The translations under genes were made by a program, and so were the position numbers. A DNA stretch of 64,000 nucleotides, taken from assembly GCA_019973575.1 (NCBI GenBank), contig BPUI01000001.1:1-64000 (forward strand). The letters are read 5' to 3'. Under the pieces are notes generated by a model. That model was not told the DNA's origin, did no database searches, and saw only the letters and a program-made list of their open reading frames with translations. Shown piece after piece: positions 1 to 64,000 of this stretch (its first letter is position 1; each line of letters begins with the position of its first letter). The DNA is from Gemmatimonadetes bacterium T265. GTDB taxonomy: Bacteria > Gemmatimonadota > Gemmatimonadetes > Gemmatimonadales > Gemmatimonadaceae.

Positions 1-12
1 GCCGCGAATCGT

Positions 13-339
13 TTACGCGGCGTGCTGCTTGAACTTCGCCTCGAGCGCCGACTTCGGCACCGCACCGACGACCGTGTCGACCACCTTTCCACCCTTGAAG
101 AAGAGGATCTGGGGGATCGACCGGATGTTGAACTTCATCGCCGTCTGCTGGTTGCTGTCGACGTCGAGCTTGAGGACCTTCGCCTTGCCGTCGTACTCCT
201 GCGCGAGCTGGTCGACGACCGGCGAAATCATGCGGCACGGGCCGCACCAGGTCGCCCAGAAGTCCACCACGGTAAGGCCTTCGTGCTGCTCGACTTCACT
301 CTGGAAGTCGGCGTCGGTCACTGCGCTCACGTTCGCCAT
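13..339 (-). CDS. trxA: Thioredoxin
   Basis: A 108-residue thioredoxin, the usual length. It is a cytosolic disulfide reductase that passes electrons from thioredoxin reductase to target proteins. The active site WCGPC is visible with cysteines at residues 32 and 35, the preceding strand reads VVDFWATW, and the cis-proline loop reads SIPQ near residue 77. The frame stays open further upstream, but the ATG at 339 was chosen because a GAGGG ribosome site lies just before it and the protein then starts with the typical MANVSAVTDADF. It is transcribed divergently from the epimerase-like gene to its right, leaving about 100 bp for promoters. Confidence 0.95.
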   Translation of the reverse strand: MANVSAVTDADFQSEVEQHEGLTVVDFWATWCGPCRMISPVVDQLAQEYDGKAKVLKLDVDSNQQTAMKFNIRSIPQILFFKGGKVVDTVVGAVPKSALEAKFKQHAA

Positions 340-443
340 CGCTGTACCCTCGCAGGCCCGGGACCCGGGCCTGCCATCGTCGGGGGCCTCGCGGCCCGGT
401 GGCTTACCTTGAGAACGTCCACGGCTCGCCTCCATCGACGTCC

Positions 444-902
444 ATGTCCGCTCCGAATCCTACGACCAGTACCCCGCCCGCCCCCGCAAGTGCGGCCGAG
501 CTCGTCCCGCGGGGCACGCGCATCGCCCACATCGGCATCGCGGTCGAAACCATTGCGGGGATCGTGCCCTTCTACCGCGACGTGCTCGGCATGCCCGAGG
601 CGCCGCTCGACGATGCAGACGGGGCACGGATTGTCGGCCTTGCTGCGGGCGAGTCGCTCGTCGAGCTACTCGAAGCGGCCGAGGCCGGCTGCCCGATTGG
701 CAAGTTCGTCGCCAAACGAGGGCCCGGGATTCACCACGTCTGCTTCGCGGTCGACGACCTGGACGCGACGCTCGCGCGCTGCCGTGCCGCCGGCGTCCGG
801 CTCATCGACGAGGCGCCGCGGCTCGGCGCGGAAGGCAAGCGCATCGCCTTCCTTCACCCGAGCGCGACGGCGGGAGTGCTGGTCGAGCTGACGGAACATT
901 AA
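444..902 (+). CDS. VOC-family protein, probable methylmalonyl-CoA epimerase
   Basis: A 152-residue vicinal-oxygen-chelate protein that best fits methylmalonyl-CoA epimerase, which interconverts the R and S forms of methylmalonyl-CoA in propionyl-CoA metabolism. After a proline-rich start, two betaalphabetabetabeta modules follow: one opens at RIAHIGIAVE, the second at GIHHVCFAVDDL, each placing a metal-ligand histidine, and FLHPSATAGVLVELTE ends the protein with the last acidic ligand. The ATG at 444 is preferred over an in-frame start 45 bases upstream, because the domain begins only about 25 residues later. No methylmalonyl-CoA mutase gene lies in this window, so the exact substrate rests on family resemblance. 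Confidence 0.8.
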   Translation: MSAPNPTTSTPPAPASAAELVPRGTRIAHIGIAVETIAGIVPFYRDVLGMPEAPLDDADGARIVGLAAGESLVELLEAAEAGCPIGKFVAKRGPGIHHVCFAVDDLDATLARCRAAGVRLIDEAPRLGAEGKRIAFLHPSATAGVLVELTEH

Positions 903-975
903 GGAACGCGAGCGCGGGTCGCGCGCGCTGCTGCGGGCGCGACCCTCCTCGACGTGCGACGGTCGGGCGCGATCG

Positions 976-1710
976 TCAGGAGCGCCGCCGCGTACGCGCG
1001 ACGCCCGCGAGCCCGAGCAGGCCGGCGCCAACGAGCGCGTACGTCCCGGGCTCGGGGAGCACCGCGCCGGCGACGAACGTCCCGGTGAATGGCACATCGG
1101 GGAGGCCGGCCGGCCCCTGCCCTTCGAGTGCGCCGAGTACCTCCTGGTACGCCAATCCTTCGAACGTCGACGAGATGACGCCGGTGAACGCGGAGACATG
1201 GCCGTACGGGTCGCTCACGGTACCGATCAGGTTAAACGCGACGTACGCGTTGATCGGGTAGTCGGGGTCGCCGGACGCTTCATTCACCATGTAGAACGGC
1301 GAGATCGCCGTTCCGGGCGACTGCAGCGGCGTGCACGTCTGTCCGATTTCAGGCGTGACGCGGCAGTTGGCCTGCGCGTACGGGCCGCTCGGCAGGCCGG
1401 CGAGGTCGAACGTGTACCCGCCGATCGTCAGGAACTGCGAAACGGCTTGCGGTCCCACCCCGACCGTGATGCGCGCCAGCGAGCCGGATACATCGCGGGC
1501 GGCTGCGCCCCCAAAGCCGCTCACGCCCGACCACGTCCCCGTCACGCTGTACGGGCTGAAGTCGAGCACCACGCCCGGGCTGCCGATGTCGGTCGCGTCG
1601 GCGGCGCCGGTCACGACGAGCGTGCTACCTGGTGCGATCTGGGCGACCGCGGTGGAGGCGCTGAGGGCGAGCGCGGCGAGGGCCAGACGGGGGAGGGCGA
1701 GGCTGGGCAT
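976..1710 (-). CDS. PEP-CTERM sorting domain exported protein
   Basis: A 244-residue exported protein of unknown function. A signal peptide (hydrophobic LALAALALSASTAVAQ) begins the protein. The C-terminus is a PEP-CTERM tail: LPEPGTYALVGAGLLGLAG, a single hydrophobic helix, then a basic TRRRS end. In the known system such tails are processed by an exosortase and mark proteins bound for the cell surface or extracellular matrix. The middle is a beta-rich region with no recognised catalytic motif. No exosortase gene is present in the window. It stands alone between two convergent or divergent neighbours. Confidence 0.85.
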   Translation of the reverse strand: MPSLALPRLALAALALSASTAVAQIAPGSTLVVTGAADATDIGSPGVVLDFSPYSVTGTWSGVSGFGGAAARDVSGSLARITVGVGPQAVSQFLTIGGYTFDLAGLPSGPYAQANCRVTPEIGQTCTPLQSPGTAISPFYMVNEASGDPDYPINAYVAFNLIGTVSDPYGHVSAFTGVISSTFEGLAYQEVLGALEGQGPAGLPDVPFTGTFVAGAVLPEPGTYALVGAGLLGLAGVARTRRRS

Positions 1711-1826
1711 GGCGGCGGGGAGGGCTCGGGGGACCAGCAGAGGAGAGATGCCGTTCGAGACCCGACTTTAGTGACCGGCGTCACACTTCTGCTACACCGT
1801 TCCCACAAAGCTATCTTAATGTCGCT

Positions 1827-2318
1827 TCAGCGAGGACGGCAGAGGTCGCTGACCGCGTCGATGTCGAACGCCTGCACGAACCAGCGGGCGTCCGGTCCCG
1901 GTACGACCGTAAACCGGGTCTGCCGGACAAGTTCACGCTGCTGCAACTCGACCGTGATCGTTCGGTCGCCGGTCGATCCGACGCCCGGGACGTCGCCGAC
2001 GACACGCGCCGCATCGTGCTGGAGATAGCAGGCGAGCGCGATCATCCGCTTCTCGACGTCGGTCGCGGGGTCGCGGACCGTCGTCGGGCCGGCGCGCGTG
2101 CCGAAGTAGCGACTCATCGTGAGCGCGTCAGTCGTCTGGGCCGCGCGTAGGAAGCCGACAACCGCGTCGGAACTCGTCGAACCGCCGGGTGAACCCGAAA
2201 CGGGTGCCGCACCGCCGCCCGCGCCACCGACCGCCGGCCGCGGGCCGCTCGCACACGCGATAAGCAACGAAGACGCGGCGGCGACCACCGCGACGGATCG
2301 GACGAGTATGTTTCCCAC
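1827..2318 (-). CDS. Putative lipoprotein of unknown function
   Basis: A 163-residue protein with a GTG start at 2318. That start was chosen because a lipoprotein signal follows directly: a hydrophobic run [15 protein letters not shown] in which IAC is the lipobox cysteine, so the protein is probably membrane anchored. A Gly/Ser-rich linker precedes a domain of about 110 residues containing [22 protein letters not shown] and ending with a beta-rich [15 protein letters not shown]. The pattern recalls small periplasmic domains of the NTF2-like type, but I cannot assign it firmly. It is divergent from pdxJ, and the open frame upstream of 2318 overlaps the pdxJ promoter region and is not used here. 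Confidence 0.7.
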
Positions 2319-2444
2319 GGCGTGCTCGGCGAGAGGTCGGGCGCGCGGCCCGGCCGGGCGCGACGCGGCGGGCAAGCTAGCCTGCCCGCGCGGCCGGGGG
2401 CGCCGCGCGCCGCGTCGTACGCCCGTCCTTCCCTCACGCTTCGC

Positions 2445-3236
2445 ATGTCCTACGCGCAGCCCCCGCGACTCGCACCCCTCGCGTACCAGCGGCTCTACGT
2501 CAACATCGACCACGTCGCCACGCTACGGCAGGCGCGACGCGGCGACGAACCCGACCCGGTCGCGGCCGCGCGGGTGTGCGAGGACGCGGGCGCGGACGGA
2601 ATTACGGTGCACCTGCGCGAGGACCGGCGGCACATCCAGGACGACGACGTCGAGCGCCTCGCGCCGGCCGTCCGCACCGTGCTCAACCTCGAGATGGCGG
2701 CGACCGACGAGATGGTCGCCCTCGCGCTCCGACTACGGCCCGCGCAGGTGACGATCGTTCCCGAGCGGCGCGAGGAGGTCACGACCGAGGGCGGCCTCGA
2801 CGTGCGCCGGGGCGGCGAACGCCTCGCCCGGCACGCGTCGGCGCTCCGCGACGCCGGCCTCCGAACGAGTCTTTTCATCGGCCCGGACGATGAAGTCGTC
2901 CGCGCGTCCGCAGACCTCGGCGTCGTCGCGATCGAGCTGCACACCGGGCCGTACGCGCACGCCCCGCACGACTCCGCGACGTTAGCCGCGCTCGCCGCCG
3001 CCGCCGCGCTCGGCGCGTCGCTCGGCCTCGCCGTCCACGCGGGACACGGCCTCACGGCCGACAACGTCGGCCCGGTCGCCGCGATCCCGGAAGTCGAGGA
3101 ACTCAACATCGGGCATTCCATCGTGAGTCGCGCCGTCTTCGTCGGACTCGCCGAGAGCGTGCGCGCCGTACGTGCGGCGATGGAAGCCGCGCGCGGCGCG
3201 GTGGCGGGCGCGGGCGCCGGATCGTCTCGGGGTTAA
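2445..3236 (+). CDS. pdxJ: Pyridoxine 5'-phosphate synthase
   Basis: A 263-residue TIM-barrel enzyme that condenses 3-amino-2-oxopropyl phosphate with 1-deoxy-D-xylulose 5-phosphate, the last ring-closing step of the DXP-dependent vitamin B6 pathway. The family signature [12 protein letters not shown] stands near the start, followed by [14 protein letters not shown], the [10 protein letters not shown] strand, IELHTGPYA and the phosphate-binding [13 protein letters not shown] and [11 protein letters not shown] segments. The ATG at 2445 leaves about 20 residues before the conserved domain; the frame is open further upstream but that part is low-complexity. Its stop (TAATG) overlaps the next gene's ATG by one base, so the two are probably co-transcribed. 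Confidence 0.95.
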
Positions 3237-4027
3237 TGCCGCCGGACGCCCCCGCCCCGCCCGCCGTCGTCCCGATCCGCGTCCTCGCCTACGACGGCGA
3301 CGCGGCGTTTGTCGTCGAGCGCGCGAGCGCGCCGCCGGTGACCGCGGCGCAGCGTTTCCGCGCGGACGCCGCGCCGGTGGCCGCGCGCGTCGCCGAACAG
3401 GTCCGCGCGGCGCAGAACGTGCTCGCCGGCGCGGCGCTCGACGCGAACGCGCGCGCGGCGGTCGGCGACGCGCTCCGGCGCGCGGTGGTCGCGCTCCGAG
3501 CGCTGGCCGAGAGCTACGAGGTCACACCCGTCGCCGACGTGTGCCGCGCGCGCGAGGCCGGCGCGGCGGCGCTCGACCCGCGCGCGGTCGCCGGGGTCGA
3601 ACACGTGGCAAGCGGCCTGCTCGGAGGAGCGGCTCGCGAGCGGGCGCCGGACGGGGCCGCGCCTAACGAGCCACCGCCGGCCGGCCCGGGCGTCGCCGGT
3701 CAAATGCCTAACGATCCGGCGGCCGCGGACGCCGCGCCCGCGCCGGCGTTCCGGCCGCCGACGGGCCCGGCGCTCGTCGAGCTGCTCGAGCACGGGATCA
3801 CAGGTCTCGAACGCTGGCCCGGAACGCCGCTCGACGTGCCGGCCGTGCCCGCGCCCGCCGCCGCGCCCGACGGGGTCGTCCCGATCGAGGCGTTGTGCTA
3901 CCGCGGCCGGGCCGCGCTCGACCGCGCGCGCGCGGTACGCGACCTGTTGCGCGCCGAGGACGGCGCGCCCGACGCCGCACTCCTCGCCGAGTTGTACGAC
4001 CTGCTCGACCTCGCGGCGTCGGACTGA
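3236..4027 (+). CDS. Hypothetical protein with repeated VVPI-x-L-Y motif
   Basis: A 263-residue protein rich in Ala, Arg and Pro that I do not recognise. A short motif occurs at both ends: VVPIRVLAYDGDAAF near residue 10 and VVPIEALCYRGRAAL near residue 220, each followed by an Ala/Arg-rich helix. Between them lies a helical segment (about residues 35-95) and a Pro/Ala linker. The layout suggests a helical scaffold with duplicated ends, but no function can be given. It starts inside the pdxJ stop codon and ends 6 bases before the flippase-like gene, so it sits in the middle of an operon that continues to ispE. Confidence 0.65.
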   Translation: MPPDAPAPPAVVPIRVLAYDGDAAFVVERASAPPVTAAQRFRADAAPVAARVAEQVRAAQNVLAGAALDANARAAVGDALRRAVVALRALAESYEVTPVADVCRAREAGAAALDPRAVAGVEHVASGLLGGAARERAPDGAAPNEPPPAGPGVAGQMPNDPAAADAAPAPAFRPPTGPALVELLEHGITGLERWPGTPLDVPAVPAPAAAPDGVVPIEALCYRGRAALDRARAVRDLLRAEDGAPDAALLAELYDLLDLAASD

Positions 4028-4033
4028 ACGCGC

Positions 4034-5041
4034 GTGCGGCTCGACTGGAAGGCGGGGCTGGGCATCGTGCTGAGCGCGGTGCTCCTCTGGTGGACGTTGC
4101 ACGACATCGACTTCGCCGCGGTCTGGGGCGTGCTGCGCGCGTCGGACGGCTGGCTGTGGTCGGCGTCGACGGTCGCCGCGACGCTGATCTTCCCGGTCCG
4201 CGCGCGCCGGTGGCGCACCATCCTCGACCCGGTGGTGCCGCGGCTGCCGTTCCGCCCGCTCTGGCGCGCGACGGCGGTCGGGATGATGGTGAACAACGTC
4301 GCCCCGGCACGCGCGGGCGAGCTCGCGCGCGTGGTCGCGCTCCGCCGCGAGCGCCCCGACGTGCCCTTCGGCGGCGCGCTCGCCTCGCTCGCGGTCGACC
4401 GGCTCTTCGACGCTGTCGTGCTGCTCCTGCTGCTGTTCGCGGCGCCGCTCGACCCCGCGTTCCCCGCCGGCGCGCGCGTCGGCGGCTACTCGGTCCTCTC
4501 GATCGGCGAGGGCGGCGTGGGCCTCACGGTCCTGCTGGTCGTCGGCCTCTACGCGGTCGTGGCCGCACCCGACGGCTTCGCGCGGGTGCTCGCCGCGCTC
4601 GCGCGCCGCGTCGCGCCGCGCTGGGAGTCGCGCGCCGCGGGCAGCGTGCGGACGTTCGCCGCCGGGCTCGGCGTCCTGCGCGACCCGCGGCGTTTCGCGG
4701 CCGTCTTCGCGTGGAGCGTCGCACACTGGCTGCTCTGCGCGTGGTCGGTCTGGATCGGCTTCCGCGCGGTCGGCATCGCGGCGCCGTTCTCCGCGGCGCT
4801 CTTTCTCAACAGTCTGCTCAGCGTCGCCTCGGCGATCCCGGCCTCGCCGGGGTTCTTCGGCCTCTTCGAGAGCGTCTCGCGCGTCGGGCTCGCGGTCTAC
4901 GGCGTCCCCGCGACGCGCGCCGTGAGCTGGGCGTTGGGCTACCACATCCTCACATTCGTCCCGATCACCGTGTTCGGCTTCGTCTACCTCGCGCGCCTCG
5001 GCCTCACGTTCGGCCAGCTCGCCGACCGCGGCGACGCGTGA
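4034..5041 (+). CDS. Flippase-like membrane protein (LPG synthase TM domain family)
   Basis: A 335-residue polytopic membrane protein with a GTG start and about eight hydrophobic helices. It belongs to the family that includes the N-terminal part of lysylphosphatidylglycerol synthase (MprF-like, UPF0104). The signature is visible at NNVAPARAGELARVVALRRE and GALASLAVDRLFDAVVLLL, and near the C-terminus IPASPGFFGLFESVSRVGL. Members are thought to move lipids or glycolipids across the membrane; the substrate here is unknown. No soluble aminoacyl-transferase domain is fused. The stop overlaps the ispE GTG start (GTGA), so translation of the two is probably coupled. Confidence 0.85.
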   Translation: MRLDWKAGLGIVLSAVLLWWTLHDIDFAAVWGVLRASDGWLWSASTVAATLIFPVRARRWRTILDPVVPRLPFRPLWRATAVGMMVNNVAPARAGELARVVALRRERPDVPFGGALASLAVDRLFDAVVLLLLLFAAPLDPAFPAGARVGGYSVLSIGEGGVGLTVLLVVGLYAVVAAPDGFARVLAALARRVAPRWESRAAGSVRTFAAGLGVLRDPRRFAAVFAWSVAHWLLCAWSVWIGFRAVGIAAPFSAALFLNSLLSVASAIPASPGFFGLFESVSRVGLAVYGVPATRAVSWALGYHILTFVPITVFGFVYLARLGLTFGQLADRGDA

Positions 5042-6066
5042 CCCGCCTAACGACGGGTCCGCGCGCCGACACGGCCCGAGTGCGCGCGCAGGCGAAGGTC
5101 AACCTGTTCCTGCGGGTCCTCGCGCGCGAGGACGCCGGCTACCACCAGCTCGAGACGCTCTTCCAGCGGCTCGACATCGCCGACGACGTCCGCGTGCGCG
5201 TCGGCCCCGCCGTGCGCGGCCGCGCACTCGACGCCGCGGGCGCCGGCGCCGACGCACTCGGCCCGACGGAGCGCAACCTCGCGTGGCGCGCCGCGGTCGC
5301 CTACGCGGACGCGACGGGCTGGCCCGACGCGTTCACGATCGAGCTCACCAAGGCGATCCCGGTCGGCGGGGGGCTCGGCGGCGGAAGCGCGGACGCGGGC
5401 GCGGTGCTGCGCTGTTTCAACGCGCTCGCCCCCGACCCGCTGCACCCGGGCGACCTGCTCGCGGTCGCCGGGGCGCTCGGCGCGGACGTCCCGTTCCTCA
5501 CGGCCGAGGTGCCGCTTGCGCTCGCGTGGGGGCGCGGCAACCGCATGCTCGCGCTGCCGCCGCTGCCGATCCGGCGCGTGCACCTCGCCATCTTCGCGGA
5601 GGGCGTCGTGACGGCCGACGCGTACGGCGCGCTCGCGGCGGCGCGCGCGGCCCGGCCGGCACCCGTGCGCCCAATCTTGTGGACGGCGGACCGCCTCGCG
5701 CGGTGGGACGACGTCGCGCTCGTCGCGGTGAACGACTTCGAGGACGCAATCTTCCCCGAGCGCGAGGACATCGCGGGCGTTCGTGCCCTGTTCGGCGACG
5801 TCGCGCGCGAGGTCGAGCAGCGCAACCTCGAGCCGGACGAGGAGGACGAGAGCGCCGGAATTTCGACCGACGACGCGACGGGCGACGCGACGCCGATCGC
5901 GCTGATGTCCGGGTCGGGCGCGACGGTCGTACTGTTGACACCGCTTGCCGGCGTCACGGTCGGATTGGAGGTGAACGCGCCGCCCGGGGCGGTCGGGGTG
6001 CCCGCGATCCGGGTGGTCGAGACGCGCACGGCGGACCGCGTTGCCGCCGTGGTCCTCGGCGAGTAG
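5038..6066 (+). CDS. ispE: 4-diphosphocytidyl-2-C-methyl-D-erythritol kinase
   Basis: A 342-residue GHMP kinase that phosphorylates CDP-methylerythritol in the MEP isoprenoid pathway. The N-terminal QAKVNLFLRV supplies the substrate lysine, the glycine-rich ATP loop reads PVGGGLGGGSADAGA at about residues 110-125, DVPFLTA follows, and the C-terminal GHMP motif reads LMSGSGATVVLL. The GTG at 5038 overlaps the previous stop codon and is the only close start. An acidic, low-complexity insertion of about 30 residues (LEPDEEDESAG onward, roughly residues 262-285) sits just before the C-terminal motif and makes the protein longer than the usual 280-300 residues. The tRNA-Gln gene follows 13 bases after the stop. 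Confidence 0.95.
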   Translation: MTRLTTGPRADTARVRAQAKVNLFLRVLAREDAGYHQLETLFQRLDIADDVRVRVGPAVRGRALDAAGAGADALGPTERNLAWRAAVAYADATGWPDAFTIELTKAIPVGGGLGGGSADAGAVLRCFNALAPDPLHPGDLLAVAGALGADVPFLTAEVPLALAWGRGNRMLALPPLPIRRVHLAIFAEGVVTADAYGALAAARAARPAPVRPILWTADRLARWDDVALVAVNDFEDAIFPEREDIAGVRALFGDVAREVEQRNLEPDEEDESAGISTDDATGDATPIALMSGSGATVVLLTPLAGVTVGLEVNAPPGAVGVPAIRVVETRTADRVAAVVLGE

Positions 6067-6079
6067 GTTGCTCGGCGCT

Positions 6080-6150
6080 TGCCCCGTCGTTCAACGGCAG
6101 GACCCTGCACTTTGGATGCAGTGATCGTGGTTCGAATCCACGCGGGGCAA
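6080..6150 (+). tRNA. tRNA-Gln (TTG anticodon)
   Basis: A full cloverleaf can be folded by eye. The acceptor stem TGCCCCG pairs with CGGGGCA, the D arm GTTC pairs with GGAC, the anticodon stem CTGCA pairs with TGCAG around loop CTTTGGA, giving anticodon TTG (codon CAA/CAG, glutamine), and the T arm CGTGG-TTCGAAT-CCACG is canonical. The discriminator base is A and the CCA end is not encoded. It lies between ispE and prs. It was considered as an integration site for the downstream island, but the island uses the ychF 3' end instead. Confidence 0.95.
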
Positions 6151-6212
6151 TACCCCGAGTCCCGGCACGCGAGGATCCTCCCGCGGTCGGCCTCGACGCC
6201 GGTGAGCGACGC

Positions 6213-7226
6213 ATGGGCACCCAGCTCCTCTCGAATCGCGTGAGCCCGCACACTGCGACCCAGTCGGCCACGCGCGACGGCACGTCCGCGGCCGGCCACG
6301 CCTTCAAGCTCGTCGGCGGCACGGCCAACCGGCCGCTCGCGGAGGAGATCGCGCGGTGCCTCGGGGTCGAGCTGTGCAAACTCACCTGCACGCGCTTCGC
6401 CGACGGCGAGATCTTCGTCCGCATCGACGAGAACATCCGCGGGATGGACGTGTTCGTCGTCCAGCCGACGAACCCGCCCGCGGACACGCTGATGGAGCTG
6501 CTGCTCATCGTCGACGCGGCACGGCGCGCGAGCGCGGCGCGGATCACGGTCGTGATGCCCTACTACGGCTACTCGCGGCAGGACCGCAAGGACCAGCCGC
6601 GCGTGGCGATCGGCGCGAAGCTCGTCGCCAACATGATCCAGGCGGCGGGCGCGGACCGCGTGTTAGGCATCGACTTCCACCAGCACCAGCTGCAGGGCTT
6701 CTTCGACATCCCGGTCGACCACCTGTACGCGAAGCCGGTGCTCACCAACCACTACCGCCGCAAGCGCCTCGCCGACCTCGTCGTCGTCGCGCCCGACGTG
6801 GGCGCGGCGAAGATGGCGCGCGGCTTCGCGAAGCAGCTCGACGCGGCGTTCGCGATCATGGACAAGCGCCGGCCGAAGGCGAACGTGGCCGAGGTGCTGA
6901 ACGTGATCGGCGACGTCGACGGGCGGCCGTGCCTCATCGTCGACGACATGATCGACACCGCCGGCACGGTGAGCGAGGCGGCGCGCGCGCTCGTGAAGCG
7001 CGGCGCGCGCGAGGTGTTCGTGTGCGCGACGCACGCGCTGCTCTCCGGCCCCGCGCGCGAGCGGCTCACCGACGCGCCGATCTCGGAGGTGACGGTCACC
7101 GACACGATCGCGCTGCCGCCGGAGCGGCGGTTCGACAAGCTGCACGTCCTGTCGGTCGGCGAGCTGCTCGCCAAGGCGATCCGGTTCACGCACAGCGACC
7201 AGTCGGTGAGCAGCCTGTTCGAGTAG
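6213..7226 (+). CDS. prs: Ribose-phosphate pyrophosphokinase
   Basis: A 337-residue PRPP synthetase that makes 5-phosphoribosyl 1-pyrophosphate from ribose 5-phosphate and ATP for nucleotide, histidine and tryptophan synthesis. The flexible loop VMPYYGYSRQDRK binds ATP, RFADGEIFVRIDENIRG is the conserved N-terminal block, and the PRPP-binding loop reads CLIVDDMIDTAGTV. The ATG at 6213 gives an unconserved N-terminal extension of about 30 residues before AFKLVGGTANRPLAEEIA, the true domain start; a later start is possible but no clear ribosome site was found. It lies 62 bases after the tRNA gene. Confidence 0.95.
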   Translation: MGTQLLSNRVSPHTATQSATRDGTSAAGHAFKLVGGTANRPLAEEIARCLGVELCKLTCTRFADGEIFVRIDENIRGMDVFVVQPTNPPADTLMELLLIVDAARRASAARITVVMPYYGYSRQDRKDQPRVAIGAKLVANMIQAAGADRVLGIDFHQHQLQGFFDIPVDHLYAKPVLTNHYRRKRLADLVVVAPDVGAAKMARGFAKQLDAAFAIMDKRRPKANVAEVLNVIGDVDGRPCLIVDDMIDTAGTVSEAARALVKRGAREVFVCATHALLSGPARERLTDAPISEVTVTDTIALPPERRFDKLHVLSVGELLAKAIRFTHSDQSVSSLFE

Positions 7227-7249
7227 CACGTGGTTCGCCCGGGTCTCGG

Positions 7250-7278
7250 TTGGTCCGGGCGGCCGGATCGGTTATCAT
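7250..7278 (+). promoter_or_regulatory. Candidate sigma-70-type promoter for rplY-pth-ychF
   Basis: TTGGTC at 7250-7255 and TATCAT at 7273-7278 are separated by exactly 17 bases, close to the TTGACA/TATAAT consensus. This is a rare AT-containing patch in a very GC-rich intergenic region. It lies about 100 bases upstream of the rplY start, leaving a 5' untranslated leader. This was found by eye only; the housekeeping consensus of this organism is not known to me. Confidence 0.45.
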
Positions 7279-7379
7279 ACGCGGCTGCGGGTGAGAGGCG
7301 GCCGTCGGCAATCCGGTGCTGCGGCCGAGGGTAACCCGCCGCCAGCCAACCGCTTCCGGATTAAGAGTCGTTTTGCACC

Positions 7380-8018
7380 ATGGCCACCGCTACCCTCGGC
7401 GCCGAGCCCCGTGACGGGACTGGCAAGGGCGTCGCGCGCAAGCTGCGCGCGGCCGGCCGCGTCCCCGCCGTCGTCTACGGCCACGCCCGCGCCCCGCAGT
7501 CGCTGTCCGTCGGCGCGCGCGAACTCGGGCGCCTGCTCGACCAGTACGCCGCCGCGAGCACCGTCGTCGAGCTCGGGCTCGGCGGCGGCACCGTCCGCAC
7601 GCTCATCCGCGAGGTCCAGCGGCACCCGGTCGACCGCTCGCTCGTGCACGTCGACTTCCTGGAGCTCGTCGCCGGCGAGCGCGTGACCGTGCGCGTCCCG
7701 CTCGTCTTCGTCGGCACCGCGGTCGGCGTGCGCGACCAGGGCGGCCTGCTCGCCGAACAGCTGCGCGAGATCGAAGTCTCCGCCGACCCGGCCAACCTCC
7801 CCGACCGCCTCGAGGTCGACGTCACGGCGCTCACGATGGGGCACCCGCTCCACGTGCGCGACATCCCGGTCCCGAACGGGGTCACGGTGACGTCCGACCC
7901 CGACGCCCCGGTCGTGAGCGTGACCGCGCCGGCGGAGGAGGAGTCGACCGAGCCGACCGGCACGGAGGACGCGGCCGGTGCGCCCGTGGTGCTCCGCGAA
8001 AAGAGCGCGGACGAGTAA
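7380..8018 (+). CDS. rplY: 50S ribosomal protein L25 / general stress protein Ctc
   Basis: A 212-residue long-form L25 (Ctc type), which binds 5S rRNA in the large ribosomal subunit. The N-terminal L25 domain shows GTGKGVARKLRAAGRVPAVV and the strand RHPVDRSLVHVDFLEL; the C-terminal TL5-type beta domain contains GGLLAEQLREIEVSADP and PLHVRDIPVPNGV. The tail is acidic. The ATG lies right after GTTTTGCACC with no strong ribosome site. It is followed 15 bases later by pth, its usual neighbour in many bacteria, and then by ychF, forming one operon. Confidence 0.95.
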   Translation: MATATLGAEPRDGTGKGVARKLRAAGRVPAVVYGHARAPQSLSVGARELGRLLDQYAAASTVVELGLGGGTVRTLIREVQRHPVDRSLVHVDFLELVAGERVTVRVPLVFVGTAVGVRDQGGLLAEQLREIEVSADPANLPDRLEVDVTALTMGHPLHVRDIPVPNGVTVTSDPDAPVVSVTAPAEEESTEPTGTEDAAGAPVVLREKSADE

Positions 8019-8033
8019 GGGCGCCGCGGTTCC

Positions 8034-8621
8034 TTGAAGGTCATCCTCGGCCTCGGCAACCCCGGCGAGGAGTACCGCGACACGCGACACAACGTCGGCT
8101 GGGTGGTGCTCGACCACCTCGCCGACGTTTGGCGTTGCGACCCGTGGCGCCGCGACGGCGACAGCCTGGCGACGACCGGGCTCGTCGGTTCCACCAAGGT
8201 ACGGCTGCTCAAGCCGCAAACGTTCTACAACCTGAGCGGGCAGGCGCTCAAGCCGTTTCTGCGGCGCCCGTTCTGGGCGCCGCAGACGGACCTGCTCGTG
8301 GTGGGCGACGACGTCGCGCTGCCCGTCGGCCGCTACCGGCTGCGACCGCAGGGGAGCGCGGGCGGCAGCAACGGGCTCAAGTCCGTCGAGCGCACGTTAG
8401 GCCACCAGAACTACCCGCGCCTCCGCGTCGGCACCAAGCCGGCCGACGAGCGGCGCGAGGTCGGCAATCTCGCCGACTTCGTGCTCTCGCCGTTCGGCAA
8501 GGCGGAGCGGCGGGAGGTCATGGACCTGATGCCGCGCCTCGTCGACGCCGCCGAGGTCTGGCTGCGCGACGGGATCGTCGCGGCGATGAACAAGCACAAC
8601 GCACCGCACCCTCCGGTCTGA
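8034..8621 (+). CDS. pth: Peptidyl-tRNA hydrolase
   Basis: A 195-residue Pth enzyme that frees tRNA from peptidyl-tRNAs dropped by the ribosome. It begins with a TTG codon directly at MKVILGLGNPG, the family's conserved start, so the uncommon start is well supported. The substrate asparagine is in GLGNPG, the catalytic histidine in TRHNVGW, another asparagine in FYNLSG, and the aspartate in VVGDDVALP. The usual HGGHNGL segment reads SAGGSNGLKSV here, a mild deviation. It sits between rplY and ychF with gaps of 15 and 3 bases. Confidence 0.93.
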   Translation: MKVILGLGNPGEEYRDTRHNVGWVVLDHLADVWRCDPWRRDGDSLATTGLVGSTKVRLLKPQTFYNLSGQALKPFLRRPFWAPQTDLLVVGDDVALPVGRYRLRPQGSAGGSNGLKSVERTLGHQNYPRLRVGTKPADERREVGNLADFVLSPFGKAERREVMDLMPRLVDAAEVWLRDGIVAAMNKHNAPHPPV

Positions 8622-8624
8622 CGC

Positions 8625-9725
8625 ATGCTCCGCATCGGCATCGTCGGCCTGCCCAACGTGGGCAAGTCGACGCTCTTCAACGCGCTCACCTCCGCCGGCG
8701 TCCTCGCCGCCAACTACCCGTTCGCCACCAAGGACCCGAACGTCGGCCGCGTGAACGTCCCGGACGCGCGGCTCAGCGTGCTGTCCGACGTCGTCACGCC
8801 GCAGCGCACGGTCCCCGCGTCGGTCGAATTCGTCGACATCGCGGGCCTCGTCAAGGGCGCGTCGCAGGGCGAGGGGCTCGGCAACCAGTTCCTCGCCAAC
8901 ATCCGCGAGACCGACGCGATCGTGCACGTCGTGCGCTGCTTCGACGACGACGACGTGCTGCACGTGATGGGGTCGGTCGACCCCGCGCGCGACCGCGAGA
9001 CGATCGAGTTCGAACTCGCGCTCGCGGACCTCTCGGTCGTCGAGAAGCGGCTCGACCGCGCGCGCCGGGCGGCCAAGACCGGCGACAAGGACGCGCAGGC
9101 GGAGGCCGGCGTGCTGGAGCGCGCGTACGCGTACCTCAAGGACGGGCGCGCGCTGTTCGAGGCGCACCTGGGGCCGGAGGACCTCGCGCTGCTGCAGCCG
9201 CTATCGCTGCTGACGACGAAGCCGATCCTCTACGCGGCGAACGTCACCGACGCCGAGCTCACCGGCGACGAGGGGCCGCACCTGCGGGCGCTGCGGGCGG
9301 CGGTCGCCGCGGGCGGCGAGGTGGCCGAGGTCGTGCCGTTCTCGGCGAAGATCGAGAGCGAGCTCGCCGAGCTGCCCGAGGCGGACCGGGGGGAGTTCCT
9401 CGCGTCGTTAGGCCTGGAAAGCGCGGGGCTGGACCGGCTGATTCGCGCCGGGTACCGGCTGCTGGGGCTGCAGACCTATTTCACGGCGGGCGAGCAGGAG
9501 GTACGCGCGTGGACGATCCACCGCGGCGACACGGCGCCGAAGGCGGCGGGGGTGATCCACTCGGACTTCGAACGCGGGTTCATCAAGGCCGACACGGTCG
9601 GGTACGACGAGTTCGTCGCGAACGGCGGGTGGAAGGGGGCGCGGGAGAAGGGGGCGGTGCGGAGCGAGGGGAAGGACTACGTCGTGGAGGACGGGGACGT
9701 AATGTTGTTCAAGTTCAACGTGTAG
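8625..9725 (+). CDS. ychF: Redox-regulated ribosome-binding ATPase YchF
   Basis: A 366-residue Obg-family P-loop ATPase that binds ribosomes. The P-loop GLPNVGKSTLFNAL comes at residues 8-21, FVDIAGLVKGAS is the G3 region, and the C-terminal TGS-like domain ends with the family's conserved GDVMLFKFNV. It follows pth by 3 bases. The last 18 coding bases (9707-9724) are repeated exactly at 33630-33647; this marks the gene's 3' end as the attachment site of the island that follows. The YchF protein sequence is preserved at the junction and the stop here is TAG. Confidence 0.96.
   Translation: MLRIGIVGLPNVGKSTLFNALTSAGVLAANYPFATKDPNVGRVNVPDARLSVLSDVVTPQRTVPASVEFVDIAGLVKGASQGEGLGNQFLANIRETDAIVHVVRCFDDDDVLHVMGSVDPARDRETIEFELALADLSVVEKRLDRARRAAKTGDKDAQAEAGVLERAYAYLKDGRALFEAHLGPEDLALLQPLSLLTTKPILYAANVTDAELTGDEGPHLRALRAAVAAGGEVAEVVPFSAKIESELAELPEADRGEFLASLGLESAGLDRLIRAGYRLLGLQTYFTAGEQEVRAWTIHRGDTAPKAAGVIHSDFERGFIKADTVGYDEFVANGGWKGAREKGAVRSEGKDYVVEDGDVMLFKFNV
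9707..9724 (+). other. attL: left attachment repeat of the island, in the ychF 3' end
   Basis: The 18-bp sequence GTTCAAGTTCAACGTGTA occurs here and, identically and in the same direction, at 33630-33647. Here it encodes FKFNV plus the first two bases of the ychF stop codon. Flanking bases differ on both sides (T/C before, G/A after), so the identity block is exactly 18 bp. An 18-bp match by chance is negligible at this scale. With a tyrosine recombinase gene about 0.7 kb inside, this is the expected layout of an integrated element. Confidence 0.85.
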
Positions 9726-9855
9726 CATCGCGCTAAGTTGTTGCGATTGCGATCTATACGCCCGCGCTGTGTCCGCGTTGGGTCCGCGCCGCCCGATTGG
9801 GTGTTCCGTGCCGGTGTCGGGATGGCCCGTCCGTCAGGGCCGCCCGTACGCGAGC

Positions 9856-10422
9856 TCAGCACGTACGCCGCGAAATCAACGTCGTGGCGACCGCGGTCAG
9901 TGACACGAGCACCTCGAGACGTGAATCCGAGGTCGCGGTGATCCCGATACGCGCAGTTGGGAAGGCCGCCGTGGTCGTGATCGGGGAATCGGCGCCGATG
10001 GGGACGAGCGTCGGTATCGCGGCAGCGAGTTGCGCCACCGCGGCGGCCGCCGCGGTCCGGCCAGCCACGTCCGCATAGATCTCGGCGCGACGCAGCGCCC
10101 GCAGCAACGCCTCGGCCGCAATGCGCGCGGCATCCCACGTTGCTGCGAGATCACCCCGTCGCGCCGCCTCCCCCGCCCATGCGCGCTCGGCGTGGCTCGC
10201 GCGGTGCCGCGCGTCGCGGCACGCATCAATCGCGGTCAGCGTGTCTTCGTACCAGCTGATGCGCTTATCGAAGCCTCCTTCCACGCGCGTTTTCCGGACG
10301 CCATAGCGGTATCCCCCAACGGTCACCACTCCCGCGACGAGCAGCGGCGCTGCGGCCTTGAACCACTCGAGGAACGCCGGGCCGTCCGCCGACGTCGGCG
10401 AGCACGCGACCGGCCCGATCAT
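9856..10422 (-). CDS. Small membrane-anchored hypothetical protein next to integrase
   Basis: A 188-residue protein I do not recognise. After a short N-terminus, a single hydrophobic helix (AAPLLVAGVVTVGGYRYG, about residues 20-37) is followed by a basic stop and a helical, charged region (RISWYEDTLTAIDACRDARHRAS). The C-terminal half is Ala/Thr-rich. The ATG at 10422 overlaps the stop of the integrase remnant by four bases (ATGA), which decides the start and shows that both belonged to one transcript. It is the gene nearest the left attachment site. Between its end and ychF there are about 130 bases without a gene. Confidence 0.65.
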   Translation of the reverse strand: MIGPVACSPTSADGPAFLEWFKAAAPLLVAGVVTVGGYRYGVRKTRVEGGFDKRISWYEDTLTAIDACRDARHRASHAERAWAGEAARRGDLAATWDAARIAAEALLRALRRAEIYADVAGRTAAAAAVAQLAAAIPTLVPIGADSPITTTAAFPTARIGITATSDSRLEVLVSLTAVATTLISRRTC

Positions 10423-11555
10423 TCGGCGGTACGCGCGGCACGTTGGCCGCCGCCGATTTGCTGCGACGCCGCTTCGAGCGCGACGACGCCGTACGTTGTC
10501 GCCGCGTCCGCGTGCTGGTACCCGGTCTGCATAATCGCGAGCGAGCGCCAGCCGCCGGCAGCCATGACGTCTTGTGGCGGGAGGTGCCGCCGCTCGCTCG
10601 CCCGGAGCCGCCGGAGCGCGTGCCACCCGCCCCGCTCCATCGGCGGACGTTCGGCCAGCTTCTCGGCCCGCCGCAGCCAATAGCCCGCGAGCATCTTGTG
10701 CGCGGCCTTCGTGTCGTCGCTGGATGACGGGAAGAGCGGCGCATCGCCGAGCCGCGGGTGCTCGCGGAGGTAGGCGTCGAGCGCGGCGCGCGCGCCCGCG
10801 CTGATCGGGACCACGGCGTCGTACTCGCGCTTGTCGAACTCCTTCCGGAAGCGCAGAGCCCCGTGCGGCCAGTGCGCCGCCGCGCCGAGCGGCTGCCCGA
10901 CCGCGCCGAGGGCCGCCTCCATCTGCGAGCGCGTCCGGAGCACGTCGGAGGCCCGGAGGTTGACGAGCGCGTTGATGCGCCGCCCCGTGTGCCGGGCGAG
11001 CACGACGAGGCACGCGAAGCGGCCGCGCGGGTCGACTGCGAGCGCCTGCGCGCGCGTCGCCGCGTAGCGCCCGTCCGTGGTCACCGGCCACCGCGCGTTC
11101 GTCTCGCGCGGCCGCGTCACCCCCTCGAGCGGGTCCGCGACGAGCAGCGGGCGCCCGTTCACGCGGTGCTGGCGCGCCCACCGCACCATCGTCGCGAGCA
11201 GCTGCACCTCGTTCCGGATCGCCCCGGCCCGCGCGCCGGGTTCCTTCGTGCGGTGGCGCGGGCTCCCGATCGCGCCCGACCGGCGCGCGGCGGCGTAGGC
11301 GTCGACGCGATGCTGCGAGAGGTCGGCCACGGGCAGCGCGTCGGCGAAATGCTGGCCTAACAGCGCGAGCATGCTGCGCACCGTGCGTTGCCGAGCCGCG
11401 CTGAGTCGGGGCAGCCGCTCGGCGCGGTACAGGGCGACGAGCTGCCCCACCGTGAGCGGCCCGACGTAGCCCGCGTGCTTGAGCTGGGCGGTCTGGCGCG
11501 CGAGCGCTTCGGCGAGGCGCGTCGCGTGCGCGCGGTCGGTCGTCTGCAGGCTCTT

Positions 11556-11580
11556 TGAGGTTGCCCCGAAGTAACGGCCG
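11556..11580 (+). repeat. Terminal inverted repeat of the first IS (transposase 3' side)
   Basis: It starts TGAGGTTGCCCCG and ends AACGGCCG. It pairs with 12911-12935 read on the other strand, with four mismatches in 25. Confidence 0.9.
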
Positions 11581-11586
11581 CGTGGT

Positions 11587-12477
11587 TTAGGCCGCCCGCC
11601 GCGTGTCGGCGAGCTGCCGTTTGTACTGTCTCTCGTACTGCAGCGGGCTCACGTACTTCAGCGTCGAGTGTCGCCGCTCCGCATTGTACCACGCGACGAA
11701 CTCGGCGAGCGCGCGGTACGCCGCGGCCCGGGTCGCGAACGCGGCGCCGGCGAGTAGCTCGTGCTCCAGCGTCGAGAAGAAGCTCTCCGCGACGGCGTTA
11801 TCCCAGCAGTCCCCCCGGCGACTCATGCTCGGCCGCATGCCGGACGACGCGAGCACGGCGCGGTACGCCCGGCTCGCGTACGCCGAGCCCCTGTCCGTGT
11901 GATGGATCAGCCCCGGCGGCGGCCGGCGCGCGGCCAAGGCCATGCGCAATGCGGCGAGTGGGCCGGCGGTCGCCAGCGTGTCGCAGGTGGCCCAGCCGAC
12001 GACGCGCCGCGAGCTCAGGTCGAGCAGCACCGACAAGAAGAGCCAGCCCTCGCGCGTGGGCACGGGTACGCCGCAGGCGTACGTCAGGTCGCCGCACCAC
12101 GCGGCGTTAGGCGTCGGGTGGTCGGCCACGCCGAAGCGCCGCTCGAGCAGGTTGGGCGCGACCGGCTCGGCGTGCGCGCTGTCCGTCGTGCGCACCCGCC
12201 GCCGCGTCCGGCGCCCCACCAGGCCGTCCTCGCACATGAGGCGCGCGACGCGCTTCCGGGCGACGCGCACACCCGCGTCGCGCACACCCGCGTCGCGCAG
12301 TTCGCGGTGTACGCGCGGCGCCCCGTAGCAGCCACGCCCCCCGCGGTGCGCCGCCCGCACGTGCACGCGCAGCCGCTCGTCGGCCGCGGCGCGGGCCGGC
12401 GGCGGCCCGGCCGCACGCCGCCGGGCCTGGTTGTAGCCGCTCACGCTCACGCCCAACGCGTCGCACATGAGTCGCAC
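11587..12477 (-). CDS. IS3-family transposase OrfB (DDE catalytic subunit)
   Basis: A 296-residue rve-type DDE integrase-fold transposase that cuts and joins the IS ends. The catalytic residues are visible: D in WCGDLTYACG, D in IHHTDRGSAYAS, and E in WDNAVAESFFSTLEHE. The N-terminal HTH_21-like part (GCYGAPRVHRELRDAGV) contains a short tandem duplication (DAGVRDAGVR) from a 15-bp repeat. The start is uncertain: a GTG at 12477 is used here, but homologous sequence (IAAHRGRFPVRLMC) continues upstream in frame to the OrfA stop. There is no ATG before that point. Confidence 0.9.
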   Translation of the reverse strand: MRLMCDALGVSVSGYNQARRRAAGPPPARAAADERLRVHVRAAHRGGRGCYGAPRVHRELRDAGVRDAGVRVARKRVARLMCEDGLVGRRTRRRVRTTDSAHAEPVAPNLLERRFGVADHPTPNAAWCGDLTYACGVPVPTREGWLFLSVLLDLSSRRVVGWATCDTLATAGPLAALRMALAARRPPPGLIHHTDRGSAYASRAYRAVLASSGMRPSMSRRGDCWDNAVAESFFSTLEHELLAGAAFATRAAAYRALAEFVAWYNAERRHSTLKYVSPLQYERQYKRQLADTRRAA

Positions 12478-12531
12478 CGGGAACCGTCCGCGGTGCGCGG
12501 CGATGGCGGCGTACGAGCGTATGCGTGTCGC

Positions 12532-12870
12532 TCACCGCGACGCCCTCGCGACGTACACCGCCGCACTTGTTACGAAGGCGAGCTCCTGCTTGAGGCGCGC
12601 GACCTCGCGATCGAGTCGCCGCACCTCGTCCGCCTCGCGTGGCAGGCGCCCGTTGCCCGGGCACACATCGGCCGGCGGCGCCCCGGCGCGCTCGGCCGTC
12701 TGGCGCTGCCACTTCCGCAACAGGTCGTCCCGGACGTCGAGCTCACGCGCGATCTGCGTCATGGGCACCCCCGCCGCGCGCCGCTCGGCGACGCGGCGCA
12801 CCGCCTCCACCTTGAACTCGGCCGTGAACCGCCGCCGTTCCCGCGGTCCCTGCCCGTTGTCCTTCGGCAT
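12532..12870 (-). CDS. IS3-family transposase OrfA (helix-turn-helix subunit)
   Basis: A 112-residue OrfA. RRRFTAEFKVEAVRRVAE followed by GVPMTQIARELDV and LRKWQRQT is the IS3-type helix-turn-helix that recognises the element's ends, and EVRRLDREVARLKQELAF is the leucine-zipper segment. It ends in TGA. Unlike the usual arrangement, the downstream OrfB frame is the same as OrfA: the 18 codons after the TGA stay open and read into OrfB (RSYAAIAAHRGRF). A -1 frameshift therefore cannot make the usual OrfAB fusion; read-through of the TGA, or an earlier inactivating change, would be needed. Confidence 0.88.
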   Translation of the reverse strand: MPKDNGQGPRERRRFTAEFKVEAVRRVAERRAAGVPMTQIARELDVRDDLLRKWQRQTAERAGAPPADVCPGNGRLPREADEVRRLDREVARLKQELAFVTSAAVYVARASR

Positions 12871-12910
12871 CCGCCACCTCCGCCCGGAAGCATAGCCGGG
12901 CCTACATTGG

Positions 12911-12935
12911 CGGCCGTTTCAGCGGGGCAAGCTCA
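12911..12935 (-). repeat. Terminal inverted repeat of the first IS (transposase 5' side)
   Basis: Read on the minus strand it starts TGAGCTTGCCCCG and ends AACGGCCG, matching the repeat at 11556-11580. The 3-bp target duplication follows at 12936-12938. Confidence 0.9.
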
Positions 12936-13190
12936 CTTGCGGTCCTTCTGCCCTGCCCCGAGCCGCACCTCGCGATAGATCGCGCCGCCGCGCTCGTAGA
13001 GGCGCACGGCGACGCCGTCCACCTCGACCGTCTTCGTCCAGGGCTTCCGGGCGCGGGGCATGGGCGGAGAAGTTAGGCACGCGCGGGGCTATGCGTAACG
13101 AAACTGCGGCTCTGGCGCATATCGAGCGCCGCAGTCATGTTAGCGCACCGGCATTCGTGCCCCGTCCCCGCCTCCCTTCGCCCCACCCCC

Positions 13191-13877
13191 GTGCCTCGTC
13201 TCCCCCGCTCGCTCGCCCCCGCCGCAGCCCTCCTGCCCCTCCTCGTGGCGGCACGCGCGGCGCACGGCCAGACGTTCAGCACCGGGCAGGTGGTCTACGC
13301 GGCGCCGAGCACGCCGAGCTACTGGTACAGCGGCTGCGTCGTCGGCGCGGGGCGCAGTAATGCGTCGTACCAGGTCGCGTGTGCGGGGACGACGTTCTGG
13401 GTCACCGGCGACCACATCCGCACGAGCGCCCCGCCGCCCTACCCGGACCCGATGCGCCCCGGGCAGACGATCACGCCGGTCATCACGCCCTCGAACGTCC
13501 CGGCCGCGGCCGCCCAACTCGGGACGCCCGCGGCGGCCCCGGCGCCCGCCGGCGAGGGGCCCGGCTCGTACGCACAGGGCGTGGCGCGGCGCATCGCGCG
13601 GGACAACGCCGACGCGGCGAGCGCCGTGCTCCGGCCGGGCACCTACCCGTGCTACGCGGGGGGTCAGTACACGTTCTCGGACCTCGTCATCACGGGCCCG
13701 CACCGCTACACGGTGCAGCCGGGCGGCAGCGGGGCGTTCAGCCTCGCCCGGGGCGTGGTGACGTTCGCGTCGGGGCCGTACGCGGGCGCGTACGCGCGCA
13801 TGGTCGACGGGCACACGGTCGGGGTCTCGGCCAAGGGGAACACGGACCTCGGCACGCAGTGCGGCCTCAAGCAGTAG
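13191..13877 (+). CDS. Secreted hypothetical protein
   Basis: An exported protein of about 228 residues with no recognised family. The GTG at 13191 starts directly at a signal peptide (PRLPRSLAPAAALLPLLVA, cleavage near AHGQ). An in-frame ATG at 13137 is possible but would put 18 residues before the signal. The mature part begins with a domain of about 55 residues (GQVVYAAPSTPSYWYSGC) that resembles small SH3-like or barrel-like folds, passes through a Pro/Ala linker, and ends with a second domain (GTYPCYAGGQYTFSDLVITG) containing paired cysteines. It lies between the disrupted integrase and the second IS. Confidence 0.65.
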   Translation: MPRLPRSLAPAAALLPLLVAARAAHGQTFSTGQVVYAAPSTPSYWYSGCVVGAGRSNASYQVACAGTTFWVTGDHIRTSAPPPYPDPMRPGQTITPVITPSNVPAAAAQLGTPAAAPAPAGEGPGSYAQGVARRIARDNADAASAVLRPGTYPCYAGGQYTFSDLVITGPHRYTVQPGGSGAFSLARGVVTFASGPYAGAYARMVDGHTVGVSAKGNTDLGTQCGLKQ

Positions 13878-13930
13878 CCAGCAGCGGGCGCGCCGCGTCG
13901 GGCGAGACGTCCGGCGCCGCGCACGCCGAA

Positions 13931-13958
13931 TGAACCGCGCCGGGTTTGGAGGAGGCTC
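13931..13958 (+). repeat. Left terminal inverted repeat of the second IS
   Basis: A 28-bp repeat beginning TGAACCGCGCCGGGTTTG. It pairs with 15245-15272 with a single mismatch (G/C at position 18). Confidence 0.93.
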
Positions 13959-13980
13959 CCAGCCGTGAGAGATTCGGAGC

Positions 13981-15242
<1,262 letters not shown>

Positions 15243-15244
15243 CC

Positions 15245-15272
15245 GAGCCTCCTCGAAACCCGGCGCGGTTCA
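15245..15272 (-). repeat. Right terminal inverted repeat of the second IS
   Basis: Read on the minus strand it begins TGAACCGCGCCGGGTTTC and matches the left repeat at 27 of 28 positions. Confidence 0.93.
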
Positions 15273-16341
15273 ACCCGCCCCGGACCTCCGGGCCCTGCAG
15301 TACTTCCGGATGGCGCTCGACAACATCCTCGACCGCCCCACGACGTTCCAGGCGACCGCGCCGGACGGCGAGGCGTACGGCACGGCCGCGACGGTGCAGC
15401 ACGCGCTGCGCGAGCTGCGCGAGCTGCGGGGGCAGGCGACCGATCTCCTACACACCGCCTCGCCCGACTTGGCGGCCGCGGACCGCGGCCGAGCGGACCG
15501 CTCGAGTTGGCTGCGGGCCTTGGACGCGGGCCAAAACGCGCAGCGGATGCCCGTCGACGAGCTCCAGGCCACGATCGGCCGGCAACCCGCCCCGGCGCAG
15601 GAGCAGTTTCGGTTAGGCGCGCTCGCAGCTGACAAGGCCGCGGTCGCCACCACCCCCGACGCGCGCGACGTCGTGCCGAAGATTTGGGGCACGAAGGCCG
15701 CCCGGGACCGCTACGCGGCGATTCTCCCCGGGGGGCCCGAGGGGGACGCCTTCCGGGGGCTCCAGGCCGCGATGGACCGGGAGGCGGCGCGGCGCGACCT
15801 CGTGCAGTTCGTCACGGGCGGGTCGCAGACCGCGGACAAGGGCGCCGGCGCCGCGGAGGTCGCGGGTACCCTGGACCCGGCCCTCCTCAAGGGTGCGGGC
15901 GCGCTCGTGGCCGGCCACCCGCTCGGCGCCGCGCCGATCCTCGCCCGCCTGCTCGCCCACGCACAGACGCTCCGCCTCGGCCAGGACCGGGGCGCGCTCC
16001 TCGCCGACGCGCTCACGAGCGACGACCCGCAGGCCGTGCTGGCGCGCCTGCTCGCGCCGCCGGCCGCCGGCCCGGGCGCGGCCCCGTTCCGCCTGACGCT
16101 CGGCGGCGTCGCGCGCGCGTTCGGCACCCTCGCCGGCCAGGACGGGATGGGCACCGCACCCGCCCCGACGCTCGGGTCCGCGCCGGTGACGCTCGCCGCC
16201 ATGCCCGCCATCGCCGCGCCGGCGGGCCGCCGGAGTCCCCCGGCCAGCGCCGCCGCGCGGCGCCGCCCCGCGTCCGCCACGCTCACCGCCGCGACCGCCG
16301 GGCCGTCGCCCGCGCTCGCCGCAGTGCTCGGCCTTCACTGA
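15273..16341 (+). pseudogene. 5'-truncated phage structural protein (internal virion/DNA-injection type)
   Basis: The frame is open right up to the IS end and reads as protein from the first base (PAPDLRALQYFRMALDNI), so the 5' part of the gene has been removed at the IS boundary. About 355 codons remain, with a possible ATG at 15310. The pattern fits the C-terminal helical region of very large phage virion or DNA-injection proteins: DRSSWLRALDAGQNAQRMP, FRLGALAADKAAVA, and VPKIWGTKAARDRYAAIL then LVQFVTGGSQTADKG. The last 100 residues are Ala/Pro-rich. The family call is from recalled sequence pattern and should be read as probable. Confidence 0.65.
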
Positions 16342-16476
16342 GCACCACGGACCATCGGCGTAACTTGCGAAATCGCAAGCGAGCCGCGAGAGCGCGCGTC
16401 CGACGAGACGCGTCCGCCCAACGACTCGCGCGACGAGCCGCCGGACGAGGCAGCGCACGCCCTGCTGTCGGCCGCC

Positions 16477-16932
16477 ATGTTCCAGGGCCGCGGGGCAGTG
16501 CTCGACGACATCGCCCGGCACCTGCGCGAAGACCTGATCGCGCGCGCGGGTGCCGCGGAGGCCGCGGACGACCGGACGGTCGCCGTGCCCCTGCTCGCCG
16601 TGCGGCTCCTCGTGCAGGTGCTGATGGCGTACGGCCCGCCGGCGCACCTCCTCCTCGCCATGCTCGACGTCGCGGCGGTCGACACGTACCGGCAGCACCG
16701 GTCGGCGCGCCGGGCGTACGCCTGGCACGTCGCGCCCGACGTGATGCCGGCGATGCAGGCCGCGATGCGCCTGCAGCCGGCGACGTGGGTCGTCGAGCCG
16801 CTGGTGTCCGCGCGGACGCACCTCTTCGGGTCGCCCGTGCGCCTCGACCCGACGCTCGCCCCAGGGGCGATCTACCTCCGGCCGGATGGATGGGGCGACG
16901 CGCCCGATGGGGCGGCGTGCACGAAGCGTTAG
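16477..16932 (+). CDS. Hypothetical protein, possibly phage-derived
   Basis: A 151-residue protein I do not recognise. It has a helical N-terminal half (VLDDIARHLREDLIARAG, then a hydrophobic helix VPLLAVRLLVQVLMAYG) and a C-terminal part with paired aromatic residues (AYAWHVAPDVMPAMQAAM, GAIYLRPDGWG). The frame is open upstream as far as the stop of the previous fragment and still looks protein-like (ERASDETRPPNDSRDEPP), but it has no ATG, GTG or TTG there, so the ATG at 16477 is used. The stop TAG lies inside a CGTTAGGC word. Confidence 0.5.
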   Translation: MFQGRGAVLDDIARHLREDLIARAGAAEAADDRTVAVPLLAVRLLVQVLMAYGPPAHLLLAMLDVAAVDTYRQHRSARRAYAWHVAPDVMPAMQAAMRLQPATWVVEPLVSARTHLFGSPVRLDPTLAPGAIYLRPDGWGDAPDGAACTKR

Positions 16933-17016
16933 GCGGTCATGCCCGTGCCGCTCGGGAGTGCGCGTGACCGCGGGCGGGTGTTACTTCTCCAATCCCTCGC
17001 GACGGAGCCAGACCCT

Positions 17017-17322
17017 ATGACGAGCCCTGGCGCAGAGCGCCGGCCTTCGCGCGCGCCGACGCGCGCGATCACGCTGCCGAAGCGGTACCTCACCACGCGC
17101 GAGGCGTGCTGGTGCTACGGCACGACCGAGGACTACCTCGAGTCCGTGTCGGTCGCCGACCTCCCGCGCAACAAGCGCGGGCACCGGACGGTGCGCTACG
17201 ATGTCGTCGACCGCGAGCGGTACTTCGCCACGTTCCGCGTCGCGGGCGACGAGGGGTCGACGCGGCGTGAGCTGCCGACCGCCTTGCCCGTCGTGGTGTT
17301 CGTCCCGTCTTCGGACGGCTAA
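17017..17322 (+). CDS. Small excisionase/MerR-like DNA-binding protein
   Basis: A 101-residue protein. The segment PKRYLTTREACWCYGTTEDYL followed by RGHRTVRYDVVDRERYF looks like the winged-helix fold of excisionases and MerR-type helix-turn-helix proteins: a recognition helix, a basic wing, and a conserved 'VRYDVVDRERYF' end. In an island with a tyrosine recombinase, such a protein could be a directionality factor, but this is inference from size and pattern. The ATG at 17017 is preferred over one at 16939 because the preceding residues are unstructured. Confidence 0.5.
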   Translation: MTSPGAERRPSRAPTRAITLPKRYLTTREACWCYGTTEDYLESVSVADLPRNKRGHRTVRYDVVDRERYFATFRVAGDEGSTRRELPTALPVVVFVPSSDG

Positions 17323-17359
17323 GCCTCACGGTACGGTCAGCCGACGGCCGCCGTCGCGG

Positions 17360-17674
17360 TCACGGCGGCGCCGGCCACGTGAGCACCGGGAGTGGGCTGT
17401 ACGGCAGCTCCTCGCGCAGTAGGGCCTCCGTCCACGCCCCATTGAGGCGCGCCCACGCCTTGCCCGGGTAGCCCGCCGCCCACGCCGCGAGGGCGGGCGC
17501 GAGGGCCCCGCGCGCGACCAGCGCGACGAGGACCGACCGGTCGTCGGGCGGCACCCGCGCGGCGAGGGCGGCGAGATAGGCGAGCAGCGCGCCGGCGGCA
17601 CGCGGCGGCAGCACGTCCAAGTACGGGCGCGCGGCCGCGGCGACGGCGCGGCGCGGGGACAACCACGGGGACAT
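17360..17674 (-). CDS. Small island paralog A (PPDDR-VLVA family)
   Basis: A 104-residue protein of unknown function and the first of three paralogs in the island (see 26699-27037 and 27037-27630). Shared features, in order: an Ala/Arg-rich first helix, a hydrophobic helix (GALLAYLAALAARV), the motif PPDDRSVLVALV, GALAPALAAW, a helix with a conserved tryptophan (AWTEALLREELP), and the end LPVLTWPAP. The open frame extends far upstream of 17674, but only the part from this ATG matches the paralogs. The gene lies opposite in direction to its neighbours. Confidence 0.6.
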   Translation of the reverse strand: MSPWLSPRRAVAAAARPYLDVLPPRAAGALLAYLAALAARVPPDDRSVLVALVARGALAPALAAWAAGYPGKAWARLNGAWTEALLREELPYSPLPVLTWPAPP

Positions 17675-17920
17675 GGCGGGGCGGGGGCGGCGGGGCGGGC
17701 GGCGCGTGGGGCGCCAGCGTCCCGCGGTCCGCACGGGCCGGACGCGCGCGCGCCGGCGGCGTAACCGACGGGCGCGCGACCCGTGACGGCGCGTCTCCCC
17801 CTGGGGGCGTGGCCGGGCCCCCACACGACGCGGTACCTGCGGCCCCGCCGCACCGGTGCGCCCAGGGCGCGGGCCGGGCGGGCAACCGGCCCTAGACGTT
17901 AGGCAGTCTCCGCGCGCGGC

Positions 17921-18538
17921 GTGACGGCCCGCCCACCACGTCGTCCCGCGGCCGCGCCGGCGACGGTCGACGCCGCGTTCGCGCCAGCGTACCAATTCGT
18001 GCTCGCGCGCGAGGTGGGCTGGGCCCACACCCGCACGACCCGGGCGGCCCGACGCTCGACGGCGTCACGCAGACCACGTACGACAGCTGGCGCGAGGCGA
18101 AGCGGCTCCCGGGCCGCTCCGTGCGCGCGATGACGCACGACGAGCGCGCCGCGATCTACGACGGCTACTGGCGCGCGTGCAGCGCCGACGTCGTCGACCG
18201 CCCGTGCCCGCACACCGCGCTCCGCCACTTCGACTGCGCGATCAAGAGCGGGCCGGGCCGCGCCGCGCAGCTCCTCCAGGCAACGCTCGGGTTCGAGGGC
18301 GCCCAGGTCGACGGCCGGATCGGCCCCGCCACGCCCCGCGCCGGCCGCCGGCGCGCCGCCGGGCGGCGACGACGCGCTCGTGCGCACCTACCTCGCCGGC
18401 CGCGCCGCGTTCTACCGCCGCCTCGTCGCCAAGCGCCCGACGAGCGCGGAGTTCTTGCCCGGCTGGTTGGCGCGCCTCCGCCACGTCGCCCGCCAGGTCG
18501 GCGTCCCCGTCGCGCCGGCCTTCGCCGGGCGCGCCTAA
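17921..18538 (+). pseudogene. Decayed GH108-type phage endolysin
   Basis: Three frames joined by two frameshifts give a glycoside hydrolase 108 (ZliS-like N-acetylmuramidase) protein. Frame 1 starts at GTG 17921 and contains AYQFVLAREVGW, where the Glu would be catalytic. A one-base loss near 18035 leads to frame 2: DPGGPTLDGVTQTTYDSW, MTHDERAAIYDGYWRACS, HFDCAIKSGPGRAAQLLQ and DGRIGPAT. A second shift near 18350 leads to frame 3: LVRTYLAGRAAFYRRLVAKR and FLPGWLARLRHVARQVG, then stop. The order and spacing match the family from end to end. It would have cleaved peptidoglycan for phage lysis. Confidence 0.8.
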
Positions 18539-19151
18539 CGTCCTCCCCCCGCCCCGCCATGCTCGGCGTTCTCGCCTCGGCCACACGCCACCCGCGCCCA
18601 CAGCGCCCGCCTAACGCACGTCTACCGCACGTCTAACACCTGCGATCCGCACCGCCCCGGCCGGCTGGGACGAAGGACCCGACGTTTCCGGGAGGCGTGG
18701 CGCCGCGCGCGGCGGCACCGCGACCTCCGCTCGACAGCCTCGTCCGCCCAGCCGCGGGTCCGCCGGAGCTCCCATACACGCGTCTCGATGCGACACGCCG
18801 CGGGCACCCGCGGCGCGGGCCGACCTCCCAGACACAAGACTCGGGTGACACGGACCGCGCCAGCGGCGGCGCTGATTGACAACCGACTCGCCAGGACCGT
18901 GCGCGGCGCGCGGGCCCGAGCCGCCGCCTGCCAGCCGGCGTAGCCGGGCGACGTCGCCGACCGGCGTGGAGGCCCCGATGTCCTGGTGAGGGGCTCCCCG
19001 CGACCTCCGCTCGTAGACGTGGCCCCGCACGTGCGGTGCGTGCCTGACCTGCCGGGCGTGCGGAGACCCCGATGTGTTTGGGAGGCGCGGGACGGCCCGC
19101 CTGGGGCCGCGCGACCTCGGCTCGAAGACGTGGCCCCGCGCCCGCGGGCGG
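18539..19151. repeat. Gene-free stretch with three diverged direct repeats
   Basis: About 610 bases without a convincing gene. Three related copies can be aligned: about 18674-18742, 18968-19034 and 19062-19149. Each has a CC-GA-GT core (ACCCCGATGT in two copies), a GGGAGG-like spacer, the 14-mer GCGACCTCCGCTCG (one base different in the third copy) and, in the last two, AGACGTGGCCCCGC. Spacing is irregular (about 290 and 95 bases) and copies differ by indels, so this is not a CRISPR array. No function is apparent. Confidence 0.55.
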
Positions 19152-20753
19152 TCAGGGCGCGCCGTGCCGCAGGACGACCGCGTAGCTCAGCAGCGCGCCG
19201 TTCGGCGCCGCCGCCCCGGGCAGCGTGGTCGCGGTCCCGACCAGCGACTCGCCCCGCCGGTACAGCTCGACGTACACGTCGTACGGTCCCGGGCCGGCGT
19301 CGTCCGCGACGTACAGGTCGCCGGACAGGCGCCCGCCGAGGTGCGCGCTCCGGGGACCCGCCCCGGTCGTGTCGGCCGGGCCGAGCTCCACCTCACGAAG
19401 CGTCGCGTCCGGGGCGGTCCCGAGCCGGCCGCGGGCGACGCCGGACGGGGCGCGGGCGACGCCGGACGGGGAGACCGTGAGCGTGATCGGCACCGCCCCG
19501 TGCGGCGTCCGGACCGCCCCAATCCAGACGCCGACGAGCGCGGCCGGGGGCGCAGAGGCGACTGGCGCGCCCGAGACCTGCGTCGTGCTCGGTGTCGCCG
19601 CCGCGGTGCTGTCGCGCACCCGGCGCGTGCGGAAGCCAGGCAGCAGCGCGTCGAGCACGGCCTCGATCACGCGATCCGGCACCAGGGTGCCGGCATTCGC
19701 GACGACCGCGACGGCGAGTCCCGCGTCGGGGACGAGCCGCAGCCGCGCCGAGGCCGCGTCCGTGCCGCCCTGCGCGAGGATGGAGCGGACGCCGTGGTAG
19801 TCCGGCTCGACCCACCAGCCGCAGCCGTACCGGCCCGCGCCGCCGGTCGGCGTGACGGCGCACGCCACCGCCGCCCGCGTCGCGGCCCCGGCGTCAGGCC
19901 CGCGGGACGGCCGGGCCGTGCCGAGGGCGACCAGGCCGAAGCGGGCGAGGTCGCGGGCGCTCGCGTAGCCGTCGGACGCGCCGGGCGTGAACGACCCCGG
20001 GTCGCCGCGGGGGTGCGTGCCGCGCCGGGTCGGGAGTGCTGCGGCGCGTTGCGCACTTGTGCGCACCGCGTCGAGGCCGAGCGAGGCGTCGTCCAGGCCT
20101 AACGGGCCGAACACGTCGTCTCGGAGCAGGGCGGCGAGGGGGCGCCCCGCGGCATGGGCCGCGACGGCGCCCAGCACGCCGTAGCCCAGGTTCGTGTAGT
20201 CGAAGTGGTCGCCGGCCGGCCACATCAGCACGCCGTAGCGGCGGATCGTGGTGTCCATCTGGGCGGGGCCGCACCCGGCGCGGTCGGCCGGGCAGGTCCG
20301 GGCGAACGTCGTCAGCCCGCCCGTGTGGGTGAGCAGCCGGCGCACGGTAGCGCCCGCGGGGTCCCACGGGCCGGCGCTCGCGAGCCGGGCGCCCGGGGCG
20401 AGGTACGCGTTGGCGGGGCGGTCCAGGGCCAGTCGGCCGCGCCCGGCGAGCCCCAGGATCGCGGTCGCGGTGAACGCCTTCGTCACCGACGCGACCGGGA
20501 ACGGCGTGCGCGCGGTGGCCGGCACACGGCCCGCTGCGTCGACCGCCCCGAACCCCTCGGCCCACACGACGCGCCCCCCGCGCGCCACGGCCACCGCGAG
20601 CGCCGGCACGGAGTCGGCCGCCATCGCCCGGCGTGTGAGATCGCGCACAGCCGCGAAGTCCGGCCGGGGGGCGGCGGACGCCGGCTGTGCGGCGGTGAGG
20701 CACGGTCGCGCGGACAGGGCCGCCACGCCCAACAGCACGCGGGCAGGTCGCAT
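19152..20753 (-). CDS. Beta-lactamase-fold serine hydrolase, exported
   Basis: A 533-residue class C beta-lactamase/esterase-type serine hydrolase. A signal peptide follows the ATG at 20753 (RVLLGVAALSARPCLTAAQ). The catalytic SxxK is in PVASVTKAF, the YxN motif in DYTNLGYG, and the family's HTGGL and SARDLARFG segments are present. The third motif region is a YGCGWW...QGGTD stretch. After about residue 390 a separate beta-rich domain follows, often seen in these proteins (VWIGAVRTPHGAVPITLTV), which contains an 18-bp tandem duplication encoding SGVARAP twice. The substrate is unknown; such proteins act on peptides, esters or cell-wall pieces outside the cytoplasm. Confidence 0.88.
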   Translation of the reverse strand: MRPARVLLGVAALSARPCLTAAQPASAAPRPDFAAVRDLTRRAMAADSVPALAVAVARGGRVVWAEGFGAVDAAGRVPATARTPFPVASVTKAFTATAILGLAGRGRLALDRPANAYLAPGARLASAGPWDPAGATVRRLLTHTGGLTTFARTCPADRAGCGPAQMDTTIRRYGVLMWPAGDHFDYTNLGYGVLGAVAAHAAGRPLAALLRDDVFGPLGLDDASLGLDAVRTSAQRAAALPTRRGTHPRGDPGSFTPGASDGYASARDLARFGLVALGTARPSRGPDAGAATRAAVACAVTPTGGAGRYGCGWWVEPDYHGVRSILAQGGTDAASARLRLVPDAGLAVAVVANAGTLVPDRVIEAVLDALLPGFRTRRVRDSTAAATPSTTQVSGAPVASAPPAALVGVWIGAVRTPHGAVPITLTVSPSGVARAPSGVARGRLGTAPDATLREVELGPADTTGAGPRSAHLGGRLSGDLYVADDAGPGPYDVYVELYRRGESLVGTATTLPGAAAPNGALLSYAVVLRHGAP

Positions 20754-20921
20754 GGGACGTCGGGTGCGCACGGGTAGGGGGAACGCACCCGGCACGAGCC
20801 GCGCTGCGGCCGGGGCGCAGGTGTCGCGGGTGATCCGACAGCCCGGCCCGACCGAAAGTTTCAGCCGGCCGTCGCGGTCGCGGAGCTACGGCCGGCGTCG
20901 GCGCCCGCGAAGGATACGACG

Positions 20922-21305
20922 TCATACGGCGGAGCCGCGCGCGTACCCTCTAGACAAGAACGCGTCGGCGAGGACGAGGCAGCGGCGCCCCGCCTTCCAC
21001 GCGCCGCGGAACGAGGGCTTCTCGGCCAGGGTCTCCGCGCGGGCGTTCGCGAGACTGTTGCCGATCTTCCGGTCCTTCGCCCATGGCGGGATCAGCCCCC
21101 AGCGGAGCACGTCGACGCGGCGCTCGGCCGTGCCGTCGCGCGTCCGGGTGCGCACCGCGACCACGGGCTGCGTCGGCGCGATGTTGTAGCGCGGGACGTC
21201 GAGGACCGTCGCCGCGGCGTCGCTCACCACCGCGGCCCGCGCGGCGCCGATCAGGTCGATCGTGGCCTGCTCGCGCGCGCTCGTGAAGCCGAACCGGCCG
21301 CACAT
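20922..21305 (-). pseudogene. 3'-truncated SRAP/HMCES (YedK-like) gene
   Basis: The first 115 residues match the SOS-response-associated peptidase family, which crosslinks to abasic sites in single-stranded DNA. Visible are the N-terminal catalytic cysteine (MCGRFGFTS), YNIAPTQPVVAV, RWGLIPPWAKD and the active-site asparagine in NARAET. After RRCLVLADAF the sequence leaves the family (normally ADGFYEW) and stops 13 residues later. The second half, with the conserved glutamate and histidine, is missing. Length is 127 residues instead of about 220. The break point is near 20960; nothing matching the lost part was seen downstream. Confidence 0.8.
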
Positions 21306-21359
21306 AGCGTTAGGCCTCGCGGCGGTGCGGGCCGGAGCGGGGCGGGGCCGGGGCGTCCG

Positions 21360-22016
21360 TCACGGCGTCGGGAGACGGTCCATCGCGTTGACCAGCTTCG
21401 GCGCCCACTCGGCGGCGAGATGGCCGAGCGCCGCCGCGCTCTTGGCGACCCCCGCGAGCGCCGCGAGGCCCCCGGTGATCGCCGCCCACCGCGGCTTCGG
21501 CGATGCCGCCTGCGCTTGCACGGTCGCGATCTCGGCCTCGGCGTGCGCCCGTACGTCGGCCGGGGGCGAGCTCGCGCGCACCGCGCCCGCGAATGCTCCG
21601 ATGAGTTCCGGCAGTCCGGTGAGGTCCCCCGACGCTACGTGCATCGACTGCGAGCCGCCCGGACTCCCCGCTTGGATCTGAGAGTTGTTCATCGTTTCCA
21701 CGTTGATCGTCATGTGCACCACATGTGGCGGGAAGTGATCCGTGGCGCGCTCGGGGGCGGAACGCGCTTCCTCCACCTCGTTCCTGCCGCGCTGCGAGAT
21801 GGTCACGATGGACTGGTTACCGTCGAGCTCGAGCACGTCGACCAGACCGTTGCCGGCCAAGAAACGAACGTGCGCGACCGTCAGCTCGGTGCCGAAGCCG
21901 AGACGCGCACCGAGAGTTGTCATCTCGGCTGGGCGTCCGCCGCTGGCCTCGTCGTCGTCGTAAAGCGCGCTCAGCAACGCGAAGCGATCCAGGCGCTTCT
22001 GGTCAGTCGGATTCAT
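21360..22016 (-). CDS. Hypothetical protein with winged-helix-like N-terminus and NNSQIQ motif
   Basis: A 218-residue protein. The first 100 residues (RFALLSALYDDDEAS, LGARLGFGTELTVAHVRFLAGNGLV, SIVTISQRGRNEVEEA) look like a winged helix-turn-helix. A linker then carries INVETMNNSQIQAGSPGGSQ, a motif I recall from proteins of phage-defence and effector-associated contexts. A helical C-terminal region ends with a hydrophobic helix (WAAITGGLAALAGVAKSAAALG). I do not assign a function. The frame is open upstream to 22103, where it encodes the second CxxC of a neighbouring zinc-ribbon remnant, so the ATG at 22016 was chosen. Confidence 0.55.
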   Translation of the reverse strand: MNPTDQKRLDRFALLSALYDDDEASGGRPAEMTTLGARLGFGTELTVAHVRFLAGNGLVDVLELDGNQSIVTISQRGRNEVEEARSAPERATDHFPPHVVHMTINVETMNNSQIQAGSPGGSQSMHVASGDLTGLPELIGAFAGAVRASSPPADVRAHAEAEIATVQAQAASPKPRWAAITGGLAALAGVAKSAAALGHLAAEWAPKLVNAMDRLPTP

Positions 22017-22224
22017 GGAGAGGGTCGGATCGGGTTTCTCGCGCAGCAGCTCCCGTGCGCCCAGCTGCCGCGTGCGCGCCTCGACGGCGCACGGCGAACA
22101 CACCAGGCTCGGCCCACTGGTCGACGCTGCCTAACACGTGGCCGTAGATCCGCACGTGGACGAGCCGGGCGACGTCGACGCGGCAGCACGGGCAGCGGCG
22201 CGGGGGAAGGGCGGCGCGGATCAC
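22017..22224 (-). pseudogene. Frameshifted small zinc-ribbon protein
   Basis: From a GTG at 22224 one frame reads RRCPCCRVDVARL and HVRIYGHVLGSVDQWAEP, with the first CxxC pair. The matching second pair (VCSPCAVEARTRQLGAREL) lies in the next frame, starting near 22104, and that frame runs without a stop into the gene at 22016. Joining the frames by one base gives a CxxC-x29-CxxC ribbon like the intact one at 27634 (CPCC, CRAC, then QQPGAHELLR). A single-base error or mutation is the simplest reading. Confidence 0.45.
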
Positions 22225-22225
22225 G

Positions 22226-22783
22226 TCAGCCGTCGGTCACCGTGGGCACTCCCTCGATCGCATTGATGATCACGACGGCCACGCCCGGTTCCGGCCACGC
22301 GTCGTTGAGGGGCGCGCTGGCCGACCGGATCGACGCTAGTTCATCGGGCGTGAGCCCGAGCGGGACGCCACCCGGGCCGCCGACCGACGTCACGCGCACG
22401 TCGTCGCTCGCACGCGCGAGCTGACGGCACGCGTCCAGACACGCGGCAGCGCGGTCGGAGGCGTCGACTTCGAGGCGGCCGTGCTGGCCGGCGTAACCGG
22501 TCATCCCGCCGGGGGTGCCGGCTCCGGTGGTCTCGAGATACCAGACGACGAAGTGGCGGATGCGGACCTCTGTCTCGGGGGGTGAAAGGTCATGCGTGCA
22601 ACGGCGCTCGACAGCCTGGGCGATCGCGTAGGTCGCGGAGTGCGTCGGCCACCGTACCACCGCGCGCTTCGCCCCCGCCCCCGTCCCGCTCAGCAGGACA
22701 GCGCACCGCGCGCCAACCACCACCTCGCACCCAGCGCACGTCACGCGGAGGCGCGGGCGACGTCGGTGCGGCAGGACGGGCAC
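22226..22783 (-). CDS. Hypothetical protein with CxxC start, possibly frameshifted
   Basis: A 185-residue frame. Near its start is VTCAGCEVVVGARCAVLL, with one CxxC. A second ORF from ATG 22803 in another frame encodes RRCPSCRTDVARASA just upstream, ending in TGA at 22741, so the two may be halves of one zinc-binding domain, as seen at 22017-22224. The rest contains ETEVRIRHFVVWYLETTG, LEVDASDRAAACLDACRQLA and a C-terminal LTPDELASIRSASAPLNDAW. The function is unknown. The real start is unclear. Confidence 0.45.
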   Translation of the reverse strand: MPVLPHRRRPRLRVTCAGCEVVVGARCAVLLSGTGAGAKRAVVRWPTHSATYAIAQAVERRCTHDLSPPETEVRIRHFVVWYLETTGAGTPGGMTGYAGQHGRLEVDASDRAAACLDACRQLARASDDVRVTSVGGPGGVPLGLTPDELASIRSASAPLNDAWPEPGVAVVIINAIEGVPTVTDG

Positions 22784-22814
22784 CGGCGCAGGGGTTGAGG
22801 CATCGGCGCCGGCC

Positions 22815-23102
22815 TCAATGTGGGGTGACGACCCGCCCGCGCGCGGCCGGGAGGTCGGGTTGGGGCAGCGCGCGCTCGGCGGCCGCGCGCGTCAGGAAGC
22901 GCTGGCCCTCGCCGATCCGCTCCACCTCGACCGCGACGGCCTCCACGGCCCGCTGCAGGTGCTCGAGGCGCGCCTCGAGCACGTCGGCGCGCGGGGGCGC
23001 GAGCGCGGCCATGTGCTCGCGGTGTCGGAACCAGCGGAACGCGAGGACGACGACGGCGGGGATGCCGAAGACGAACGGGACGACGAACACCTCGGGAGGC
23101 AT
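22815..23102 (-). CDS. Small membrane protein with coiled-coil tail (copy 1)
   Basis: A 95-residue protein with one N-terminal membrane helix (EVFVVPFVFGIPAVVVLAF), a basic stop (RWFRHRE), and a coiled-coil-like segment (LEARLEHLQRAVEAVAVEVE) ending in RIGEGQRFLTRAAAERALPQ and PAARGRVVTPH. The last 45 residues are nearly identical to those of the gene at 23767-24165, and the similarity holds at DNA level as an inverted repeat. The function is unknown; phage spanin-like or anti-restriction roles were considered but nothing supports them specifically. Confidence 0.6.
   Translation of the reverse strand: MPPEVFVVPFVFGIPAVVVLAFRWFRHREHMAALAPPRADVLEARLEHLQRAVEAVAVEVERIGEGQRFLTRAAAERALPQPDLPAARGRVVTPH
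22819..22928 (+). repeat. Left arm of a 110-bp inverted repeat
   Basis: This stretch matches 24052-24161 on the opposite strand at roughly nine positions in ten, including TGTGGGGTGACGACCCGCCC and GGAAGCGCTGGCCCTCGCCG. It covers the 3' end of the small membrane protein gene copy 1. Confidence 0.8.
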
Positions 23103-23195
23103 GGCGGTCGGGATGCGGGGCAGGATCGCGGCCGGGACGGCGCGCCGTGCCCAGTCTACGAGCGACGCACGACCGCCGCACCGGGTCGTGCGTCC

Positions 23196-23579
23196 TCACC
23201 CCACTGGCGGGTCCGGCCGCGCGTCGTACGCCCGAACGAGGCGCTTGGGCGCGACCTGCCGCCACGCCTCCCCGAGCAGGGCGCCGAGTTGCGCACGGTC
23301 CGCCGCCGCGAGTCGGACGAGCACCGCCGGGTACCCGCGGTAGTGGTCCGTCACGAAGTACACGGCCGGCGCCGTCGCGAGCAGGTGGTCGCGCACCACG
23401 AACGGCACCTTCAGCACCAGCGTCGTCCCGTCCTCCCACAGCCGCGCCATCGACTTGCCCGCCACCCGGAGCGCCGGCGTGCCGTAGCTGGTCCCCATCT
23501 CCACCCCCGGCAGCGCGCCAGCGAGCGCGCAGATGTCGTCGAACGTGAGCGGGGCGGGCGGGCGGGCGAAGTCGGGCAC
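23196..23579 (-). CDS. MmcQ/YjbR family protein
   Basis: A 127-residue protein of the MmcQ/YjbR family (cysteine-free CyaY-like fold often described as DNA-binding). Features: LTFDDICALAGALPGVEMG, the TSYGTPALRVAGKSMARLWE strand pair, LVLKVPFVVRDHLLATAP, and the C-terminal WRQVAPKRLVRAY helix with the conserved tryptophan. The cellular role of the family is not well defined. It lies between the two arms of the inverted repeat. Confidence 0.8.
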   Translation of the reverse strand: MPDFARPPAPLTFDDICALAGALPGVEMGTSYGTPALRVAGKSMARLWEDGTTLVLKVPFVVRDHLLATAPAVYFVTDHYRGYPAVLVRLAAADRAQLGALLGEAWRQVAPKRLVRAYDARPDPPVG

Positions 23580-23766
23580 GGCGAGCGCTGGGAAGGGGTG
23601 AGGTGCGGCCGTGCCTCACAATACGTCGGGGGACGCGCCGCCACCGGCGGCCGCGCACGCCGACGCGCGCGAGCGCGGGGACCGGGCGGGGTGGAAACTC
23701 GCCGCCGTCGCGCCCCGTACGTCGCGCGCACGGTTCTACCGGTCTCTCTCCTGCCCGGAGCGCGTG

Positions 23767-24165
23767 ATGACGCGGATGACGCGACGGACGTCCGTCTGGC
23801 TCGTGCCGGCCCTGATCTTCCTGGGCGTCAACGTGTTTGGCGCGGTGAGCGCCGGGATGGACGGCGAGCTGCCCCATGCCGGCCTGCATCTCGTGGTCGC
23901 GTTGCTCGCGGTCTACCTCGTCTGGCGCCTCGCCCGGCCGCACACCCCGCCCCGCTTCGGGCTGTCCCGGGCACGCGAGGACCCCGGGGCGGGAGCCGCG
24001 TTCGCCGACCGACTGGTCGGGATCGAGCAGGCCGTCGACGCGGTCGCACTGGAGGTGGAGCGGATCGGCGAGGGCCAGCGCTTCCTCACGCGCGTCGCCG
24101 CGGAGCGCGCGCTGCCGCAGCCCGACCTCCCAGCCGCGCGCGGGCGGGTCGTCACCCCACACTGA
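23767..24165 (+). CDS. Small membrane protein with coiled-coil tail (copy 2)
   Basis: A 132-residue protein with two membrane helices (SVWLVPALIFLGVNVFGAVS and HLVVALLAVYLVWRLA), a linker, and a coiled-coil-like tail (VGIEQAVDAVALEVERIGEG) that ends as copy 1 does. The ATG at 23767 fits the topology; the frame is open upstream but that part overlaps unlikely sequence. The two copies differ at the membrane part and share the tail, as expected from recombination of gene ends. Confidence 0.6.
   Translation: MTRMTRRTSVWLVPALIFLGVNVFGAVSAGMDGELPHAGLHLVVALLAVYLVWRLARPHTPPRFGLSRAREDPGAGAAFADRLVGIEQAVDAVALEVERIGEGQRFLTRVAAERALPQPDLPAARGRVVTPH
24052..24161 (-). repeat. Right arm of a 110-bp inverted repeat
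   Basis: The counterpart of 22819-22928; together the arms enclose 1.1 kb with the MmcQ/YjbR-like gene. It covers the 3' end of the copy 2 membrane protein gene. Confidence 0.8.
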
Positions 24166-24308
24166 CACCGGCGGCGATCACCCGCACCGCGCACCGCCGC
24201 CGCAGCTGCCACGCCCCTCGCCCGCGGCGCCCCTCGCGCACCCGCAGCCCGCACGTGAGCGTGCGGCGTTGGGCGGCTACCACGTGTCGACTCTCAATCC
24301 GGGACGGT

Positions 24309-24809
24309 ATGACCCGTGAGATGGCGGAGGACGGACAGACGACGAGCGCAGGGCCGGTCGTCCAAATCGGCGACTTCGGCGTGCGCTACCTCGCCGGGCC
24401 GGAGGCGACCGGCGGCGCGTACGTGCTCCTCGAGCACACGCTCGCCGCCGGGGCGCTCGGGGCGCCCCCGCACCGGCACGCGCACGAGGACGAGCTCTCC
24501 CTACGTGAGGGTACGCTCACGGTCTGGCGCGCGGGCATCGTGGCCGCCGCGGGCCCCGGGAGCGTCGTACGCAAGCCCCGGGGCGAGTGGCACACCTTCT
24601 GGAACGCCGGGCCGGCGCCCGTACGGTTCCTCGAACTGATCTCGCCGCCCGAGTTCGCGCCGTACTTCCGGGAGCTCGCCGCGCTCGTGCCGCCGGCCGG
24701 CCCGCCCGACCTGGCGGCGATCATCGCCCTTGCGGCGCGCTACGGGCTCGAGTTCGACTTCGCCGCCATGGGGCCGCTACTCGCCGAGCATCATCTCCGA
24801 CTCGGGTAG
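24309..24809 (+). CDS. Cupin domain protein
   Basis: A 166-residue single-domain cupin. The metal-binding motif 1 is visible as PPHRHAHEDELSLREGTL and motif 2 as KPRGEWHTFWNAGPAPVRFL, giving the two histidines, glutamate and third histidine typical of a beta-barrel cupin. The C-terminal helices (DLAAIIALAARYGLEF) match the small cupins that resemble quercetinase-type or sugar-binding proteins, but the ligand cannot be told. An ATG at 24309 follows an AT-containing stretch. It stands alone with 143 bases on each side. Confidence 0.8.
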   Translation: MTREMAEDGQTTSAGPVVQIGDFGVRYLAGPEATGGAYVLLEHTLAAGALGAPPHRHAHEDELSLREGTLTVWRAGIVAAAGPGSVVRKPRGEWHTFWNAGPAPVRFLELISPPEFAPYFRELAALVPPAGPPDLAAIIALAARYGLEFDFAAMGPLLAEHHLRLG

Positions 24810-24955
24810 GCCGCCCCGCGCGGCGAGGGCACGCGCACGGCGAGGCGGCGACACGGACGCGACGTCCGCGCTGCAATTGACCGCGGGGACCCGCGCCCCC
24901 ACATTGGCGCCCGCGCGGTCCGCGTGGGCCGAGCGTACACCTCGACCCCCGCTCG

Positions 24956-25546
24956 ATGCGCCGCCTCGCCCTTGCCGCCGCGCTGCTGCTCGCCCCGACG
25001 CTCGCGCCGGCGCAGGGCGGCGGGTACCACTTCGCCAACGGGACGCTGTACGCGGACGGCCCGTTCTCGGCCGACGGGTGCGGGCGCTACGTCTGTCTCG
25101 GCCTCACGGCCGGCGCGGGTGGCGACGGGATCGCCGTGGCGGTGACGCGCGCGACGACGACCGCGGCGTACGCCGCCCTCGGCGCGCGCGCCTACACGTT
25201 CGTCCTCGCCGACGCCGTGTGGTGGTCCGCCTGCGAGTCCGGCCGCCCGGACGCCGCGTGTAGTACCGGCGGGGGCGACTACGCGTTGCAGGGCTTCTCG
25301 TCGGGCCCGTACCTCACGCAGACGTTCGGCGTCGACCCGGTCGACTACGGGACGTACAACACGTACGCGCTGTGGGTGCGCGCGCCGGTCGCCTTCCAGG
25401 CGCTCGACGCCGCGGGCCGCGTCATCGCGACGGACGCCTTCGCCCCGTCGCTCGTCGTCACCCCCGAGCCGTCCGCCCTCGCCCTCACCCTCGGCGGGCT
25501 CGCGGTGCTCGGAGCGGCGGGAGCGCGGCGGAGGCGGGATGCCTAA
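24956..25546 (+). CDS. PEP-CTERM exported protein (island)
   Basis: A 196-residue exported protein. The signal peptide RRLALAAALLLAPTLAPAQ is cleaved near AQG. The mature part is beta-rich with cysteines in CGRYVCLG and CESGRPDAACST that may pair. The tail TPEPSALALTLGGLAVLGAA then ARRRRDA is a PEP-CTERM sorting signal. The stop codon TAA is part of a GCCTAACG word. The molecular role is unknown; surface localisation is expected from the tail. Confidence 0.82.
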   Translation: MRRLALAAALLLAPTLAPAQGGGYHFANGTLYADGPFSADGCGRYVCLGLTAGAGGDGIAVAVTRATTTAAYAALGARAYTFVLADAVWWSACESGRPDAACSTGGGDYALQGFSSGPYLTQTFGVDPVDYGTYNTYALWVRAPVAFQALDAAGRVIATDAFAPSLVVTPEPSALALTLGGLAVLGAAGARRRRDA

Positions 25547-25704
25547 CGATCGGCGTCCGGGTGAATTCCTACGCGCGGCCGTCGGTGCGGGCCCGCATTC
25601 GGTGGTCGCGTGCCCTCAGCGCGCCCGAACGTCACGTCCGGATCGGAGCGCAACGTCACGGCTGTCCGACGTGCGGTGGCTCCGCTGATCTCGCGGGTTT
25701 CGTG

Positions 25705-26187
25705 ATGGACGAGTCCGGTGACGTCCACTGGCTGCAGGGTGCCTACACGGCGCTCCGCGATGCGCAGCTCGGCCGCGAGCAGGTCGAGGCGCTCCGCGAG
25801 CAGCTCCGCGACGCGCGTCGGCGGCACGCCCCGGCTCGCGACGTCGTGGCGGACGTCGCAGCGATCACTCCCGGCTTCGCGTCGTTCCTCCGGCACCACA
25901 TCACCCCCGACAACCAGGGCGCGACGTGGTCGACGGTGGGGGCCGTGTTGACGATCCTCGCCTTCTGGCTGCAGCACTGGGTGGATCCGCCGGCGATGCT
26001 GCCCGATCAGGTAATCGTCAACATCACCGTCGAGCGGGTCAACGACAGCAACCGGGTCCGCAGCCTTGATCACATCCGTCGCCCGCCGGACGCGCGTCGC
26101 GCCGGTACCGACCCGCGCACCGCGCAGAAGCTCGAGCGAGCAGAGGCGAAGCGCGCTCGGAAAGCAAACCGCCGCCGCGGCGGGTGA
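25705..26187 (+). CDS. Hypothetical membrane-associated protein
   Basis: A 160-residue protein from the ATG at 25705. It has a helical, charged N-terminal segment (YTALRDAQLGREQVEALREQ), a single hydrophobic helix (TWSTVGAVLTILAFWLQHWV), the strand VIVNITVERVNDSN, and a basic tail (AEAKRARKANRRR). Upstream in the same frame a CxxC pair is encoded (HGCPTCGGSADLAGFV), so a start at a GTG near 25560 is possible and would add a small zinc-binding motif. The NITVERVNDSN strand resembles INVETMNNSQ of the gene at 21360. The function is unknown. Confidence 0.5.
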   Translation: MDESGDVHWLQGAYTALRDAQLGREQVEALREQLRDARRRHAPARDVVADVAAITPGFASFLRHHITPDNQGATWSTVGAVLTILAFWLQHWVDPPAMLPDQVIVNITVERVNDSNRVRSLDHIRRPPDARRAGTDPRTAQKLERAEAKRARKANRRRGG

Positions 26188-26468
26188 CGCACGGCCTGCC
26201 GACGCCCTCTTGCATGCCACTCCGCCACGGCGGCGCAGGGGACATCGAACGCATCCGCAACGACCGCCGCATTCCGTCCGGCGTGCGCGCCCGAGGAGAT
26301 CGCCTGATTGCGAGCCCGACGGCGACGCCCGGGGCGGAGTCCGGCGGTGTCGCTCCACGACGTCGCGCGCGACGCGGCGCCGATCCGCGAGTGGGCGCAC
26401 CGGGTATTGTGGCGGCTGCGGTCGGGTGCGTACTGTGCGCGGCGCCCACGACCTCGACCGACTCGCTC

Positions 26469-26702
26469 ATGCCCGCCACGACCTGGCGCCCCGTCCCAGG
26501 CCTCCCCGGCGCGTGGCAGAACGTGTTCGCCGGCGTCGCCTACCGGATCGTGCCGGAGGCGGCCTCCGCCCAGGGGCGGGCCGTGTGGGCGGTCTACGCG
26601 GACGGCACGTACACCGAGCCCGCCGCCAGTCTGAAGGCCGCGAAGGCCGTGGTCTCCCGCCTCGCGCGCGAGCAGCGCGCGCGTCGCACCCACCTCCCAT
26701 GA
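26469..26702 (+). CDS. Small hypothetical protein
   Basis: A 77-residue protein: TTWRPVPGLPGAWQNVFAG, YRIVPEAASAQGRAVWAVYA and a helical end LKAAKAVVSRLAREQRAR. It reads like a small folded domain with conserved-looking tryptophans, but I cannot name it. The stop overlaps the ATG of the next gene (ATGA), so they form a transcription unit with the two paralogs that follow. The 280 bases upstream hold no gene that I can support. Confidence 0.5.
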   Translation: MPATTWRPVPGLPGAWQNVFAGVAYRIVPEAASAQGRAVWAVYADGTYTEPAASLKAAKAVVSRLAREQRARRTHLP

Positions 26703-27037
26703 CACCCGCCCGCGCGATCGCCCGCGCGTGCGCCACGCACTTCCGCGATCTCCCCTTGCCCGCCTTGGCGGTCCTCGTCGGCCACCTCGACGGCCTCGCG
26801 GACGAACTCCCGCCCGACGACCGCTCCGTGCTCGTCGCCCCCGTCGAGGATGGGGCGCTCGAGCCCGCGGTGCTCGCCTGGTGGAGGCAGCAGCGCCGCG
26901 ACCTGGCGCGCCGGTACCTCGCGCGCGCCTGGGCCGCGGCGCTCAAGCGCGACGCGCTGCCGTTCGTGCCGCTGCCGGACGTGCCGTGGCCGGCCCGGCC
27001 CGCGGGGGACGCGCCCCCGGCGCCGGACGTCCCGTGA
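26699..27037 (+). CDS. Small island paralog B (PPDDR-VLVA family)
   Basis: A 112-residue protein paralogous to 17360-17674 and to the next gene. Shared motifs: ARACATHFRDLPLPALAVLV then GHLDGLADELPPDDRSVLVA, EDGALEPAVLAWW, a helix LARRYLARAWAAALKRDALP, and the end VPLPDVPWPA. There is no signal peptide; the fold is probably all-helical. Its ATG overlaps the stop before it, and its own stop overlaps the next gene's ATG (TGATG). Confidence 0.65.
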   Translation: MTPARAIARACATHFRDLPLPALAVLVGHLDGLADELPPDDRSVLVAPVEDGALEPAVLAWWRQQRRDLARRYLARAWAAALKRDALPFVPLPDVPWPARPAGDAPPAPDVP

Positions 27038-27630
27038 TGACCGACCCCCTCGTGGCCGCGCGCGCGCTCGCGCGTGCGTGCACCGCGCGCTACGTGGACC
27101 TGCCGCTCCCCGCGCTCGCGGTCCTCATCGGGCACCTCCACGGGGTCGCGGCCGCGGTGCCGCCCGACGACCGCCCCGTGCTCGTCGCCCTCGTCGAGGA
27201 CGGGGCGTTGGACGGCGCGGTGCGCGACTGGGCCACCCACGCGCGCCCCGACCGCGCGCAGCGGGCCCTCGCGGCCGCGTGGGACGCGGCGCTCGCGCGC
27301 GAGCGCCTGCCGGGCGTGCCCCTCCCGGACCTGCCGTGGCCCGAGGTCCTTGCCCCGGACTTCCTGGAGCCCCCGTCGCCCCCGGCCCCACGCCGTCCCG
27401 CCCGACCCGGGCGCACGGTCGAGCCGCCCGAGCGGAGCTCGGCCCTCGCGCCGCGCCGCCCCGCCCCGGAGGCCCCCGCCGAGCCAGCCGAGCTCGCGCG
27501 GGTCCGGGCGCGCGCCCGCGAGCTGCAGGACCGTGCCCACCAGGCGCGGGAGGACGCCGCGCGCCGCCTCGCCACTGCCCGCCGGCGCCTCCTGCACCCC
27601 GCGACCGGCGGCTCCGACCCGGCGCCCTGA
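27037..27630 (+). CDS. Small island paralog C with C-terminal coiled-coil extension
   Basis: A 197-residue protein. Residues 1-110 are paralogous to copy B (ARALARACTARYVDLPLPAL, PPDDRPVLVALVEDGAL, LPGVPLPDLPWPEV). A Pro/Arg linker and a charged helix follow (ELARVRARARELQDRAHQAR, EDAARRLATARRRLL), predicted as a coiled coil. The tandem arrangement of B and C points to local gene duplication. The zinc-ribbon frame begins 3 bases after its stop. Confidence 0.65.
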   Translation: MTDPLVAARALARACTARYVDLPLPALAVLIGHLHGVAAAVPPDDRPVLVALVEDGALDGAVRDWATHARPDRAQRALAAAWDAALARERLPGVPLPDLPWPEVLAPDFLEPPSPPAPRRPARPGRTVEPPERSSALAPRRPAPEAPAEPAELARVRARARELQDRAHQAREDAARRLATARRRLLHPATGGSDPAP

Positions 27631-27633
27631 CCC

Positions 27634-27936
27634 ATGGACGCGCCCGGCGCTCCCGTGCGACCCGATACGAGGCGTCCTCCGCCCCCGCGCTCCTGCCCCT
27701 GCTGCCGCGTCACCGGTCCTACCCTCGAGCGCGTCGCCGTCCACGGCCCGCGCGGGACGGCGATCGTCGCCTGCCGGGCGTGCGCGGCGCGCATCCGCAT
27801 GCAGCAGCCCGGAGCGCACGAGTTGCTCCGCTGGTCACGCGCGTCGGGCACGCGCCGGCGTCGTTGTGTGTTCGCGGTGCGGGCGGTATCGTGGCACCCC
27901 GACCGTCACCGCCGCCTCTTCGGCCTTCGCCCCGTC
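27634..27936 (+). CDS. Small zinc-ribbon protein, frame continues into next gene
   Basis: From the ATG at 27634 the frame encodes RSCPCCRVTGPTLERVAV and IVACRACAARIRMQQPGAHE, an intact CxxC-x27-CxxC ribbon related to the frameshifted one at 22017-22224. No stop codon occurs before the lipoprotein signal encoded in the same frame at 27937, so the whole reading frame is 242 codons. Either the ribbon gene lost its own stop or the two were joined by deletion. The end given here is the start of the lipoprotein and is arbitrary. Confidence 0.5.
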
Positions 27937-28362
27937 ATGCGCCGCTTCGCCCTCATCTCCGCCGTCCTGTTCGCCGCCGCGTGCAGTAGCAACGACGCGA
28001 CAAGGCCGCCGGCCGCTGTCACCGGCGCGTGGGCGCTCCGGAGCGTGGACGGGCAGCCGCTGCCGGTGATCTACTCCGACTCGAGCGATGTGCAGCTCGC
28101 GGCCGTGGCGGACGCCTACACGTTGCAGGCGGACGGCACCTATGTCGAGGCGGGCCAACGACGGGTCACGATGCTCCATGACCTGGGGTTCGCGACGCGC
28201 CAGGACCTCACCACCCACGGCATCTGGACCCGGTCCGGTCGTGTGCTTGCGATCGCGTCGGGCCTTGCTGGCGACCCGGTCACCCTCACGCTGGTAAACA
28301 CCGACACCCTCGCGGGCTTGCTGCACGGCCACCACGCGGTCTACACCCACGTGCTGCCGTGA
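27937..28362 (+). CDS. Putative lipoprotein
   Basis: A 141-residue protein starting at ATG 27937. FALISAVLFAAACSSNDAT is a clear lipoprotein signal with lipobox AAC. The mature part (VTGAWALRSVDGQPLPVIYS, VQLAAVADAYTLQADGTYVE, GIWTRSGRVLAIASG) looks like a small lipocalin-like beta-barrel of the kind seen in Gemmatimonadota lipoproteins (compare 55990-56532, with a similar GVWELVSV start). The ligand is unknown. Confidence 0.65.
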   Translation: MRRFALISAVLFAAACSSNDATRPPAAVTGAWALRSVDGQPLPVIYSDSSDVQLAAVADAYTLQADGTYVEAGQRRVTMLHDLGFATRQDLTTHGIWTRSGRVLAIASGLAGDPVTLTLVNTDTLAGLLHGHHAVYTHVLP

Positions 28363-28364
28363 GC

Positions 28365-28457
28365 GTCCCGTGCTCCTCCCGCTCGTCTCTCCTGCTCACG
28401 CTCGGCGGGCTCGCGGGGGTCGGGGCGGTGGGCGTGGGGCGGCGGCGGAAGGCGTAA
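28365..28457 (+). pseudogene. Orphan PEP-CTERM tail
   Basis: The frame ending at TAA 28455-28457 encodes SSLLLTLGGLAGVGAVGVG then RRRKA, closely like the tail of the PEP-CTERM protein at 24956 (LALTLGGLAVLGAAG-ARRRRDA). No body of the protein precedes it; the upstream sequence belongs to the lipoprotein gene. It is the residue of a deleted PEP-CTERM gene. Confidence 0.6.
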
Positions 28458-28491
28458 TTCACGTCAGTCAGGCGTAGCAGTTTTCTCGCCG

Positions 28492-29262
28492 ATGCCTGAG
28501 TCGCCCTCGCCGGACCCCGCCCCAGGAAAGGTGGTCGCCGGCGTCCGCTGGATCCACATCTATGACGACCCCCAGTTGGTGCGAGCGCCAGACGGAACCG
28601 TCTATTCGTCGCGGCCGCGCACGACAACGGCGAGCGACGACCGCGAGTACTACCTCAAGGGCCCTGACGTGAGGGTCGTCGTCGCGGAGGCGGTCGGGTA
28701 CCAACTCGCGGATGCGGTCGGCGTCGATGTCCCCGAGTGGGCCCTCTGCCGCGATCCGGCGAACGGACAGGTGCTCTTCGCGTCGGCGGGCATTCGTGTC
28801 CGCTCTGGACTCGACGTTCTGTTGCACTCCCCGCATACCGCAAACCCCGACCTGCTCGCCCGCTGCATGGCCCTCGACTGCTGGATCGCGAACGACGATC
28901 GGAACATCGGAAGCGTGGTTGCAGAACCGCTGAATCGAAGAAGCGGGGCAGCGCAGCGCCTCTACGCCATCGATTTCGAGCAAGCGCAGGTACTGCGCGG
29001 CACGGATCGATTCACCGTCGCCGCGCGTGAAGTTCGGGATTTCACACCGCGCGGCGTGCTGGCCGACTACACGGCCGGGCTCGGGTTCCCGGGTGCGACG
29101 TGTGCCCGGATCGGGGATATGACAGCAGCCCGCGTGCGCGCCATGTTTGAACTCGTCGAACAGGGCGTCGGCCCGATCGAGTGGGCGGATGGCGCGGCCC
29201 ACTTTCTCGGGCAGCGCGCTGGGCGGATCGAGGCTCTTCTCCGCGAGGTGTGGCATGGCTGA
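28492..29262 (+). CDS. HipA-like kinase (HipA_2 type)
   Basis: A 256-residue compact HipA-type kinase domain without the usual N-subdomain. Features: WIHIYDDPQLVRAPDGTVY, an ATP-site lysine in REYYLKGPDVRVVVAE, the catalytic-loop region LDCWIANDDRNIGSVV near residue 134, and the metal-binding DFE in YAIDFEQAQ near residue 161. In HipA the catalytic Asp is followed five residues later by Asn; here that position appears to be Ser. HipA kinases phosphorylate aminoacyl-tRNA synthetases as toxins; this subfamily's target is unknown to me. The stop overlaps the next gene's ATG by eight bases. The region is visibly less GC-rich than its surroundings, a sign of separate transfer. Confidence 0.78.
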   Translation: MPESPSPDPAPGKVVAGVRWIHIYDDPQLVRAPDGTVYSSRPRTTTASDDREYYLKGPDVRVVVAEAVGYQLADAVGVDVPEWALCRDPANGQVLFASAGIRVRSGLDVLLHSPHTANPDLLARCMALDCWIANDDRNIGSVVAEPLNRRSGAAQRLYAIDFEQAQVLRGTDRFTVAAREVRDFTPRGVLADYTAGLGFPGATCARIGDMTAARVRAMFELVEQGVGPIEWADGAAHFLGQRAGRIEALLREVWHG

Positions 29263-30142
29263 GCAGACGGACATCCAAGATGCCGATGAGCACTGGTACG
29301 CGCTCATCAGCGCGAGTCCGCGCCCGGAGACTGGCGAGTCCGCGAATGTCGGCCTTGTAGTCGGCAACGGAACGGTCGCGTACGTCGATTACCTGCCGCA
29401 CCTGCCACGACTCTGCGGCCTCGCGGCCACGGACGAGGTGCGCGTTTATGAGCAGTTGCTTGCGGCTCTAGCAGAGTCGGTCCGGCGACGCGAGCGTACC
29501 AATGTCGCCGATTTCCCGGCGCTCCTCGGTCCGCAGCTGACCCTGGAGCCGCGTCGTCGACTCTACCGCCAGCCGAACGACAACTTGATTCGACAGATGC
29601 AAGAGCGGTTTCTCGCGGCTGCACGTCCAGGACCACTGCTCGATGGCGAAGATGCGTTAGTCGCGCGATCGGTGGCGCAGCTAGACGAGCAACTTGCCGC
29701 CGTTCGCCGCCGCGGAGTGCTCGTGTACGAGGATGTCCGGCCCCGGTCCCTTTACGAGGGCAAGCTCGACCGCTACGTCCCGTTTCGCGTGCCCAAGTTG
29801 GCGCGGGCACTTCGAGGGGCGCGCGGCGATGTCCTGATCGACTCCCTCGCGATCACTGCAGACGACGACACTAAAGACGTCCGTGCGGTCGCCTTCCGAA
29901 TCGCGCAGGCGTTCTACACTTACCAAGTCTCGCTCAAGCCGATAATCCGCGCGTACGCCGCGCGCGAGATTCGCACCGTTGGAGTGCTCCAGCGATCTTC
30001 GGCACAGGAGTCGATTGATACAGCCGAACTGCGGGAGTTTGTGCGCGATGCCTGGGGGCACCACGGCGAGGTAATCGACGGCAACGCGACGGACGCAACC
30101 GCGGCGCTCGACGCGTTCGCTGCATGGGCTGAAGCTCCGTAG
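29255..30142 (+). CDS. DUF3037 family protein, partner of the HipA-like kinase
   Basis: A 295-residue protein whose N-terminal part fits DUF3037: HWYALISASPRPETGESANV then GLVVGNGTVAYVDYLPHLPR, with the 'aromatic ... E-x-x-NVG' pattern of the family. The remainder is mixed alpha/beta, with LYEGKLDRYVPFRVPKLARA and AFRIAQAFYTYQVSLKPIIR. I recall DUF3037 genes standing next to HipA_2 kinases in many genomes; the eight-base overlap here supports a two-gene module. It may act as antitoxin, target or co-factor, which the sequence does not decide. Codon use is less GC-biased than in neighbours. Confidence 0.72.
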   Translation: MAEQTDIQDADEHWYALISASPRPETGESANVGLVVGNGTVAYVDYLPHLPRLCGLAATDEVRVYEQLLAALAESVRRRERTNVADFPALLGPQLTLEPRRRLYRQPNDNLIRQMQERFLAAARPGPLLDGEDALVARSVAQLDEQLAAVRRRGVLVYEDVRPRSLYEGKLDRYVPFRVPKLARALRGARGDVLIDSLAITADDDTKDVRAVAFRIAQAFYTYQVSLKPIIRAYAAREIRTVGVLQRSSAQESIDTAELREFVRDAWGHHGEVIDGNATDATAALDAFAAWAEAP

Positions 30143-30304
30143 AAGAGCCCCAGACATGGCGCGGCGACCGTCGCCATCCGCCGCCTCCGTGCCCACCACC
30201 GCCCTCTCCCTGACCGACGACGCGGGCACGCGATGACGCCCGAGCGCCGGACGGGGTTGCGGAACCCCGGTCCGCCGGGAATGCTGGGGCAACCCGGAGC
30301 CCCC

Positions 30305-30784
30305 ATGTCGCCTTCGCACCGCCCACGCCGTCCCCGCGCGGCCCTCCTGCTCCTCCCCTGCTGTGGGGCGCTCGCCTGCGCGTCGCACGGCGCGCCGGCC
30401 GCGACCCCGAGCCCGACGAGCCCCAGCGCGCTCGGCGCCGCACGCCGGAACCCGCGGGACACGTCGTCCGTCGACATCGGCGACGGCAAGTCGATCGAGC
30501 GGCTCTTCCGCGGGCGCTTCGCCGGCGTCGACGTGACCACGGCCGACGGCGGCCTGCGCATCCGCGTCCGCGGGGGCGCGACCTCGTTCGTCAACGGCGA
30601 CGAACCGCTATTCGTGGTGGACGGCACGCCGGTGCCCCAGGGCTCGGGCGGGATCCTCTTCCTGAACCCGTACGACATCACGAACATCCAGGTGCTCAAA
30701 AACCCCGCCGACGTCGGCGTGTATGGCATCCGGGGGGCGAACGGCGTCGTCCTGATCACGACGACGCGGCCCGGGCGGCGGTAG
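30305..30784 (+). CDS. Stand-alone TonB-plug-domain lipoprotein
   Basis: A 159-residue protein starting at ATG 30305 with a lipoprotein signal (ALLLLPCCGALACAS, lipobox LAC). The mature part is only a TonB-receptor plug domain of the SusC type: ERLFRGRFAGVDVTTADGG, IRVRGGATSFVNGDEPLFVV, DGTPVPQGSGGILFLNPYDI and IQVLKNPADVGVYGIRGANG. No beta-barrel follows. Free plug domains occur in Bacteroidota and Gemmatimonadota; the role is unknown. An earlier ATG at 30233 would hide the signal, so the later one is used. Confidence 0.75.
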   Translation: MSPSHRPRRPRAALLLLPCCGALACASHGAPAATPSPTSPSALGAARRNPRDTSSVDIGDGKSIERLFRGRFAGVDVTTADGGLRIRVRGGATSFVNGDEPLFVVDGTPVPQGSGGILFLNPYDITNIQVLKNPADVGVYGIRGANGVVLITTTRPGRR

Positions 30785-30896
30785 CGCGGCGGGCACGGAC
30801 GCTTCGGTCCCGCGGTACGCCCACGCGACGACCGGGAGACCGACGGGCGTGCCCCGGCCCGGCGGTGCGGCCGGCACCGGGGCCCGGCGCGGCGCC

Positions 30897-31538
30897 TTAG
30901 TGCCGGCCCCAGCTCATCATGTACCCGGAGAAGTGCGACAACGTCAACGTGACCGTGCCCGCGTTGGCGTCGACCGTGGTGGGCTCGAACTCGTCGACCG
31001 CCGCCGTGCCCGCGCTCGCGCTCACCTGCGCCCAGCTCCGCACGTACGCGCCCTGGAGCGCGCTGAGGAACGCGCCGGCCGGCACGGCGGCCGCGCCGAG
31101 GCCGAGCGTCACGGTCACGGGCTTCGTGAACGTGCCCGAGGGCTGGACGTCGAAGGCGACCGGGCGCCCGGCCTTCCAGGTCAGGGTGAACGTGGTCGGC
31201 CGGGCCACGAAGCCGGCCTCGAAGGCGATCGCGATGTCAGGGCCGCGGAACGTGGTGCCGCCGGGCTGCACGGTGAACGTCATCGGCACGTCCTGCGCGA
31301 GGGGCTGGGCGCGGAGGAGGAGCGGGACCGTGGTGGTCGTCGGCGCCACGCTCGCGCGCAGGCCGGGGTGGAACGCGGGCGCGGCCGCCGCCACGGCGGC
31401 CCGCGCGGCGGCCGGCGCGGTCGGGTCGGCGTCGGCGCAGGCGATGCCGAGCGTCGTGGCCGCGAGGCCGAGGGCGGCGACGCCGAGGCGGGCGTTACGG
31501 GAGGTCCACAGGGCCGTCCACGGGTGGCGCGAAGGCAT
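30897..31538 (-). CDS. Putative lipoprotein with beta-sandwich domain
   Basis: A 213-residue protein from the ATG at 31538. The N-terminal ARLGVAALGLAATTLGIACA is a lipoprotein-type signal with an IAC lipobox, followed by an Ala-rich linker. The mature domain is beta-rich (PMTFTVQPGGTTFRGPDIAI, FVARPTTFTLTWKAGRPVAF, KPVTVTLGLGAAAVPAGAFL) and ends with TVTLTLSHFSGYMMSWGRH. The repeat-like 'TVxPxGxTF' strands suggest a ZU5-like or Ig-like sandwich. The function is unknown. A Gemmatimonadota lipoprotein family is likely. Confidence 0.65.
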   Translation of the reverse strand: MPSRHPWTALWTSRNARLGVAALGLAATTLGIACADADPTAPAAARAAVAAAAPAFHPGLRASVAPTTTTVPLLLRAQPLAQDVPMTFTVQPGGTTFRGPDIAIAFEAGFVARPTTFTLTWKAGRPVAFDVQPSGTFTKPVTVTLGLGAAAVPAGAFLSALQGAYVRSWAQVSASAGTAAVDEFEPTTVDANAGTVTLTLSHFSGYMMSWGRH

Positions 31539-31713
31539 GGAGCGCGTCGGGGGAAGCGGTGCGGCCCGCGGGCGCGACGGAACGGTCGCGCGGCCGACGG
31601 CCGTGCCCTCCAGTGTCGGCACGCGGCCGCGGTGCCGTGAGCGGTCCCGACCCGGCCGTCGAGGGGCTTGCGACGACGCGTACCACCGACGGCGCGACCG
31701 GCGCGCCGCGGAC

Positions 31714-32007
31714 GATGCTCGTCGGCGGGGAGCCGACGTGGAGCGGCCAGGACCTCGCGGCGTGTCAGCGGCTCGTCGACCGGATCGGGCTCGCCGCGTT
31801 CGAGCGCGAATGCCAGCACCGCGTGCAGGAGCGCGACGGGGCGCGCTGCTCGACCGGTGCCACGTGGCGAGCGCGCCGCCGCTGACCCGCGTCGTGGTCG
31901 GCGTGGACCCGTCCGGCGGGGGCGACGCGATCGGGATCGTGGCCGCGGGGCTCGGCGCGGACGGGCGGGCGCACGTGCTCGAGGACCGCACGCCGCTGGG
32001 CGCTTAG
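31714..32007 (+). pseudogene. Fragment of a phage terminase large subunit
   Basis: Two frames give a piece from the middle of a terminase large subunit (packaging ATPase-nuclease). Frame 1 from 31714: LVGGEPTWSGQDLAACQRLV then IGLAAFERECQHRVQE, the region after the ATPase domain where terminases read '...AFxxEYQ'. A shift near 31840 leads to frame 2: GALLDRCHVASAPPLTRVVV then GVDPSGGGDAIGIVAAGLGA, the start of the RNase H-like nuclease domain with its first aspartate (VDPS). The protein stops after LEDRTPLGA, so the rest of the nuclease is missing. It is another remnant of the phage that contributed to this island. Confidence 0.7.
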
Positions 32008-32083
32008 CGATCGTCTAGCCGGCCAGGGAACTCGGGCGCACGACACCTCGCGTCATGCGCGAGGTCCGCCGCCTCGGTACGGG

Positions 32084-33037
32084 TTAGGCGCGCGTCCGGC
32101 CCCGGTGGGCGACGGCACCGACGCCGAGGAGGCCCGCGCCGAGGAGCGTCGACGTCGCCGGCTCCGGCGCGGGCACGCCCGTCGGGGTGGCCAGGAAGCC
32201 GTGCGTCCCGGTCGCGTCGTCGTAGAACCCGACGATCTGCCCCGCGTCGTTGACCCCCTCCACGGACGTCCCGATCGCGCCGGGCACGTTGAAGGGCGTG
32301 AGCACGCCGCCGACGTACACGAATCCGGCCGCGCCCGGGTTGTTCGTGTCGGCGTCGGTCCCGACCACCACGCCGGCGTCGTTGATGCCGGTCGCTTCCG
32401 TCGCGAACGCCCCCGGCACGTCGACGCGGGTGAACACGCCGCCGACGTCCAGAAAGCCGTGGCGCCCGAACTCGTCCCGGTACCGCCCGACGACCGCCCC
32501 AAGGTTGTTGATGTCGTACGCGTAGGTGTACGACGGCCCGGGCACGTCGATGGCCGTGAAGGCGCCGCCGCTGTACACGAAGCCGTGGACCTCGGCCCCG
32601 ATCGTGTCTTCGTAGCTCCCCACGATCTGCCCGGCGTCGTTGATGCCGAGCGCGGTGGTGAAGTCGGGAGCGGTCGGGGCGTTAAGGGTCGTGAACACGC
32701 CGGCGTTGTCCAGGAACCCGTGGGTCCCGGCCGCGTCGCTGTACGACCCGACGATCTCCCCGGCCGTGTTGATGCCGAACGCGTTCGTGCTCAGCGCCCC
32801 GGGGACGGTGATCGGCGTGAACACGCCGGTGGCGTAGACGAAGCTGTGAAGGCCCGTCGCGTCGTCGTACGTGCCGACGATCTGCCCGGCGGTGTTGATC
32901 CCGGACAGACTGAGGTTCGTCGCGCCTGGATGGTCGATCCGGGTGTAGGTGTATTGCGCGCGGGCGGCGGGCGCGGCAAGCACGCCGGCGAGGAGGGCGG
33001 GCGCGAGCAGGCGCGCGTGACGGACGCGAGGCGGCAT
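32084..33037 (-). CDS. HAF-repeat PEP-CTERM exported protein
   Basis: A 317-residue exported protein. A signal peptide (LLAPALLAGVLAAPAARAQ) precedes about six repeats of 40-45 residues, each of the form 'GINxAGQIVGxYxDAxGxHGFLxxxGVFTxIDVPGA' (for example GINTAGEIVGSYSDAAGTHG and GVNDAGQIVGFYDDATGTHG). These are HAF-type repeats that should build a beta-propeller-like domain. The tail APEPATSTLLGAGLLGVGAV then HRGRTRA is a PEP-CTERM signal. The stop TAA overlaps a GTTAGGC word. Near-identical repeat units make this gene prone to recombination. Confidence 0.88.
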   Translation of the reverse strand: MPPRVRHARLLAPALLAGVLAAPAARAQYTYTRIDHPGATNLSLSGINTAGQIVGTYDDATGLHSFVYATGVFTPITVPGALSTNAFGINTAGEIVGSYSDAAGTHGFLDNAGVFTTLNAPTAPDFTTALGINDAGQIVGSYEDTIGAEVHGFVYSGGAFTAIDVPGPSYTYAYDINNLGAVVGRYRDEFGRHGFLDVGGVFTRVDVPGAFATEATGINDAGVVVGTDADTNNPGAAGFVYVGGVLTPFNVPGAIGTSVEGVNDAGQIVGFYDDATGTHGFLATPTGVPAPEPATSTLLGAGLLGVGAVAHRGRTRA

Positions 33038-33629
33038 ACGAGGTCGGGGACGGAGGAGCGCGCGGCACGCGCGCGGTGTGCCGGGGCGGCCCGGGCGGGC
33101 GATCCGGGCGGGCCGTCCGACCGAACGCGCGGGCTACGATGGCGAGGACCCGGTGAACGCACCAGCCGCGGCCGAACGAATCCGCCCGACGTGGCCCCCG
33201 AGTGGCACCGTCGCTTTCGATGTGGCGCGGTTGCGGTGATCCACGTGGGGTCGAGCCCGGGGACGACTGGACGCCGAGCGCGGCCACGCTCGCCGATCGG
33301 GTCGCGCCGGCGTGGTGCCCGGCGCCGCTAGGAGTGGCGGCCGAGCCGTGAAGCCCGTAGCACGAGTAGGACGGCGGCGAGCGCTCAGCAGGCGCGTAAG
33401 ATGGGGAGCGCGGCCCGCTCCGCGCCCGCTCCGCCCCCGCTCCGCGTACCGGGAGGGCCACGCCGCGCACCATATGCGGCGGGCGCCCTCGAGCAGGCGA
33501 GATGCCGGGTCTCCCGTGGTGTGTCCGATTTGTATCCCCGCGACCGGCGAAATCCGGCCGAAATCGGCAATCTTCCGCGCCGCTGCAAGAGAGTCGGTAG
33601 TGGCTGCCGACTTAGTTAGGTCCGCACGC
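33038..33629. other. Gene-free right end of the island
   Basis: About 590 bases in which I see no supportable gene on either strand. It contains the presumed promoter region of the HAF-repeat gene and three tandem copies of an 11-base unit (CCCGCTCCGC with a variable first base) at 33412-33446. The right attachment repeat follows. Integrated elements often keep such non-coding arms for recombinase binding. Confidence 0.5.
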
Positions 33630-33647
33630 GTTCAAGTTCAACGTGTA
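33630..33647 (+). other. attR: right attachment repeat of the island
   Basis: An exact second copy of GTTCAAGTTCAACGTGTA from the ychF 3' end. It is followed by AA, giving TAA in the ychF frame, so excision between the two copies would leave an intact ychF ending FKFNV-stop. There is no coding context here, as expected for a right-hand junction. Confidence 0.85.
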
Positions 33648-33765
33648 AAGCGGCCTCGGTCTGGCGCCGCGGCCGGCGCCTCGTAGGTTGGCGCTCCAGC
33701 GACCCGCCACCGACCGCACCGGGATCGGGCGTGCGCCCACCACCGCCCTTCGACTCCGCATCGAC

Positions 33766-34794
33766 ATGCCCACCCACCTCGTCCCGCGCGTCCGTCTCGG
33801 CCTCCGCGTCGCGCTCGTCGCGGTCCTCGTCCCCGCGGCGGCGCGCGCGCAGGGGCCATTCAGCTCCCTGACGTTCTTCGGCGACAGCTACAGCGACACG
33901 GGCAACCTCTACCTCCTGACCGGCGGCACGCAGCCGCCGTCGCCGCCGTACGCGACCGGACGGTTCTCGGACGGCCCGATCTGGGTCGACTACTTCGCGC
34001 AGGCGCTCGGGCGTCCCGCCGACGCCGCGCCGGTGTTCATCACCCGCGCGGCGTCGGGCGACTACGCCGTCGGGGGCGCGCGCACCGAGACGCCGCTGAT
34101 CGGCACGCAGACGCAGATCGCGTCGTACCTCACGCGCCCGGGCGCGACGCCCGGCACCCTCACCGACCCGACCGGACTCTACACGCTCTTCGCCGGCGGG
34201 AACGACCTGCGCGACGTCGGCGGCATTGCCGACCCGGCGGCACGACACACGGCGGCCGCTGCGGCGGCGCAGAACGTCATCACGCAAGCGGGGGAGCTCG
34301 CCGGCGCGGGCGCGCGGAACATCCTGCTCTTCACGCTGCCGAGTCTCGCGGCGACGCCCGAGGCGCAGGCGATCCCGGGCCGGCCGGCGATCGACGACCA
34401 GCTCGCCGCGACCTTCAACACCACACTCGTCGCCGGCCTTGCGGGCCTCGAAGGTACCTACGGCGCGACGACGTTCTTCAACTTTCGGTTCGACAACCTG
34501 TTCACGAACATCCTGCGCGACGCAGAGGGCGGCGGGGCGCGGTACGGGCTGACCAACTTCACGACGCCGTGCCTCGCGCCGGGCGCGCCGTCTTGCGCGA
34601 CGTCGGTGTTCGCCGACGTGATCCACCCGACGACGCGCACCGACCAGCTCATCGCGGCGGCGGCGGCGCGCTACGTGACCACCGGGCAGAACGTCGCCGT
34701 TGTGCCGGAGCCGACGACGTGGGCACTCCTCGGCACGGGCCTGCTCGCGACCGGCGCGGCGGCCGCGCGCCGCCGCCGCACGCGGGCCGCCTAA
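33766..34794 (+). CDS. SGNH/GDSL hydrolase with PEP-CTERM tail
   Basis: A 342-residue exported esterase/lipase. The signal peptide (LGLRVALVAVLVPAAARAQ) follows the ATG at 33766. SGNH blocks are clear: block I FFGDSYSDTGN with the nucleophile serine, block II glycine in the ASGDYAVGGART region, block III FAGGNDLRDV with asparagine, and block V DVIHPTTRT with Asp and His. The tail VPEPTTWALLGTGLLATGAA then RRRRTRAA is a PEP-CTERM signal, so the enzyme is probably surface bound. The stop lies in a GCCTAACG word. It is the first gene right of the island. Confidence 0.92.
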   Translation: MPTHLVPRVRLGLRVALVAVLVPAAARAQGPFSSLTFFGDSYSDTGNLYLLTGGTQPPSPPYATGRFSDGPIWVDYFAQALGRPADAAPVFITRAASGDYAVGGARTETPLIGTQTQIASYLTRPGATPGTLTDPTGLYTLFAGGNDLRDVGGIADPAARHTAAAAAAQNVITQAGELAGAGARNILLFTLPSLAATPEAQAIPGRPAIDDQLAATFNTTLVAGLAGLEGTYGATTFFNFRFDNLFTNILRDAEGGGARYGLTNFTTPCLAPGAPSCATSVFADVIHPTTRTDQLIAAAAARYVTTGQNVAVVPEPTTWALLGTGLLATGAAAARRRRTRAA

Positions 34795-34827
34795 CGATCG
34801 CGCCGCCCCGCACGACGCGCGACGGCG

Positions 34828-35028
34828 TCAGGGCGCGGCGACGCGCGCGGCCTCGTTGCCGAACTTCGTCGAGAGATTCGTGCCGAGCGTCTTCGCGCCC
34901 GCGAGCGCGACGAGCGCAATCACGGCGACGAGCAGCGCGTACTCCGCCATCGTGGCGCCGTCGTCCGCCGCGGCGAAGCGCGCGAGGGGGCGCGAGCGTC
35001 GAACACGGGCAGCGAGGAGTCGGAACAT
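34828..35028 (-). CDS. Flp family type IVb pilin
   Basis: A 66-residue Flp-type pilin. After a basic leader (RLLAARVRRSRPLARFAAAD) comes the processing region DDGATMAEYALLVAVIALVA, with the prepilin-peptidase glycine and the conserved Glu-Tyr pair, followed by a hydrophobic helix and a short TLGTNLSTKFGNEA end. Such pilins form thin tad pili for surface attachment. No tad assembly genes are in the window. The ATG at 35028 sets a length typical of the family; the upstream open frame is antisense to nothing known. Confidence 0.85.
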   Translation of the reverse strand: MFRLLAARVRRSRPLARFAAADDGATMAEYALLVAVIALVALAGAKTLGTNLSTKFGNEAARVAAP

Positions 35029-35101
35029 CGGCGGGGCGAGCACGGGGAGAGGCGGCGGGCGGGCAGGCTGTCGCGGGAAGACGCGCGTGCCGGCGGGCGA
35101 G

Positions 35102-35614
35102 TCACCCCGGGCGCGGCCTCCCCTCAACTCCCCACCGGCGCCACTCGAGCGCGCCGGCGTCGACCGCCGCCGCCGCGCCCACGAACCAGTCTGCGGCCTC
35201 GTCCGGCACGCGCACGAGCTCGACGGGCGCGCGGCGCCGGACACCGACCAACGCGTCCTCGATGAGCGCCGCGAAGGGGTGCAGACTGACGTTCCACTTC
35301 GAGAAGACGAAGTGCGTCGCCGGGTGGTCGCGCAGAAGACGGCCCAACTTCTCGCGCGAGGTCACGCCGCACTCGCCCCAAAACGCCGCGGCGCGACCGC
35401 TCGCGTCCAGCGCGTAGAGGTCGGGCTTGAACCGGCTCGGGAACGGGAGCGCCTGCTCGACGCGCAGCTCGGGGTAGCGCGGCAGATACAGCGTCCAGAG
35501 CAGCGCCTTCTGCACGACGTGCTCGCCGCTCTCCTCCGGGCGCTTGACGAGGACCAGCGTGCGCCCGGACGCCCGCACGGTGAGCTTGCGACGGAGGCGG
35601 TCGGCGGGGGGCAT
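35102..35614 (-). CDS. YaeQ-like protein (PD-(D/E)XK-type fold, tentative)
   Basis: A 170-residue protein. The order of features recalls YaeQ, a restriction-endonuclease-like fold protein: a strand pair (RRKLTVRASGRTLVLVKR), a helix with EHVVQKALLWTLYLPRYPEL, then FKPDLYALDASGRAAAFWGE with the Asp and Glu of a PD-ExK site, and LGRLLRDHPATHFVFSKWN. The nuclease-type residues D and E-C-G are suggestive only. It is upstream of the Flp pilin gene in the same direction but separated by 73 bases. Confidence 0.55.
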   Translation of the reverse strand: MPPADRLRRKLTVRASGRTLVLVKRPEESGEHVVQKALLWTLYLPRYPELRVEQALPFPSRFKPDLYALDASGRAAAFWGECGVTSREKLGRLLRDHPATHFVFSKWNVSLHPFAALIEDALVGVRRRAPVELVRVPDEAADWFVGAAAAVDAGALEWRRWGVEGRPRPG

Positions 35615-35672
35615 GGCGGGGACGCGGTGCAGCCCGCGTGCCCCGCACTACGCGCACTCTCTTCCGGCACGG

Positions 35673-36815
35673 TCAGCCGATCCGGTGCGGGACGAAGCGA
35701 CTCGTGTTCGTGGTGATCGGCCCGTCCGCCTCGCGAATACCGATGCCGGCCGCCTCGCCGGCGACGATCCACGCGCCGACCACCGGCGTACGCCCGTCGA
35801 AGCGAGGGAGCGGTGCGATCGCCTGGTAGACGTACCCCTCCGCCCCGTAGTCGCCCGCAGAGTGTGCGATCTCGTCGCCGAACATCACGAGCGAGACGTT
35901 CGCGCCCTCACGCGAGAGCAGCGGCTTGCGTGCGTAGGCGTCCAGGCGCCACTCGTCGAAGTACGCCGGGAGGAGGTTGGGGTGGTCGGGGAAGAGCTCC
36001 CAGAGGATCGGGAGAATGCCCTTGTTGCTCAGGAGCATCTTCCACGGCGGCTCGATCCAGCGCGTTGCGCCCGCGGCCTCGAGGAGGTGCGGGCCGAACG
36101 CCTCGCGAGTCATCCATTCCCATGGGTAGAGTTTGAACGCGGCCGAGATCGGGGCGTCGTCGACGTCGACGAAGCGGCGCCGCCCCGCGTCCCAGCCCAC
36201 CTCCGACATCAAGAGCTGCTGCGCTGCGAGCCCGGCCTGCTCCGCCGTGTCGCGCAGGTAGGTGATCGTGGCCGAGTCCTCGACGTCATCGGCGGCGGCG
36301 AAGTGGACGGCCCCGCGCGGCCCAGCGACGTCCGGCCACGCGGCGACGAGGCGCTCGTGGATCGAGTTGAACTGGTCGCCCGCGGGGTCGACGTCCTGCA
36401 GCCAGTACCATTGCGCGACCGCGGCCTCGACCAGCGCGGTCGGCGTGTCGGCGTTGTACTCGAGCAGCCGCGGCGGCGACTGCGCGTCGTACGCGAGATC
36501 GAAGCGTCCGTAGAGCGTCGGCTCCGGGGCGCCACCCGCCGCCCGCCAGCTGCGTTCGACGAGCGGGACCGCCGCCGCGGGGATGGCGAGCTCCGTCCAC
36601 CGCCCTTCGGTGACGACATGCGCCACCGCGGCGAGGCAGATCCGGTGCAGTTCGTTCGTCGCGGCCTCGAGCGCGTCGACCTCCGCGGCCGTCAGCAGGT
36701 ACGACGCGCTTTCGTCCCAGTAGGGCGCGCCGTCTGCGGCCGTGTGGTGCGGCAACCCGACCGACTCGACGCGCGCCTGCCAGCCGGCGCGCGGGAGATG
36801 CGCGAGTCGTCGCAC
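35673..36815 (-). CDS. Glutathionylspermidine synthase-like ATP-grasp protein (YgiC type)
   Basis: A 380-residue ATP-grasp ligase of the glutathionylspermidine synthase family, without the amidase half, as in E. coli YgiC/YjfC. Features: PYWDESASYLLTAAEVDALE, LYGRFDLAYD, RLLEYNADTPTALVEAAVAQ, the MTREAFGPHLLEAAG helix, IEPPWKMLLSNKGILPILWE and ARKPLLSREGANVSLV. It should form a peptide-like bond between a carboxylate and an amine using ATP; the substrate is unknown. A GTG start at 36815 follows the YgiB-like gene by 6 bases, reproducing the ygiB-ygiC pairing of other bacteria. Confidence 0.88.
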   Translation of the reverse strand: MRRLAHLPRAGWQARVESVGLPHHTAADGAPYWDESASYLLTAAEVDALEAATNELHRICLAAVAHVVTEGRWTELAIPAAAVPLVERSWRAAGGAPEPTLYGRFDLAYDAQSPPRLLEYNADTPTALVEAAVAQWYWLQDVDPAGDQFNSIHERLVAAWPDVAGPRGAVHFAAADDVEDSATITYLRDTAEQAGLAAQQLLMSEVGWDAGRRRFVDVDDAPISAAFKLYPWEWMTREAFGPHLLEAAGATRWIEPPWKMLLSNKGILPILWELFPDHPNLLPAYFDEWRLDAYARKPLLSREGANVSLVMFGDEIAHSAGDYGAEGYVYQAIAPLPRFDGRTPVVGAWIVAGEAAGIGIREADGPITTNTSRFVPHRIG

Positions 36816-36821
36816 GGCCGC

Positions 36822-37358
36822 CTAACCGCCGCGCGCCGCGCCGTGGCTCGCGCCGGTTGCGCCGAATCCGCCGCGGCTGACGACGCCGCGCGCACCCGAT
36901 CCGCCTTCCGAAGGCGCCGAGGCCGAGCGACCGAACGCACGACCGAGGAAGCCGCGCCGCGCGCCGGTAGCTTCGAAGCCGGTCGACGAGCGGTACCGCG
37001 CACCCGCACCTGGCACGTAGCCGCCGGCACTCGCGATACCGCCCGCGACGCGGCCGCCGTAGTACCAGACGAACGGCGCCACGAACGACGTGCCATGGCT
37101 GCGGACGTCTGGCGCGCTCGCAGCGCCGAAGTCGCCCGACGACCCCGCGGGCGCGCCGAAGGTCCCGCTGCGGACTCCGTCGCTCGCGACGCGCGACGCG
37201 TTGCAGAGCGAGTCGGCGACGACGCGGTTGGTGCCGCGCTCGACGCAGTGCAGCGCCTGCGGCGCCGGCCCGGGCGCCGCACAGTGTGTCGCGCCGGCGA
37301 CCGTAGCCGCAGGCGCGGACGCGGCGAGGGTGAGGCGCACGGCGCGCGATCGTCGCAT
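36822..37358 (-). CDS. YgiB-like (DUF1190) exported protein
   Basis: A 178-residue exported protein with an N-terminal hydrophobic segment (AVRLTLAASAPAATVAGATH then CAAP, which could be a lipobox). The central part has paired cysteines and the tail ends RGVVSRGGFGATGASHGAAR, close to the TVTRGGFGESVAK ending of YgiB/DUF1190 proteins, with FVAPFVWYYGGRVAGG replacing the usual Gly/Met-rich patch. The position directly before the YgiC-type ligase supports the assignment; the ligase may modify this protein or a shared target. The stop TAG is part of a GTTAGGC word. Confidence 0.6.
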   Translation of the reverse strand: MRRSRAVRLTLAASAPAATVAGATHCAAPGPAPQALHCVERGTNRVVADSLCNASRVASDGVRSGTFGAPAGSSGDFGAASAPDVRSHGTSFVAPFVWYYGGRVAGGIASAGGYVPGAGARYRSSTGFEATGARRGFLGRAFGRSASAPSEGGSGARGVVSRGGFGATGASHGAARGG

Positions 37359-37426
37359 GGCCGGAACGCTACGCCCCTCGCGCGACGCGCACCAGCGCGC
37401 ACCGCACGTTGCGGCACACCGTCGGA

Positions 37427-37455
37427 TTGCCGTAACCGTCGGTCCCGATTACAGT
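37427..37455 (+). promoter_or_regulatory. Candidate promoter for the rpsF operon
   Basis: TTGCCG (37427-37432) and TACAGT (37450-37455) are 17 bases apart in an otherwise GC-rich region, upstream of rpsF. The match to the -35/-10 consensus is moderate. A start here gives a leader of about 150 bases. Confidence 0.4.
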
Positions 37456-37613
37456 TGAGGGTTCTGCACCGCGGCCGCACTCGGGCGTCCGCGCGCACAT
37501 CTCCCCTCCTTCCGCGCCGGCAACCCGCGGAAGGCGGTGTTTCTTCGGTCCCGCCGGCGCGCGTCACGACGCGCGCCGGCGCGGGCCCCGACCAAAGGGA
37601 GGGTCTGCCAACC
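37456..37613 (+). promoter_or_regulatory. rpsF 5' leader with two hairpins
   Basis: Two inverted repeats are visible: CTTCCGCG/CGCGGAAG (37509-37516 and 37526-37533, 9-base loop) and CGCCGGCGCGCG/CGCGCGCCGGCG (37552-37563 and 37570-37581, 6-base loop). The second lies about 25 bases before the AAAGGGAGGG ribosome site. Many bacteria autoregulate rpsF-rpsR through an S6:S18-binding leader hairpin, so this leader is a candidate; I could not identify the exact binding motif. Confidence 0.35.
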
Positions 37614-37988
37614 GTGCCCACCAAGGCCACGCGTACGTACGAAGCGGTCTACATCTTCGACTCCGCGCTCGAAGACGCCGCGATCAACGAAAAGCTCGAG
37701 CGCTTCCACGGCATGCTGGGCGCCGCGGGCGACGTGAATGTCGAGCACTGGGGCCGGCGCCAGCTGGCCTACACGATCAAGAAGCGCGAGAACGGCTACT
37801 ACGCCATCGCGCACTTCGACCTGCCGAACGTGAACGTGCTGCCCGAGTACGAGCGCGCGCTCAAGCTCGACGACGGCGTGCTCCGCTACCTCATCTCGCT
37901 GCACGAGCGCGAGCTCGGCGCCCCGCCGATGAGCGAGGAAGAACTCGCGCGGCGCAAGGCCAACGAAGACGACGACGACGAGGAGTGA
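37614..37988 (+). CDS. rpsF: 30S ribosomal protein S6
   Basis: A 124-residue S6, a small-subunit platform protein that binds 16S rRNA together with S18. It begins with GTG at 37614 after a strong AAAGGGAGGG site; YEAVYIFDSALEDAAINEKL, VEHWGRRQLAYTIKKRENGYY and VLRYLISLHER are the conserved strands and helices. The tail is a run of acidic residues (NEDDDDEE), a known kind of S6 extension. rpsR follows 3 bases later; the ssb gene often found between them is absent. Confidence 0.96.
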   Translation: MPTKATRTYEAVYIFDSALEDAAINEKLERFHGMLGAAGDVNVEHWGRRQLAYTIKKRENGYYAIAHFDLPNVNVLPEYERALKLDDGVLRYLISLHERELGAPPMSEEELARRKANEDDDDEE

Positions 37989-37991
37989 CCA

Positions 37992-38213
37992 ATGCGCCGC
38001 CAACGGAAGTCCGATCCGCTCGCCGAAGCTCGCATCCGCTTCGTCGATTACAAGGACGATCGCCTGCTCTCGCGCTTCATCGGCGAAACAGGCAAGCTGC
38101 TGCCGAGCCGCCTGACCGGCGTCACGGCACGCCACCAGCGCCAGATCGCAAAGGCGATCAAGAAGGCGCGTTACCTGGCCCTCATCCCCTACACGAAGGG
38201 GTCGCAGGGCTGA
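37992..38213 (+). CDS. rpsR: 30S ribosomal protein S18
   Basis: A 73-residue S18 with [20 protein letters not shown], the conserved [20 protein letters not shown], and [14 protein letters not shown]. It lacks the N-terminal zinc cysteines of C+ forms (it starts [16 protein letters not shown]). It binds as a heterodimer with S6. It lies 3 bases after rpsF and 16 bases before the DUF2232 gene, within one operon. Confidence 0.96.
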
Positions 38214-38229
38214 CCGTGGCGGCGCGGGC

Positions 38230-39306
38230 GTGACGGCAGGGGTGGAAGCGCGGAGTGACGGGCGGGGCTGGGTGGCCCCGCTCGTCGCGCTCGCCGTCGC
38301 CCTCGCCGTCGCCGGCGCGCCGCTCTGGCCGGTCGCATTCGCGCCCGCGGCCGCGCTCGTCGGCACGCTGCTCCCCGTCGGGCAGACGATGCTGCTCGTC
38401 GTGCCCGCGGTCGCGGCGTGCGCCCTGCTCGCCTGGCTCGGCGGCGGACGGGGGTGGGTCGCGGCGGCGTGGGTCGCGCTCGCGCTCTGGGTCGCGACGC
38501 GCCCGCTTCCCGACGGGGTCGAGGGCTACGCCGTGCTCGCCCGCGGATGGGCGCTCCTCCTCGCGGGCGCGTTCGGGGCCGTCGGGGTCGTCGCCGGCAC
38601 GCGGTCGACGTTCCTCCCCCGCGCACTCGCCGCGGTCGCGCTCGCGGCCGGGATCGCGGGGGTCGCGACGCTGCGCTCCGGCGCGCCGGCGCGCGTCGCG
38701 CGCGTCGTCCGTGCGGAGTCGCAGCGGCGCGCCGACGCGGTGCTCGACCCCTGGGCGGCGCGCACCGCCGGCGGCGCGTGGGCAACGGCCGCGCGGCGGG
38801 CGCCCGAGGCGGCCGCGCGCGCGGCCGACGCGGCGGCCGTGCTCCGCGCGCTGCCGGCGGCCGCGGTCGCCGTCGCGCCGGCGCTCGTCGCGCTCGAGTC
38901 GTTAGGCGCGCTCGCGCTCGCGTGGGCGCTCTACCACCGGTTAGCCCGCTCGCGCGCCGGGCCGGCGCTCGCGCCGCTCGCCGCCTTCCGCTTCAACGAC
39001 CAGCTCGTCTGGGGTCTCGTCGCGGGCGCGACGTGCGTCGCCGTGCCGACGCTCGCCGCGCTCCGCGGCCTGGGACTCAACCTGTTGGTCTTCTTCGGGG
39101 CGCTCTATGCCCTGCGCGGGCTTGCCGTGTGCCGCTGGGCACTCGGCCGGCGCGGGGTCGAGCTGCCGCTCGGCGCCGGCGTCGCACTCGGGTTCGCGTT
39201 CCCGCTCCTCGGCGGCGTGCTCGCCGCCGTCGTCACGGCCGCGGCGCTCGCGCTCGGCTTGGGCGACGCGTGGGGCGGCTGGCGCACGCGCGGCCGTCCG
39301 GCCTGA
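38230..39306 (+). CDS. DUF2232-type multi-pass membrane protein
   Basis: A 358-residue integral membrane protein with about eight hydrophobic helices and very high Ala/Val content. Its position between rpsR and rplI and the C-terminal segment PLAAFRFNDQLVWGLVAGAT followed by GLGLNLLVFFGALYALRGLA fit DUF2232, a family that includes transporter-like proteins often encoded in this ribosomal operon. The start is a GTG at 38230. The substrate is unknown. Confidence 0.75.
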   Translation: MTAGVEARSDGRGWVAPLVALAVALAVAGAPLWPVAFAPAAALVGTLLPVGQTMLLVVPAVAACALLAWLGGGRGWVAAAWVALALWVATRPLPDGVEGYAVLARGWALLLAGAFGAVGVVAGTRSTFLPRALAAVALAAGIAGVATLRSGAPARVARVVRAESQRRADAVLDPWAARTAGGAWATAARRAPEAAARAADAAAVLRALPAAAVAVAPALVALESLGALALAWALYHRLARSRAGPALAPLAAFRFNDQLVWGLVAGATCVAVPTLAALRGLGLNLLVFFGALYALRGLAVCRWALGRRGVELPLGAGVALGFAFPLLGGVLAAVVTAAALALGLGDAWGGWRTRGRPA

Positions 39307-39392
39307 CCGCGCCGCCGGCCGCGCGCCTCCCCCGCGGGTGCGGAGCACCCGTCAATCACGTTCATTCAGCTTCGTCTCCGACGGAGGGTTTT

Positions 39393-39836
39393 GTGGAAGT
39401 CATTCTTCGCCAAGCGGTCGACAGCCTCGGGCACCCGGGCGACGTCGTGACCGTGTCCAACGGTTACGCGCGCAATTACCTGCTGCCGCGCGGCGTCGCC
39501 TTCGCCGCCACCGACGGGAACAAGAAGCGCATCCAGCAGGAAAAGGCGCGGCTCGAGGCGGCCGAGGCGTCGCGCCGCGACGCGGCGCAGCAGCTCGCGG
39601 ACCGGCTCGCGGAGGTGTCGATCACCTTCGCCGCGCGCGTCGGCGAGGAAGGGAAGCTGTTCGGGTCGGTGACGGCGGCCGACATCGCGCAGCAGCTCGA
39701 GGCGCAGGGGCACCACGTCGAGCGGCGGTCGATCGACCTCCCCGAGCCGATCCGGGCGCTCGGCGTCTATCGCGTGCCGATCCGCCTGCACGCGGACGTG
39801 CGTCCCGAGATCAAGGTCTGGGTCATCAAGCAGTGA
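39393..39836 (+). CDS. rplI: 50S ribosomal protein L9
   Basis: A 147-residue L9. From GTG 39393 it reads VEVILRQAVDSLGHPGDVVTV then the L9 signature NGYARNYLLPRGVAFAAT, a long connecting helix (KKRIQQEKARLEAAEASRRD), and the C-terminal rRNA-binding domain (GKLFGSVTAADIAQQLEAQG, YRVPIRLHADVRPEIKVWVI). GGAGGG lies just before the start. It ends the rpsF operon. Confidence 0.96.
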   Translation: MEVILRQAVDSLGHPGDVVTVSNGYARNYLLPRGVAFAATDGNKKRIQQEKARLEAAEASRRDAAQQLADRLAEVSITFAARVGEEGKLFGSVTAADIAQQLEAQGHHVERRSIDLPEPIRALGVYRVPIRLHADVRPEIKVWVIKQ

Positions 39837-40014
39837 TCCCGTGGCGGCGCGGGGTGACTCCCGCGCCGCACCGTCGGCCGCGTCGAACCCGGGGTCCGAA
39901 AGCGCGCCGAAACTTCGCGCGGGCCGCCGGGGTAATTTCCGGGTGACCGCGCCGGCCGCCGTCTCCCCGCGTCGGCCCCCGTCCGCAGTGCTGCCCTCCC
40001 GTCCCGCCGCCCTG

Positions 40015-40443
40015 ATGGCCAAGACCGACGCCCCCACTCCCGAGACGATCGCCCGCCGCGCGGCCCAGCTCGCGCTCGACATGAAGGCCGACGACGTCGT
40101 CGTGCTCGACCTCAAGGGCGTTACCGACATGACGGACTACTTCGTGATCGCGAGCGGCACGTCGGACACGCACGTGCGCGCGACGGCGGAGCACATCGCG
40201 GAGCAGCTCAAGAAGGAGGGCGCAGCGGCGAACCACGTCGAGGGCCTCCCGCAGGGGCGCTGGGCGCTGATGGACTTCGTCGACGTGATCGTGCACGTGT
40301 TCCACCCGACGCTCCGGCAGTTCTACCAACTGGAACGACTCTGGGGCGACGCGCGCGAGGTGCCGGTCGCCGCTCCGCGCGGGGTGGCCGCGGGCGGCGC
40401 GTCGGCGGGCGGCGCCCCCGTCGCGGCCGCCGCGGCCTCCTGA
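40015..40443 (+). CDS. rsfS: Ribosome silencing factor RsfS
   Basis: A 142-residue RsfS/YbeB-type protein, which binds L14 and blocks joining of ribosomal subunits when nutrients are low. Core motifs: ADDVVVLDLKGVTDMTDYFV, IASGTSDTHVRATAEHIAEQ, and WALMDFVDVIVHVFHPTLRQ then FYQLERLWGDA. The C-terminus is an Ala/Gly tail of about 25 residues. The ATG at 40015 is used, although the frame is open upstream. It lies 178 bases after rplI. Confidence 0.94.
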   Translation: MAKTDAPTPETIARRAAQLALDMKADDVVVLDLKGVTDMTDYFVIASGTSDTHVRATAEHIAEQLKKEGAAANHVEGLPQGRWALMDFVDVIVHVFHPTLRQFYQLERLWGDAREVPVAAPRGVAAGGASAGGAPVAAAAAS

Positions 40444-40538
40444 GCGCGCGTTAACGGACTGACGCGCCGGTCGTCCGCATCCCAGCGCCGCACTCGGCCG
40501 CTACACGCGCCGCCGAGTGCGGCGTAGCTTTTCCGGCC

Positions 40539-42281
40539 GTGCCCGACCCGAGCTCCCCAACGAACCGCCGCCCGCGCTCCCGCGCCACCGCACGCGCGTT
40601 AGGCACGTGCGTGCTCGGCCCGCTCGCGCTCGGCGCCGCCGCGTGCGGGCGCGACCGGACGCTCGGCGACGCGCGCGCGGCGGCCGCGGCGGGCGGGGGC
40701 ACGGACGCGGTCGTGCTGCGCGCGCCGCGCGCCGGCGGGCGCATGACGGCGGCCGTCTATCCCCGGCTCGACTCGGTGGTCTGGCGCTCCGCCGACGGCG
40801 TCCCCGCGCTCCAGCGCGTGCTCGCCTTCGACGCGTCGGCGGGCCAACTCGCGGCGCTCGACGCGCGCGGCTTTCCTACGCGCGTCGACCTGCGGCTCGG
40901 TACGGCGCGCGTCGTCGGACGCGCGCGGCTCGGCGCGGTCGCCGCGGGCGGCGACACGTTCTACGGCCTCGCCCCGGACGGCGCGGTCACGCGGCTGACC
41001 GAGGCGGGCGCCAAGTGGAGCGTGCGGCTGCGCGAAGTACCGCAGGCGCTCTACGCCGAGCGTGACGGCTCGGTGCTCGCCGCCGCGGCCCGCGGCGGCG
41101 CCGGGCGCGTGTGGCGGCTCCGTCCGCCCGACGCGGTGCCCGCGGAGTCCGCGGCCGTCCCGGGCGCGACGGCGCCGATCATCACCGGGGCGAGCGACGG
41201 GCTCTACTTCGCCGCGGGCGACGAGCTGCTCAGCGTGCGCGGGCGCGACCTCCGGCCCGGCACGCCCGTGTCGTTAGGCGCGCCCCTGCGACGCGCGGTC
41301 GCGACGCCGAGCGGCGACCGGCTGTACGTGCTCACCGCGCGCGGCGCGGAGCTGCGCGTCGTGGACCGCTACGCCGAGCGGGTCGCCGCGACAATCCCCC
41401 TGCCCGGGGAAGCGCGGGACCTGCGCATGGATCCGCTCGGCCGTTACGTCGTCGTGCGTGCCGCGCAGGGCGACTCGGCGTGGGTGGTCGCTGTCGGGAC
41501 GGACCACGTGGTCGGCGGGACGCGAGCCGAGTGGCGCGACGACCTGCCGCTCGTGCTCCCCGACGGCGCGGTCGCGTCCGCGGTCGGTCCGGACGTCGTG
41601 ATCGTCGACGGCGAAACGCTGCGGCCGCGGCAGACGGTCGCGGGCGGCGCGTCGGACCTGTGGCACGTCGTCCTGTGGAACGGGTTCCGACCGCGCGCGG
41701 GGGCGACCGTTCCCAAGACGTCGCGCCGCGACGAGTCGCGCGACATGACGCCGACGGCCGCGCCCGACAGCGTGGAACCGGATTCCAGCGCGCCGCCGGA
41801 CAGCGAGTCGCGTGCACGCGAGCCGCGCGCGCGCGACAGCGCGAGGACCGCGCCCGATACGGGCGCGCCGCCGCCACCGTCGACCCCGGGCACCGGTTCC
41901 GGAGCGCGCGCGGCGACGCCCACGACAACGCCGGTCCGGTACGTGCGCACTCAGCGCGGCGCACTCGCCTCGCTCCCGAGCCTCGCCGCCGCTCGCGCGG
42001 TGAAGGGCGCCGCCCTCGACGCGCAGCCGTCGAGCGCGCGCCCGGACCGGAGGTACACGGTGCAGTTCGCCGCCGCGCCGACCGAGCGCGAGGCCCTCGC
42101 GACGCTCCGCCGCCTCGCGCTCCCTGCACCCGGCGGACGCGTCGTTCCGCGCGCGGTCAACGGGACGCTGGTGTACCGGGTCGTCGCCGGCCCGTTCGCA
42201 ACACGCGCGGAGGCCGACCGGGTACGCCGCACGGCGGGCGCGGCCGGCACGGACGCGTGGATCTACGGGGGCGCTCCATGA
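40539..42281 (+). CDS. Lipoprotein with beta-propeller-like region and C-terminal SPOR domain
   Basis: A 580-residue protein, GTG start, with a lipoprotein signal (LGTCVLGPLALGAAACGRDR). Residues 60-380 form repeated short strands like a beta-propeller (LYFAAGDELLSVRGRD, RLYVLTARGAELRVVDRYA, YVVVRAAQGDSAWVVAV). A low-complexity Ser/Pro/Asp linker follows, and the last 75 residues are a SPOR domain (RRYTVQFAAAPTEREALATL, GTLVYRVVAGPFATRAEADR). SPOR domains bind peptidoglycan stripped of stem peptides, found at division sites. It overlaps the next SPOR gene by four bases (ATGA), and then smc, so a link to division or chromosome segregation is likely. Confidence 0.8.
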   Translation: MPDPSSPTNRRPRSRATARALGTCVLGPLALGAAACGRDRTLGDARAAAAAGGGTDAVVLRAPRAGGRMTAAVYPRLDSVVWRSADGVPALQRVLAFDASAGQLAALDARGFPTRVDLRLGTARVVGRARLGAVAAGGDTFYGLAPDGAVTRLTEAGAKWSVRLREVPQALYAERDGSVLAAAARGGAGRVWRLRPPDAVPAESAAVPGATAPIITGASDGLYFAAGDELLSVRGRDLRPGTPVSLGAPLRRAVATPSGDRLYVLTARGAELRVVDRYAERVAATIPLPGEARDLRMDPLGRYVVVRAAQGDSAWVVAVGTDHVVGGTRAEWRDDLPLVLPDGAVASAVGPDVVIVDGETLRPRQTVAGGASDLWHVVLWNGFRPRAGATVPKTSRRDESRDMTPTAAPDSVEPDSSAPPDSESRAREPRARDSARTAPDTGAPPPPSTPGTGSGARAATPTTTPVRYVRTQRGALASLPSLAAARAVKGAALDAQPSSARPDRRYTVQFAAAPTEREALATLRRLALPAPGGRVVPRAVNGTLVYRVVAGPFATRAEADRVRRTAGAAGTDAWIYGGAP

Positions 42282-43774
42282 CGGCACGCACCCCACGCAC
42301 CGCGACGTCGCCCTGGTACGACGAAGGACTGCGCGCGGGTGCGGCGCTCGACGACGTGTCGTCGGTCCTCGTGGCCGGGCGCGACGGCGAGGCGGCGGCA
42401 TGGGTCGCGCTCGGCATCGCGCGGGCGCAGGCCGAGCGACGGCGCGTCGCGGTCGCGGACCTCATCGGCGACGCGCAGGCGCTCGCGCCGCTCGATACCG
42501 ACGCCGACGCGCCCGGGATCGCCGACAGCCTGACCTACGGCGTGTCGCTCAACAAGGTCGCGCGCGCCGTCGACGACGCCGGCCAACTGTTCGTGCTCCC
42601 GAGCGGGAGCGAACCGGTCGCCGTCGAGGCCATCTTCCGCAGCGATCGGTGGCGGCGGCTGGCGAGCGGGTTCCGCGAGGTCGGCGCGCTACTCGTCCTC
42701 GCGGCGCGTGCCGACACGCCCGGCGTCGACGCGCTCGCGGCGAGTGTCGACGGCGTGGTCGTCGCCGGCGACCTCGGCGGCGCGCTGCCGGACGCCGCGC
42801 CGCCGCTCGCGGTCGTCGCGGTGCCGCAGGCGGCCCGCCGCGGCCGACTCGGGCGCGCGCGCGCGACGTCCGACACCCCGGCGACGCCACTCGACGACGA
42901 ACGCCGCGGCGCGGCGACGCCCGCGATGGCCGCCGCGGCGCAGCCGTTCGCGCCGCGCGACGCGGGCACGCCGGCCGCCGGCGGCGCGGCGATGACGCTG
43001 CTCGAACCCGACGCCGACGTGCCAAGCGCGCGCGGCGGACCGCTCGCGACGCGGCGGAACCGAATGATCGCGTTCGGACTCGCGGGGCTCACGGCGGCGG
43101 CGGCGGCGTTCCTGTGGCTCGCGCCGCACCGGCTCGACACCGGGGCGCGTCGCTCCCCCGCCCCGCCGGCGGCGCGTCCGGCCCGCCCGATGGGGGCCGC
43201 GACCGTGCAGCGCGAGAGTACGCCGAGTCCCGCCGCCCGTCCGGCCGCGGCCCCCGACCCCGGGCCGCAGCGCCTAACGGTCACCAACCCCGCCGACTCC
43301 GCGGCGGCCGCGCTTTACGCCGTGTACGTCGTCGCGTCCAACACCCCGGACGGCGCGTCGGTCGACTGGCGCCTCGACCGCACGCCGCCGGTGCTCGCGC
43401 TCACGCCGGTGTTGCAGGACGGCGAGCCGTCGTACCGGCTGATCGTCGGCGCGTACCGGACGCGCGCCCAGGCCGACTCCCTCCTCCGCGACCTGCAGCG
43501 GCGCGGCGTGCTCGGCGAGGAGTCGGGGCGCGTCGTGCGCGCGCCGTACGCGCTCCTCGTCGAGCCGCACGTGCCCGCGGCCGAGGCGGCGCGGCGCGTC
43601 CAGGCGCTCGCGGCGCGCGGCGTGCCGACGTACCCCTTGTCGCGCGGCGACGGCACGGTCGCGCTCTACGCGGGCGCCTTCCAGACGGCCGACGAGGCCG
43701 CCTACCTCGCGCGTGCCGCGCGCGCGGCCGGGGTGCAGGCGACGCTCGTCTACCGCACCGGCGCGGCGCTCTGA
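42278..43774 (+). CDS. Transmembrane SPOR-domain protein with NTPase-like N-terminus
   Basis: A 498-residue protein in three parts. Residues 1-180 resemble the core of MinD/ParA-type or CpsD-type P-loop proteins in their strand order (VSSVLVAGRDGEAAAWVALG, RRVAVADLIGDAQALAPL, GQLFVLPSGSEPVAVEAIF, VGALLVLAARADTPG), but the ATP loop is not conserved (no GK[ST]), so it is probably a non-catalytic relative. A single membrane helix (MIAFGLAGLTAAAAAFLWLA) follows near residue 265. The last 160 residues hold two SPOR-like repeats (SYRLIVGAYRTRAQADSLLR, VALYAGAFQTADEAAYLARA). The TGATG junction with smc indicates translational coupling. Confidence 0.72.
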   Translation: MTARTPRTATSPWYDEGLRAGAALDDVSSVLVAGRDGEAAAWVALGIARAQAERRRVAVADLIGDAQALAPLDTDADAPGIADSLTYGVSLNKVARAVDDAGQLFVLPSGSEPVAVEAIFRSDRWRRLASGFREVGALLVLAARADTPGVDALAASVDGVVVAGDLGGALPDAAPPLAVVAVPQAARRGRLGRARATSDTPATPLDDERRGAATPAMAAAAQPFAPRDAGTPAAGGAAMTLLEPDADVPSARGGPLATRRNRMIAFGLAGLTAAAAAFLWLAPHRLDTGARRSPAPPAARPARPMGAATVQRESTPSPAARPAAAPDPGPQRLTVTNPADSAAAALYAVYVVASNTPDGASVDWRLDRTPPVLALTPVLQDGEPSYRLIVGAYRTRAQADSLLRDLQRRGVLGEESGRVVRAPYALLVEPHVPAAEAARRVQALAARGVPTYPLSRGDGTVALYAGAFQTADEAAYLARAARAAGVQATLVYRTGAAL

Positions 43775-46700
43775 TGCGCCTCACCAAGCTGGAGCTGCAC
43801 GGCTTCAAGTCGTTCGCGGACCACACGACGCTCCGCTTCGACGCCGGCGCCACCGCCGTCGTCGGGCCCAACGGCTGCGGCAAGTCGAACGTCAGCGACG
43901 CGATCCGGTGGGTGTTAGGCGAGCAGCGCGCGCGCATGCTCCGCGGCGGCGCGATGACGGAGGTCATCTTTCAGGGCTCGTCGGCGCGGCGGCCGGTGAA
44001 CGTGGCCGAGGTCTCGCTGCACTTCGACAACGCCGAGGGCGTGCTGCCCGTCCCCTTCCGCGAGGTCGTGATCACGCGGCGGCTCTCGCGCTCGGGGGAG
44101 AGCGACTACTTCCTCAACCGCGCGCCCTGCCGGCTGCGCGACGTGCAGGACCTCGTGCGCGGTACGGGGCTCGGCGCCGACAGCGGCGTCGTGATCGAGA
44201 GCAAGATGATCGACGCGCTCCTCTCCGACCGGCCCGACGACCGGCGCGAGCTGTTCGAGGAGGCGGCCGGCGTGGGGCTGTACCGCGACCGGCGGCGCTC
44301 GACCGAGCGGCGGCTCGACGAGACGGCGCAGGACCTCGCGCGCCTCGACGACCTCGTGAACGAGGTGGCGAGCCAGACGCGCGCCCTCGCGCGGCAGCGA
44401 AAGCGGGCCGAGCGCCACGCGGAACTGACCGCGCGCCGCTTCGCGCTGGAGCTGACGCTCGCCGCGCGCGAGATGCTCGGCTGGCGCGACGAGCTGCACG
44501 CGCTCGACGCGCGGCTCGCCGAGTTGCAGCTCCTGAACCCGCAGGCGGAGGCACGGCTGGCGGAGGCCGAACGGACGCGCGAGGTCACCGCGGGCACGCG
44601 GGCGGCGGCCGAGGCTGCGCGGCACGAGCTGTCGCGCATCGCGGGCGCGTCGCGCCAGGCCGTGCTCACGCTGCGCGGCGAGCTGGCCGTCGCGGACGAG
44701 CGGCAGCGCAGCGCGTCGTCGCGCCGCGCGCGGGCCGAGGAGGAGCGGCAGCAGGGGCGGGCCGCGGGCGAGCGCACCGCCGCCGAACGCGCCCAGGCGA
44801 CCGCCGAGCGGGCCGCCGGCGAGCGCGCCGTCGCGGACGCGGCCGAGGCGTTAGGCGAGCGCGTCGCGGTCGAAGACGAGACGCGGCGCGTGGTCGCGGG
44901 GACGCGGCAGCGGGCCGACCAGTCCGAGCGGCAGGCGCGCGAGCTGCGCGAGCAGGCGCGCCGGCTCGAGATCGACCGGGACGCCGCCACGCGCGAGCAG
45001 CAGGAGACCGCGGGCCGCCTCGCGTCGCTCGACCGCGACCTGTCGGCCGCACGCGAGCGCCTCGCCGTCGTCCGCCGCGACGCGGAGCACGCGGGCGCGG
45101 CGGTCGCGCTCGCGCGCGAGGCGGCGCTCGTCGCGCAGGGCGCGCTCGACGAGGCGCGGGCGGCGGTCCGCGCGGCGCGGGAGGCGGAGGCCGGTGCGCG
45201 GGCCGAGCTCGCGCGGGCCGACCAGGAGCACACGACGTTAGGCGGGCGGGCGCACGCGCTCGAGGCGCTGGAGCGCGACCGCGTCGGGCTCGCCCCGGCC
45301 GCGGCGCGGCTGCTGAAGGAGCGGGCGCGCTTCGGCGACGGCGCGGTGCTCGGGCCGCTCTCCGACTTCCTCGACGCCGACGCGGGCGCGGCCGCCGAGG
45401 TCGAGCGTTTCCTCGGCGCGAGCCTCTACGCGGTCGTCGTGCGCGACCGTGCCGCGGCGGACGCGGTGCGCGCGTGGCACGCGACGGCCAACCCCGGTCC
45501 CCTGCTCCTCCTGCCCGCCGACGCGGCCGGCGCGCGGACCACCGACGCGGGCGGTCTCGCGGCGCGGGTGCGGGCGACGGGTAACGCGGCCGGCTGGGCG
45601 CGCGCGCTGCTCGGTGGCGTCGAGGCGTTGGACGCGGGCGCGTTCGCGGACGCGCGCGGCGCCGTGCTGCTCCCGGGCGTCGCGGCGGGCCCCGGGACGC
45701 TCCGGCGCCGCGCCGAGCTGGCCGAGCTCCGCGCGCAGCTCGACGCGCTCGACGCCGTGCGGGCCGCGGCGCGCGCGGCGCTCGACACGGCCCGCGCCGG
45801 CGTGGCCGCGGCCGAGCGCGAGCAGGCGGTGGGCACGGAGACGCTGACCGTGGCGCAGCAGGAGGCGCGCCGCGCGGACGACGTCGCCGCCGACCTCGCG
45901 CGCCGCGAGCAGCGCGCCGAGCGCGAGCTGGCCGACGCCGAGCACCTCGTCGGCCGGCTCGGCGCGCGGGCGGCTGAGTTGGGCACGCGGGCGACGCAGC
46001 TGACCGAGCGCGCCGCGGTCGCGGCCGCGCAGGCCGCCGAGCGCGACGCCGACGCCCGCGACGCGCGCGCGGCGTTGACCGAGGCCGAGCACGCGCTCGA
46101 GGCGGCGCGCGAGGAGCGCACGGTGTGGCAGGTCGAGCAGGCCCAGGCGCAGGCGCGGTTGCAGAGCGCGGCCGACCGCGAACGCCGCCTCTCGCGCGAC
46201 GCGGAGCAGGCCGCCGCGCGAGTGGAGCAGATCACGCGCGAGCTCCTCTCGCTCGACTCGGCGGACGAGGCGCTCGCCGGGCGCGCGGCCGAGTGGCGCA
46301 TCGCGCTCGAGGCGCGCGAGGCGGAGTTGGGCGACGCGGAGTCGCGCCTGGCCGAAGCCGAGGACGCGCTCGCCGCGGCGACGCACGCGCTCGCCGACGC
46401 AACCGAGGCGCTGGACGCGCTCCGCCGCGGGAACGCGCGGCTCGCCGACGAGACGCACGCCGCGGCGCTGCGGCACACGCAGCTCGCGGGGCGGCGCGAC
46501 GCGCTGCGGAGCCGGCTCGAAGCCGAGTGGCGGCGCCCGCTCGACGAACTGCTCGAGCGGCACGAGCCCGCGGAGGGCGAGCCGGAAGCGCTCGCCCTCG
46601 AGCTCGCCGACGTGCGCGCGCAGCTGGAGCAGTTAGGCGTCGTGAACCCGCTCGCGGTCGAGGAGCACGACGAGGAGGTGCGGCGGCTCGACTTCCTCAC

Positions 46701-47301
46701 CGGACAGCGGGCCGACCTGCAGCAGGCGCGCGCGTCGCTCCAGCAGGCGATTCGAGAGATCGACGCGACGGCGCGCGAGCTGTTCCTCGCGACGTTCGCG
46801 CAGACGCGCGAGAACTTCCGGCAGATCTTCCAGACGCTGTTCGGCGGCGGCGAGTGCGACCTGCGGCTCGAGGACCCGGCGCGCCCGCTGGACTGCGACA
46901 TCGAGGTGCACGCGAGCCCGCGCGGCAAGAAGACGCAGCGCATCCACCTGCTCTCGAGCGGCGAGCGCGCGCTCGTCGCGCTGTCGCTGCTGTTCGGCAT
47001 CTTCCTCACGAAGCCGAGCCCGTTCTGCCTCCTCGACGAGGTCGACGCGCCGCTCGACGACCAGAACGTGGGGCGGTTCGTGCGGATGCTCAACCAGTTG
47101 AAGCGGAACACGCAGTTCATCGTGATCACGCACAACCCGCGCACGACGACCGAGGCGGCCGACGCGGTGTACGGCGTGACGATGCAGGAGCCGGGCGTGA
47201 GTTCGGTGGTCAGCGTGCGGCTGCGCGGCGGGCCGGCGGTGGACGCGGACGGGGACGGCGCGGCCGCCGGCTCGCGCGCGCTGGCGCTCGCGGGGGACTA
47301 A
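43774..47301 (+). CDS. smc: Chromosome segregation protein SMC
   Basis: An 1,175-residue SMC ATPase, the usual length, which organises and helps segregate the chromosome together with ScpA/ScpB. It starts MRLTKLELHGFKSFADHTTL with Walker A GPNGCGKSN at residues 31-39. Coiled-coil arms flank a hinge at about residues 510-640 (GPLSDFLDADAGAAAEVERF, LGASLYAVVV). The C-terminal head shows the signature LLSSGERALVALSLLF near residue 1060 and Walker B PFCLLDEVDAPLDDQN near 1085. The ATG is inside the preceding stop. The coding sequence is unusually rich in Arg, Ala and Glu, and contains five CGTTAGGC-type words. Confidence 0.97.
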   Translation: MRLTKLELHGFKSFADHTTLRFDAGATAVVGPNGCGKSNVSDAIRWVLGEQRARMLRGGAMTEVIFQGSSARRPVNVAEVSLHFDNAEGVLPVPFREVVITRRLSRSGESDYFLNRAPCRLRDVQDLVRGTGLGADSGVVIESKMIDALLSDRPDDRRELFEEAAGVGLYRDRRRSTERRLDETAQDLARLDDLVNEVASQTRALARQRKRAERHAELTARRFALELTLAAREMLGWRDELHALDARLAELQLLNPQAEARLAEAERTREVTAGTRAAAEAARHELSRIAGASRQAVLTLRGELAVADERQRSASSRRARAEEERQQGRAAGERTAAERAQATAERAAGERAVADAAEALGERVAVEDETRRVVAGTRQRADQSERQARELREQARRLEIDRDAATREQQETAGRLASLDRDLSAARERLAVVRRDAEHAGAAVALAREAALVAQGALDEARAAVRAAREAEAGARAELARADQEHTTLGGRAHALEALERDRVGLAPAAARLLKERARFGDGAVLGPLSDFLDADAGAAAEVERFLGASLYAVVVRDRAAADAVRAWHATANPGPLLLLPADAAGARTTDAGGLAARVRATGNAAGWARALLGGVEALDAGAFADARGAVLLPGVAAGPGTLRRRAELAELRAQLDALDAVRAAARAALDTARAGVAAAEREQAVGTETLTVAQQEARRADDVAADLARREQRAERELADAEHLVGRLGARAAELGTRATQLTERAAVAAAQAAERDADARDARAALTEAEHALEAAREERTVWQVEQAQAQARLQSAADRERRLSRDAEQAAARVEQITRELLSLDSADEALAGRAAEWRIALEAREAELGDAESRLAEAEDALAAATHALADATEALDALRRGNARLADETHAAALRHTQLAGRRDALRSRLEAEWRRPLDELLERHEPAEGEPEALALELADVRAQLEQLGVVNPLAVEEHDEEVRRLDFLTGQRADLQQARASLQQAIREIDATARELFLATFAQTRENFRQIFQTLFGGGECDLRLEDPARPLDCDIEVHASPRGKKTQRIHLLSSGERALVALSLLFGIFLTKPSPFCLLDEVDAPLDDQNVGRFVRMLNQLKRNTQFIVITHNPRTTTEAADAVYGVTMQEPGVSSVVSVRLRGGPAVDADGDGAAAGSRALALAGD

Positions 47302-47303
47302 CG

Positions 47304-48119
47304 ATGGCGGCCCCGGCGGCGGTCCGCCTCACGACAGTCGGCACCGGGACCGTGCCGCCGTCGGCGACGCGCGTGAACCCCGGCCACCTCGTCGAGGCCG
47401 GCCCCGTCCGGCTGCTCATGGACTGCGGGAGCGGGGTCGTGCACCGGCTCGCGACGTTAGGCATCGACTGGGGCGGGATCACGCACCTCGCGGTCACGCA
47501 CTTCGACCAGGACCACACGAGCGACATCGCCGCGCTGTTCGTCGCCTGGCGCTACGGGCAGCTCCCGCCCCGCTCGGCGCCGGTCACGGTGCTCGGCCCG
47601 TCGGGGACGCGCGGGCTGTTCGAGCGGCTCGCGGCGGCGCTCTGGTCGAGTCTGCTCGCGCCCGGATTTCCCGTCGAGGTCGTCGAGCTCGCGCCGGGCG
47701 CGGCGCACGCGCTCGCCGACGGCGTCGTGCTCTCGACGCGCGACGTGCGCCACGAGCCCGAGAGCCTCGCGTACGCCGTCGAGCACGCGGGGCGGCGGGT
47801 CGTCTACACCGGCGACACCGCGCCCGACCCGACGTTAGGCGCGTGGGCGCGGGGCGCGGCCGGCTGCGACGTGCTGCTCACCGAGTGCTCGCTCCCGGCC
47901 TCGATGGCGGTGCCGTCGCACCTCACGCCGGAGAGCGTCGCGGAGCTCGCCGCAGCCGCGGACCCGGGGCTGCTCGTGCTCGCGCACCTGTACCCGCCGG
48001 TCGAGGCGCTCGACCTCCCGGCGCTCGTCGGCGCGCGATGGCGGGGGCCGGTCGTCGTCGCCTACGACGGGTGGTCGGTGGAGTTGCCGGGGCGGTACGA
48101 GTCGCCCGAACGACGGTAG
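47304..48119 (+). CDS. Metallo-beta-lactamase fold hydrolase (RNase Z-like)
   Basis: A 271-residue MBL-fold protein of the RNase Z/ElaC-like branch. The first strands (VRLTTVGTGTVPPSATRVNP) and LLMDCGSGVVHRL match that group. The zinc motif reads THFDQDHTSD, where the second histidine of the usual HxHxDH is aspartate. Downstream ligands are in VVYTGDTAPDP (Asp) and LTECSLP, with SHLTPESVAE and LVLAHLYPP supplying histidines. Its real substrate may be a small ester or phosphodiester rather than pre-tRNA. It follows smc with only two bases between stop and start. Confidence 0.85.
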   Translation: MAAPAAVRLTTVGTGTVPPSATRVNPGHLVEAGPVRLLMDCGSGVVHRLATLGIDWGGITHLAVTHFDQDHTSDIAALFVAWRYGQLPPRSAPVTVLGPSGTRGLFERLAAALWSSLLAPGFPVEVVELAPGAAHALADGVVLSTRDVRHEPESLAYAVEHAGRRVVYTGDTAPDPTLGAWARGAAGCDVLLTECSLPASMAVPSHLTPESVAELAAAADPGLLVLAHLYPPVEALDLPALVGARWRGPVVVAYDGWSVELPGRYESPERR

Positions 48120-48161
48120 CACCGGGCCTCGGGTCCGACGTAAGCTGTCGGGGCGTAAGGT

Positions 48162-48288
48162 GTCGTCCTGAGCGCAGCAAACGATCTTGCGTGCGGACCG
48201 CGGAGCGGTGTCCGTGCGCGAGGCCGCACCCGCGGCAGACAGCGCTCCTCGCAATGCGGAGAAGATCCTTCGCCGCGCTCAGGATGAC
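48162..48288. repeat. REP-like interspersed palindromic element
   Basis: Two 27-base arms in inverted orientation (48162-48188 and 48262-48288) match at 23 of 27 positions; each has the form GTCATCCTGAGCGC..GC (complement GC..GCGCTCAGGATGAC) next to an AAGGATCTT-like end. This sequence type resembles the intergenic repeats seen in many GC-rich bacterial genomes. The 73 bases between the arms are GC-rich with CGCGGAGCGG-type pieces. It lies between the MBL gene and the DAHP synthase gene. Confidence 0.6.
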
Positions 48289-48357
48289 GTACGAGATGGC
48301 CCGGATCGCCTCGTCGTGTGGTCCGCCCGAGTCCAGGTTCACCCACCAGGAGTTCCC

Positions 48358-49404
48358 ATGCTGGTAGTCATGCAGTCCGACGCGACGCCCGCCCAGATCG
48401 ACGACGTGTGCGAGGCGATCCGCGCGATGGGCTTCGAGCCGCGCCCGATGCCGGGCGCACAACGCACCGCGGTCGGACTGGTCGGGAACGACGGGCAGGT
48501 CGACGGCTCGCACATCTCGGGGATGGGCGGCGTCGCGCAGGTGCTCTACGTGTCGAAGCCGTACAAGCAGGTGTCGCGCGAGTGGAAGCCGGAGAGCTCG
48601 GTGATCGAGATCGCGCCCGGCGTGCGCTTCGGCGCGGGCGAGGTGCCAGTGATCGCCGGGCCCTGCTCGGTCGAGAACGAGCGGCAGATCATCGCCTCCG
48701 CGCAGGCCGTACGCGACGCGGGGGCGGTCGCGCTGCGCGGCGGCGCGTTCAAGCCGCGCTCGTCGCCGTACTCCTTCCAGGGACTCGGACTCGAAGGGCT
48801 CCGCCTGCTCGCGAAGGCGCGAGAGGAAACCGGGCTCGCGATCGTCACCGAGGCACTCGACGAGGAGGGCGCACGCCTCGTCGTGGAGTACGCCGACGTC
48901 GTGCAGATCGGCGCGCGCAACATGCAGAACTTCTCGCTCCTGCGCACGATCGGGCGGCTGGGCAAGCCGGTGCTGCTGAAGCGCGGCATGGCCGCGACGA
49001 TCCAGGAGTTGCTGCTCGCCGCGGAGTACGTGCTCGCCGCCGGCAACCCGAACGTGATCCTCTGCGAGCGCGGCGTCCGCGGCTTCGACCCGGCGACGCG
49101 CAACATCTTCGACGTGAGCGCGGTGCCACTCGTGCACAAGCTGTCGCACCTGCCGGTCGTCGCCGACCCGAGCCACGGCGTGGGCGTGCGCGAGTACGTC
49201 CCCGCGATGGCGCGTGCGGCGGTCGCGGCCGGCGCCGACGGACTCATCATCGAGGTCCACCCCACGCCAGACCGCGCGCTGTCGGACGGCGCGCAGTCGC
49301 TCTACCCGGAGCAGTTCGCGAAGCTCATGCGCGAGGTCGACGCGATCGCGCGGGCGATCGGGCGGGAGCTCGCCGCGCCCGCGGTGGCGGCCGGCGCGCG
49401 GTAG
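48358..49404 (+). CDS. aroF: 3-deoxy-7-phosphoheptulonate synthase (type I beta with regulatory N-domain)
   Basis: A 348-residue DAHP synthase that condenses phosphoenolpyruvate and erythrose 4-phosphate, the first step to aromatic amino acids. The N-terminal ferredoxin-like domain ([20 protein letters not shown], residues 1-70) is the regulatory part seen in Thermotoga-type enzymes. The barrel shows [70 protein letters not shown] and [14 protein letters not shown]. The start is the ATG at 48358. It stands alone downstream of the REP-like element. Confidence 0.94.
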
Positions 49405-49467
49405 GCCGCCCTGTCAGCCGCCCCGTATAGCCGGAACGGCGCGGGCCGCCGCGGGGTACCATCGCGC

Positions 49468-50160
49468 ATGACTACGGCATCCCGCTTCACCCTCGCCGGC
49501 GCGGTCGCCCTCGCGACCGGCCTAACGGCGCGCCCGGCGACCGCGCAGGACCCCGCGTCGGCGGCGATCGACCGGGCGGCGCAGGCGTTCCGCGCCGCGC
49601 GCACGATCCACGCGACCTTCGAACAGACGCTCACCAACCCGGCGACCGGGACCGCGAACACGACCTCGGGCGACCTCGCCTTCGCGCAGCCCAACCGCGT
49701 CGCGCTCAGGTTCAACAACGCGGGCGGCGACCGCGTCGTCGTCGACGGGCGGACGGCGTGGGTGTACCTGCCGAGTGCGGTCCCGGGCCAGGTGATGAAG
49801 CTCCCGGCGCGCGGCAGCGGGATCGCCGGCGTGGAGAGCGTGAGCGAGCTGCTCGCCTCGCCGCGCTCCAAGTACGCCGTCGCCGACGGCGGCGCGGCGA
49901 CGGTCGGTGGGCGCACGACGCGCGTCGTCGTGCTCACGCCGAAGAGCGACGGGCAGCCGGTCACGAAGGCGCGCGTCTGGGTCGACGACCAGGACGGCGC
50001 GGTGCGGCAGTTGGAGCTGACGGACGCGAACGGGCTCGTGCGCTCGCTGCGCATGACGACGTGGGCGCCGAACGCGAAGCTCGCGCCGTCGACGTTCACG
50101 TTTGAGGTGCCGAACGGCGTGCGCGTGGTGGACCGCGCGGCCGCGACGAGCGGGCGCTGA
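49468..50160 (+). CDS. lolA: LolA-type outer membrane lipoprotein carrier
   Basis: A 230-residue periplasmic protein. The signal peptide (RFTLAGAVALATGLTARPAT, cleaved near TAQD) precedes a half-barrel: FRAARTIHATFEQTLTNPAT, SGDLAFAQPNRVALRFNNAG, DRVVVDGRTAWVYLPSAVPG and KARVWVDDQDGAVRQLELTD. This fits LolA, which carries lipoproteins from LolCDE to the outer membrane. The presence of several lipoprotein genes and a LolA confirms a diderm envelope. It is convergent with the DUF2520 gene. Confidence 0.85.
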   Translation: MTTASRFTLAGAVALATGLTARPATAQDPASAAIDRAAQAFRAARTIHATFEQTLTNPATGTANTTSGDLAFAQPNRVALRFNNAGGDRVVVDGRTAWVYLPSAVPGQVMKLPARGSGIAGVESVSELLASPRSKYAVADGGAATVGGRTTRVVVLTPKSDGQPVTKARVWVDDQDGAVRQLELTDANGLVRSLRMTTWAPNAKLAPSTFTFEVPNGVRVVDRAAATSGR

Positions 50161-50194
50161 GCGAGCGCTGCGGCGCTCCGGCGACGCGGCGTAT

Positions 50195-51037
50195 TCAGCC
50201 CAGCAACGCCGCGATCGCGTCCAGATCGGCCGCGGCCGCGCGGCGTCCGTCGCGCGCGAGGTCCACGCTCGCACGCGTGAGCGCCCGGTAGAGGGCGCTC
50301 GCATCGCCGTCGTGCTCGAGGGCGGCGAGGTGACGCGCGACGGTCGCCGCGTCGCCGCGCGCGACCGGTCCGGTGAGCGCGGCGCCCGCGTCGCGCGACG
50401 CGGCGAGGTTCGCGACGGCGGACGCCATCAGGTGGCGCACGGCGCCGCGCGCGCCTGCCGCGTCGACGCCCGACGCCTCGAAGAGCCGTTCCGCCACGGC
50501 CGCGAGGACGATGGGGAAGTTGGACGCGAACACGGCGGCGGCGTGGTAGGCCGCGCGCGCCTCGGGCGCGTCCGGGATCGGGAGCGGCCGCGCGCCGACG
50601 CGCCGCGCGAGCGACTCGGCCGCGGCCACCGCATCCGCGTCCCCGCCGACGCCGACCCACGCGCCGCGGAACCGCTCCGCGCCTAACGCGGGGTCGGCCA
50701 GCGGGACGAGCGGGTGAAAGGTGCCGACGCCGGCGCGGCGCGCGCGGACCAGGTCGTCCGGCGCGCCCGGTGCGCGCGCGCCGCTCATCTGCAGGACCAC
50801 CGCCCCGGGCGCGAGCGTCTCGTCGGCGACGGCTCGGAGCACGGCGTCGATGGCCGCGTCGGGCGTCGCGACCACGACGACGTCCGCGGCGCCGAGTGCG
50901 GGCGGGAACGGGCGTTCGCGCCCGTGCACGCCGAGCACCGGCGTACCCGCCGCCGCGAGCGCGGCCGCGAACGATCGCCCCGCGCGCCCCGAGCCGATGA
51001 CGAAGACGCGCGGCGCGCCCGGGCCGTCGTCAGTCAT
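50195..51037 (-). CDS. Rossmann-fold DUF2520 dehydrogenase-like protein
   Basis: A 280-residue protein with an N-terminal Rossmann fold (RVFVIGSGRAGRSFAAALAA, VVVVATPDAAIDAVLRAVAD) and an all-helical C-terminal domain (YHAAAVFASNFPIVLAAVAE), the two-domain layout of DUF2520 proteins. GTFHPLVPLADP is the conserved inter-domain segment. It probably binds NAD(P) and acts as an oxidoreductase of the ketopantoate/prephenate dehydrogenase type, but the substrate is unknown. It is the last gene of the prfA operon, 23 bases after ctpA. Confidence 0.8.
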   Translation of the reverse strand: MTDDGPGAPRVFVIGSGRAGRSFAAALAAAGTPVLGVHGRERPFPPALGAADVVVVATPDAAIDAVLRAVADETLAPGAVVLQMSGARAPGAPDDLVRARRAGVGTFHPLVPLADPALGAERFRGAWVGVGGDADAVAAAESLARRVGARPLPIPDAPEARAAYHAAAVFASNFPIVLAAVAERLFEASGVDAAGARGAVRHLMASAVANLAASRDAGAALTGPVARGDAATVARHLAALEHDGDASALYRALTRASVDLARDGRRAAAADLDAIAALLG

Positions 51038-51060
51038 CGCGGCCCGGCGCGGGCGTCCGG

Positions 51061-52704
51061 CTACCGCCCCGCCGACTCGGCCGCCGTCCGCGCGCGCGCG
51101 GCGCTATCCGCCCGCGCGGCGGTGGCGGCGCGGGCGAGCACCTGCCCCGGTGTCGTCGCGCCCGCGGCGATCCGACGCGCGGTCCGCAGCGCGACGTCGT
51201 CGACCGCGCGGCGCTGGAACTCGGCGTCCGGGCCGAAGACCACGCGCGTCACCTCGTAGCCGATCTGGCGGTCGACGAGCGCGACGGCCGCGTCGAACGC
51301 GCCGCGCGTCATGACGACGCCGCGCGCGCCGAGCCCGCGCCACACCGCCTCGCGCGCGGCGGGCGTGACCGCGAAGTCCGGGCGCGTCGCGAGCGCTCGG
51401 GCCGCGGGGCTCGCGGCGTATTCCGCGACCGCGTCGCGGAACGCGGTCACCTGCCGCCCGAGCGCGCGGACGAAGGCGAGTTCCGCCGGGGCCGCCGCCG
51501 TGTCGCCGGCGACGACGTCGGGCGTGATGCCGCCCGCGCCGAGGACGACGCGCCCGGCGTCGGTGCGGAAGCGCGGGCGCCGCGTCGCGGTGTCGCGGGG
51601 CGCGGCCGGCGTCTCGTCGTCGCCGCCGTCGTCGTCCGTCGCGAGCGGGCGGTTGATCGAGCGCCCCGACGGCGTATACCAGAGCGCGGTCGTCAGCTTC
51701 AACGCGCCGCCGCCCGCGACGGGGAAGACGTTCTGCTTGCTCCCCTTGCCGTACGTCGTCGTCCCGACCACGGCCGCGCGGTCGTGGTCCTGCAGCGCGC
51801 CGACGACGATCTCGGCGGCGCTCGCCGTGCCGCCGTCGACGAGGACGACGAGCGGCAGCCCGGGGTACCGCGCGGGGAGCGAGTCGACGTAGCGCTGCTC
51901 CGCGTCGGGCGTGCGCCCGGCCGTGCGGACGACGAGCTGGCCGCGGTCGAGGAAGAGGTCCGCGACGGCGACGCCCTGGTCCAGCGACCCGCCCGGGTCG
52001 CCGCGGAGGTCGAAGACGACCGACGTCGCGCCTAACGCGCGCAGCGAGTCCACCCCGCGCCGCACCTCGTCGGCCGAGGTGGCGGCGAAGGTCGCGAGGT
52101 CCAGGTACCCGACGCGGTCGCCGACGAGCGCTACGCGGCGCACCGAGCGGAGCCGCACCTCCTCGCGCGTCACCGTCACCGGGATGCGTCCCTCGACGCC
52201 CGGGCGCTCGACGACGAAGCGGACGGGCGTGTTCGGCGCGCCGCGCAGGCGCCGGGTCGCCTCTTCCGCGGTGAGGCCGTGCGTCGGGTCGCCGGCGATC
52301 TCGACGATGCGGTCGCCCGTGCGCACGCCCGCGCGCTCGCCCGGCGACCCCGGGACGGGGTTCACGACCGTGACGACGCCGTCGCGGACGTCGAGCCGCA
52401 GCCCGACGCCGGCGTACCGGCCGGCGGTCGACTCGGTGAGCCGCCGCAGCCGGTCGGGCGTGAGGAGCGCGCTGTTCGGATCGCCGAGCTCGCGGACGAG
52501 GCCGGCCGCCGCCTGGTCGAGCAGGCGCTCGGGGGGGATCGAATCCACGTACTCGCGCGCGACGCGCCGGCTGACTTCGTCCAACAGGTGCACGCCGGCG
52601 GCCGTGTTCGGCCCCTGCCCCTGCACGCCGCGTCCGACGAGCCACGCGCCGGATACGAGCGCCGCGCTCAGCGCCGCGAGAACGACCACGGGTTTCGGAT
52701 GCAC
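51061..52704 (-). CDS. ctpA: Carboxy-terminal processing protease (S41 family)
   Basis: A 547-residue periplasmic protease. From GTG 52704 it has one N-terminal membrane helix or signal (PVVVLAALSAALVSGAWLVG), an N-terminal helical region, a PDZ domain (GVGLRLDVRDGVVTVVNPVP, GERAGVRTGDRIVEIAG), and the S41 domain with the catalytic serine in GGTASAAEIVVGALQDH and lysine in TTYGKGSKQN. The C-terminal region of about 150 residues is longer than usual. Such proteases trim or degrade envelope proteins from the C-terminus. The frame is open far upstream, but that overlaps tmk. Confidence 0.93.
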   Translation of the reverse strand: MHPKPVVVLAALSAALVSGAWLVGRGVQGQGPNTAAGVHLLDEVSRRVAREYVDSIPPERLLDQAAAGLVRELGDPNSALLTPDRLRRLTESTAGRYAGVGLRLDVRDGVVTVVNPVPGSPGERAGVRTGDRIVEIAGDPTHGLTAEEATRRLRGAPNTPVRFVVERPGVEGRIPVTVTREEVRLRSVRRVALVGDRVGYLDLATFAATSADEVRRGVDSLRALGATSVVFDLRGDPGGSLDQGVAVADLFLDRGQLVVRTAGRTPDAEQRYVDSLPARYPGLPLVVLVDGGTASAAEIVVGALQDHDRAAVVGTTTYGKGSKQNVFPVAGGGALKLTTALWYTPSGRSINRPLATDDDGGDDETPAAPRDTATRRPRFRTDAGRVVLGAGGITPDVVAGDTAAAPAELAFVRALGRQVTAFRDAVAEYAASPAARALATRPDFAVTPAAREAVWRGLGARGVVMTRGAFDAAVALVDRQIGYEVTRVVFGPDAEFQRRAVDDVALRTARRIAAGATTPGQVLARAATAARADSAARARTAAESAGR

Positions 52705-52784
52705 GCGGGGGTCGGGAGAAAGAGACGGGACGGAGCGCAGGTCGGCCGCGGCCACGCGCGCGCGGCGGTCCAGTTGCGGTCCGG

Positions 52785-53483
52785 TTACTGAGACTCGAGC
52801 AACGCGCCGAATGTTTCGGCGAGTGCGGGCCAACGCGCACCGATCGCGCGCATGATGCGCGCCGCGACGGCCGCGGGCGGGCCGTCGCCGTCGACGAGCG
52901 CGACGGGGCCGACCTCCGGGTGTGCCCGCTGCCACGCCGGATCCGCGGCCTGCGCGAACGCGGCGGCGACGCGCGCGTGGAACGCCGCGCCGGCCTGCTC
53001 CAGGCGGTCCGGGGCGCCGCGGGCCGCGACGCGCGCCGCGCTCACCGCGGGCGCGCAGGTCAGCAGGAGGGTCAGGTCGGGGACGAGGCCGCGCGTCGCG
53101 AGCGCGTTCGCCGCGCGCACGCCCGCCGCGTCGAGCCCGCGCCCCGCGATCTGGTACGCGTAGGTCGAGAGGAAGAAGCGGTCGAGGACGACGAACGTCC
53201 CCACCGCGAGGTCGTCCGCCACGCGCGCGACGAGTTGGGCGCGCGCGGCGATGAAGAGGAGCGCCTCCGCGCGCGGGTCGATCTCCGCGCCGGGGTCGAG
53301 CAGGAGCGCGCGCACGCGCTCGCCTAACGCGGTCGCGCCCGGCTCGCGGTAGCTCGCCGCGGGCAGCCCGGCGGCCGCGCACGTGGCGGCGAGCCGCGCG
53401 ACCTGCGTCGACTTGCCGACGCCCTCGGCGCCCTCGAAGACGACGAGGCGCCCGCCCGGCGGCTCCACGCGCGGTCGAGCCAC
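52785..53483 (-). CDS. tmk: Thymidylate kinase
   Basis: A 232-residue kinase that phosphorylates dTMP to dTDP. The P-loop FEGAEGVGKSTQVARL stands 15 residues after the GTG at 53483, the DR(Y/F) motif reads VVLDRFFLSTYAYQIAGRG, and the lid segment includes GAPDRLEQAG. An alternative GTG lies at 53468. The frame is open into the upstream gene, so the start is a choice between these two. It lies in the operon between ylbF and ctpA. Confidence 0.93.
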   Translation of the reverse strand: MARPRVEPPGGRLVVFEGAEGVGKSTQVARLAATCAAAGLPAASYREPGATALGERVRALLLDPGAEIDPRAEALLFIAARAQLVARVADDLAVGTFVVLDRFFLSTYAYQIAGRGLDAAGVRAANALATRGLVPDLTLLLTCAPAVSAARVAARGAPDRLEQAGAAFHARVAAAFAQAADPAWQRAHPEVGPVALVDGDGPPAAVAARIMRAIGARWPALAETFGALLESQ

Positions 53484-53512
53484 GGCCGGCCGGCCGTCGT
53501 CGGACGCCGCCG

Positions 53513-53866
53513 TCAGGCGAGCGTGATGATCGGGCTCGCGGCGCCCTTGCGAATCCCCTCGGAAATCCACTCGTTCACGCGCACCATGAGCTTGTCGAAG
53601 TTGTCCTGCGCCGCGACGTAGCGTTGGTACGTGCCGTTGGTCTGCACCTGCGAGAGGAGCTCGTCGAGCCGGCGCTCCATCTCGTCGGTCGGGTTCTCGC
53701 CGCGCTCCAGCAGGCGCTGCGCGTCGAGGCGGAGCTGCTCCATCTCGCGGAGCGCCGTCACGGCCGCGCGGTCCTCGTTCAGCGCGTCGCTCGACCGCTT
53801 GACGGCTTTGTACTCCTCGCTCTGGCCGATCTGGCGGCCGAGTTCGTTGGCTTTGTCCTGGATCAT
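53513..53866 (-). CDS. YlbF/YmcA family regulator
   Basis: A 117-residue all-helical protein: MIQDKANELGRQIGQSEEYK, EDRAAVTALREMEQLRLDAQ, DEMERRLDELLSQVQTNGTY and VAAQDNFDKLMVRVNEWISE. This is the YlbF/YmcA fold. In Bacillus subtilis such proteins form the Y-complex that steers RNase Y; whether an RNase Y exists here cannot be seen. It lies 36 bases after prmC in the operon and 29 bases before tmk. Confidence 0.85.
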   Translation of the reverse strand: MIQDKANELGRQIGQSEEYKAVKRSSDALNEDRAAVTALREMEQLRLDAQRLLERGENPTDEMERRLDELLSQVQTNGTYQRYVAAQDNFDKLMVRVNEWISEGIRKGAASPIITLA

Positions 53867-53902
53867 GCCGAAAGCTAAGGCCGACGCCCAGCGACGCGCC
53901 GC

Positions 53903-54791
53903 CTACCGCCGCGTCGCGAGCACGAACCGCTCGCGCCCGGCGAGGTCGAGGCGGACGGCGACGTCTCCGTAGCGCGCGTCGGACGAGACGAGCTCCGCCG
54001 CGGTCGCCGCCCGGCGCGCGTCGACCTCGAGGGCGAGGGTCCCGCCGGGCTCGAGTACCTCCGGTGCCTCGCGCACGAGCGCCGCGATCACGGACATCCC
54101 GTCCGCCCCGCCGAAGAGGGCGAGCGCGGGTTCCCAGTCCCGCACCCCCGCCGGCAACGCCCCGGCCTCGTGGTAGGCGATGTACGGCGGGTTGCTGACG
54201 ACGAGGCGCACGCGCCCGCGCAGGTCGTCGACGGGGGCGAGGAAGGCGCCGTGGCGGAACTCGACCGGGGCGCGCAGGGCGGGCGCGAGGCGCGCCGCGT
54301 TCGCCCGCGCGACGTCGAGCGCGTCGGCCGAGAGGTCGGACGCGATCACGCGCGCAAAGGCGCCCTCGCTCGCGAGCGCGAGCGCGATCGCCCCCGACCC
54401 GGTCCCGACGTCGACCGCGGTGCCCCCCGGCGCGCCCGCGAGCCGCGCGAGCACTTCGTCGACCAGCACCTCGGTTTCCTGCCGCGGAATCAGCACGCGT
54501 TCGTCGACGTCGAGCGTCAGGTGACGGAAGGCTGCCCGGCCGACGGCGTAGGCGAACGGCTCGCCGCGCGCCAGGCGGGCCGCCGCCGCGTGCGCCGCCG
54601 CGACGAGCACCGGGTCGGCCGCGTCGTCGGCCCGCAGCGACGGCCAGAAGCGCGGTTGGTCGGCGAGCGCGGCGACGAGGTCGCGCGCCTCGGTTCGCGC
54701 CTCGGTGAGCCCGGCGTGCGCGAGCACCGGCGCGATCGCCGCGACGAGCTCGCCCACGGTCGCGGCGTCGGTCCGCACCCCACTCGCGCGG

Positions 54792-54799
<8 letters not shown>
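53903..54799 (-). CDS. prmC: Peptide chain release factor N5-glutamine methyltransferase
   Basis: A 298-residue SAM-dependent methyltransferase that methylates the glutamine of the GGQ motif in release factors. The SAM site reads AVDVGTGSGAIALALASEG, and the catalytic NPPY motif is in VVSNPPYIAYHE. The N-terminal helical domain (ARDLVAALADQ, YAVGRAAFRHLTLDVDERVL) and IPRQETEVLVDEVL match the family. A GTG start at 54799 overlaps the end of prfA by eight bases, so it is coupled to its own substrate's gene. Confidence 0.95.
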
Positions 54800-55871
<1,072 letters not shown>

Positions 55872-55989
55872 CCGGCCGCCCAATCTACGTCGGCCGGCGT
55901 CGCGCCGGGTCCGCTTGCGGGCCGCGGTACCGCGCCTGACATTCGGCGCGCCGCGTCAGCCCAAACCTGCTCCGAGGAGGATGATGACC

Positions 55990-56532
55990 ATGCGTCACGC
56001 CCACGGCAGTGCAGCGCTCACCATCGCCGTCGCGTGCCTGCTGCCCGCACGCGCGTCCGCCCAAACGGGCCCACGTTCAGCGGAGGAACCGAAGGGCGCG
56101 CGACCGCGCCCGGGGGCGGCCTCGCCTGCCCCCGCGTGCAAGGTGGAAGGCGTCTGGGAACTCGTCTCCGTGTCGTACAACGGTCAGGAGCTGCCCCGTC
56201 CCGGCTACCACGAGCGCAAGGTGGTCGCGCGCGGGCAGTTCATGTGGCTCGGCTCGGACGCACAGCGTGACACGATCCCGCTCCGCACGGCCGGCGACTC
56301 GCTCCGCGCCTTCCGCGTGGCGGGCGGCGCGGGCACGTACACGCTGACCGGCAACACCTACACGGAACACCTCGAGTACTTCTACGACCCGCGCCTCGTT
56401 GGCCAATCGATCCAGGCGACATGCCGGACGGAGGGCGACCGCTGGTACCACAGCTTCACGCCGGCGACCCCGTCGGGCGGGGCTGGCGGACAGTCGGAGC
56501 GACTCGACCAAGTGTGGCGGCGGGTGAGCTGA
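55990..56532 (+). CDS. Exported lipocalin-like protein
   Basis: A 180-residue exported protein. The start is decided by the ribosome site: GAGGAGG ends at 55980, so ATGs at 55981 and 55984 are too close, and the ATG at 55990 has a nine-base spacing. The signal peptide (ALTIAVACLLPARASAQ) is cleaved near AQTG. The mature domain starts KVEGVWELVSVSYNGQELP and continues KVVARGQFMWLGSDAQ, TYTLTGNTYTEHLEYF, DRWYHSFTPATP, a pattern of small lipocalin-like beta-barrels. The ligand is unknown. It is divergent from prfA. Confidence 0.75.
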   Translation: MRHAHGSAALTIAVACLLPARASAQTGPRSAEEPKGARPRPGAASPAPACKVEGVWELVSVSYNGQELPRPGYHERKVVARGQFMWLGSDAQRDTIPLRTAGDSLRAFRVAGGAGTYTLTGNTYTEHLEYFYDPRLVGQSIQATCRTEGDRWYHSFTPATPSGGAGGQSERLDQVWRRVS

Positions 56533-56598
56533 CCGCCGGCGCGGTACGCCGCAGCCGGTGGCAAATCTGGTGACCTGAGGCACACGCGGATCGGACGC

Positions 56599-56623
56599 GC
56601 CACGGGCCGCCGCGGCCCGTGGC
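56599..56623. promoter_or_regulatory. Perfect 25-base palindrome upstream of the Crp/Fnr-type gene
   Basis: Two 12-base arms (GCCACGGGCCGC and its complement GCGGCCCGTGGC) flank one central C. It lies 37 bases before the regulator's ATG and 66 bases after the previous stop. It could be a terminator hairpin for the upstream gene (no T run follows) or an operator for the regulator. The sequence does not resemble the classic CRP or FNR site. Confidence 0.5.
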
Positions 56624-56659
56624 TTGACGGCCGTGCTACGCCGCCCGCAGCGTTCGGCC

Positions 56660-57541
56660 ATGTCGAGCATACCTCAGCCCTCGCCACACCCTCGCGTGGC
56701 CGAGTTCCTCGGCTACGTCCCGATCCTGCAACGGCTCGCGCCGGAGGAACGCCGGGCGCTCGCGGCGCTCGTTCGGGAGCAACGGGTGCCGCGCGGGGGC
56801 CTGATCGTGCGCCAGGGCGACCCGGGTGACGCGCTCTACATCGTGCGTTCGGGGATGGTCAAGGTGGCGGTCGTGGGCGACGACGGGCGCGAGGTCATTC
56901 TCGGCACGCTCGGGCCGACGGCGCACTTCGGCGAGCTCGCACTCGTCGACGGGCAGCCGCGGTCGGCGCACGTGCTCGCGATGGAGCCGACCGCGCTCTA
57001 CGTCCTGCGCCGCGACGACTTCCGCCGGCAGGTGGAGCAGATGCCGCGCGTGGCGTGGGCGCTGCTCGAAGAAATCTCGCGTCGGCTCCGCGAGGCGGAT
57101 GCGAAGATCGCCGGACTGGTCCTGCTCGACGTGCCGGGCCGGGTCGCGCGCCTCGTGCTGGACCGCGCGTCGGGTACGCCGGGCTTCGTCGAGCGCGCGC
57201 CGACGCACGAGGTGATCGCGCAGATGATCGGCGCGAGCCGCGAGACGGTCTCGCGGGCGATGAAGGAGCTGCAGGGCGCGGGACTGCTCCGCATGGAGCG
57301 ACGGACGATCTCGATCCTCGACCGCGAGGGGCTCGAGCGGCGCGCGGCGCCGGGCGCGGGCGCCCGCGCGAAGGCCGAGCGGGCGGCCGCGGACGACGCG
57401 GGGCAGGACGAGGTCGACCCGGACGGCGGAGACGCGCGGGAGGCAGGTCCGGCCGACGACGGAACCAGTGACGGGGCGGACCCGGCCGCGGGCGCGTCCG
57501 CGCCCCCGGACGCGCAGCAGGCGGCGGTCGCCGCGGGGTGA
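56660..57541 (+). CDS. Crp/Fnr-family transcription regulator
   Basis: A 293-residue regulator. The cyclic-nucleotide-binding fold (LAPEERRALAALVREQRVPR, GGLIVRQGDPGDALYIVRSG, GPTAHFGELALVDGQPRSAH) covers residues 20-130, a long dimer helix follows (ALLEEISRRLREADAKIAGL), and the winged helix reads THEVIAQMIGASRETVSRAM near residue 200. No cysteine cluster for an Fe-S centre is visible. The C-terminal 60 residues are an acidic, Ala-rich tail not typical for the family. It overlaps the next gene by GTGA. Confidence 0.92.
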   Translation: MSSIPQPSPHPRVAEFLGYVPILQRLAPEERRALAALVREQRVPRGGLIVRQGDPGDALYIVRSGMVKVAVVGDDGREVILGTLGPTAHFGELALVDGQPRSAHVLAMEPTALYVLRRDDFRRQVEQMPRVAWALLEEISRRLREADAKIAGLVLLDVPGRVARLVLDRASGTPGFVERAPTHEVIAQMIGASRETVSRAMKELQGAGLLRMERRTISILDREGLERRAAPGAGARAKAERAAADDAGQDEVDPDGGDAREAGPADDGTSDGADPAAGASAPPDAQQAAVAAG

Positions 57542-58413
57542 CGGCGGACGAGCGCCTGGTGCTCGTCTGCTGGGGGGTGCGCGGATCGGTTCCGTCGCCC
57601 GGCCCGGCGACGGCGCGGTACGGCGGCAACACGCCCTGCGCGGAGCTGCGCGCGCCGGACGGCCGCCGGCTCCTGCTCGACGCGGGCACGGGGATGCGGC
57701 CGCTAGGCGCCGCCTGGGGCCCGGGCCCGGACGTGCCGGACCGCGAGGTCGACGTGCTGGTGTCGCACGCGCACGGCGACCACCTGCACGGCCTCGGCTT
57801 CTTCGCGCCGTTCGTGGCGGGGCACGCGCGGCTGACCCTGCACACCGCCGCGACGCAGGTCGCGGCGGTCGAGGCCGGGGTGCGCGCGATCCTCGCCCCG
57901 CCGCTCTTTCCGACGATCGACGGCCTGCTCGGACGGGTGCAGGTCCGCGGAATGCCGGCGGACGCGACGACGCGGGTCGCAGGGTTCGACGTCCGCCCGA
58001 TCGATGCGGCGCACCCGGGGGGGGCGACGGGGTTCCGGGTCACCGACCCCGACGACGGCGGCTCGCTCGTGTACCTGCCCGACAACGAGCTCGCCGCGGC
58101 CGAAGGGGTGTGCGGCGGGCGCCGCGCGCTGCTCGACGGGGTCGCCGGGGCGGACCTGCTCGTGCACGACGCGACGTACCTGCCCGCGGAGTTGGCGCGG
58201 CACCGGGGGTGGGGGCATTCGTCGTACGCGGAAGCGGTGCGGCTGGCGTCGGATGCCGATGTCGGGCGGTTGATGCTGCACCACCATCATCCCTCGCGCG
58301 ACGACGCGGCCGTAGACCGGCTGCTGGGGGTTGCGAAGGCGTTAGGCGAGGCGAGCCGGCCTGGGGTCGAGGTGCTGGCGGCGGTAGAGGGGGAGGAAGT
58401 CCGGGTCGGCTGA
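57538..58413 (+). CDS. MBL-fold metallohydrolase, phosphodiesterase-like
   Basis: A 291-residue metallo-beta-lactamase fold protein. It begins CWGVRGSVPSPGPATARYGG then LLLDAGTGMRPLG, as in the branch near PhnP and cAMP phosphodiesterases. The zinc site reads VSHAHGDHLHGLGFF (HxHxDH), followed by DAAHPGG, VYLPDNE, VHDATYLP, RGWGHSSYAEAVRLA and LHHHHPSRDD. A GTG at 57538 overlaps the Crp/Fnr-type stop, so the regulator and the hydrolase are translated together; a role in removing a nucleotide second messenger is possible but unproven. Confidence 0.87.
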   Translation: MTADERLVLVCWGVRGSVPSPGPATARYGGNTPCAELRAPDGRRLLLDAGTGMRPLGAAWGPGPDVPDREVDVLVSHAHGDHLHGLGFFAPFVAGHARLTLHTAATQVAAVEAGVRAILAPPLFPTIDGLLGRVQVRGMPADATTRVAGFDVRPIDAAHPGGATGFRVTDPDDGGSLVYLPDNELAAAEGVCGGRRALLDGVAGADLLVHDATYLPAELARHRGWGHSSYAEAVRLASDADVGRLMLHHHHPSRDDAAVDRLLGVAKALGEASRPGVEVLAAVEGEEVRVG

Positions 58414-58418
58414 CTCAG

Positions 58419-58743
58419 GCGTGCTGTTGGCCCGTGGACGGGTGGGGCGTGGGGGGGGGGCGTGCCAGGTGGGCGCACGCGGGGAGAGCGTTGGGGCGGT
58501 TCCGGGCCGGACAGGGCAGACGACCGAGGCGGACCCACGGGGCGGGAAGGGCGGCTGACTAACGACAGGCTGCGGCAGGTCACCCCCGGCCGTGCCCGAC
58601 CGGCCGCCGCCGCCGCCCCGCGTCACGGGCGCCGAAGTTCCTGTCCAGCCCTGCCTGCTCCGCCCCAACGACCTGCCCGCGTGCGCCAACCTGGCGCGCC
58701 CCCCCGGCCCACGCCCTACCCGTCCACGGGGCACCAGCACGCT
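58419..58743. repeat. Large imperfect inverted repeat between convergent genes
   Basis: The 335-base gap between the MBL gene and hyuB contains no gene. Arms at 58419-58500 and 58660-58743 are complementary at roughly 85% with one or two small indels (shared pieces: CCCGTGGACGGGT, GGGCGTGGG, GCCAGGT, GGCGCACGCGGG, GTTGGGGCGG). The left arm contains a run of ten G. The structure may act as a two-way terminator for the converging genes or be a decayed small mobile repeat. Confidence 0.65.
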
Positions 58744-58748
58744 CTTAC

Positions 58749-60335
58749 TCACGGCAGGTGATGTCCCCACCCCCCTCCACCCGGCGTCTCGATGGTGACC
58801 ACCTCGCCCTCCCCGACCTCGACCCGGCACTTCGCGGGCAGCGCCCGCCCGCCTAACGCGTTCCGCCCGACGGCGCCGTCCCCCCCTCCCGCCGCGCCCC
58901 GCGGCGCGCGCGCCCTGCGCTCGGTCAGCAGCGTCACCGTGCACGGCGCGAGCGCGCGGTACTCGCGCACGACCCCTTCCCCGCCGGCGTGCCTCCCCTC
59001 CCCGCCCGAGCCCTCGCGCACCGCGTACCGCTCCACCCGCAGCGGGTACGCCCGCTCGAGCGCCTCGACCGGCGTGTTGAGCGTGTTGCTCATGCCGACG
59101 TGCACGCCCGTCGGCCCCGGCCCGCGCGACGACGCGCCCTGCCCCCCGCCTAACGTCTCGTAGAACGTCCACGCGCCGGCCGGCCCGTCGCCGCCGAACG
59201 TGACGTTGTTCATCGTCCCCTGCCCCTGCGCGGCCACGTCGAGCCCCGCGTCGGCGAGCGCGGCGAAGATCACGTCGGTGAGCCGCTGCGACATCTCGAC
59301 GTTGCCCGCGGCGACCGCCGCGCCGCGCGGCGCGTCGGCGGCGCACCCCTCCGGCACCGAAAGGACGAGCGCGCGCCCGACGCCGTCGTTCGTCGGCACG
59401 TCGTCGTCGACCAGCGTGCGGACGGCGAACACTCCCGCCGCGCGGGCCACCGCGCGCGGGCAGTTGACGTTGCCCCGGACCCGCGGCGACGTACCCGCGA
59501 GGTCCACGTGCAGGCGGCCGTCGCGCACGGCGGCCGCGGCCCGCACCGGCACCGGTGCGTCGCTCACGCCGTCGCCCTCGAGCGCGTCCTCCGCCGCGCC
59601 GCTCGCCCCCTCGTGGCGCGCCAGCCGGGCACGCGTGCGGCGTTCGGCGTAGTCGAGCAGCGCCGCACAGGCGGCCAGGACGCGCGCGCCGCCCTCGCGC
59701 GCCCAGAGCGCCTGCCACGCCGTCCGTCCCGCCGCGCAGGCCGCGAGTTGCGCGCGCAGGTCGCCGAGCCGCTCCTCGGGCGTGCGCACGTTCGCGAGCA
59801 CGATCGCAAGCACGTCCGCATCGGGCGCGCCGCCCGCGCCGCCCTCCGCGCGTACGAGCCGGACCGGCGGAAGCACGAGCCCTTCCTGGACGAGCTCCGT
59901 CGCGCCCTGCGGCATGCTCCCCGGACTCATCCCGCCGACGTCGGCGTGGTGCGCGCGCACGGCGACGAAGCCGATCAACGTGGCCGCGTCGTCGGGCGCC
60001 GCGACCGCTTCGACCAGGGTGAGATCGGGCAGGTGCGACCCGCCCGCCGCGGGGTCGTTGAGGAGGAACACGTCGCCTGGGCGCGGGCCGCGCGCGCGCA
60101 CGGCGGCGACGGCCTCGGGCATCGCGCCGAGGTGGACGGGGATGTGCGCCGCCTGCGCGACCATCGCCCCGTCGGCGTCGAACAGCGCGGCCGACGCGTC
60201 GCGGCGCTCCCGGATGTTGGGCGAGAGCGCCGTCCGGACGAGCAGCGCGCCCATCTCCTCCGCGATCATCGCGAGCGCGTGCCCCCAGACGGGGAGCGCG
60301 AGCGCGTCGACCGTCACCGCCGACTCCGTCGTCAT
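58749..60335 (-). CDS. hyuB: Hydantoinase B/oxoprolinase family, HyuB subunit
   Basis: A 528-residue HyuB-type protein, the second subunit of ATP-dependent N-methylhydantoinase/5-oxoprolinase-like enzymes that open cyclic amides or carboxylate ketones. Motifs: [91 protein letters not shown] and [19 protein letters not shown]. The ATG at 60335 overlaps the hyuA stop by four bases. The true substrate is not visible; 5-oxoproline, hydantoin and acetone-type substrates are known for the family. Confidence 0.92.
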
Positions 60336-62290
60336 CCCGCCTCCACGAGCCAGCCGCCAGTCGGGAGTGCCCGGGCGGACCACCCCGCGGGCACGAACGC
60401 CGTCGCATCCGCGAGCGCGATCGCCGCCGGCCCGCGCACCACGTCGCCCGTGCGCACGGCCGCGTCGTCGACGCGCGCCGGCCCGGGGGAATCGCCTAAC
60501 GACGGGACCGGCGCGCCGGCCGTGCGCGCGAACACGGGCGCGGTGCCCGGGGTGACGGCCGCGTGTCGCAGGCTCACGACCTCGGCCGGGCGTTCGAGCG
60601 TGAAGCCGGCGCGGCGTGCGTGCGCGGCGGCGAACCGCTCCGCGACCGCGCGACCGTCGTCCCCGTCGTGTACCGGCACGTCGAGTTCGGCGCCCTGCCC
60701 CGCGTAGCGGACGCGCGCCCAGGTGCGGCGCTCCGCGCCCGCGCCGGTCCGGGCGGCGCCCTGCGCGACGAGCGCGCCTAACACGTCGGCGGGCAGCGCG
60801 TCGGCCGCGCGCGCGACCCCGACCAGCGCCTCGCGGCGGTCGGGCGCGGCCGCGAGCCCGACCGCGCTCAGCACGCCCGCGTGCGGCGGCACGACGACGC
60901 GCGTCACACCCAGCCGCTCGGCGAGCCCGCAGGCGTGCAGCGGCCCCCCGCCGCCGAACGCGACGAGCACGAGCCCGCGCGGGTCGACCCCGCGTTCCAC
61001 GCTCACGCGCCGCAGCGCGCGCGCCATCTCCGCGTCCGCCGCCGCGACGATCCCGCGCGCCACGGCCCGCACCCGCTCCGCGTCGCCGCCCCGCCCGTCC
61101 AGCCGCTCGGCCACGGCGCCCACCGCGGCCCACGCGCGCGCGGGGTCGATCGCGACGTCGCCGCTGAGCCGCGCCGGCGCGAGGTGGCCGAGGACGACGT
61201 GCGCGTCGGTCACCGTCGCCTCGGTTCCGCCGCGTCCGAACGCGGCCGGCCCGGGCGCGACGCCGGCGCTCCGCGGCCCGACGCGCAGCGCGCCGCCGTC
61301 GTCGACCCACGCCACGCTTCCCCCGCCCGCCGAGACGGTGTCGACGAGGACGCGCGGGAGCGCGATCGGAACGCCCGCGACCGCGCCGCCCGCCTCGACC
61401 AGCGGCTCGCCGTCGAGCACCAGCCCCACGTCCGCGCTCGTGCCGCCGACGTCGAGGGTGAGCGCGTCGCGGATGCCTAACGCGGCGAGCACGGCGGCTG
61501 CGCCCGCCACGCCGCCCGCGGGCCCGGAGAGCGCGAGCGCGGCCGCCGACTCGGCCGCCTCGCCCGAGCGCAGCACGCCGCCGCCCGACGTCATTACCCC
61601 CGCCGCGGGGTACCCCGCGCCGCCGAGCCGCGCGCCGAGCCGGCGGAGGTAGTGCGCCACGCGCGGGCGCGCGTACGCCTCGGCTGTCGTCGTCGCCGCA
61701 CGCTCGTACTCGCGCGGCTCGGGGTAGACGGCCGACGAGCGCACGACCGGGATCCCGTCCGGGAGCGCCGCCGCGAGCGCGTCGGCGAGCGCGCGCTCGT
61801 GGGCGTCGTGCGCGTACGCGTGCAGCAGGACGATCGCTACGGCCTCGGGCGCGCGCGCCCGGACGGCCGCGACCGCGTCGGCGACGGCCTCCGTGTCTAA
61901 CGCATGCACGACGCCCTCCGGACCCATCCGCTCCCGCACGGCGACGGCGTCGTCCGGGGCGACGAGCGGCGCGGGGTGGTGCGCGGCGAGGTCGTAGAGC
62001 CGCGCCCGGTCCTGCCGGCGCAGGCGGAGCACGTCGGTGTGCCCCGCCGTTGCGCAGAGCACGACGCGCGCGCCGGTCCGCTCGAGCAAGAGATTCGTGA
62101 CGACCGTCGTGCCGTGGACGACGCGCCCGACCGCCGCCGGCGCGAGCCCGGAAGCGCCGAGCGCGTCGAGCACGCCCTCGCTCTGGTCAGCCGGGCGCGT
62201 GAGCACCTTCGCGGTCGAGACGCGGCCGTCGGGCGCGACCGCCGCGAGGTCGGTGAACGTGCCCCCGACGTCGACCCCGACCGCGTGCAC
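60332..62290 (-). CDS. hyuA: Hydantoinase/oxoprolinase family, HyuA subunit
   Basis: A 652-residue HyuA-type ATPase subunit with the actin-like ATP fold. It starts with GTG at 62290 directly before [19 protein letters not shown], the family's N-terminal phosphate loop. Further blocks: [91 protein letters not shown] and [20 protein letters not shown]. Slightly shorter than many relatives (about 690). It lies 11 bases after the DUF4105 gene and overlaps hyuB, so one operon is likely. Confidence 0.93.
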
Positions 62291-62301
62291 GCGCGGTAAC
62301 G

Positions 62302-63609
62302 TTAGGCGCTCGCGCGCCGCACCGCCCACGCGAGCGCGGCCGCGAGCGCGACGTTCGCGGGCACGAGCAGCGCGAACAACTCGCCACTCCGCTGTCCGAC
62401 GCCCGGCAGGAGCACGAAGACCGCGCCGACGACGGTCAGCGTGGCGAGCGCCCACGCCGCCCCGGCCGCGCGCCGCAGCCGCCGGCGCCGCGCCTCGACC
62501 CGCGGCGTCCCCATCGCCGCGACGACGAGGACCAGCACGACGAAGGCGAGCGTGTTGGCCGCGAGCAGGTTCCAGTTCCGCCCCATGTAGGGCGCGTGCT
62601 TGGTGACCGTCCCGGCGAGCAGCAGTGCGGTCCCGAAGAATCCGAGGACGAGCGTCCAGACACCACCGAAGAACCCGAACGCGAGGCGCCCCACCCCGCC
62701 CGCCGCCGCCGCGAGCCAGGCGACGAGCGCGAAAACGAGCGCCAGCACCGCGCCGGCCAGGCCGTACGCGAAGGCGTGCGACGGCGGCCCGGCCGGCTCC
62801 GGCGGCCGGACCGCCGCGTACGCCGTGCGCTCCGCCGCGACGAGCGGGACGAGGCGCCCGTCGGCCCCGCGCACGCGCACCGTGCGCAGGTGCGCCATCA
62901 TCCGCACTGGGAGGAAGCTCTCCTGCCACGCGTCGAGCGGCGCGTCGGCCGGCCGGCCTAACGCGAGCTGGATGCCGGTGTACGTCGCGGCGTCGCCGTC
63001 GGTGAGGCGCCGCGTGTGGGAGCGGTACGTCGTGCCGGTCGGCACGCCGGCGAGCTGCGCGCGGAGCTGCCCGCCGAGCGCCCGGTCGAGCACGTCGCGC
63101 ACGCGCGTGGAGCAGTTGTCGCGGTAGTAGTCGTAGCGGTAGTAGCGGTTCTCCTCGCGCGCGTTCCACTCCACGAAGTCGCGCACCGCCGCCCGCTCGG
63201 CGGGCGTGAGCGCGAGCTCCTGCACGTACACGCTCCGGTTCTCGACCCGCGCGTAGTGCTCGGCGAGGTCGCGCGCCGGGAAGCCCTGCATCCAGTAGCG
63301 CGTGTCGCCCGTGAGGAAGCGCCCGACGAAGTTCGGCTGGTTGAAGTCGAACATCCCCCAGTTGTAGGCGACCTCCTCCCCGGTCCGCCCATCGCGCACA
63401 ACGAGGGCGTTGTGCCCGAACCGCTCCCACACCTCGTCGCCCGCGCCGATCGTCATCAGCGACACGGTCAGGCTGTCGCCGGGCGCCGCCCCCGGCGTGC
63501 CGTACGGCGCGGGGGACTGCGCCCGCGCGGCCGCGGGCCCGACCGCGCCTAACGTCAGCAGGGTCGCGAGCACGGCGCGGACGAGCGTGCGGACCGCGGC
63601 GCGCGTCAC
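62302..63609 (-). CDS. DUF4105 exported membrane protein
   Basis: A 435-residue protein starting at GTG 63609 (overlapping the previous stop). A signal peptide (AVLATLLTLGAVGPAAARAQ) precedes the DUF4105 periplasmic domain with ERFGHNALVVRDGRTGEEVA, YNWGMFDFNQPNFVGRFLTG and the NCST motif in RYDYYRDNCSTRVRDVLDRA, which forms a papain-like Cys/His site. DUF4105 domains are related to the Lnb lipoprotein N-acyltransferase. Five membrane helices follow (LAGAVLALVFALVAWLAAAA onward). It may modify lipoproteins or cell-wall parts; this is family inference. Confidence 0.85.
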   Translation of the reverse strand: MTRAAVRTLVRAVLATLLTLGAVGPAAARAQSPAPYGTPGAAPGDSLTVSLMTIGAGDEVWERFGHNALVVRDGRTGEEVAYNWGMFDFNQPNFVGRFLTGDTRYWMQGFPARDLAEHYARVENRSVYVQELALTPAERAAVRDFVEWNAREENRYYRYDYYRDNCSTRVRDVLDRALGGQLRAQLAGVPTGTTYRSHTRRLTDGDAATYTGIQLALGRPADAPLDAWQESFLPVRMMAHLRTVRVRGADGRLVPLVAAERTAYAAVRPPEPAGPPSHAFAYGLAGAVLALVFALVAWLAAAAGGVGRLAFGFFGGVWTLVLGFFGTALLLAGTVTKHAPYMGRNWNLLAANTLAFVVLVLVVAAMGTPRVEARRRRLRRAAGAAWALATLTVVGAVFVLLPGVGQRSGELFALLVPANVALAAALAWAVRRASA

Positions 63610-64000
63610 CCGCCCCCCCGGCGCTCGAACGCGTAGCTGCCGCCCGCGCGCAGCGACCCGTAGCGCGCGCCGTTGAACAGGTCGTACCGCGCCTCGGCCG
63701 ACAGGTGCACCGCGCGCAGCGGCAGCAGGTCGACCCCGAGCGCGCCCGTGGGGCCGAACGCGACGCCGTCGAGCGCGCGCGAGACGAATGTGCCGTCGAT
63801 CGTCGGGTTCTGCACGTTCAGGAAGTGGGCGCCGGCGCCGAGCGCGACCCACGGACGGACGCGCTCGGCGGGCCGGTGCCCCCCGAGGACCCGCGGCCGC
63901 CAGCGGGTCTCCGCGTTGAGCGCCACGTCGGAACTCCGCACGCTCCCGACCTGCACGGGGGCGCCGCCCGCCCCGGCACCGCCCGCCTGCGGGCCGCGCC
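63606..64000 (-). CDS. Outer-membrane beta-barrel protein, 5' end beyond the window
   Basis: The C-terminal 130 or so residues of an exported barrel. Alternating strands are visible: DVALNAETRWRPRV, WVALGAGAHFLNVQN, FGPTGALGVDLLPLRAVHLS, AEARYDLFNGARYGSLRAGG, ending SYAFERRGGG. The frame is open to the window edge, so the signal peptide and first strands are missing. Its stop overlaps the DUF4105 start (GTGA), making it the first visible gene of the hyu operon. Confidence 0.7.
   Translation of the reverse strand, partial: RGPQAGGAGAGGAPVQVGSVRSSDVALNAETRWRPRVLGGHRPAERVRPWVALGAGAHFLNVQNPTIDGTFVSRALDGVAFGPTGALGVDLLPLRAVHLSAEARYDLFNGARYGSLRAGGSYAFERRGGG

Follow-up and report, generated by a model that had tools for sequence, protein, structure and literature searches.

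At the left of the window (the whole stretch of 64,000 nucleotides analysed here, from Gemmatimonadetes bacterium T265) lies ychF, a full-length plus-strand GTPase gene (8625..9725; 366 amino acids, with 88% identical ychF genes in relatives), and beyond it, on the minus strand, the two pieces of a tyrosine recombinase gene with an insertion sequence (IS) between them. The minus-strand reading that runs from 13061 to 10419 is broken by 1380 bp at 11556-12935. The interruption is flanked by two copies of a 3-bp target-site duplicate that reads CTT on the plus and AAG on the minus strand, copy 1 at 11553-11555 and copy 2 at 12936-12938. When the IS is left out together with one of the AAG repeats, the result is an open reading frame of 1260 bp: 419 amino acids and a stop. 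The 5' fragment (12936..13061, minus strand, one target duplicate included), as delimited by the reconstruction and by homologs, encodes residues 1-42; the 3' fragment (10419..11555, minus strand), placed by frame reading and alignment, encodes residues 42/43-419. On its own, the 5' piece yields 42 residues and ends there, the IS itself supplying the stop: its first three bases at this end read TGA in frame. The 3' piece is open for 378 residues. Neither half contains a stop or a frameshift of its own. The original prediction, which had given these exact coordinates, the 419-residue recombinase to be rebuilt from them and the otherwise intact state of the halves, is confirmed to the base. A small open reading frame of no known family (9856..10425, minus strand) lies between the integrase and the attachment site attL (see below), and overlaps the integrase stop.

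Does the rebuilt protein correspond to anything in nature? Database searches with it, including one of 395 genomes of the phylum, retrieved end-to-end homologs that span the join, and the opposite outcome, homologs ending at the IS border, clearly failed to appear. The closest, in genome G242, is 49-50% identical over integrase residues 3-400; residue 42 is crossed by over ten further homologs, at 37-45% identity. When 17 proteins are aligned, K/R42 and S43 stand on either side of the join, and the conserved motif to which they belong, R-[KR]-S-L-x-x-x-D-R-x-x-A, is unbroken in 16 full-length homologs; the block conserved over the join comprises R41, K/R42, S43 (16/17), L44, D48, R49 and A52 (17/17). 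That the two halves might be native separate genes is ruled out, the homologs being single open reading frames. The catalytic residues R234, K283, H353, R356 and W377 are invariant in the 17 sequences and Y387 is present in at least 90%; the 3' fragment of the window's gene retains all six. In profile comparisons the rebuilt integrase matches the phrog_1 integrase over residues 5-391 (E=6.5e-23) and scores 22.7 bits against PF00589, under that family's cut-off of 27.1. A search of the PDB by sequence gave no meaningful match, and no relatives were found in IMG/VR or in the phage and plasmid collections. The wide integrase alignment is too little conserved for use in a genome scan; a narrower alignment led to four loci.

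The interrupting element (11556..12935, minus strand, 1380 bp) is a member of the IS3 family by its terminal inverted repeats, its target duplication and its match to NF033516. The repeat at the 5' end of the IS as transcribed occupies 12910..12935 and that at the 3' end 11556..11581 (an 85% pair). The two ends read TGAGGTTGCCCCG... and, for the other end in reverse complement, TGAGCTTGCCCCG..., alike at 22 of 26 positions; the repeats start with TGAG and finish with CTCA or a CTCA-like sequence. Pfam identifies orfA (12532..12870, minus strand) by its helix-turn-helix (PF01527), and orfB (11587..12477, minus strand) carries the DDE(35) core (rve, PF00665, with HTH_21, PF13276), the D-35-E spacing being read from the sequence; orfB scores 286 bits against the NF033516 IS3 transposase, for which the cut-off is 160. 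The element thus shares with the IS3 family its two orfs, the OrfA helix-turn-helix and OrfB DDE core, TG...CA ends, a 3-bp target duplication and a length of about 1.4 kb. It departs from the usual IS3 arrangement at one critical place. In functional IS3 elements orfB lies in the -1 frame of orfA, whereas here the two share one frame with a stop between them and a -1 fusion is impossible. The cause is an insertion of 10 bp at the orfA/orfB junction (12516..12525, minus strand, its placement ambiguous by a few bases), recognized by alignment with an 81% and a 70% relative of the IS, both of which lack it: because of this insertion orfB stands in the orfA frame, behind the orfA stop, and no -1 OrfAB fusion can be made. 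Relative to both relatives orfB also has a 15-bp in-frame tandem duplication. The 81% relative has a frame change of its own; the 70% relative, of which the genome holds nine identical copies, keeps the -1 overlap of orfA and orfB. (These nine IS3-family copies, each of 1296 bp, lie at L003-L011 on replicons C2, C3, C4 and C5 of G000; C1 has none.)

These features bear on the age of the insertion, which the original prediction had held to be recent. In its strongest form this idea would have the IS still jumping, and the integrase restorable by its precise excision; the 3-bp duplication is perfect and both integrase halves are open, as such a reading would have it. Other data stand against it: the 5.63-Mb genome has a single 81% relative of the IS and nothing closer, no match at E<=1e-100 exists in a sample of 394 other genomes of the phylum, the terminal inverted repeats differ at 4/26 positions, and the 10-bp insertion has cost orfB its -1 position relative to orfA. 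The damage to the transposase largely refutes the notion of an active newcomer, which we judge rather improbable. The window's copy of the IS is probably immobile, as judged from the 10-bp junction insertion and the 15-bp duplication together, and this probable immobility itself argues against a very recent arrival. The claim of recency is accordingly not supported. Conversely, a target duplication that is still intact and integrase halves that are still open speak against great age. One might also ask whether the split is real, IS elements being frequent points of misassembly, and the IS might have been wrongly joined into the integrase. The IS is, however, present in single copy at this level of identity, and the join has clean ends and a target duplication; since there is no near-identical copy in the genome (the closest is at 81%), a misassembly driven by repeats is unlikely, and we consider an artefact of this kind very improbable indeed.

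The integrase stands just inside one end of an island whose ends are new here. An 18-bp sequence, GTTCAAGTTCAACGTGTA, occurs twice in direct orientation: at 9707..9724 (plus strand), where as attL it constitutes the last codons of ychF (FKFNV) and the first two bases of its stop, and at 33630..33647 (plus strand), where as attR it marks the right end of the island. The att lacks a homolog outside the 18-bp core, a point against the account given below. The insertion leaves the ychF reading frame complete. A third site was not found anywhere in the 5.63-Mb genome when up to one mismatch was allowed, and a reversed control gave 0. Some 18-bp repeat did turn up in 8 of 300 shuffles of this GC-rich DNA, but the att repeat appears to be set apart from repeats of that sort by being AT-rich, by its position exactly at the end of a gene and by the adjoining integrase. 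(A tRNA-Gln gene at 6079-6151 was considered as an attachment site and ruled out, no repeat being found there. Viral contigs contain five exact matches to the att core, none of them with ychF or with this integrase.)

Comparison with relatives adds to this. Core genes lie on both sides, ispE, prs, rplY, pth and ychF to the left of 9725 and rpsF and rplI to the right of about 37.6 kb; the distance between ychF and rpsF is 28 kb here, as against 1.0-11.7 kb in 15 relatives, none of which has a related integrase in that interval. About 4 kb separate attR from rpsF, and one gene of this segment recurs in the ychF-rpsF interval of G159. Taken together, the att repeats and the comparison of the ychF-rpsF gap indicate an island that spans about 9707-33647, or about 23.9 kb, in the 3' end of ychF. 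Direct att repeats, an integrase beside one of them, location at the 3' end of a gene and absence from this place in relatives are all seen, and the proposal that the split gene is the integrase of an island is borne out both by the homologs over the join and by these newly found repeats.

The contents of the island offer a glance at its origin. A remnant of a phage-type endolysin (GH108; 17950..18560, plus strand, extent approximate) is recognizable by three-frame reading and by matches to phrog_315 and PF05838/PF09374, and is disabled by two frameshifts. In searches of the main island open reading frames against Pfam and PHROGs for capsid, portal, terminase and tail genes, this endolysin remnant was all that was found, and the island does not amount to a complete prophage. 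A phage origin is suggested because of the GH108 remnant only; the island is probably a decayed prophage or a phage-derived element. A second IS3-family element (13931..15272, plus strand; terminal inverted repeats 27/28) has no visible target duplication around it, so that a deletion may have removed one of its flanks; C4, C5 and C6 carry relatives of it at 85-86%. Two further observations concern the cargo: a SRAP-domain gene at 20922-21305 covers roughly the first half of its domain and no more, and at 28492-30142 a gene for a HipA-like kinase adjoins a DUF3037 gene, with GC about 0.68 and third positions at 0.72-0.78, below the surroundings. The latter two genes look like a separately acquired pair.

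What does the split do to the integrase, and to the island? An AlphaFold model of the homolog L086 places strands at 9-14, 17-23, 30-36 and 39-44, followed by a helix at 50-68; pLDDT in this N-terminal part is mostly 64-85, while the model is poor beyond it (mean pLDDT 52.6, pTM 0.35). The order of these elements is right for an arm-binding domain, a beta sheet plus a helix, at moderate confidence, and the equivalent of the join is residue 43/44. The IS would thus have struck a predicted N-terminal domain, resembling those that bind arm DNA, in its last beta strand. In lambda-type integrases arm sites are usually bound by a beta-sheet-plus-helix domain at the N-terminus, and it is from this that we infer the domain's function here. 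In the 3' piece the first possible start is GTG at 11450, which is residue 77, just past the N-terminal domain; the frame offers no start codon before it, and a promoter scan found no consensus promoter. Started at that GTG, the protein would be reduced to its core-binding and catalytic domains. The likely consequence is that excision is lost: judged from the lambda-type integrases, it should fail with a protein of this kind, and an island whose excision such a protein does not support is most likely no longer self-mobile. That its cargo is thereby frozen in the chromosome, as had been proposed, is plausible.

There is something to be said for the contrary, that the island still moves, excised either by the C-terminal fragment or by another recombinase acting in trans. 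The 3' fragment has, after all, every catalytic residue; the IS and the integrase are transcribed in the same direction, and read-through from the IS could yield a truncated integrase with those residues; and the genome encodes about 15 other tyrosine recombinases. The missing in-frame start before residue 77 and the undetected consensus promoter weigh against the first route. The second is weakened by the dissimilarity of the other recombinases, none of which resembles this integrase at E<=0.001; no other PF00589 recombinase was found inside the island, and the further decay within the island also speaks against its movement. We think continued mobility unlikely.

The preferred history is, then, one of entry followed by stranding. 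The ~23.9-kb island would have come in by means of its own integrase: the tyrosine recombinase whose gene stands just inside attL would have recombined the island's attP site-specifically with the 18-bp core at the ychF 3' end, and ychF was left complete by the integration. Later, an IS3-family element would have split the integrase gene at codon 42-43 and produced the 3-bp duplication, and with the N-terminal domain lost from the 3' piece, self-mobility would have ended. In this account of arrival through a ychF attachment site, splitting of the integrase by an IS and most probable loss of self-mobility we have a high degree of confidence. Inactivation of integrases by IS elements is common and well known, and the event is an ordinary, well-documented instance of it; the tail of ychF, on the other hand, is an unusual site for an island. 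The locus shows cleanly how an IS can strand an island, and for a phylum that has been little studied it establishes one island's limits and target.

How unusual the site is can be seen from the homologs. Among the 26 with downstream sequence, 19 have a tRNA gene within 1.4 kb of the integrase stop, and in 17 of these 19 the two genes are convergent. In two cases long att repeats derive from the 3' part of the tRNA gene: 45 bp of tRNA-Thr in G069 and 51 bp of tRNA-Ser in G016. The tRNA-targeting integrases concerned (L030 in G069 and L033 in G016) belong to the same family over their full length, at 37-43% identity, and like the window's integrase they are encoded convergently with the 3' end of their target gene; the window's island differs from them in targeting a protein gene, ychF, and in having a core of 18 bp in place of repeats of 45 and 51 bp. 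Prophages of Streptococcus pneumoniae also adjoin ychF, on its upstream, promoter side (PMC6375853, PMC10383233). The likeness extends to the shortness of the core, 14-26 bp in the pneumococcus (PMC6375853, PMC10383233); in the window, by contrast, the core coincides with the 3' end of the ychF reading frame.

The closest homolog (L023, in G242, 50% identical) has no tRNA gene in its 19.8 kb; a GNAT gene converges on its integrase gene, the two stops being 9 bp apart. A search of G242 for the corresponding att, a second copy of the GNAT gene end, found none. The ychF att core contains GTTCAAGT, which resembles a tRNA T-loop, perhaps by chance. It is a tentative suggestion, and a rather doubtful one, that in a small clade of integrases from Gemmatimonadota the target has shifted, from the 3' ends of tRNA genes to those of protein genes (ychF; possibly GNAT), perhaps aided by the T-loop-like GTTCAAGT. 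A change of target from tRNA to ychF within one integrase family could help the study of how integrases come to use new sites. Another arrangement in this family is seen at L080 (G116:C66, 2722-5428), where two integrases face each other across a tRNA-Arg gene at 4010-4084.
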